From positions 1-37,039 of the forward strand of contig JAIFMR010000234.1 of the NCBI GenBank assembly GCA_020048255.1: a DNA stretch of 37,039 nt. Reading direction: 5' to 3'. Below are positions 1-37,039 of the stretch, in pieces. Position 1 is the first letter of the stretch, and each line of letters opens with the position of its first letter. A program made the position numbers and the translations under genes. This stretch comes from Rhodoferax sp. (GTDB taxonomy: Bacteria; Pseudomonadota; Gammaproteobacteria; Burkholderiales; Burkholderiaceae_C). Under the pieces are notes generated by a model. The model worked only from the letters and a program-made list of their open reading frames with translations, did no database searches and was not told where the DNA came from.

Positions 1-497
1 GGCTCATCAGCCAGCAGCACGGCGGGCTGAACCACGAAAGCCCGCGCCAGCGCCACCCGCTGCTGCTCACCACCCGACAGCACTTTGGGGTAATGTCCCA
101 GGCGTTGCGACAGGCCGACGCGTGCCAGCATGTCGGTCGCCGCCTTGCGTGCATCGCGTCGGTTGGCTAACTCCAGCGGTAACATAACGTTTTCAAGAGC
201 CGTCAAGTTGCCCAGCAATTGGAAGCTTTGAAACACAAATCCAATTTTTTGAGCCCGCAGTTCCGCCCTTGCATCCTCTGTGATGGCAAACAAATCTTGT
301 CCGGCCAGGCGAACGGTCCCGCGGCTGGGTGTATCCAAACCAGCGATGATCGACAGCAAGGTGCTTTTGCCTGAGCCCGAGGCACCGACAATAGCCACTG
401 TTTCTCTCTGATTCAAACGAAAATCGATATCCCGCAAGATGTCGAGCTCACCGGTGGAGTCGACGACAGACTTGAAAACGTGCTCGACCGAAATAAT
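1..497 (-). CDS. ABC transporter ATP-binding protein, YbbA/LolD-like (partial, 3' end beyond window; no usable start codon found)
   Basis: Minus-strand translation gives IISVEHVFKSVVDSTGELDILRDIDFRLNQRETVAIVGASGSGKSTLLSIIAGLD...LSGGEQQRVALARAF...AVLLADEP (Walker A, ABC signature, Walker B). Divergent from tesA, as ybbA-tesA is in E. coli. Absent from the ORF track because it runs off the edge. Confidence 0.9.
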   Translation of the reverse strand, partial: MISVEHVFKSVVDSTGELDILRDIDFRLNQRETVAIVGASGSGKSTLLSIIAGLDTPSRGTVRLAGQDLFAITEDARAELRAQKIGFVFQSFQLLGNLTALENVMLPLELANRRDARKAATDMLARVGLSQRLGHYPKVLSGGEQQRVALARAFVVQPAVLLADE

Positions 498-536
498 GCA
501 ATCTGACAGCTGGCCGTCGCAGGGATTAACAGCTCT

Positions 537-1133
537 GTGCTGGCAGCCCAGGCACCTGTTGCCAAAAAGCCGGGCATTCCAACGATTTTGGTGGTGGGCG
601 ACTCACTGAGTGCCGAGTATGGCCTCAAGCGTGGCACCGGCTGGGTTGCCCTGCTGGAGAAGAAGCTTGCTGTAGAAAAGGTCGAGGCCAAGGTGGTGAA
701 CGCCAGCATCAGCGGCGACACCACTTCAGGTGGGCGGGCACGCTTGGGCGGTTTGCTCAAGCAACATCGACCCCACTTGGTAGTGATCGAGTTGGGTGCC
801 AACGATGCGCTGCGCGGCTTGCCACTGGCCATGACCCAGGACAATTTGACCGTGATGACACAGGATGCCCAAAAGGTGGGTGCCCGGGTCTTGTTGCTGG
901 GTATGCAAATGCCACCCAATTACGGGCGCGAGTATGGCCAGCAATTGACCGACATGTATGCCCAGGTGGCCAAAGCCAACAGGGCGTCGCTGGTGCCCTT
1001 TTTTCTCAAAGGGGTAGCTGATGTTCCCGACAGTTTGAAATGGTTTCAGGCGGACCGGATCCATCCCCTGGAGGCGGCGCATCCGGTGATATTGGCCAAC
1101 ATCTGGCCCGAGCTCAAGAAAGGATTGCGATGA
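537..1133 (+). CDS. tesA: Acyl-CoA thioesterase I / lysophospholipase L1-like esterase (SGNH hydrolase); N-terminal signal peptide appears truncated
   Basis: GDSLSAEYGL block, GANDALRGLP block and C-terminal DRIHPLEAAH. ORF begins at GTG 537; the in-frame upstream codons read QLAVAGINSS after a TGA at 504-506. Confidence 0.88.
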   Translation: MLAAQAPVAKKPGIPTILVVGDSLSAEYGLKRGTGWVALLEKKLAVEKVEAKVVNASISGDTTSGGRARLGGLLKQHRPHLVVIELGANDALRGLPLAMTQDNLTVMTQDAQKVGARVLLLGMQMPPNYGREYGQQLTDMYAQVAKANRASLVPFFLKGVADVPDSLKWFQADRIHPLEAAHPVILANIWPELKKGLR

Positions 1134-2206
1134 GCCTGACCCCGATACCAGCTGCCGACGTCATCCATCGACTCAGCGAATTTGATGCCATCATTGACGC
1201 TCGCAGCGAAGACGAATTTGCAGAGGATCACCTGCCGGCTGCCGTGAACTGGCCGACCCTGAACGACGAACAACGCCGCGACGTGGGCACGCAGTACAAA
1301 CAGGTCAATCCGTTTGAAGCCCGTAAACGCGGCGCCGTCATGGCCGCACGCAATATTGCTGCGCACATTGAGCGCGAATTGATGGACAAACCGAAAGACT
1401 GGAAGCCATTGATCTATTGCTGGCGCGGCGGGCAGCGCAGCGGGTCCTTGTCACTGGTCTTGGGCCAAATCGGCTTCCGCGTGACCTTGATCGAAGGCGG
1501 CTATAAGGCATTCCGGGCGGCTCTTGTGCAAGATATTGACCGGCTGGTGCCGCCATTGCGTTTTCAAGTGGTTTGCGGCCCCACAGGTTCCGGCAAAACC
1601 CGCTTGTTGCAGGCGTTGGCCCGTCAAGGCGCGCAGGTGTTGGATCTGGAGGATCTGGCCAACCACCGCAGTTCCGTGCTCGGCGGCATTCCAGGCCTGC
1701 CACAACCCAGTCAAAAACACTTTGACACACGGGTCTGGGATACCCTGCGTCGATTTGACCCGGCGCGGCCCGTTTATGTGGAGAGTGAAAGCAAGAAAGT
1801 GGGTAACGTCGCGATCCCCACCCGTTTGGTCGAACTCATGCGTCAAAGCCCCTGTCTGAATTTGCAACTGCCGGACACCGAACGGGTGGCGCTGTTGATG
1901 GAAGACTATGACTATCTGGTGCGCGATGTGGACTATTTTTGTGGACGTCTGGCAGTGCTGACCGCGCTCAAAGGACGTGCCGTGATTGAAGGCTGGCAAA
2001 CACAGGCGCGAGCTGGCGAATTGGCGCAAGTGGTGCAAGACTTGCTCACCCATCACTACGACCCGTCTTACCTGCAGTCCATGCAACGCAACTTTGTGCA
2101 GTTCAAAGACGCAAAAATAATAGCGCCCAAGGACCGCTCCATGGGCGCTATGACCGAGTTGGCTTGTCAGGTTCTGGGCATTCTGTCAGGCAACGCGAGC
2201 ACCTGA
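1130..2206 (+). CDS. selU: tRNA 2-selenouridine synthase (rhodanese + P-loop)
   Basis: Rhodanese-type YCWRGGQRSGSL and P-loop CGPTGSGKTRLLQ. ATG at 1130 overlaps the tesA TGA (ATGA), so the ORF-track start at 1040 is probably too long. Confidence 0.9.
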   Translation: MSLTPIPAADVIHRLSEFDAIIDARSEDEFAEDHLPAAVNWPTLNDEQRRDVGTQYKQVNPFEARKRGAVMAARNIAAHIERELMDKPKDWKPLIYCWRGGQRSGSLSLVLGQIGFRVTLIEGGYKAFRAALVQDIDRLVPPLRFQVVCGPTGSGKTRLLQALARQGAQVLDLEDLANHRSSVLGGIPGLPQPSQKHFDTRVWDTLRRFDPARPVYVESESKKVGNVAIPTRLVELMRQSPCLNLQLPDTERVALLMEDYDYLVRDVDYFCGRLAVLTALKGRAVIEGWQTQARAGELAQVVQDLLTHHYDPSYLQSMQRNFVQFKDAKIIAPKDRSMGAMTELACQVLGILSGNAST

Positions 2207-2222
2207 ACCCACACCTGCGTGT

Positions 2223-2402
2223 TCAAACGGGCGGGTTACTGCCCTCTACCGGCGCATCGGCTTCGTTGTCGTTGTCAGGTGAATCAGAAGCAGCACCCTC
2301 ACCCACCTTGCGCTGGGCTTTTTCTTTCAGCTTTTCTTCTTTCTTCTTCTTTTTTGCCAGTTCTTTCTGACGTTTTTCGTAGCCGTAATTAGGTGTTGCC
2401 AA
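2223..2402 (-). CDS. 59-aa lysine/glutamate-rich small protein of unknown function (TTG start), not in the ORF track
   Basis: Minus-strand translation: MATPNYGYEKRQKELAKKKKKEEKLKEKAQRKVGEGAASDSPDNDNEADAPVEGSNPPV*. Lies 40 nt downstream of the metC-like gene on the same strand. Confidence 0.7.
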   Translation of the reverse strand: MATPNYGYEKRQKELAKKKKKEEKLKEKAQRKVGEGAASDSPDNDNEADAPVEGSNPPV

Positions 2403-2442
2403 TGTGATCTTTCAAGTTAAGGTGTGCATTTTACCCGGTGGC

Positions 2443-3648
2443 TCAGCGCAGAACACGCAGCGCCTGATCCAGATCTGCCCGCAAATCATCGACGTCTTCG
2501 AGCCCGATCGAAAAACGCACCAGAGTGCCTGGTCTCAGATGCGCCGGCCAGTGGCTGCGCATGGTGCTCAATGCGTAGGGCATCACCAAGCTCACCGGGC
2601 CGCCCCAGCTGTAGCCAATTTTGAACAACACCAGCGCATCGCAAAACGCATCAACTTGCGCTTGGCTGTATTCAGGTTGAAAAATCACACTGAACAAACC
2701 CGCTGCTCCGCCGGGCCCCATTTTGCACAGTTGTTGCCAATGAAGATGACCTGGAGAATCTGGCAAAGCCGGGTGCAGGACCTGGGCAAATTCAGAGCGG
2801 TTCAGGCTCCAGTGTGCCAATGCCCGCGTGGTTTCGTCATGGGCCTTGTAGCGCAACACCAGGCTGGGCAGGCTGCGCAGGACCGCTTCGGCATCGTTGG
2901 CCGCCACGCCCAGCCCCAAGCGCATGTGGCACAGCTTGATCTTCATGTGCAGGCGCTCATCGGTGGTGATGATGCTTCCCATGAGCACATCGCCGCCGCC
3001 ACTGGGGTACTTGGTCAGGGCGTGGGTCGAGATGTCAACAGACACAGCCGGTTGGAGGCCAGGCTGTAGGTCAAATGGCTGAAACGCCAAGCCCGCCCCC
3101 CAGGTGTTGTCCAGCGCGCAAAGCACACCTGCTGCCTTGCAAATATGCACTTGCGCCACCAGGTCTGGAAACTCCAGAGTCACCGAGCCCGCGGCCTCCA
3201 GCCACACCAGACGGGTTTGTGGCCCGATTTTGTCAGCCAAGTCCTGCGGCTGCATGCTGTCATAAAACCGGTGGGTGATGCCCCAGCGCGCCAATTCACC
3301 CTCAGCCAGCGCCTTGTTGGGGCCGTAGGCGTTATCCGGAATCAGTACCTCGTCGCCGGACTTCAGCAGGGCCAGCGCCACCGTGGCAATAGCCGCCAGG
3401 CCACTGGGCACCAGCAGGCATTGGTGACCGCCTTCCAGGGTGCACAGGCGTTCCTCCAGCGTGTAGGTGGTGGGCGTGCCGTGCAGGCCATAGGTGTAGG
3501 CAGTTTTATCCTTCCACTCAAAATGGCGCATGGCTGCCACATTGGGGAAATACACGGTAGACGCCTTGAAAACCCCGGGCTGGGGTGCCGCAAAACCTTC
3601 AGGCGGCGTGTAGGGATGGTGAATCAGTGAGGTACTGGAAACAGGCAT
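2443..3648 (-). CDS. metC: Cystathionine beta-lyase / Cys-Met metabolism PLP-dependent enzyme
   Basis: YGLHGTPTTYTLEERLCTLEGG and PLP-lysine motif STHALTKYPSGGGDVLMGS. Start taken at the internal MPVSSTSL; ORF track extends to 3666. Confidence 0.85.
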   Translation of the reverse strand: MPVSSTSLIHHPYTPPEGFAAPQPGVFKASTVYFPNVAAMRHFEWKDKTAYTYGLHGTPTTYTLEERLCTLEGGHQCLLVPSGLAAIATVALALLKSGDEVLIPDNAYGPNKALAEGELARWGITHRFYDSMQPQDLADKIGPQTRLVWLEAAGSVTLEFPDLVAQVHICKAAGVLCALDNTWGAGLAFQPFDLQPGLQPAVSVDISTHALTKYPSGGGDVLMGSIITTDERLHMKIKLCHMRLGLGVAANDAEAVLRSLPSLVLRYKAHDETTRALAHWSLNRSEFAQVLHPALPDSPGHLHWQQLCKMGPGGAAGLFSVIFQPEYSQAQVDAFCDALVLFKIGYSWGGPVSLVMPYALSTMRSHWPAHLRPGTLVRFSIGLEDVDDLRADLDQALRVLR

Positions 3649-3653
3649 GCGGG

Positions 3654-4178
3654 TCAAACGCTCCACTTTTGAATCAGTTGCTCGGGTTTCATGCTGTCGT
3701 AGCCTTCAAATGGCTGGTGAATCCACGGGTTGGTAGGCAAGAAATCGACACAGTAGTCCGGCGTGAACGTGGACAAGGCTTTGGTCCAGATCACCGCACT
3801 GCGCAGCTCGGTGATAGGTTTGTAGTTGTTCTTCAGCTGCTCAATCACGGCATTGAGCGTGTGGCCGGAGTCGGCCAAGTCATCCACCAGCAGCACCTTG
3901 CCAGCAATCTGACCTTTGGGCGTGGTGATGTAGTGGGCAATATCGAGCTGGCCTTGCACTGTGCCCGCCTCAGAGCGATAGGAGCTGGTGGACATGATGG
4001 CCAGCGGCTTGTCAAACACCCTCGACAAAATGTCCCCTGGACGCATGCCACCGCGTGCCAAACACAAAATGGTGTCGAACTGCCAGCCTGACTGGTGCAC
4101 CTTGATGGCGAGCTTTTCGATCAGGTTATGGTACTCGTCGTAGCTCACATACAGGTGTTTACCGTCTTCTGTCAACAT
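3654..4178 (-). CDS. Phosphoribosyltransferase (xanthine/hypoxanthine PRT family)
   Basis: PRPP-binding motif VLLVDDLADSGHTL. Start at MLTEDGKHLYVSYDEY with an AGGAG Shine-Dalgarno just upstream. Confidence 0.85.
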   Translation of the reverse strand: MLTEDGKHLYVSYDEYHNLIEKLAIKVHQSGWQFDTILCLARGGMRPGDILSRVFDKPLAIMSTSSYRSEAGTVQGQLDIAHYITTPKGQIAGKVLLVDDLADSGHTLNAVIEQLKNNYKPITELRSAVIWTKALSTFTPDYCVDFLPTNPWIHQPFEGYDSMKPEQLIQKWSV

Positions 4179-4189
4179 GAAGTGCTCCT

Positions 4190-4240
4190 GAAAAAATAGC
4201 TTATTACGCAACAAAGATGTGGGCTAGAGGCCAATTTCAT
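4190..4240. repeat. Short dispersed intergenic repeat, copy 1 (AAATAGCT-N19-GGGC...GG...TTT type)
   Basis: GAAAAAATAGCTTATTACGCAACAAAGATGTGGGCTAGAGGCCAATTTCAT; same two blocks and the same 19-nt spacing as 26231-26282. Confidence 0.5.
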
Positions 4241-4254
4241 TTACAAGGATGGCC

Positions 4255-4275
4255 GGGCAGCAGCTTGAGCTGCCC
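4255..4275 (-). terminator. Hairpin downstream of purA, possible terminator/processing site without a clear U tract
   Basis: Perfect 7-bp stem GGGCAGC/GCTGCCC with loop AGCTTGA, right after the purA stop (4281). Confidence 0.4.
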
Positions 4276-4280
4276 AGCCT

Positions 4281-6766
<2,486 letters not shown>

Positions 6767-6823
6767 GTGGTGGAGGTGGGCTGTTAAAACCCAGATTTTA
6801 CCGGGCGAATGTCGCTGATTTTG

Positions 6824-7024
6824 TTAAATCAACCACCAAATCGACACAACACCTAGCAGCAAACTGCACAAGCCGAAAAATCGCAGCTGGCCATCGTCCA
6901 GGCGCAAAATTTGCTGAATGGTTTGACGCCAGGTGGCTGGCGACACAAAGGGCATGAAGCCCTCAATGATCAGCACCAGAGCGATGGCGAGCCAGAAGGT
7001 GGTGCCATCCAAGCCACCGTCCAT
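6824..7024 (-). CDS. DUF2065 (YjeT-like) small membrane protein
   Basis: 66 aa with two hydrophobic segments, between hflC and hisZ; DUF2065 commonly sits by hflKC. Confidence 0.8.
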   Translation of the reverse strand: MDGGLDGTTFWLAIALVLIIEGFMPFVSPATWRQTIQQILRLDDGQLRFFGLCSLLLGVVSIWWLI

Positions 7025-7026
7025 GG

Positions 7027-7926
7027 CTATTTTTTACCCGCAACCGCAGGGCCGTTGCCGCGCATGGTCTTGAAAAAATCAGAACTGCTCGGGTCCAGCA
7101 CCATCACGTCACTCTTTTTGGAGAAGCTCGCCTTGTAGGCGTCCAGGCTGCGGTAAAACTGTGCAAACTGCGGGTCACGGCCAAAGGATTCGGAGTAAAT
7201 GCGCGCGGCTTCGGCGTCGCCCTCACCCTTGATCTTCTGGGCGTCACGGTAGGCATTGGCCACCGTGACCTCGCGCTGACGATCCGCATCTGCACGGATT
7301 TTTTCACCTTCGGCACCACCGGTCGAGCGTAACTCGTTGGCGACACGTTTACGTTCCGCTTCCATTCGACGGTAAACCGACTCGGTGATGGCGTCGACAT
7401 AGTCCACACGGGTGATGCGCACGTCCACCACATCAATGCCCCAAGGCTTGGCACCTCGCACCTGGCTCAGGACCTCGCCCTTCACATCGTCCATCAAAGC
7501 TTCACGCTTGGCTGACAACAACTCCTTGACCGTGCGTTTGTTGATTTCTTCCTGAAAGGCGTTGCGCACCACGCGGTTCAGTTGGCTGGCACCTGCGGCC
7601 TCGGTGGTACCGACGTTGCGGATGTATTGGGTTGGCTCAGAAATTCGCCAGCGAACATACCAGTCAATCACCACACGCTGCTTTTCAGCTGTTAACACGG
7701 GTTCGTTGTCGGTGCTGTCCAGCGTCAACAAACGCTTGTCAATGTAAGAAACGTTTTGAAACGGCGGCGGCAACTTGAAGTTCAGGCCCGGCTCGGTGAT
7801 CACGTCCTTGATCTGGCCCAAGGCAAAAACCACACCGAACTGCCGCTGGTCCACGACAAACAAGGTGGAACTGGCAATCGCCAAAACAAACAAAATACTT
7901 GAAAAAATAAAACCTAAGCGATTCAT
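7027..7926 (-). CDS. hflC: Protease modulator HflC (SPFH/band 7)
   Basis: VDQRQFGVVFALGQI, GIDVVDVRITRVDYVDAITESVYRRMEAER. Confidence 0.95.
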   Translation of the reverse strand: MNRLGFIFSSILFVLAIASSTLFVVDQRQFGVVFALGQIKDVITEPGLNFKLPPPFQNVSYIDKRLLTLDSTDNEPVLTAEKQRVVIDWYVRWRISEPTQYIRNVGTTEAAGASQLNRVVRNAFQEEINKRTVKELLSAKREALMDDVKGEVLSQVRGAKPWGIDVVDVRITRVDYVDAITESVYRRMEAERKRVANELRSTGGAEGEKIRADADRQREVTVANAYRDAQKIKGEGDAEAARIYSESFGRDPQFAQFYRSLDAYKASFSKKSDVMVLDPSSSDFFKTMRGNGPAVAGKK

Positions 7927-7934
7927 GGGAGCTC

Positions 7935-9287
7935 CTAGCGAGTTTCGCGCGTGCGTGCGCGCGCAGCGTCACGGGCACGGGCGTCTACGGGCACGGTCGG
8001 GTCAAGGGCCGGACTGGTGGGGTTGGCAGCGATCGGAGCAGGTGCAGCCGACACGTCTTGGGAGACTTGACCAGTCATCTGGACCAGCTTGTCCAAGGGC
8101 AAATAGAGCAAGTTTGACCCCTGCTTGGAGTCCACCATGACTTTGGTCACGCTGCTGTAAATTTGTTGCATGGTGTCGATGTACATGCGGTCGCGGGTCA
8201 CTTGGGGCGCCTTTTGATACTCCACCAACACGGACTTGAAGCGTTGAGAATCACCTTGGGCCTGAGCCACGATCCGCGCCTTGTAAGCGTCAGCCTCTTC
8301 CTTCAGGCGCGATGCGGCACCGACTGCGCGCGGTATCACGTCATTGGCATAGGCTTGCGCTTCGTTCTTGGCTCGCTCACGCTCTTGCCCGGCTTTGAGC
8401 ACATCGTCAAACGCCGCCTGCACTTGCTCGGGCGGACGCACGCCGCCTTGCTGCAAATTGATGCCCACCACTTCGATGCCCACTTTGTAGCGGTCGAGTA
8501 TCTTCTGCATCAGTTGCCGCACCCTGGGTGCAATCTGGTCGCGTTCATCAGACAGGGCGCTGTCCATACGCATCTTTCCGACCACTTCACGCACCGCCGT
8601 TTCGGCAGCCTGCACCACCGCATCGGCGGGGTTTTTGCTCTCAAACAGAAATGCCCGAGCGTCATTGAGCCGGTATTGCACGGCAAACTTGATTTCGACG
8701 ATATTCTCGTCTTCCGTCAGCATGGCGGACTCGCGCAAACCCGTTGCCTTGATGATGGTGTCACGGCCCACATCGACCGACCGGATCTGGGTCACAAACA
8801 CCAATTCGTGACGTTGCACCGGGTAGGGCAAACGCCAGTTGAAACCTGCACCTGCCGTCGAGTGGTATTTGCCAAATTGAGTAATGACGGCTTGCTGACC
8901 CTCCTGCACGATAAAAAAGCCGGTCCCCAGCCAGATCAGCACGGCCACACCGGCAATCAGGCCCGCGCCAATACCGGCGCTCTTCATGTCAGGTTGAAAA
9001 CCACCTGGACCGCCAAAACCGCCTCCGCCTGATCCGCCCCCAGACGGCGCGCCGCGACCCGGCTGTTTCGAATTACCAAAAAGACCCCCGAGCTTGCGGT
9101 TGAAGTCACGCCACAGTTCATCCAAATCGGGCGGGCCTTGATTGGGACCTTGCCGCGGCTTGCGCTCTTCGGTGTTGCGGGGTGGTGCCTCGGGTGGGTT
9201 AGCTTGGGGACGATCGGCATCGCCACTGGCGGTGTCAGCAGGTTTGTCATCGCCACGACCCCACCTGGGGTCATTGAGATTGAACAT
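7935..9287 (-). CDS. hflK: FtsH protease activity modulator HflK
   Basis: MFNLNDPRWGRGDDKP start, Gly-rich N-terminus, VQEGQQAVITQFGKY, GVRPPEQVQAAFDDV. ORF-track start 9344 likely too long. Confidence 0.95.
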   Translation of the reverse strand: MFNLNDPRWGRGDDKPADTASGDADRPQANPPEAPPRNTEERKPRQGPNQGPPDLDELWRDFNRKLGGLFGNSKQPGRGAPSGGGSGGGGFGGPGGFQPDMKSAGIGAGLIAGVAVLIWLGTGFFIVQEGQQAVITQFGKYHSTAGAGFNWRLPYPVQRHELVFVTQIRSVDVGRDTIIKATGLRESAMLTEDENIVEIKFAVQYRLNDARAFLFESKNPADAVVQAAETAVREVVGKMRMDSALSDERDQIAPRVRQLMQKILDRYKVGIEVVGINLQQGGVRPPEQVQAAFDDVLKAGQERERAKNEAQAYANDVIPRAVGAASRLKEEADAYKARIVAQAQGDSQRFKSVLVEYQKAPQVTRDRMYIDTMQQIYSSVTKVMVDSKQGSNLLYLPLDKLVQMTGQVSQDVSAAPAPIAANPTSPALDPTVPVDARARDAARARTRETR

Positions 9288-9383
9288 TCCTCTGATGCGT
9301 TGCGGCACGAGTGCCAGGCTAAAAGCGGGTAATTGAAGTTTCATCGGATCAACTCTTGTCTAATGGAGGGCGATTGTGCCGAA

Positions 9384-10586
9384 TCAGGTGTCAGCCTCAA
9401 GAGTTTGAGGGAAATGCGAAGCGGGCGGCGCAGTGGTCTTGGCAAGAACGGCATCTGTCAACAGTTGGCGCAACTCTGCCAAACCTTCGCCAGCCTGAGC
9501 ACTTAAAAAGATTCGGGGGGTCAACTTGCCATCAAGCTCATAGCTATCCCGCAGAACCGATGGGCGGCAATCGGACGCAACCGCGTCGAGTTTGTTAAAC
9601 ACCAGCACTTGAGGCACATCGCCAGCGCCGATCTCATGAAGTACCCGTTGCACCTCGGAGATTTGAGTCAGGTAGTTTTCGCTCGAAAAATCAACCACTT
9701 GCAAAAGGAGGTCAGCGTCCACGGCCTCCTGCAAGGTCGCCTGAAACGCATCGATGAGTCCGTGCGGCAAATCACGAATGAACCCCACGGTATCCGACAG
9801 AGAAATCATGCGACCAACGTCGCCGAGGTAAAGCTGGCGGGTGGTTGTATCCAAGGTGGCAAACAATTGGTCTGCCGCGTAGGCACGCGCCTTGACCAAG
9901 GCGTTGAACAAGGTGGACTTGCCTGCGTTGGTGTAACCCACGAGGGAAATATTGAAGGTATCCCGACGGTCACGCTGTCGCCTTTGCGTGTGGCGCTGGC
10001 GTTTGACTTTGATCAGGCGCTCCTTGATGCGCTTGATGTTGTCACCAATCATCCGGCGATCAAGTTCGATCTGGGTTTCACCGGGGCCACCGCGCATACC
10101 GATACCGCCACTTTGACGTTCCAGGTGCGACCAGCGGCGGACCAGCCGGGTGCTCAAGTATTGAAGCCGGGCCAGTTCAACTTGCAATTTGCCCTCGTGA
10201 CTGCGCGCACGCTGTCCAAAAATTTCAAGAATCAGCAAGGTTCGGTCGTTGACGGGCAACTCCAGATGGCGTTCCAGGTTACGTTGCTGGGCCGGGCTCA
10301 AACTTTGGTCAAACAAAATTTCCTGCACACCCAACTGAGCGGCGAGCATCTTGATTTCGTCTGCTTTGCCACTGCCAATGAACAGGGCTGCATCTGGCGC
10401 ACGGCGTTTGCAAGTCACCCGGGCAACCGGTGTCAAACCAGCAGTCTGGGCTAGCAGGCCAAGCTCTTCTAACTCGGCATCAAAGTGGGGAAGTCCAAAA
10501 TCAACACCCACCAGCAAGGTGGGTGTTGTCTTGTGCTCAGGCTGCGGCAGGTTGGTCACCCTCAGCGGCTGTGAAATTAACGGCAC
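9384..10586 (-). CDS. hflX: GTPase HflX
   Basis: [37 protein letters not shown]. Start uncertain (10586, or in-frame GTG about 10559); overlaps hfq. Confidence 0.94.
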
Positions 10587-10785
10587 GCCCAGGAACGATG
10601 GTGGATATGGCGTGTTTGTAGACCATTTGAGTCACAGTGTTGCGTAGCAGCACCACGTATTGGTCGAACGATTCGATTTGCCCTTGAAGCTTGATCCCAT
10701 TGACAAGATAAATAGAGACTGGAACATGTTCTCGACGCAGGGTGTTGAGAAAGGGATCTTGCAAAAGTTGGCCTTTGTTGCTCAC
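10537..10785 (-). CDS. hfq: RNA chaperone Hfq
   Basis: [45 protein letters not shown]...[10 protein letters not shown]. Confidence 0.98.
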
Positions 10786-10826
10786 GATATTCTCCGTGTT
10801 CGGATAATTAAAGAAGAGTTCACGAT

Positions 10827-10842
10827 ACCACAGACATGTGGT
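10827..10842. other. Perfect 6-bp inverted repeat in the der-hfq spacer
   Basis: ACCACA-GACA-TGTGGT, upstream of hfq on the minus strand. Confidence 0.4.
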
Positions 10843-10904
10843 TCATTAACGTCAGATACTGCAAAGCCTTGACAAATTTGTACGATTAGAAGCGTTCAAA
10901 GGGG

Positions 10905-12242
10905 TCAATTGGCCTTGTCTGCGAATGGGTTGGCCGAGGTTTTCATCTCGATGCGCAACGGCGTTCCCACCAAGTCGAATTCCTTGCGAAAACGACCCTC
11001 GAGAAAGCGCTTATAGGCCTCTGTCACATGCTCCAGCGAGTTGCCATGAATCACAATCACCGGTGGATTCATACCCCCTTGATGTGCGTAGCGTAACTTG
11101 GGCCGGTACATGCCAGCGCGTTTGGGGCTTTGAAATTGCACGGACTCCAATAACAAACGGGTCAACACGGGCGTCGACATTTTGCAGTTGGCCGCTTTGT
11201 AAGCCTGAGCAATCGACGCCCACAAGGGACCCAGACCCTGGCGTTTCTGAGCCGAAATCAGATGCATGTTGGCAAACTTGAGGAAACCCAGACGTGTTTC
11301 GATCGAGCGTTTGACCAGTTCTCGCTGGTAGTCATCCACCGCATCCCACTTGTTGACCGCCAGCACCACAGCTCGGCCATTTTCAAGGACGTAGCCGGCA
11401 ATGTGTGCATCCTGGTCCGTCACGCCCTGGGTTGCATCAATCAGCAGCAAAACCACATTGGCCGACTCAATGGCTTGCAAGGTCTTCACCACCGAGAATT
11501 TCTCGATGGCTTCAAATACCTTGCCACGGCGCCGCAGGCCGGCCGTATCGATCAACTCGAATTTTTGGCCGTTGCGTTCAAAGGGAACAGATATGGCGTC
11601 CCGTGTGGTGCCTGGCAAATCAAATGCGACCAGCCGCTCTTCACCCAACCACACGTTGATGAGTGTGGACTTACCCACATTCGGGCGACCCGCCACAGCC
11701 AGTTTGATCACACCGGGTTCAGCTTCGACCGGTGCATCGTCATCGTCCAGACTCAGTGGCGACAGGGCCAGATCGACCAGCGCCTTGATGCCTTGACCAT
11801 GCGCAGCAGAAATGGCATGCACCTCGCCCAGGCCCAGTTCATAAAACTCCACCAATTGGGCACCTTCGAGCATGCCTTCAGCCTTGTTGGCAGCCAGAAC
11901 GCAGGGTTTGCCCAAGCGGCGCAAATAGTTGGCGATGTCATGGTCTTGCGCCGACACGCCGCCGCGCGCATCCACCACAAAAATAACCACATCAGCCTCA
12001 GCGACGGCCTGGCGGGTCTGCTTGGCCATTTCCTTGTAGATGCCACTGGAGGCGTCGGGTTCAAAACCGCCGGTATCGATGACGATATATTCGTGTGCAC
12101 CTTGCTTGCCGTTGCCGTAGTGACGATCGCGGGTCAAGCCCGCAAAATCAGCCACGATGGCATCACGCGACTTGGTCAACCGATTGAACAGCGTCGATTT
12201 ACCCACATTGGGGCGGCCCACCAAGGCCAATACGGGTTTCAT
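10905..12242 (-). CDS. der: Ribosome biogenesis GTPase Der
   Basis: Two G domains ([27 protein letters not shown]) and C-terminal KH-like domain. Confidence 0.97.
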
Positions 12243-12261
12243 AGTGACTTATTGTTTCGCG

Positions 12262-13401
12262 TTATTCAGGCTGAAAGCCCAGCACGGTGCCGTTTCGCGT
12301 CACGACCACCAGAGTTTGACCGGCGGCTACGGGCGTGACACGCACTGCAGAGCCATCGGTCGGCCGACGCGTCAGAAGACTGCCATCCGAGCGAGATACA
12401 AAATGAACCAAACCGGATTCATCACCCACCACTACAGAGCGACCCAGCACCAAAGGCGCACTCAAATGGCGGTAACGCAGCCGGTCACTGGACCAGGCTG
12501 ACCCACCGTCAGCGAGCCGCCATGCCATCAGGCGGCCATCTTCTTCGACGCCATAAACCAGTTTGTCATCCCCCTGCAGTCCGACGGATCCAGCGGCAGT
12601 CTGCTTCCAGATGACGTTACCTCGCGTCGTGTTGACGCAGCCCACAGCGGCTTGAAAGGCCCGCGCGCAAACCACTTGGGCATCGCGGCTGACACCCGCT
12701 ACCAGGTCAACCAGGCGCTCCACATCATTGGTTCCCCGTGGTGTGGCAATGGGTGCCTCCCAGACGACAGCGCCGTTGAGCGGATTGAGCCCCGCCAGGC
12801 GACCTGCCAACCCCACGATCAGCGTATTACCGACTGCACTCAGCACGCCAGCTTGTCGCAAGACCAGTGCTTCACCGGGTCGCTGATCAGACCAAAGTTT
12901 CTTCCCAGAAAGAGCATCAAAAGCGCTGACGCTGCGATCTGCACCCAGCACAAAAACACGCGCGCCAGCCACCAGTGGTGCCGTAAACACCTGGGTGGTC
13001 AAGCGCGATCGCCAGAGTTCACGGCCCGCTTCCATGGTCACCAGCTCATTTTCCCGATTGACGATCGCGGCGTAACGCCCATCGCTGCCCACACCGGCCG
13101 AAACACCTCCGCCCAGATTGAGCTGCCACAACGTGGCCCCGGAGCTGGCATCCATGGAAACCACCGTGCCATTGGAACCCGCCAAGGTGATGACATTGCC
13201 CTTCACAGGAACACTCAGGGGGAAGTCCACCTGGCCAATTTTGGTAGTCCAGGCCGTTTTGATGCCCATCAGGGCGGGATCGCTACCTAGGTCTGCCGCC
13301 TTCGGTGCGTTGGAGCCGCTGGAACAGGCGACCAAGCCACCCATGGAAGCAGCAAGCAAACAGATTTTGCTGAAATGTAGAACGCCGGTTGTTGTTGTCA
13401 T
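12262..13401 (-). CDS. bamB: Outer membrane assembly lipoprotein BamB
   Basis: Lipobox LVAC, PQQ/beta-propeller repeats, next to der. Confidence 0.93.
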   Translation of the reverse strand: MTTTTGVLHFSKICLLAASMGGLVACSSGSNAPKAADLGSDPALMGIKTAWTTKIGQVDFPLSVPVKGNVITLAGSNGTVVSMDASSGATLWQLNLGGGVSAGVGSDGRYAAIVNRENELVTMEAGRELWRSRLTTQVFTAPLVAGARVFVLGADRSVSAFDALSGKKLWSDQRPGEALVLRQAGVLSAVGNTLIVGLAGRLAGLNPLNGAVVWEAPIATPRGTNDVERLVDLVAGVSRDAQVVCARAFQAAVGCVNTTRGNVIWKQTAAGSVGLQGDDKLVYGVEEDGRLMAWRLADGGSAWSSDRLRYRHLSAPLVLGRSVVVGDESGLVHFVSRSDGSLLTRRPTDGSAVRVTPVAAGQTLVVVTRNGTVLGFQPE

Positions 13402-13404
13402 CAG

Positions 13405-14082
13405 TTACTTTCCGTTGGCTGTCGCCACTTGGTCTCGTGCCTGTACGTCGACACCCAAGGCGTTGAGCTTGACTTCGACCAGTCGACGGTATTCTGCGCG
13501 GGCATCAAACAACTTGTAGGCCTTTTCATACTCGGCCAGTGCCAGTGGCTTGTTGCCTTGCAGCATCAGGATGTCGCCTTTTCGATCGGCCACCAGGGCT
13601 TCAAAGCCAGCAGGAAACGTGCCGCTTAACTGACTCAGCGCGCTGTCATAGTTCTTTGACTCCATGAAGAGTCCAGACAACCGGAGTTTGGCTACTGATT
13701 GATAACCGGCGTCCGATGACTTTTCAGCGACCCAAGTCAACGCCGATTTGGCGGCGTCAAGTTTGCCAGCCACAACATACTGTTTGGCGACCAGTAGCCC
13801 GGACTGCTGGGCGTAGGAGGTAGAGGCAAAGCGCTCTTTCATGTCGGTGAAAACACGGTCAATTTTGGCCATATCACCCGCTTGAATCGATCGCTCAACT
13901 TCATCAAAGAGAGCTGCCGCCTGTGTGGCCTGACTGCGCTGCCAATAGTTATAAAAATTCCAACTCGCAAAACCAGCCAAAATGACAATCAATGCCCAGG
14001 TGATCGCGTTGCCATACTGTTTCCAGAAATGCTTGATCTGATCAAGCTGCTCCTGTTCTTCTAAATCCAAATGATTTGCCAT
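13405..14082 (-). CDS. YfgM-like membrane-anchored tetratricopeptide protein
   Basis: N-terminal TM segment and YfgM-like body, between hisS and bamB. Confidence 0.85.
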   Translation of the reverse strand: MANHLDLEEQEQLDQIKHFWKQYGNAITWALIVILAGFASWNFYNYWQRSQATQAAALFDEVERSIQAGDMAKIDRVFTDMKERFASTSYAQQSGLLVAKQYVVAGKLDAAKSALTWVAEKSSDAGYQSVAKLRLSGLFMESKNYDSALSQLSGTFPAGFEALVADRKGDILMLQGNKPLALAEYEKAYKLFDARAEYRRLVEVKLNALGVDVQARDQVATANGK

Positions 14083-14094
14083 GACGTCACTTTG

Positions 14095-15408
14095 CTAAAA
14101 GGAAGATTGTAGGGTTGGCGCCCAAGTAGACAGAGTCGCCAGGGGTTGCGTCACTTGCTGTGTAGTGGCATCCCGCAATGGTTTGATGGTGACCTGCTGG
14201 GCTTTGACCTCATCAGGGCCGAAAATCAGGGCAAATCGGGCACCGCTGGCATCCGCGCGCTTGAACTGACTTTTCATGCTGCCCATGCCTTCTGGCGTGC
14301 TGGTGTGCATCTGAACGCTGATGCCAGCGGTACGCAAGGATTGCAAAGTCGTCAAAACCAGGGGCATGGCAGCATGATCGGTGACGATGGCATAGGCGTC
14401 CAACCGGGGTTCTGTCGCAACCAAGCCAGCTGCTTTGGCAAGCTCCAACACCCGGTCGACGCCCAGAGCCCAGCCCACTGCTGGTGCAGGTTTACCGCCC
14501 AGTTGTTCAAACAAATAATCATATCGGCCGCCCGCGCAGACCGTACCTTGGGAGCCCAGCCGATCGGTGGTGAACTCAAACACCGTCAGGTTGTAATAGT
14601 CCATGCCCCGAACCAGCCGAGGGTTCACGGTATAGGCCACGCCATTGACATCCAAAATCGATTTCAAGGTATTGAAATGCGCCAAAGACGCCTCACCCAG
14701 AAAATCAAGCAACTGGGGCGCTGAATTCACGATGGGCTGCATGGCCGGATTTTTGGTGTCCAGGATCCGCAAGGGATTGCTGTGCAAGCGGCGGCGGGCG
14801 TCTTCGTCCAGCGCGTCAAGATGCTGCTCGAAATAGGCGATCAGGGCCTGTCTGTGGGCCAGTCGCTCGGGGGGTTGACCCAAACTGTTGAGTTCCAGTC
14901 GCACGTCCGTCAAACCGATTTCGGCCCACAGGGCTGTGGCCATCAGAATCAGCTCTGCGTCGACTTCCGCGCCAGAAAACCCCAGGGCTTCGGCACCAAT
15001 TTGATCAAACTGCCGGTAACGGCCCTTTTGTGGACGTTCATGACGAAACATGGGACCCATGTAATAGAGCCGCTTGCCACCGTCGTACAGCAGACTGTGC
15101 TCCAGCGCGGCCCGTACCACACCGGCGGTGGCCTCTGGGCGCAAGGTCAGGGAGTCCCCATTGAGCCGGTCCTCAAAGCAATACATTTCCTTCTCGACTA
15201 TGTCTGTAACTTCGCCCAGACCACGGACAAACAGGGGCGTGCGTTCCACAATGGGCGTGCGAATGTTGCGATAGGCAAACCGGGCCATCAGGTCACGCAC
15301 CTTAGATTCAAACCACTCCACGGTCGCCGAAGCTGGTGGCAACAGGTCGTTCATGCCTTTCACGGCCGTCAGCTTGCCCACCGGGGCAGATGTTACTTTT
15401 TCAGTCAT
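14095..15408 (-). CDS. hisS: Histidyl-tRNA synthetase
   Basis: [46 protein letters not shown]. Confidence 0.97.
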
Positions 15409-15419
15409 GGGTCTTTACA

Positions 15420-16694
15420 TCAAGCCTTGGCAGCAACATGCACGCCAAAGCGTCGTTCAACATAGTTTTCTACGATGACCTGGAACTCTTCGGCAATAGA
15501 TTCACCGCGCAAGGTCATGGCTTTTTCGCCGTCGATGTAGACCGGCGCAGCCGGAGCTTCACCGGTTCCTGGCAGGCTGATACCAATGTCGGCTTGCTTG
15601 CTTTCGCCAGGACCATTCACGATGCATCCCATCACAGCAACCTTCATGGTTTCAACGCCGGGATACTTGTTGCGCCAAACCGGCATCTGTGCACGCAAAA
15701 ATCCTTCGATTTTTTGCGTTAACTCCTGAAATGTGGTGCTGGTGGTGCGACCGCAACCCGGGCAAGCCGTCACGCTCGGAACGAAAGAGCGCAATTCAAG
15801 CGATTGCAATATTTCTGTGGCAATCACCACCTCTTGGGTGCGCGATTCACCCGGTTGCGGCGTCAAAGATACACGTATGGTGTCACCAATGCCTTCTTGC
15901 AACAGAACAGACAAGGCCGCCGCAGACGCGACCGCACCCTTGGTTCCCATACCTGCCTCGGTCAGACCCAGATGCAAAGCGTAATCACACCGTTTGGAAA
16001 GCTCCCGGTAGACCGATATCAAGTCCTGAACACCGCTGACTTTGCAAGACAGCATGATTTGATTAGGATTCAAACCTAAATCAACCGCCTGCTGCGCAGA
16101 ATCAATCGCAGAACTGATGAGGGCCTCGTACATGACCGGCTTGGCACCCCAAGGCGCTGCGCGCCGACTATTTTCGTCCATCAAATGGGCCAGCAGCTCC
16201 TGGTCCAGGCTGCCCCAATTCACCCCGATACGCACAGCCTTGTTCCAACGCACCGCGGCTTCAATCATCAATGCAAATTGCTTGTCGCGCTTGTCCCCCT
16301 TGCCAACGTTGCCCGGATTGATACGGTATTTGGATAAGGTTTGGGCACAGTCGGGGTAGTCCGTCAGCAAGCGATGACCGTTGTAATGAAAGTCACCAAT
16401 CAGCGGGACATCCACACCCATGCGATCGAGTTGTTCCCGAATGAACGGTACCGCTTGGGCAGCCTCAGGCGTATTCACCGTCAAACGAACCATCTCCGAC
16501 CCGGCCAGCGCAAGTTCCTTTACTTGAATGGCTGTCCCAATGACGTCTACCGTATCGGTATTTGTCATGGATTGCACCCGCACAGGCGCGTCACCCCCTA
16601 CCGTGACACAGCGATTGCCCCAAGCCACCTTGGCTTGACGGGAGCGGCGGGCTTGCGCACGCGCAACGGTTATAGCAATAGGCTCGTCCATCAC
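15420..16694 (-). CDS. ispG: 4-hydroxy-3-methylbut-2-en-1-yl diphosphate synthase
   Basis: [40 protein letters not shown]. Confidence 0.97.
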
Positions 16695-17584
16695 TTCACC
16701 TCAAATCGGGCCACATTGTCTTTGGCCAAGGGCATCAGGTCGAGCACCTGACCGCGTACCTTCACGGCAATCTGATCAGCACGGCCGACGACAACCGCCA
16801 GAGGCAACTGCCCAGAAACTCGCAAGACATCTCCCTGGGCGGTGAGCTTACGTAATTTTGATGTCCCTGTGGCATCGAAAACTTCAACCCATGAAACGCC
16901 GCTGGCCGTCATTTCAAGCAGCGCGGGCTGACCAACCGGCGCAGCATCGAGATCCTCTTTCACAGAGGCAACCAAAATTGGCGCTGAGGCGCCGGGGACA
17001 CTGACTCCCGCGCTGTTTGTCGCTGCACTAGAGGCTGCCGACGTAGTCTCTGTGGGAGACAGGGGTACGGCACCGGCCATGCCGGTGGCCTGCATGGCCT
17101 TGTCTTGATCCGGGCTGTCGGTCTGCGTTGGTGGCATGACCGATTGAGGAGCGCTCTCTGTGGTTGACTCGGTAGGCCAAGCCAAGATGCCCCCGATCAA
17201 CAACAGCAAAAATGCGACACCAAGTCCCAGTGGACTCATCAGATTGGCGGACAGTTTGCTGTGCGAACTGGTGCCGGAGTCTCTGAATGCGGCGTTTAAC
17301 CCGGTATCTGTGGGTTTGATATGCGCGGCAGGCGCACCAGGCAGGCTGCTCATGATCGCCGTCGCATCGACTTTCAGGGCTCGACAAACGCTCAGCGCCA
17401 ATGCCCGCACGAAAACCATGTCAGGAAGCAACTCATAACGACCGGCTTCCAAAGCCTCGAGTTTTTTCACCGGCACTTTGAGGGCCACTGCCAAGGCGCC
17501 AATATGAAGTCCTTGCGCCTCGCGAGCGGCTCTCAGCAAGCTGCCTGCTTGCGCTGATGGCGCGGTTTCGTTTGTGCTGACCAT
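16691..17584 (-). CDS. rodZ: RodZ-like helix-turn-helix membrane protein
   Basis: N-terminal HTH ([33 protein letters not shown]), one TM segment, RodZ C-terminal domain. Start uncertain (17584, 17611 or 17644). Confidence 0.85.
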
Positions 17585-17603
17585 CTGACTCTCTTCACCT
17601 GAC

Positions 17604-18440
17604 TCAATCATCAAATGCTCCACGCTGATAAGACGCCGCCTCAAGCGACTGGGGAAACCGCTTGATCAGCTGGGTTGCCAGTTGATTCATGGCTTCCATG
17701 TTGGCCAAGCGTCGCTCAATCTTGACACCCAGCCAAAGCGTCTCGGCATTGGCCAGTTGGGTGTTGTTCAGGCGCCGAATATAAAACTGGGCGCGAATGT
17801 CGTCCCGCTTTTGATAAAGGACACTCGCCAAATTAAAACCTGTGACCGGATTAGCCGCGTCGTATTCGTAAGATTTGATCAAACTGGCTTCTGCTTCAGA
17901 AAGCTGCCCCGCCTTGAGTTGACACAAACCTAGGGCCATGTAGGTCTTGGCGCGCTCGCCATAGAGCGGGTTAGCCAAAGCCTGGTTAAAAAACTGCAGT
18001 GATTGAGGGTAGCGTCCCTCCTGGCACTTCAACCATCCCATGTTGTGCAACACATTGCTGTCACGCGGTTGTAAAGCCAGTGCCTTGTTGAAGCTCTCCT
18101 CGGCTACCGCGTACTCATTGAGCCGCATATAAATCAAACCACGCAGACTGAAGGCATCCGAGTAGCTGGGGTCCACCGCGATCGCTTGCTTGATTTCATC
18201 CAGGGCGATGGTTGTCTTGCCTTGTTCAAAATAGCCGAGCGCCAACTCAACTCGAATGCGTGCCCGCTTGCGCTGCACAGACTCATCAGAGTCCGTGATG
18301 ATGTCACCACGGCTGCCGCTGCCCTGGCTGCTATCGGGTGAGCTGGCACAACCGCTGAGCGCCGCAGAGCCCACCACAGCAACGACTCCCAAAAACAAGG
18401 TCAGGCGTATCAATGGTTTTTGATTCATGATCACTTTCAT
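17604..18440 (-). CDS. pilF: Type IV pilus biogenesis/stability protein PilF (TPR lipoprotein)
   Basis: Lipobox LSGC; TPR repeats; between rlmN and rodZ. Confidence 0.9.
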
Positions 18441-19585
18441 TGTTCAACTTTTGCAATGCTTTGATTTACCGCCGGCGTCGCTACGGAATCGCGCCGGCGC
18501 GCCATGCGTACCATCACCTGGGTTCGGTCAACGACATCACCGGCAAGCTGACCACAAGCGGCGTCGATGTCATCCCCACGCGTCTTTCTGACCGTGGTCG
18601 TGATCCCTGAGTCACTCAAAATTTTTGCAAACTTCAGCACCCGCTCTTGTGTCGATCGTTTCAAGCCAGAGGCTGGGAACGGGTTGAACGGTATCAAGTT
18701 GAACTTGCACCAAGCAGCACCCTGAGAGCGGCTTCGAACCAGTTGCACCAGCTCCTGGGCATGCTCGTCGCGATCGTTTACACCATCGAGCATGCAGTAT
18801 TCAAAAGTAATGAAATCTCTGGGCGCATGAACCAAATACCGCGTGCAGGCGTCCAGCAACTCATGCAGCGGATACTTCATATTCAGCGGTACCAGCTTAT
18901 CCCGAAGGACATCATTGGGTGCATGCAAAGATACTGCGAGCGCCACTGGGCAATCCAGTGCCAGTCGGTCGATCATGGGCACCACACCTGATGTGGATAC
19001 AGTGACGCGACGTCGAGACAACCCATAACCATGGTCGTCCAGCATGACCCGCAGTGCAGGCACCAGCGCGGTGTAGTTCTGCAAGGGCTCGCCCATACCC
19101 ATCATCACGACGTTGGAGATCACCCGCTCTTCTTGTTTCAAATGCTTTCGCAAGAAATGCTCTGCGTACCAGAGCTGCGCCACAATTTCGCCCGTGGTCA
19201 GATTTCTGCTGAAGCCCTGATGGCCCGTAGAACAAAACCGGCAGCCCACGGCACACCCTGCTTGCGAAGAGACACACAACGTTCCCCGGTCATCCTCAGG
19301 GATAAACACCGTCTCAACCGCGTTACCACCACCCACGTCAAAGAGCCATTTGATGGTTCCATCAGCTGATATGTGCTGAGAAATGACATCCAGGGGGCTT
19401 ATGTGCGCAACACCTGTGAGTTTGCCGCGTAGCGATTTAGCCAAATCGCTCATGTCATCAAATTGTTGCGCGCCCTTTTGGTGAATCCAACGGAACAATT
19501 GCACCGCACGGAAACGTTTTTCGCCAAGCTGCTGACAAAAGACAGCCAAACTCTCGAGGTCGTGTTCGAGCAGGTTGACTGTCAT
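18437..19585 (-). CDS. rlmN: 23S rRNA (adenine2503-C2)-methyltransferase RlmN
   Basis: Radical SAM motif [24 protein letters not shown]. Confidence 0.97.
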
Positions 19586-19592
19586 GTGGAAA

Positions 19593-20018
19593 TCAGCGTG
19601 AGTAAACGTTCATGCCCGGGAAAAAGAATCCCACTTCGACAGTCGCGGTTTCAGCTGCATCGGAACCGTGAACGGCGTTAGCGTCAATGCTGTCAGCAAA
19701 ATCGGCGCGAATCGTGCCTGGGGCTGCCTTTTTGGGATCGGTGGCACCCATCAGTTCGCGATTTTTCAGGATGGCGTTTTCACCTTCGAGCGCCTGAATC
19801 ATGACCGGGCCAGAAATCATGAAGTCGACCAGGTCCTTGAAGAAGGGGCGTGCTTTGTGCACGGCGTAAAACGCTTCCGCCTCACCACGGGACAAATGAG
19901 CCATTTTGGCGGCAACAACCTTCAGGCCAGCGGCTTCAAAGCGAGCGTAAATTTGACCAATGACGTTCTTGGCAACGGCGTCAGGTTTGATGATGGAGAG
20001 AGTGCGTTCGATAGTCAT
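19593..20018 (-). CDS. ndk: Nucleoside diphosphate kinase
   Basis: [27 protein letters not shown]. Confidence 0.98.
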
Positions 20019-20151
20019 GTAATTTCCTCGTCAATTAAAAAATAGGTGACACTTTGGTCAAAGCCTTCGATGTTAACCTGAACCCGTTGATTTTCTTGGA
20101 CATTCAGCGGAATTCACCTTGACCACGGCCTGCTTTCACCAGGTCATGAGG

Positions 20152-21309
20152 TCAATTGTTTCTGCCACCCGTTCGACGACCTGGGCCAGAGCCACCACCG
20201 CGCTTTTTACCTGCCTCTTCCCGTTGGCGCGAAAAACTGTCGGCGCCTATGTATCCTAAAGAGGTCTTCATGGGATCAGGCTGATTGGCAGGTGCTGGCC
20301 CCCTGGATGACCGGCTGTTGCCACGCGTGGGCTTGTTACCTGTGCGAGAAGCCGGGTTGGGACTGCGGCCCGGAGGGCGACCGGATTTGGCGAGGTCAGA
20401 TGCCTCGCGCGGGGCTTGTGCTTGAGCGGCGCGTGTCAACAGCCGGATATCGGCATCGTCCAGTTCGACCCAGGCGCCTCGTTTCAGACCACGGGGCAAA
20501 ACCATAGAGCCATAGCGAATTCGAATCAACCTGCTGACTGCGTGGCCAACGGACTCCAGCATGCGGCGCACCTCGCGGTTGCGCCCCTCGGAAATGGTGA
20601 CACGGTACCAGCAGTTGGACCCCTCGCCGCCACCGTCCTCGATGGAGCCAAACTGGGCCATGCCATCGTCCAGCCGCACACCGTCGAGCAACTTGCGCTT
20701 CTCTTCCTGATTCAGCGCACCTAAAACGCGTACAGCGTATTCACGCTCCAACCCAAATCTAGGGTGCATTAAATTGTTCGCCAGTTCACCCGAACTGGTG
20801 AACAGCAACAAACCCTCGGTATTCAGGTCCAGTCGGCCCACGGATTGCCACTTACCCTGAAACAACTTGGGCAGCCGTCGAAATACGGTGGGCCGATTTT
20901 GGGGGTCATCGTGACTGACGACTTCGCCTGCGGGTTTGTGATACGCAATGACTCGCGCCGGGGGCGGCGCGATTCTGAAACGGATGGGTTTGCCATTGAC
21001 CTTCACATGATCGCCAAATTGGACTCGTTGCCCAATGTGGGCAGGTTCATTGTTGACGGTGATACGCCCTTCCAGGATGAGTTGCTCCATTTCCAACCTG
21101 GAGCCCATACCTGCCTGTGCCAAGACCTTGTGAAGCTTGGGCGACTCGGGCTGAGGGGGCAGAACACGCTTCAGCGGCACAATGTCCGAGCCATCTTCCT
21201 CGGCATCAAACAGGCCTGATACCACATCTTCGAAGCGGATCGCTTCATTGACCGGCGCAACTTCAGGGGGAAAAATAGGGGCCGATGACTCAGCATGGTG
21301 TTCTGTCAT
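20152..21309 (-). CDS. rluB: 23S rRNA pseudouridine synthase RluB family with basic C-terminal tail
   Basis: S4-like N-terminal domain, [30 protein letters not shown]; Arg/Gly/Pro-rich C-terminus. Confidence 0.92.
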
Positions 21310-21998
21310 AGTGGATTCTCGTGAGGTACAGATTCAGGATGGAGCGATTGGCGGGATGGATCATCAAAACCATCCAGTTCAGGGGTGGTGGTCTGGAGCG
21401 ATTGGGCCGCGGTCGGGTGTGGTGTTGGCTCTAGAACCTCAGGCAAATTTCTGGCGTCAGCCTCAATCAGGCCATCGAGCGTGTTCATGGTCGCTTCCAA
21501 GGGGGGCAATTGGTCCAGCGAGGCCAGTCCAAGATCATCCAGAAAATGACGTGTGGTCGCAAACAAGGCCGGGCGACCCACGGTGTCCCGATGGCCAATC
21601 ACTTCGATCCATCCACGATCCTCCAACTGTTTGAGGGTAAGTGAGTTCACCGCGACACCCCGAATATCTTCAATGTCGCCTCGCGAAACCGGCTGCCTGT
21701 AAGCGATGATGGCCAGTGTTTCTAATGTGGCACGGGCATATCGGGGTGGCTTTTCAGGGTGCAAACGGTCCAGGTACGTCCGCATCTCCGGGCGGCTCTG
21801 AAATCGCCAGCCGTTGGCAACACAAACCAATTCGACACCGCGCTCAGACCATTCCTCTTGCAGATCCGACAAGATCAGCCGAATTGAATCGGTACCCAGT
21901 ACATCACCTAGCAGCGTTCGCATGTCGCGAAGCGGCATCGGTTGCTGCGTGCAGATCAAGGCGGTTTCCAGGATGCGCTTGGCATCCAGCGTGTTCAT
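21306..21998 (-). CDS. scpB: Segregation and condensation protein ScpB
   Basis: [47 protein letters not shown]; overlaps rluB start by 4 nt. Confidence 0.93.
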
Positions 21999-22088
21999 GA
22001 TGGGCTCATTCCTGTCAAAACACCCCGTGGTGTCAGCTAATAAGAAGTGGAAGACGTGTTCAAGACCGACAAGAGCATCGGTGGCACG

Positions 22089-22113
22089 CAAAAAACTGCT
22101 GTAGAGCAGCTTA
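22089..22113 (-). terminator. Rho-independent terminator of rluD
   Basis: Minus strand after the stop: TAAGCTGCTCTACAGCAGTTTTTTG; CTGCT/AGCAG stem, CTAC loop, T6 tail. Confidence 0.7.
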
Positions 22114-23112
22114 AAAAGTGGCCAGATTGTACTTTAGACCCCAGCATTCGATGGCCTGGGCCAGATCTGATGGCGGCGGCGCCAGAAAAGCCAAGGCCTG
22201 CAAAGTCACCGGATGCACAAACGCCAAACGGGTGGCATGCAGCGCCTGCCTCTGCATGCCGGCAGCCAGCGCACCCCCATAGGTCACATCTGCCAGCAAA
22301 GGATGTCCGATCGACGCCATATGAACCCTGATTTGGTGCGTTCGACCCGTGTGCAAGCTGCATTTGACCAGGCATCCGGCGGCTCCACTGGAAAGACACT
22401 CAAAATCAGTTTGAGCCGCCTTGCCCGTCTGAAGCGTCAGATCAACCACCGCCATACGCAATCGGTTGACCGGGTCACGCCCCACGGCTGCATCGACGTG
22501 GCGCAACTTTGCGCCTAGCCAAGCGCGATGAGCCAGCGCCAGATACTGGCGTTTGACCTCGCGGGCGGAAATGGCTTGCACCAGAGCATCCATGACCGCC
22601 CGGGTTCGCGCAACCACCATCAAGCCGCTGGTATCCTTGTCCAGCCGATGCACGATGCCAGCGCGTGGCAGGTTAAAGGCCTGCGCATCAAACCCCAACA
22701 AACGGTTCATCAGCGTGCCACTCCAATTACCAGGCGCTGGGTGGACCACCATTCCGGCGGGCTTGTTGATGACCAGCAGATGTTCGTCCTGGTAAACCAG
22801 ATCCAGCGGCAGGCTCTCCGCCTTGAAAGCCTGACTTTGCGGTGTCGGCCGCAGCTCGATCTGTCCGATGTCGGCCACCTTGACCTTGAAGGAAGCCTTC
22901 TCGATGACCTTTCCGTTGACAGATACCCCTCCCAAAGCGATGAGTTGCTGCAAATAATTGCGGGAAAATTCTGGCACCAGATCAGACAAAGCGCGATCAA
23001 GCCGCAGACCATGGTGTTCTGCACCAAAAGCCAAAGGCCTCAACTCCAGCTCCGGACCTTCCTCATCCAGCGTTTGTGCGTCGATCAAAGAAGGGGTGCC
23101 CGATATAATCAA
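22111..23112 (-). CDS. rluD: 23S rRNA pseudouridine synthase RluD
   Basis: [47 protein letters not shown]. Start taken as TTG 23112; ORF-track start 23220 overlaps bamD by 82 nt. Confidence 0.9.
23104..23109 (+). promoter_or_regulatory. Possible -10 box (TATAAT) upstream of bamD
   Basis: CCCGATATAATCAAAG about 30 nt before the bamD ATG; no good -35 at 17 bp. Confidence 0.35.
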
Positions 23113-23138
23113 AGTGTTTTTCAAGAAAGCTGCCTTAC

Positions 23139-23945
23139 ATGCCTGATGCCAAATTATCTGCTGTCCTTGCCTGGTCTTTGGCCTGTGGAGCACTGTTGTT
23201 GAGCGCGTGTTCAACAACACCCGTCGACCCCACGTCGGCCTGGAGCCCTAACAAAATTTATGCTGAAGCGAAGGATGAGCTCAGCACAGGCGCTTACGAA
23301 AAGGCCATTCCCCTCTTTGACAAGCTCGAAGGTCGCGCAGCGGGTACGCCCCTGGCTCAGCAGGCTCAGCTCGACAAGGCATATGCGCATTTCAAAAACG
23401 GTGAACCGGTGTTGGCCATCGCAGTGCTAGATCGTTTCATGAAGTTGCACCCCGCCAGCCCAGCGCTTGACTACGCGCTGTACCTGAAAGGTATTGCCAA
23501 CTTCAACGATGATCTGGGGCTATTTTCTGCTTTAACTCGGCAAGATCTGGCTGAACGCGATCAAAAAGCGGCCAAGGAGTCCTTTGAATCGTTCAAAGAA
23601 CTGACGACACGCTTTCCTGCCTCTAAATATGCCGCTGATGCCACTGCCCGAATGGCCTACATCGTGAATTCCCTGGCGCAGTCTGACGTGTATGTGGCAC
23701 GTTACTACTATGAACGTGGCGCCTATCTTGCGGCGATCAATCGCGCGCAGACGGCCATCAGCGACTACCAGGGCGTACCCGCCTTGGAAGAAGCTTTGTT
23801 CATCATGGTGAAGTCCTACGACGCCCTGAAAATGACACAAATGCGTGACGATGCGCAGCGTGTTCTGGAGAAAAACTATCCTCAAACGCCCTACCTGACC
23901 CAGGGATTCAAAGTCAAGACCAAGCCCTGGTGGAAACTCTGGTGA
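23139..23945 (+). CDS. bamD: Outer membrane assembly lipoprotein BamD
   Basis: Lipobox LLSAC, TPR-like ALYLKGIANFNDD; divergent from rluD. Confidence 0.95.
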   Translation: MPDAKLSAVLAWSLACGALLLSACSTTPVDPTSAWSPNKIYAEAKDELSTGAYEKAIPLFDKLEGRAAGTPLAQQAQLDKAYAHFKNGEPVLAIAVLDRFMKLHPASPALDYALYLKGIANFNDDLGLFSALTRQDLAERDQKAAKESFESFKELTTRFPASKYAADATARMAYIVNSLAQSDVYVARYYYERGAYLAAINRAQTAISDYQGVPALEEALFIMVKSYDALKMTQMRDDAQRVLEKNYPQTPYLTQGFKVKTKPWWKLW

Positions 23946-23949
23946 CCGT

Positions 23950-24714
23950 ATGACAAACAAGGGTTACCGGTTGACTGCGGCCACGGGCATTCACAAGGGT
24001 GACCGTGATTACCAGCAGGACCAGGTCAGACTGCTGAGCCATCACCGGGTCAAGAGTTGTGTCATGGCCATATTGGCCGACGGCATGGGGGGGCGCAGCG
24101 GTGGTCGCAAGGCGTCTGATCAGGTCATGATGACGGCAAAGCAGTTGTTTGATCGCTATGTGCCGGGCACGGATGATCCCGTTGCCACACTCAGGCAACT
24201 GGTTCTTGAGGCCCACATGGTGATCCGGCTGACGGCGATCTCCTCTGAAGAAGAGCCGCACAGCACACTGGCCGTTTATTTGATCAACCCGGACGGCAGC
24301 TGTTACTGGGCCCACGCAGGGGACTCTCGTATCTACCATTTTCATGATGGGCAGATGATTGTGCGCACCATGGACCATTCGTATGTTCAAGCGCTGGTCA
24401 ACCGAGGCGAACTGACGGCAGAGCAAGCCAGTGTCCACCCACAATCCAATGTACTGATGGGTTGTTTGGGCACCGAAAAGGAGCCGCCGATTGACACCCA
24501 TTTCATCGCCAAACTACAACCGGGCGACACACTGATGTCATGCAGCGACGGTGTTTGGCATTACTTCAATGATCAGGAGTTAGGCTCAATACTATCCACG
24601 CTGTCGGCGCGGGAAGCCAGCGAGTTTTTGATTGAAAAAGCGCGCTCCAGAGCCCGAGGTGGTGGTGACAACCTGTCTCTTGCCATCGTCAAAGTAGAAC
24701 CTCTGGCCGCTTGA
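23950..24714 (+). CDS. PP2C-family Ser/Thr protein phosphatase
   Basis: ILADGMGGRSGGRKAS, WAHAGDSRIYHF, SCSDGVWHY, GGGDNLSLAIV. Confidence 0.93.
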   Translation: MTNKGYRLTAATGIHKGDRDYQQDQVRLLSHHRVKSCVMAILADGMGGRSGGRKASDQVMMTAKQLFDRYVPGTDDPVATLRQLVLEAHMVIRLTAISSEEEPHSTLAVYLINPDGSCYWAHAGDSRIYHFHDGQMIVRTMDHSYVQALVNRGELTAEQASVHPQSNVLMGCLGTEKEPPIDTHFIAKLQPGDTLMSCSDGVWHYFNDQELGSILSTLSAREASEFLIEKARSRARGGGDNLSLAIVKVEPLAA

Positions 24715-24731
24715 CGATACGCCAACGCTCG

Positions 24732-25121
24732 TCAGGGCGCTGAGATCGGTCCATTCCGTAGAGGGACCACGTCCGGCGATTTCGGTTGCTGGGCGGACAC
24801 TTTTTCCTGGATGCGATTCATGGCCGAAAACGCTTTTAATTTTCGCTCCATCTCATTCAATACCAGTTCCTGCCGGCGCAGCGGATCCAGCACCGCCCTT
24901 CGATTCTGCCGTGCCTGATGCAGACAGTCAGACACCGCAAACCGGGCATAACACAAACGCTCCGACTGCAAAAAAGCACTCTCATGAATGGTGCGTTCAG
25001 CCGAAATACGCCGGCGCTCGGCGACCAAATTGATGGACTGTACTTCCTGAGCAAAGGCGTGAGATGCCGCTAGCATCAATCCAATCCAAAGTAGATAACA
25101 GGCCAGGTCTTTGGATTTCAT
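24732..25121 (-). CDS. Small secreted/periplasmic protein of unknown function (129 aa)
   Basis: Signal peptide MKSKDLACYLLWIGLMLAASHAFAQ then a charged coiled-coil-like stretch with two cysteines (CYARFAVSDCL); overlaps zapE stop by 4 nt. Confidence 0.8.
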   Translation of the reverse strand: MKSKDLACYLLWIGLMLAASHAFAQEVQSINLVAERRRISAERTIHESAFLQSERLCYARFAVSDCLHQARQNRRAVLDPLRRQELVLNEMERKLKAFSAMNRIQEKVSAQQPKSPDVVPLRNGPISAP

Positions 25122-26215
25122 GTCAGCTTGGTATCCACATCACGGCGCTCCAGCGCCAAAAATTCTGCCGACTGCATTTCATTGATACGTGACACCGTGC
25201 GCACAAATTCATGAGCCATCTGCCCTTCGGTATAAAGCTGTTCGGCTGGAACCTCTCCCGACATGATCAGTTTGACTCGCCGATCGTAAAGCACGTCAAT
25301 CAGCCAAGTGAAACGCCTGGCCTCAGAGGACATTCTGGGGGGCATATGGGGCACATCGCTGAGCAGTACCGTGTGAAACTGCGTCGCCAACTCAAGGTAA
25401 TCGTTTTGAGATCGTGGCCCACCGCACAGGGTTTTGAAATCAAACCAGACCAAGCCACCCGCCTTGCGCCGCGCGTAGATCATTCGAGATTCAATCTGCA
25501 AAACAGGGGCTTCGTCCTGAGTTTCGGCCAAGCGTTCAAACGCGTCCTGCATGGCCGCGTCAGCTGACTCACCCAGTGGACAGTGATACAGCTGCAGTTG
25601 TTCCAGGGTGAGTCCCCGGTAGTCCGTGCCGTTGTCCACGTTCAGCACAGTCAATTGCGAGTTGAGCATGGCAATGGCTGGCAACAGGCGATCCCGATTG
25701 AGCCCATTGGGGTACAGATCGTCTGGTTTGAAATTGGAGGTGGTGACAAATCCCACACCGTTATCAAACAGGGCGGTCAATAAACGGTCCAGAATCATGG
25801 CATCGGTGATGTCCGCGACATGAAACTCGTCAAAGCAGATCAGCCGGTATTTTTCTGAAATCTGCCTGGCCAGCACGTTGAGTGGATTGGCTGTGCCCCG
25901 CAAATTGGCCAGTTCACGATGGACTTCGCGCATGAACTCATGAAAATGCAGCCGTACCTTGCGTTTTAGTGGGACTGCACTGTAAAAGCAATCCATCAAA
26001 AAACTCTTGCCACGCCCCACACCACCGTACATGTAAACGCCGCGTGGAATGGGGGGGTGATTGATCAGCTTCTTCAATGCATTGGAGCGCTTATCACGAA
26101 ACCGCCCCCACTCCCGAGCACAGGTTTCCAGAATTTGGATGGCCTTCAATTGCGCGGGGTCAGAGCTGTAGCCCCGCGCAATCAATTCCGCCTGGTAGGT
26201 CTTTCGAACAGTCAC
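25118..26215 (-). CDS. zapE: Cell division protein ZapE (AFG1-like ATPase)
   Basis: GVYMYGGVGRGKSFLMDCFY, LICFDEFHVADITDAMIL. Confidence 0.93.
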   Translation of the reverse strand: MTVRKTYQAELIARGYSSDPAQLKAIQILETCAREWGRFRDKRSNALKKLINHPPIPRGVYMYGGVGRGKSFLMDCFYSAVPLKRKVRLHFHEFMREVHRELANLRGTANPLNVLARQISEKYRLICFDEFHVADITDAMILDRLLTALFDNGVGFVTTSNFKPDDLYPNGLNRDRLLPAIAMLNSQLTVLNVDNGTDYRGLTLEQLQLYHCPLGESADAAMQDAFERLAETQDEAPVLQIESRMIYARRKAGGLVWFDFKTLCGGPRSQNDYLELATQFHTVLLSDVPHMPPRMSSEARRFTWLIDVLYDRRVKLIMSGEVPAEQLYTEGQMAHEFVRTVSRINEMQSAEFLALERRDVDTKLT

Positions 26216-26230
26216 TGGAGTTCAGTTGCT

Positions 26231-26282
26231 ACTATATAAATAGCTCTAGACCCTTTATTAATAAGGGCCAAGGGCACTTTAC
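26231..26282. repeat. Short dispersed intergenic repeat, copy 2
   Basis: TATATAAATAGCTCTAGACCCTTTATTAATAAGGGCCAAGGGCACTTTACAT; shares blocks and spacing with 4190-4240. Confidence 0.5.
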
Positions 26283-26291
26283 ATATTCATG

Positions 26292-27719
26292 TCAAAAGTT
26301 CAGCGTGCGCTTGTCGACCGCGAGTGCAGCTTCTTTGGTGGACTCGCTCAGGGACGGATGCGCATGACAAATGCGGGCGATGTCCTCGCTGCTGGCCCGG
26401 AACTCCATGGCCACAACGCATTCAGCAATCAATTCGCTGGCCATGGGGCCGACGATGTGCACGCCCAGAATCTCATCGGTTTTGGCATCGGCCAGCATTT
26501 TCACCATGCCGGTGGTGTCGCCCAATGCGCGCGCACGTCCGTTGGCCAGAAACGGAAAAGTACCCGCCTTGTACGCCACGCCATCGGCCTTGAGTTGCTG
26601 CTCGGTGCGACCCACCCAGGCAATCTCAGGGCTGGTGTAAATGACCCAGGGAATGGTGTTGAAGTTGACATGGCCATGCTGACCCGCAATGCGCTCAGCT
26701 ACCGCAACGCCCTCCTCTTCCGCTTTATGGGCCAACATCGGACCACGCACCACGTCACCCACGGCCCAGACACCGGGCAAATTGGTGCGGCAATCGCCGT
26801 CCACCACGATGGCGCCGCGCTCGTCAAGTTGTAAACCGACGGCTTCGGCATTCAAGCCAATGGTGTTGGGTACACGGCCAATCGAGACAATGAGTTTTTC
26901 GACATCCAGCGATTGGGCTTCACCCTTGGCATTGGTGTACGCAATACTCACGCCTTTTTTACTGGTTTTGATGTCGCCGACCTTCACACCCAGTTCAATT
27001 TTGAGCCCTTGTTTGTCAAAGGCCTTTTTGGCTTCCTTGGCAATTTGCTCGTCCACCGCACCCAAGAATGTTGGCAAACCTTCCAAAATGGTGACTTCAG
27101 CTCCCAAACGGCGCCAGACCGAACCCATTTCAAGACCAATCACGCCAGAGCCAATTAAGCCGAGCTTTTTGGGTGCGCTCTGGATGCGCAAGGCGCCGTC
27201 GTTCGACAGGATCAGTTCTTCGTCAAAAGGGGTTCCGGGCAGCGCGCGGGCGTTGGATCCTGTCGCCACAATGATCTGTTGACCCACAATGTTTTCTTCA
27301 GCCGCGCCAGTGACCTTAATTTCGTAGCCGCCATCTGCCACCTTAACAAACGAAGCGCGCCCATGGAAGAAGCTGATCTTGTTCTTCTTGAACAAGTACA
27401 AAATGCCGTCGTTGTTTTGCTTGACCACGTTGTCTTTGCGCGCCACCATTTTGGCCACATCCATCGCCAAGCCCTTGACAGTGATGCCATGGTCAGCGAA
27501 GTGGTGACTGGCTTGCTCAAAATGCTCAGTTGACTGAAGCAAGGCCTTGGAAGGAATGCAGCCCACATTGGTGCAGGTGCCACCTGGTGCCGGGCCGCCC
27601 TTGGCGTTTTTCCACTCGTCAATACACGCCACGTTTTTGCCCAGTTGGGCAGCCCGAATGGCGGCAATGTAGCCACCAGGGCCACCACCAATCACGATCA
27701 CATCAAATTGCTTGCTCAT
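26292..27719 (-). CDS. lpdA: Dihydrolipoyl dehydrogenase
   Basis: GGGPGGYIAAIRAAQLG, GGTCTNVGCIPSKALLQ, HAHPSLSE. Confidence 0.96.
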   Translation of the reverse strand: MSKQFDVIVIGGGPGGYIAAIRAAQLGKNVACIDEWKNAKGGPAPGGTCTNVGCIPSKALLQSTEHFEQASHHFADHGITVKGLAMDVAKMVARKDNVVKQNNDGILYLFKKNKISFFHGRASFVKVADGGYEIKVTGAAEENIVGQQIIVATGSNARALPGTPFDEELILSNDGALRIQSAPKKLGLIGSGVIGLEMGSVWRRLGAEVTILEGLPTFLGAVDEQIAKEAKKAFDKQGLKIELGVKVGDIKTSKKGVSIAYTNAKGEAQSLDVEKLIVSIGRVPNTIGLNAEAVGLQLDERGAIVVDGDCRTNLPGVWAVGDVVRGPMLAHKAEEEGVAVAERIAGQHGHVNFNTIPWVIYTSPEIAWVGRTEQQLKADGVAYKAGTFPFLANGRARALGDTTGMVKMLADAKTDEILGVHIVGPMASELIAECVVAMEFRASSEDIARICHAHPSLSESTKEAALAVDKRTLNF

Positions 27720-27773
27720 TTTTTACTTTCTAATTTCCATGACTCACCGCCACGCCGTTGAATGAAATAACTC

Positions 27774-27794
27774 GTTAGCGACTAGCGACTAGCG
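27774..27794. repeat. Triplicate 7-bp tandem repeat
   Basis: GTTAGCG-ACTAGCG-ACTAGCG in the sucB-lpdA spacer. Confidence 0.6.
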
Positions 27795-27898
27795 GCGTGC
27801 GTTGGGTGTCTGACGCAGCAAAATCAAGGAGGAGGATTGGGGCTCACCCCAATCCGGGGGACATTTGCGGAGTCAGATACTCAATGCGCGCTGCGGGT
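27788..27898. repeat. ~111-bp imperfect inverted repeat with a perfect central hairpin (MITE-like or structured RNA)
   Basis: Arms 27788-27822 and 27864-27898 (26/35 identical to reverse complement by manual alignment); centre GGATTGGGG-CTCA-CCCCAATCC at 27834-27855. Confidence 0.75.
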
Positions 27899-27932
27899 AT
27901 ATGCGAATTACGCAGGTTTGATGAAGTGATAT

Positions 27933-29210
27933 TTAGATATCAAACAGCAGACGCGCCGGATCTTCCAGCGCTTCCTTCATCGCCACCAGCCCCAGCACCG
28001 CTTCGCGGCCGTCAATGATCCGGTGGTCATAAGACATGGCAAAGTAATTCATCGGGCGCACCACCACCTGGCCGTTTTCAACCATGGCTCGGTCTTTGGT
28101 AGCGTGCACACCCAAAATCGCACTTTGGGGTGGGTTGATGATGGGCGTAGACATCATGGAGCCGAAGGTGCCGCCGTTGCTGATCGAGAAGGTACCGCCG
28201 GTCATTTCTTCCATGCCCAGCTTGCCATCACGGGCCTTGGTGCCAAATTCGGCAATCTTCTTCTCGATGTCCGCAAAACTCATCTGGTCGGCATTACGCA
28301 AAATAGGCACCACCAAACCCCGTGGTGAACCCACGGCAATACCCACGTCAAAGTAGCCGTGATAAACAATGTCTGTGCCATCTACCGAGGCATTGAGCAC
28401 CGGGAACTTCTTCAAAGCGTGAACCGCAGCTTTGACAAAAAAGCTCATGAAACCGAGCTTGACGCCATGTTCTTTCTCAAAACGCTCTTGCATGCGCTTG
28501 CGCATCTCCATTACCGGCGCCATGTTGATCTCATTGAACGTGGTCAGAATGGCGTTGGTGGATTGAGACTGAAGCAAACGTTCGGCCACACGTGCGCGCA
28601 AACGGCTCATGGGAACGCGTTGCTCAGGGCGGCCGCTCAAGGCATCCGCCAAGCTGCTGGCTGGCGCTGCCACTTGAGGCAATAAAGGTGCTGAAGCCTT
28701 TGATGGTATTGCGGGAGCTGCTACAACTTTAGGTGCATCAACAGCGGCCAAAACGTCCCCCTTGGTGACGCGGCCATCCTTGCCAGTGCCAGCCACTGAG
28801 CCGGCAGCCAACTGGTTGTCTGCCATCAGTTTGGCTGCAGCGGGCATCGCCACGCCAGACATGGAGGAACTTGTTGCCACCGGCGCTGCCGGGGCAGCAG
28901 CCGCAGCCGCTGATACCGCAGCCATGGCCACCGTCACCGGTGCAGGTGTGGCCACGTTACCAGCGACACCCTCGGTGTCGATGCGGGCAATCAGTTGATC
29001 TGCGGCCACGGTGCTGCCGTCGGCTTGGACAATTTCAACAATCACACCGGCAGCAGGTGCGGGAACTTCCAGCACCACTTTGTCGGTTTCGACATCAATA
29101 AGGATCTCATCCACAGCGACAGCGTCGCCGACTTTTTTCTTCCATTGCAACAAAGTGGCTTCAGCCACAGATTCAGACAGTTGCGGGACTTTGACTTCTA
29201 CGAGTGCCAT
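27933..29210 (-). CDS. sucB: Dihydrolipoyllysine-residue succinyltransferase (2-oxoglutarate dehydrogenase E2)
   Basis: Lipoyl [15 protein letters not shown]3-binding domain, [12 protein letters not shown]. Start at [13 protein letters not shown]. Confidence 0.96.
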
Positions 29211-29291
29211 AACAATTCTTTCAAAAAATAATCTTGAGGGTTTGCAAAGCGGGACAAGAACCCGCTGCAAACGGTTAACTGGGGGGCGACC

Positions 29292-32159
29292 TTACTTGGT
29301 CAAGATAAAGCCTTTGAGCTTGCCAAAGGCGCCTTCTACCAGCGCCTTTTGCTGCTCCTGGTGCAGATGGGAGTAACCCACCGCAGGCGATGCCGAAGCA
29401 GCCCGGCCGGAATACCCCAGCTTTTGACCCTCAAGCATGTTTTCGTGAATGTAATGCTGCACGAAGAACCAGGCGCCCTGGTTCTGCGGTTCATCCTGAG
29501 TCCACACGACCTCGGTGGCGTTGGGATACTTCTTCAATTCCGCTGCAAACGCCTTGTGCGGGAACGGATACAACTGCTCAATCCGAATGATGGCCACATC
29601 GTCTGCACCCTTTTCCTCGCGCTTCTTGGACAAGTCGTAATACACCTTGCCTGAGCAGGCCACCACACGCTTGACTTTGTCGGCCTTGAGTGCCTTGTTG
29701 TCAGGAATGATGGTCTGGAAGCAGCCTTTGGTGAACTCAGACAAGGGAGACGCTGCATCTTTGTGACGCAGCAGCGACTTGGGCGTGAAAATCACCAGAG
29801 GTTTGCGCAGGTTACGCACCATCTGGCGGCGCAACACGTGAAAGATCTGGCTGGCCGTGGTCGGTTGCACCAACTGCATATTGGTGTCAGCCGCCAACTG
29901 CATGAAACGCTCGACACGTGCAGAGGAATGCTCCGGGCCCTGGCCTTCGTAGCCGTGGGGCAGCATCAGCGTGATGCCGTTGACACGGCCCCACTTGACT
30001 TCACCTGAGGCAATGAACTGGTCAATCACCACCTGGGCGCCGTTAGCGAAATCGCCAAACTGGGCTTCCCAAATCACCAAGGTGTTGGGGTCGTTGGATG
30101 CATAACCATATTCAAACCCCAGCACCGCTTCTTCGGACAGGATGGAGTCAATGACAACAAATGGCGACTGGTTCTCGGCCACGTTTTGTAAGGGTACGTA
30201 GGTACCCACGTCCCACTTTTCGCGGTTCTGGTCGTGGATGACGGCATGACGGTGGGTAAACGTGCCCCGGCCACAGTCTTCACCCGACAAGCGAACCGGG
30301 TAACCACTGGCCACCAACGAGGCAAAGGCCATGTGCTCGCCCATGCCCCAATCCACCGGAATGTCGCCCCGACCCATGGCGGCCCGGTCGTCATAGACTT
30401 TTTTCACCAGTGGATGCGGTGTCAGGCTGGTCGGCATGGTGGTGATCTTGTCAGCCAGACGCTTCCACTCTGACATCGGAATGGCCGTGTCACCGGCATC
30501 CGTCCATTTTTTCCCCAGGAAGGGGGTCCAATCCACCGCGTACTTGCTCTTGAAGTTGGTCAACACCGGGTCCGTCGTGTGTTTACCCGCATCCATGGCC
30601 GCACGAAACGCCTTGAACATGTCGTCACCCAGCGTGGCACCCAGCCCTTGTGCAGCCAGCTTGTCGGCATACAGCTTGCGCGTGCCCGGATGCTGAGCAA
30701 TCTTCTTGTACATCAGTGGTTGAGTCAGCGCCGGGGTGTCTTGCTCGTTGTGGCCCAACTTACGGAAACAAATGATGTCCAGCACCACGTCTTTGCGGAA
30801 CTCCATGCGGTATTCCAGCGCCCACTGCATGGCCATGACCACGGCTTCAGGGTCATCACCGTTGACGTGCATCACGGGCGCTTCCACGCCCTTCACAATG
30901 TCGGTGCAATACAGCGTGGAGCGGTAGTCACGCGGGTCGGAGGTGGTGAAGCCGATCTGGTTGTTGATGATCAGGTGCACCGTGCCAGCCGTGGTGTAGC
31001 CACGGGTCTGTGCCAGCGCCAGGGTTTCCTGGTTGACGCCCTGGCCCGCAAAAGCGGCATCACCGTGTACCAACACGGGGAGCACCTGGCGGCCGGTCGG
31101 ATCGGCGCGGCGGTCCATGCGGGCGCGCACCGAGCCTTCCACTACCGGATTGACAATTTCAAGGTGTGATGGGTTGAACGCCAGGCTCAAGTGCACCGGG
31201 CCGCCAGGGGTGGTCACATCCGAGCTGAATCCCTGGTGGTATTTGACATCACCGGCTGGCAGGTCTTCAGGGGCGGTGTGATCAAACTCGGCAAACAGGT
31301 CGGCAGGCAACTTGCCCAGGGTGTTGACAAGCACGTTCAGGCGGCCCCGGTGCGCCATACCAATCACAATTTCTTGCACGCCCAGACTGCCGGCTTGTTG
31401 AATCAGCTGGTCCATAGCGGCAATAAAGCTCTCGCCACCTTCCAGTGAAAAACGCTTCTGACCAACATACTTGGTGTGCAGGAAACGCTCCAACCCCTCA
31501 GCCGCAGTCAGTCGATCCAGAATGTGCTTCTTTTGATCGGCGTTGAAATTGGGCTTGCTGCGAACACTTTCGAGCTTTTGTTGCCACCAGCGTTTTTGCG
31601 TCTGATCGGTCAGGTACTGGTATTCGGCGCCAATGGTGCCGCAATAGGTTTCGCGCAGCGAGTTCAACAACTCGCGCAAAGGCATCTTGTCTTTGCCGAA
31701 GAAGGTATTGCTGGTGTCAAACACCGTCTCGAAGTCGGCGTCCTTGAAGCCATAAAAAGCCGGGTCAAGCTCAGGAATGTTCGGGCGCTCCGTGCGTTTG
31801 AGTGGATCCAGGTCAGCCCAGCTGGCACCCACATTGCGGTAAGCGGCAATCAGCTGCTGTGCTGCTGTGCGCTTGCGGCCCATTTCGGCGTCCACGCTGG
31901 CCACCACCACCTTGGTGCCACCCGCCTTGGCACGCTGCGCAAACGCGTCAATCACGGGTTGGTGCGGAATGTCCTTGGCGTTACTGCCGTCCACTGCTGG
32001 CACATGCTGCAATGCATCAAAGTAATCTCGCCAGGAATCGGGCACACTGCCTGGATTGGCCAGGTAGTTTTCGTACATCTCTTCGACGTACGGGGCGTTG
32101 CCACCAAAAAGATAGGTGTTCGCCTGATAGGCCTGATAGACCGTGTTTGTCTCACTCAT
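29292..32159 (-). CDS. sucA: 2-oxoglutarate dehydrogenase E1
   Basis: GMAHRGRLNVLVN, HGDAAFAGQGV, NNQIGFTTSDPRD, HGYEGQGPEHSSAR. Confidence 0.97.
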   Translation of the reverse strand: MSETNTVYQAYQANTYLFGGNAPYVEEMYENYLANPGSVPDSWRDYFDALQHVPAVDGSNAKDIPHQPVIDAFAQRAKAGGTKVVVASVDAEMGRKRTAAQQLIAAYRNVGASWADLDPLKRTERPNIPELDPAFYGFKDADFETVFDTSNTFFGKDKMPLRELLNSLRETYCGTIGAEYQYLTDQTQKRWWQQKLESVRSKPNFNADQKKHILDRLTAAEGLERFLHTKYVGQKRFSLEGGESFIAAMDQLIQQAGSLGVQEIVIGMAHRGRLNVLVNTLGKLPADLFAEFDHTAPEDLPAGDVKYHQGFSSDVTTPGGPVHLSLAFNPSHLEIVNPVVEGSVRARMDRRADPTGRQVLPVLVHGDAAFAGQGVNQETLALAQTRGYTTAGTVHLIINNQIGFTTSDPRDYRSTLYCTDIVKGVEAPVMHVNGDDPEAVVMAMQWALEYRMEFRKDVVLDIICFRKLGHNEQDTPALTQPLMYKKIAQHPGTRKLYADKLAAQGLGATLGDDMFKAFRAAMDAGKHTTDPVLTNFKSKYAVDWTPFLGKKWTDAGDTAIPMSEWKRLADKITTMPTSLTPHPLVKKVYDDRAAMGRGDIPVDWGMGEHMAFASLVASGYPVRLSGEDCGRGTFTHRHAVIHDQNREKWDVGTYVPLQNVAENQSPFVVIDSILSEEAVLGFEYGYASNDPNTLVIWEAQFGDFANGAQVVIDQFIASGEVKWGRVNGITLMLPHGYEGQGPEHSSARVERFMQLAADTNMQLVQPTTASQIFHVLRRQMVRNLRKPLVIFTPKSLLRHKDAASPLSEFTKGCFQTIIPDNKALKADKVKRVVACSGKVYYDLSKKREEKGADDVAIIRIEQLYPFPHKAFAAELKKYPNATEVVWTQDEPQNQGAWFFVQHYIHENMLEGQKLGYSGRAASASPAVGYSHLHQEQQKALVEGAFGKLKGFILTK

Positions 32160-32175
32160 GTTTCGCTGACTTTCA

Positions 32176-32223
32176 TTTCCCTTGGGGAAACTTTAGCTGG
32201 TTAAAGCTGATGGTTAATTAACC
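32176..32223 (-). promoter_or_regulatory. sucA leader with three consecutive inverted repeats
   Basis: + strand: TTTCCC-TTG-GGGAAA (32176-32190), CTTTA-GCTGGT-TAAAG (32191-32206), GGTTAATTAACC (32212-32223). Confidence 0.5.
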
Positions 32224-32295
32224 TCCCGCGTCACGGCTTGACCGTTTGGCGGATGCGACAGTGGCGTTGGAAGGGCCTGGAACAGGCAAAATTGT

Positions 32296-32313
32296 GCGCC
32301 ACCAAGATGGCGC
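32296..32313 (-). terminator. Hairpin downstream of prpE, weak terminator candidate
   Basis: GCGCCA-CCAAGA-TGGCGC; on the minus strand followed by ACAATTTTG. Confidence 0.4.
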
Positions 32314-32345
32314 GAGTCTTACATCGGTTTGATATTTCGCAATTT

Positions 32346-34195
32346 TTATGGGGTCACCAAGTCCTTGATTTGCTGGAGTGCAGCGGGGTCATCCATGGTG
32401 GTCAGATCGCCCGGGTCACGCCCCTCGCACACGGCGGCAATGGCACGGCGCAGGCATTTGCCGCTGCGGGTTTTTGGCAGCACCGTCACAAAACGAACCC
32501 GCGCCGGGCGTGCCACTGCACCCAGGTCTTTGTCCACCAGTTTGAAAACCTCTGCTTCCAGCGCCAAGGCACTGGCGTCGTCAGTTACCAGCGCCGGGTT
32601 TTTCAACACGGCAAAAGCCATCGCCACCTGGCCCTTGAGCTGGTCTGCCACACCCACCACCGCCACTTCAGCAATGTTCGGATGAGCGGCGATGCTCTCT
32701 TCAATTTCGCGGGTGCCCAGTCGATGGCCGGCCACGTTGATCACGTCGTCGGTGCGTCCCAGAATGAAGTAGTAGCCATCGGCATCCCGAATGCCCCAAT
32801 CAAAGGTGGAGTACACCAGCTTGCCTGGCACACTCTTCCAGTAGGTGTTGACAAAGCGTTCATCATCGCGCCAGACGGTTTGCATGCAGCCGGGAGGCAG
32901 TGGGCCTTCTACCGCCACCACGCCCTTCTGGTTAGGACCCACCAGCTCTTCGCCGGTCTGGTCATCAAGCAGCTTCACGTCATAGCCATACACGGCCTTG
33001 CCCGGTGAGCCAAATTTGCTTTTCGCCTGTTCAACCCCATTGCAGAGCGACAAAATCGGCCAGCCGGTCTCGGTTTGCCAGTAGTTGTCAATGATCGGTT
33101 TGCCCAGACCGGCACTGATCCACTGTGCTGTGGGCTCATCCAGCGGTTCACCGGCCAAGAACAACGCCCGCAAGCTTGATAGATCGTATTTAGTCAACAG
33201 CGCTGGGTCCTGTTTTTTGAGCACCCGAACAGCCGTTGGCGCACTGAACATCACTGTGACCTTGTATTTTTCCACCAGGCTCCACCAGATTCCGCCGTCG
33301 GGTCGGGTTGGCAGGCCCTCGTACATGATGGTCGCCATGCCGGCAATCAGCGGGCCGTAAATGATGTAACTGTGGCCCACCACCCAGCCAATGTCGCTGG
33401 TCGAGAAATAGGTTTCACCGGCGTTGCCCGCATAAATGTGCTTCATGCTGGCTGCCAATGCAACGCAATAGCCACCCGTGTCACGCTGCACGCCTTTGGG
33501 TTTGCCAGTGGTTCCGCTGGTGTACAGCGTGTAGCTGGGGTGGGTTGCATCCACCCACTCGCACGGCACCACGGTCCGCAGGTGCTTTTCTCGCAAGTTA
33601 CCCCATAATTGGTCTCTGCCCGCAACCAAATTCATGGCCGACATGCCACGGTCAACCAACAGAACGGCTTCTGGCTTGTATTTGGACAGCGAAATGGCTT
33701 CATCCAGCAGCGGCTTGTAAGGTACTGGCTTGCCACCCCGTGACCCTGCATCGGCACTCACAATCACCTTGGGCTCGGCGTCTTCAATGCGTGACGCCAG
33801 CGACCCGGAGGCAAAACCATGGCAAAGGCCGCCTCGGGGATCATCGGCATGTAAATCAGCACCCGGTCACCTTTGGTGACACCCAGGTCCTTCAGTGTGG
33901 CCGCCATGCGCTGCACTTCAGCATGCAGTTCAGTGAACGAATAGACTTTTTCCTGGTTGGTTTCAGTCGAAACAAAAATCAGGGCAGCTTGGTCTGGACG
34001 GGTGGCCAAGTGCCGGTCTACGGCGTTATGGCACAAATTGGTGACACCGCCGACAAACCATTTCGCAAAGGGTGGGTTGCTGTAGTCGCAAATTTGTTGC
34101 GGCTGAACTTTCCAGTCCACCAACTGCGCTTGCTCACCCCAAAAACTGTCACGGTCAGCAAGAGATCGTTGGTGAAATTCTGCGTAGCTTGTCAT
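32346..34195 (-). pseudogene. prpE: Propionyl-CoA synthetase PrpE, split into two ORFs by an apparent ~46-nt out-of-frame deletion near 33817-33822
   Basis: ORF 33764..34195 (MTSYAEFHQRSLADRDSFWGEQAQLVDW...RVLIYMPMIPEAAFAM, then out of frame) and ORF 32346..33767 (VIVSADAGSRGGKPVPYKPLLDEAI...YTSGTTGKPKGVQRDTGGY...). Confidence 0.85.
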
Positions 34196-34228
34196 GGGCT
34201 GTCTCCGATTGTTGTGGAATAAACTGAA

Positions 34229-34242
34229 TTCATAATTATGAA
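34229..34242. promoter_or_regulatory. Perfect 14-bp palindrome upstream of prpE, candidate operator
   Basis: TTCATAATTATGAA, about 35 bp upstream of the prpE start. Confidence 0.45.
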
Positions 34243-34316
34243 GGGTGAACTTGCTGCACGCTGACTACATGAGCAACTTGTCAGCCTCACAAGGCTCCAG
34301 CAAGAAACTCGGAGGC

Positions 34317-34919
34317 CTACTTGATCAATTCGTGCAGGGACTTGAACTGAGGGTGTTCCGCTGAGCGCAACCACTCAAACGCCACCATCTCGGTGGTCAC
34401 CAACTCGGCACCAGCCCCAGCCAGCCGATCAAAAGCAGCATCCCGGTTGCGCTCGGTGCGTGAACTGCACGCATCAGCCACCACCCAAACGTCGAACTCG
34501 TCTTCCAGCAAATGCAGCGCGGTCTGCAACAGGCACACATGCGCTTCACAACCGGCAATCACAATGCTGCTGCGCTCAGTCGGTGTGTTGGATGGTTTCT
34601 GCAAATGTTTGGGCAAACTGCGCGCGTTGCCCGCTGCCGGCTTGACCGGTGGGCGCAACCATTCGCCCAAACCCTCCTCCACCCCGCTGAACTGCATCTT
34701 GGCGAGCGTTCTATCACACAGTGATTTGACCTCGGGCGGGTTTTCACCCAGTTTCGATGGGTTTTGTTCGGTACCGATCACCGGCACGTGCAGCCAACGG
34801 GCCATTTGGGCCAACCTGACTGCATTGGCCAAGACCATCGGCCCTTCGAAAATGACCGGCATCAGTCGGGCCTGATAGTCCACCAAAACGAGTTGGGACA
34901 GTTCAACATCCATCAGCAT
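34317..34919 (-). CDS. Isochorismatase-like cysteine hydrolase
   Basis: LVLVDYQARLMPVI, GTEQNPSKLG, VIAGCEAHVCLLQTALHLLE. Confidence 0.88.
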   Translation of the reverse strand: MLMDVELSQLVLVDYQARLMPVIFEGPMVLANAVRLAQMARWLHVPVIGTEQNPSKLGENPPEVKSLCDRTLAKMQFSGVEEGLGEWLRPPVKPAAGNARSLPKHLQKPSNTPTERSSIVIAGCEAHVCLLQTALHLLEDEFDVWVVADACSSRTERNRDAAFDRLAGAGAELVTTEMVAFEWLRSAEHPQFKSLHELIK

Positions 34920-34980
34920 GTCAGACCTTTTCTACAAGTTGAAATGTCATCATTAAACCGCAGGAAGCCCCAGGTCTGAC
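34920..34980 (-). promoter_or_regulatory. 9-bp inverted repeat abutting the isochorismatase-like start codon, possible RBS-sequestering stem
   Basis: GTCAGACCT (34920-34928) and AGGTCTGAC (34972-34980); the 3' arm on the mRNA contains the AGG of the Shine-Dalgarno and ends at the ATG. Confidence 0.5.
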
Positions 34981-35125
34981 GAGTTTCATCAGTGCATTGC
35001 CGCACAAATCAGCATGCTGAAACCAGTAGCATCCACCAACTCCAATTTGACTATTGCAATAAATCAATAAGTTACAGCGATTAACTAGAATTCACTTTAA
35101 GAAAAAAACACGCTAAACTCGCGCA

Positions 35126-35725
35126 ATGTTTAAATTTGTGCGATTGACCACCCTGCTCGCCAGCGTTTTGTTGGCGGGTATCGTGCATGCAACGCCGCCT
35201 GAACCCTCTGCTTCGCCCAATGTGGTGGCCACCCTGTTTGAGGACAACCGCGTTCTCGCTCAGATTCAAGAGGTCGGCCAAACAGTGACAGACCAGGCTT
35301 CCGATCTGGTAGGTCATGCACTTGGCTTTTTGGGTGTTCCCTATCGCCGAGGTGGCACCAACGCCGAAACAGGTTTTGATTGCAGTGGTTTTGTGAAAAC
35401 CATGTACCAACAAACCTTGGGGCTGATTCTGCCCCGCAAAGCCGAACAGCAAGCGGCAGCGACCCAAAACATTGCGCGCGCTGACTTGCAGCCCGGCGAC
35501 CTGGTTTTTTTCAACACCATGCGCCGCGCCTTCAGTCATGTGGGAATTTATATTGGTGATGGCAAGTTTGTCCACTCGCCCAAGCCAGGGGCCGAGGTGC
35601 GTGTTGAAAGCATGAGCCTGTCTTACTGGCGCCGTCGCTTTGATGGTGCCCGCCGCGTACTGACCGGCGACCCAGCGTTACCTGCCGCGGCTGCCCCGAA
35701 GGCCACCGAACCTGTGTTGCGTTAA
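35126..35725 (+). CDS. NlpC/P60 family cell-wall endopeptidase, secreted
   Basis: Signal peptide; catalytic FDCSGFVKTMYQ, SHVGIYIGDGKFVHSP. Confidence 0.93.
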   Translation: MFKFVRLTTLLASVLLAGIVHATPPEPSASPNVVATLFEDNRVLAQIQEVGQTVTDQASDLVGHALGFLGVPYRRGGTNAETGFDCSGFVKTMYQQTLGLILPRKAEQQAAATQNIARADLQPGDLVFFNTMRRAFSHVGIYIGDGKFVHSPKPGAEVRVESMSLSYWRRRFDGARRVLTGDPALPAAAAPKATEPVLR

Positions 35726-35726
35726 C

Positions 35727-36803
35727 TCAAGCCCCGATGGCGATCGGAATGCGCCGGCGGCCAAAATCCTCTCGTTTCTCAGAATAGCGGCCCGGTAACT
35801 TGGCGCCGCAGCCGGTGCAGTGGCCTTGTGGTGTCAACCGATATTGCTTGATCTGATACCTGTCTCGCTCAATCAGCACGGCTTGGCAGGCCGGACAATG
35901 GGTCGCTTGACCCTCCAGGTCCGTGACGTTTCCGGTATAGACAAATTGCAAGCCCTCGCTCATGGCAATGTGTCGTGCGCGCACCAACGTGGCCAAGGGC
36001 GTGGCCGGCACAGCCATCATCTTGTGATCCGGGTGAAACGCTGACAAGTGCAAGGGAACTTGCGGTCCAATTTCTTTCATGATCCAGCGACACATCGCGC
36101 TGATTTCCTGATCTGAGTCGTTGTGGTGGGGAATCAGCAAGGTCGTGATCTCAAACCAAACAGAGGTCTCGTGCCGCAGATAAACCAGTGTGTCCAGCAC
36201 GGGCTGGAGGTGGGAGCCCGTGAATTTGAAATAGAACTCGTCCGTGAACGACTTCAAGTCCACATTGGCAGCATCCATCTTGGCATAGAACTCGCGCCGC
36301 GCTGGAGCATGCATGTAGCCAGCCGTCACAGCCACGGTCTGGACACCCTGCGCATGGCAGGCATCGGCAACGTCCATCGCGTATTCAGCAAAAATCACGG
36401 GGTCGTTGTAAGTAAAGGCCACACTGCGACAACCCCAACGAACGGCTTCCTGGGCAATCACTTCGGGTGCAGCCTGATCCATCAATCGATCCATGTCGCG
36501 TGACTTGCTGATGTCCCAGTTCTGGCAAAACTTGCAGGTCAGATTGCAGCCGGCCGTACCGAAGGACAACACGCTGCTGCCCGGGTAGAAATGGTTCAGG
36601 GGCTTCTTCTCAATCGGGTCAATGCAAAAGCCCGACGACCGACCATACGTGGTCAACACCATCTGGTCACCCTCGCGCATGCGCACAAAGCAGGCGCCTC
36701 GTTGCCCATCATGCAACTTGCAATCCCGTGGGCACAAGTCACACTGAATTCGACCATCTGCAAGAGGGTGCCAGTAGCGCGCCGGATACAAGTCGGTGTT
36801 CAT
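35727..36803 (-). CDS. amrS: AmmeMemoRadiSam system radical SAM enzyme
   Basis: CNLTCKFCQNWDISKSRD (CxxxCxxC), FTYNDPVIFAEYAMD, C-terminal zinc-ribbon-like CPACQ...CTGCG. Confidence 0.92.
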   Translation of the reverse strand: MNTDLYPARYWHPLADGRIQCDLCPRDCKLHDGQRGACFVRMREGDQMVLTTYGRSSGFCIDPIEKKPLNHFYPGSSVLSFGTAGCNLTCKFCQNWDISKSRDMDRLMDQAAPEVIAQEAVRWGCRSVAFTYNDPVIFAEYAMDVADACHAQGVQTVAVTAGYMHAPARREFYAKMDAANVDLKSFTDEFYFKFTGSHLQPVLDTLVYLRHETSVWFEITTLLIPHHNDSDQEISAMCRWIMKEIGPQVPLHLSAFHPDHKMMAVPATPLATLVRARHIAMSEGLQFVYTGNVTDLEGQATHCPACQAVLIERDRYQIKQYRLTPQGHCTGCGAKLPGRYSEKREDFGRRRIPIAIGA

Positions 36804-37039
36804 GGCGTGGGCTCCCCGTCAGTACCCTTAGCGGCCACGGCATGGCGCTCTGGCTCCTTCCATTTGGCGACGGTGTAACGTGACAAACAGACCTCTGGTT
36901 GCCAAAAATGCGCATCCAAGCCGGCCTTGCGTTTAAGGTGCGCCATGAACTCCTCCGGGCGCGGCAACTGCTCCCAAACTTGCGGTAAAAAAGTGCTGCG
37001 GCTTGCCCCGTATTCAAACACCACCCCATCGACGCCGGG
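36800..37039 (-). CDS. amrA: AmmeMemoRadiSam system protein A (AMMECR1 domain), 5' end beyond window
   Basis: PGVDGVVFEYGASRSTFLPQVWEQLPRPEEFMAHLKRKAGLDAHFWQPEVCLSRYTVAKWKE; overlaps amrS by ATGA. Confidence 0.88.
   Translation of the reverse strand, partial: PGVDGVVFEYGASRSTFLPQVWEQLPRPEEFMAHLKRKAGLDAHFWQPEVCLSRYTVAKWKEPERHAVAAKGTDGEPTP

Follow-up and report, generated by a model that had tools for sequence, protein, structure and literature searches.

The spacer between sucB and lpdA in this Rhodoferax sp. contig carries a long imperfect inverted repeat, which raises the question of whether such a repeat is mobile debris, a device of the operon in which it lies, or a structure of wider occurrence whose fold matters in itself.

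The hairpin between sucB and lpdA

In the window, that is, the whole 37,039-nucleotide stretch analysed here, direct reading of the sequence gives 26 matches over the 35 positions of the arms 27788-27822 and 27864-27898. The nine differences comprise six G.T wobbles on the + strand and three mismatches, two of which are G.A/A.G oppositions (27815/27871 and 27817/27869) that recur across the family described below. An exact 9-bp inner hairpin lies between the arms at 27834-27855. All of these counts had been given in the earlier note, and they are exact. A search of the window with the covariance model R1 finds exactly one copy of the element, 109 bp long (27789-27897, + strand; 95 bits, E 1.3e-20). 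The element and its neighbours, whose identities come from NCBIfam equivalog models, are as follows.

27789..27897, + strand: whole element, one copy of the family (R1 model; BLASTN copies in host and relatives)
27792..27814, + strand: 5' arm of the 23-bp outer helix (23/23 pairs covary in 60 diverse copies)
27815..27817, + strand: mismatch zone GCA, facing GGA as G.A, C-G, A.G (family cGCAGC / GCGGAG conserved)
27818..27822, + strand: 5' side of the inner helix, GCAAA (partner 27864-27868)
27823..27833, + strand: 5' side of the purine-rich core loop, ATCAAGGAGGA (GG-N-GG near-invariant in 290 hairpins)
27834..27855, + strand: variable tip hairpin, GGATTGGGG-CTCA-CCCCAATCC (direct sequence read)
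27856..27863, + strand: 3' side of the core loop, GGGGGACA (27858, its middle G, varies jointly with A27830)
27864..27868, + strand: 3' side of the inner helix, TTTGC (partner 27818-27822)
27869..27871, + strand: GGA, partner of the mismatch zone (same family conservation, cGCAGC / GCGGAG)
27872..27894, + strand: 3' arm of the outer helix (23/23 pairs covary in 60 diverse copies)
26292..27719, - strand: lpdA, dihydrolipoyl dehydrogenase, neighbour outside the element (TIGR01350, 531 bits)
27933..29270, - strand: sucB, dihydrolipoyllysine succinyltransferase, neighbour outside the element (TIGR01347, 536 bits)

As RNA, positions 27780-27905 fold at -68.2 kcal/mol on the + strand (z -7.25) and at -44.7 kcal/mol on the - strand (z -4.18), and in neither case was any of 200 shuffles as good. 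Folding is beyond chance on both strands and far stronger on the + strand. Since lpdA, sucB and sucA (2-oxoglutarate dehydrogenase E1, behind sucB) all lie on the - strand, the better-folding strand is antisense to the operon, as the earlier note had held. DNA folding parameters, used without a triloop bonus, rank the strands in the same way (-33.9 for + and -20.6 for -), a comparison in which energy does not decide between DNA and RNA. Neither a U tract or other terminator-like site nor a sigma-70-like promoter is found at the element, which agrees with the earlier view that it is not a plain terminator.

A dispersed family with a common fold

BLASTN returns six matches in the host, whose genome is 54% complete, and matches in 18 of 40 further relatives, nearly all of the same genus. 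Thus the dispersed copies that the earlier note had suggested looking for do exist, and two of the outcomes that it had named as telling against the element, a lack of copies and equal folding of the two strands, are contrary to what we observe. The exact core pattern occurs 12 times in the host genome, 22 times in genome G195 and 26 times in genome G211, the latter two each at least 99% complete, with near zero matches for the reversed pattern used as a control. A scan of named genomes yields at least 120 stretches with a family match. Among the matches listed are Variovorax, Hydrogenophaga, Rhodoferax, Rubrivivax, Ramlibacter, Aquabacterium and others, together with Luteimonas, Pseudoxanthomonas, Thermomonas and Stenotrophomonas. 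The family appears to range mainly over the Comamonadaceae and allied Burkholderiales, with some Xanthomonadaceae. A few scan matches, such as those in Longimicrobiales, Thermovorax and one viral contig, failed the stem test and were set aside as chance; of two pattern matches on viral contigs, L195 is the one that fails this test, while L196, on a contig of 5.6 kb, is a genuine copy. A plasmid search returned only two Variovorax replicons of 1.2-1.3 Mb and a phage search no family copy. The family is chromosomal, dispersed and old. No Rfam 15 covariance model matches it at E up to 1, no report printing the core sequence was found in the literature searched, and the family is apparently undescribed so far. 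Three records titled Bacillus subtilis SK7B5 (L111, L129 and L160) contain a variant nearly the same as that of Stenotrophomonas sp. Ste86 (L163) and probably represent a mislabelled assembly.

The fold common to these copies is well defined. Members were picked by the core and by pairing at 15 or more of the 23 positions, a filter that 188 of 214 copies pass and that inflates the percentage of pairing somewhat but leaves the register and polarity contrasts unaffected. The outer helix keeps a single gapless register of 23 pairs in the 214 copies, and all 23 covary among 60 diverse copies; compensating changes are seen in 27 of the 28 pairs that RNAalifold predicts for these copies. Covariation scores 0.855, compared with 0.202 for shuffles and 0.10-0.15 for slid partners, and none of 500 shuffles reaches the observed value. 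The family covariance model comprises 108 positions and 32 pairs. Between the outer and inner helices the G.A mismatches are conserved, and the inner helix alternates between a Watson-Crick form, GCGAA/TTCGC, and a tandem G.A form, GCGAAG/ATGAGC, the form being linked to the base that follows. Beyond it lies the purine-rich core, AAGGAGGA/GGGGGACA, in which GG-N-GG is kept on both sides in 290 hairpins under a loose core requirement. The core pair 27830/27858 is A/G in 242 copies, G/A in 5, C/G in 4 and A/A in 3 (Fisher p 7e-9), that is, the middle A.G switches jointly to G.A or C-G. The tip hairpins vary in length and also show compensating changes. Sixteen copies at several unrelated sites, including L037, L049, L050, L058, L060-L062, L064, L066 and L074, have an extra hairpin, GTGGACTTGGGGTTTTGCCAA(A/G)TC, between the inner helix and the purine core.

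The fold of one strand is maintained at fixed sites

Outer-helix cells in the 188 copies contain 507 G.T and 28 A.C oppositions. G.T occurs at 0.88 of the chance expectation and every other mismatch at 0.19 or less, and the + strand is the better folder in 233 of 237 copies. The same polarity is seen where a single site can be followed between species. At eight sites common to several species, one-sided differences exchange a Watson-Crick pair for G.U in 136 cases and for A.C in one, with 43 two-sided compensations. Because such pairwise counts reuse sequences, the count of site-positions is safer, and here 47 alternate between Watson-Crick and G.U and one between Watson-Crick and A.C. The Watson-Crick/G.U differences include both C/T (87) and A/G (49) changes, so that deamination of one strand is not their cause. 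At five shared sites the elements are 0.75-0.87 identical, compared with 0.33-0.54 for the immediate 5' flanks and 0.34 for random sequence, and no conserved promoter-like sequence is found outside the stem among the copies. In 37 of 57 cases a copy is most closely related to the same-site copy of another species (at most 20 when shuffled), an approximate figure as one cluster merged several sites, and clustering of copies by genome is not above chance. The Watson-Crick/G.U bias at fixed sites, together with near-random flanks, indicates that resident copies are kept folded on the + strand; the fold of one strand is maintained at fixed chromosomal sites by selection on these copies.

Inverted pairs and the possible role of the fold

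Where two copies lie close together, they are divergent (-,+) in 54 of 56 pairs, with a median core gap of 121. In G195 such a pair with its spacer forms a unit of about 345 bp that is found at 8 aligned places; no target-site duplication is visible in the alignment of these 8 units. A REP driven by a RAYT was rejected as an explanation, since the two copy-richest genomes, G195 and G211, have no PF01797 (Y1_Tnp, RAYT) gene. Nor does the element core occur in 20 PF01797 loci with about 1.5 kb of flank each. In the sets G000-G024 and G423-G458, a RAYT-like Y1_Tnp gene is present in nearly every Rhodoferax genome, usually as a single gene of about 230-260 aa, and at the loci fetched it is unlinked to the hairpin family.

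Neighbouring genes show no preferred orientation relative to the element (++ 31, +- 33, -+ 11, -- 39, from crude ORF calls), and few copies lie between divergent genes. On the same crude calls a sense UTR element was rejected. This lack of preference also counts against an RNA reading, as it is unusual for an mRNA element, and so do the negative promoter results at sucB-lpdA and outside the stems of the copies. At sucB-lpdA itself, five Rhodoferax-group genomes have a copy in the same orientation, as might be expected of an antisense or operon element acting in cis at this site alone; however, other members of the genus have no copy there, and the family occurs at many unrelated sites. We consider such a device very unlikely, and the operon-specific antisense role raised in the earlier note does not fit copies that lie in either orientation to their neighbours. 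Among the relatives L227-L256 this spacer is a hot spot of about 9-423 bp whose filler differs per lineage: L243 has the element as an inverted pair, and L239 an ATGACA-type repeat unrelated to it; these spacers are too diverged for empty-site boundaries to be mapped.

Our preferred explanation, to which we give about an even chance, is that the sucB-lpdA element is one resident copy of a dispersed hairpin family whose + strand fold is selected, most likely as RNA. The idea that it is a dead MITE- or REP-like remnant with C-to-T changes on one strand, as the earlier note had offered as an alternative, or a chance repeat, draws on the existence of a repeat family with mobile-like pairs, but it is scarcely credible given a covariation that shuffling does not reproduce and a pairing preserved at fixed sites by compensatory changes of A/G as well as C/T. 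A far more serious alternative, possible although we find it less convincing than the RNA explanation, is a mobile palindrome selected as single-stranded DNA, in which a trans-acting recombinase or an HUH-type enzyme would use the + hairpin as its substrate while DNA is replicated or repaired, with no role for the hairpin as RNA. C(GNA)G triloops are a hallmark of very stable DNA mini-hairpins, whereas typical RNA loops are GNRA and UUCG, and C(GNA)G tips are present in 101 of 124 copies compared with 7 of 140 background hairpins of the same loci. The inverted pairs, the dispersed unit in G195 and the indifference to gene orientation would all suit such a palindrome. G.G and G.A mismatches, however, are well tolerated in DNA, yet in the outer helix, when set against expectation, they occur 5-15 times less often than G.T, and a helix that admits little but G.T is more easily explained by wobble in RNA than by tolerated mismatches in DNA. 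Neither the lack of a Y1 transposase gene in the two copy-richest genomes and of a visible target duplication nor the Rhodoferax copies, which are inherited in place and not recently amplified, favour a mobile DNA.

The nearest published element, likened and set apart here by description, is BRE, a GC-rich repeat of about 90 bp that is dispersed, mostly in intergenic regions, in betaproteobacteria; R. ferrireducens T118 is reported to contain 4 copies (Hot et al. 2011; PMC3110155). One copy, bprJ of Bordetella pertussis, gives a 70-80-nt RNA that is transcribed against both adjacent genes (PMC3110155), and the level of this RNA changes in an RNase III mutant (PMC8386462). Size, dispersed intergenic copies, a range that includes Rhodoferax ferrireducens and an orientation opposite to both neighbours, as in the sucB-lpdA copy, would all be in keeping with identity. 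But BRE, which is known from Bordetella, forms head-to-tail tandem arrays, whereas our hairpins are single copies or almost always inverted pairs; no credible match was found in 39 genomes of 38 genera of what is presumably the Alcaligenaceae, and Bordetella, Polaromonas and Delftia are not among the matches listed. The evidence, in which BRE was compared by description only, leans against identity, and we regard it as improbable.

If the fold is selected as RNA, the hairpin would be produced by read-through or local transcription. Its long outer helix may act as a scaffold, independent of sequence, on which the conserved purine core is displayed, and the core GGAGGA/GGGGGACA, with its G.A pairs, may engage a common partner, probably a protein. 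The importance of the folded module would then explain why copies are retained at fixed sites, and in some lineages they may multiply as inverted two-hairpin units moved by some factor. We tentatively speculate that this may be a new class of dispersed structured RNA, with dozens of copies per genome, one trans-acting partner and selection by the host. It might likewise be that what unites such a class is a core of four GG steps and a covarying A.G/G.A/C-G pair, on stems that change freely but are always complementary.

The family is like REP, REPIN and BIME elements with RAYT in its dispersed palindromes, two of which often form an inverted unit, but REP/REPIN units are 20-40 nt long, whereas the hairpin is about 109 nt with a large conserved internal loop, and its richest genomes are without the RAYT gene. 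ERIC/IRU, NEMIS/Correia and similar elements are intergenic palindromes of 100-160 bp with no obvious transposase. Compared by description, they resemble the family in size, palindromy and intergenic spread, but the family differs in its fully covarying stem, fixed core, strand polarity and taxa. Candidate structured RNAs from comparative genomics (e.g. PMC2864571) similarly have covarying helices around a conserved core and no known function; unlike these, the hairpins occur in many dispersed copies, in either orientation to genes, and outside Rfam 15. Bacterial intergenic palindromes are mostly regarded as mobile debris, and where a fold of one strand is maintained base by base at fixed sites, function can be tested directly against selfishness. 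A family of RNAs with such a copy number, outside Rfam models, would affect the annotation of many Comamonadaceae genomes, and the partner or mover of the family would be a new protein activity.

Two further observations concern paired copies. An autonomous element bounded by two copies 4.85 kb apart in L104 was rejected; ABC exporter operon-like genes lie between the copies, a second copy of the repeat ends the contig, and the arrangement is probably an assembly break at repeats. In Variovorax pairs (L079, L093, L099, L122, L156 and L182) the two hairpins are separated by a 30-45-nt spacer that contains a conserved imperfect palindrome around GTTGATC...ACAAC.
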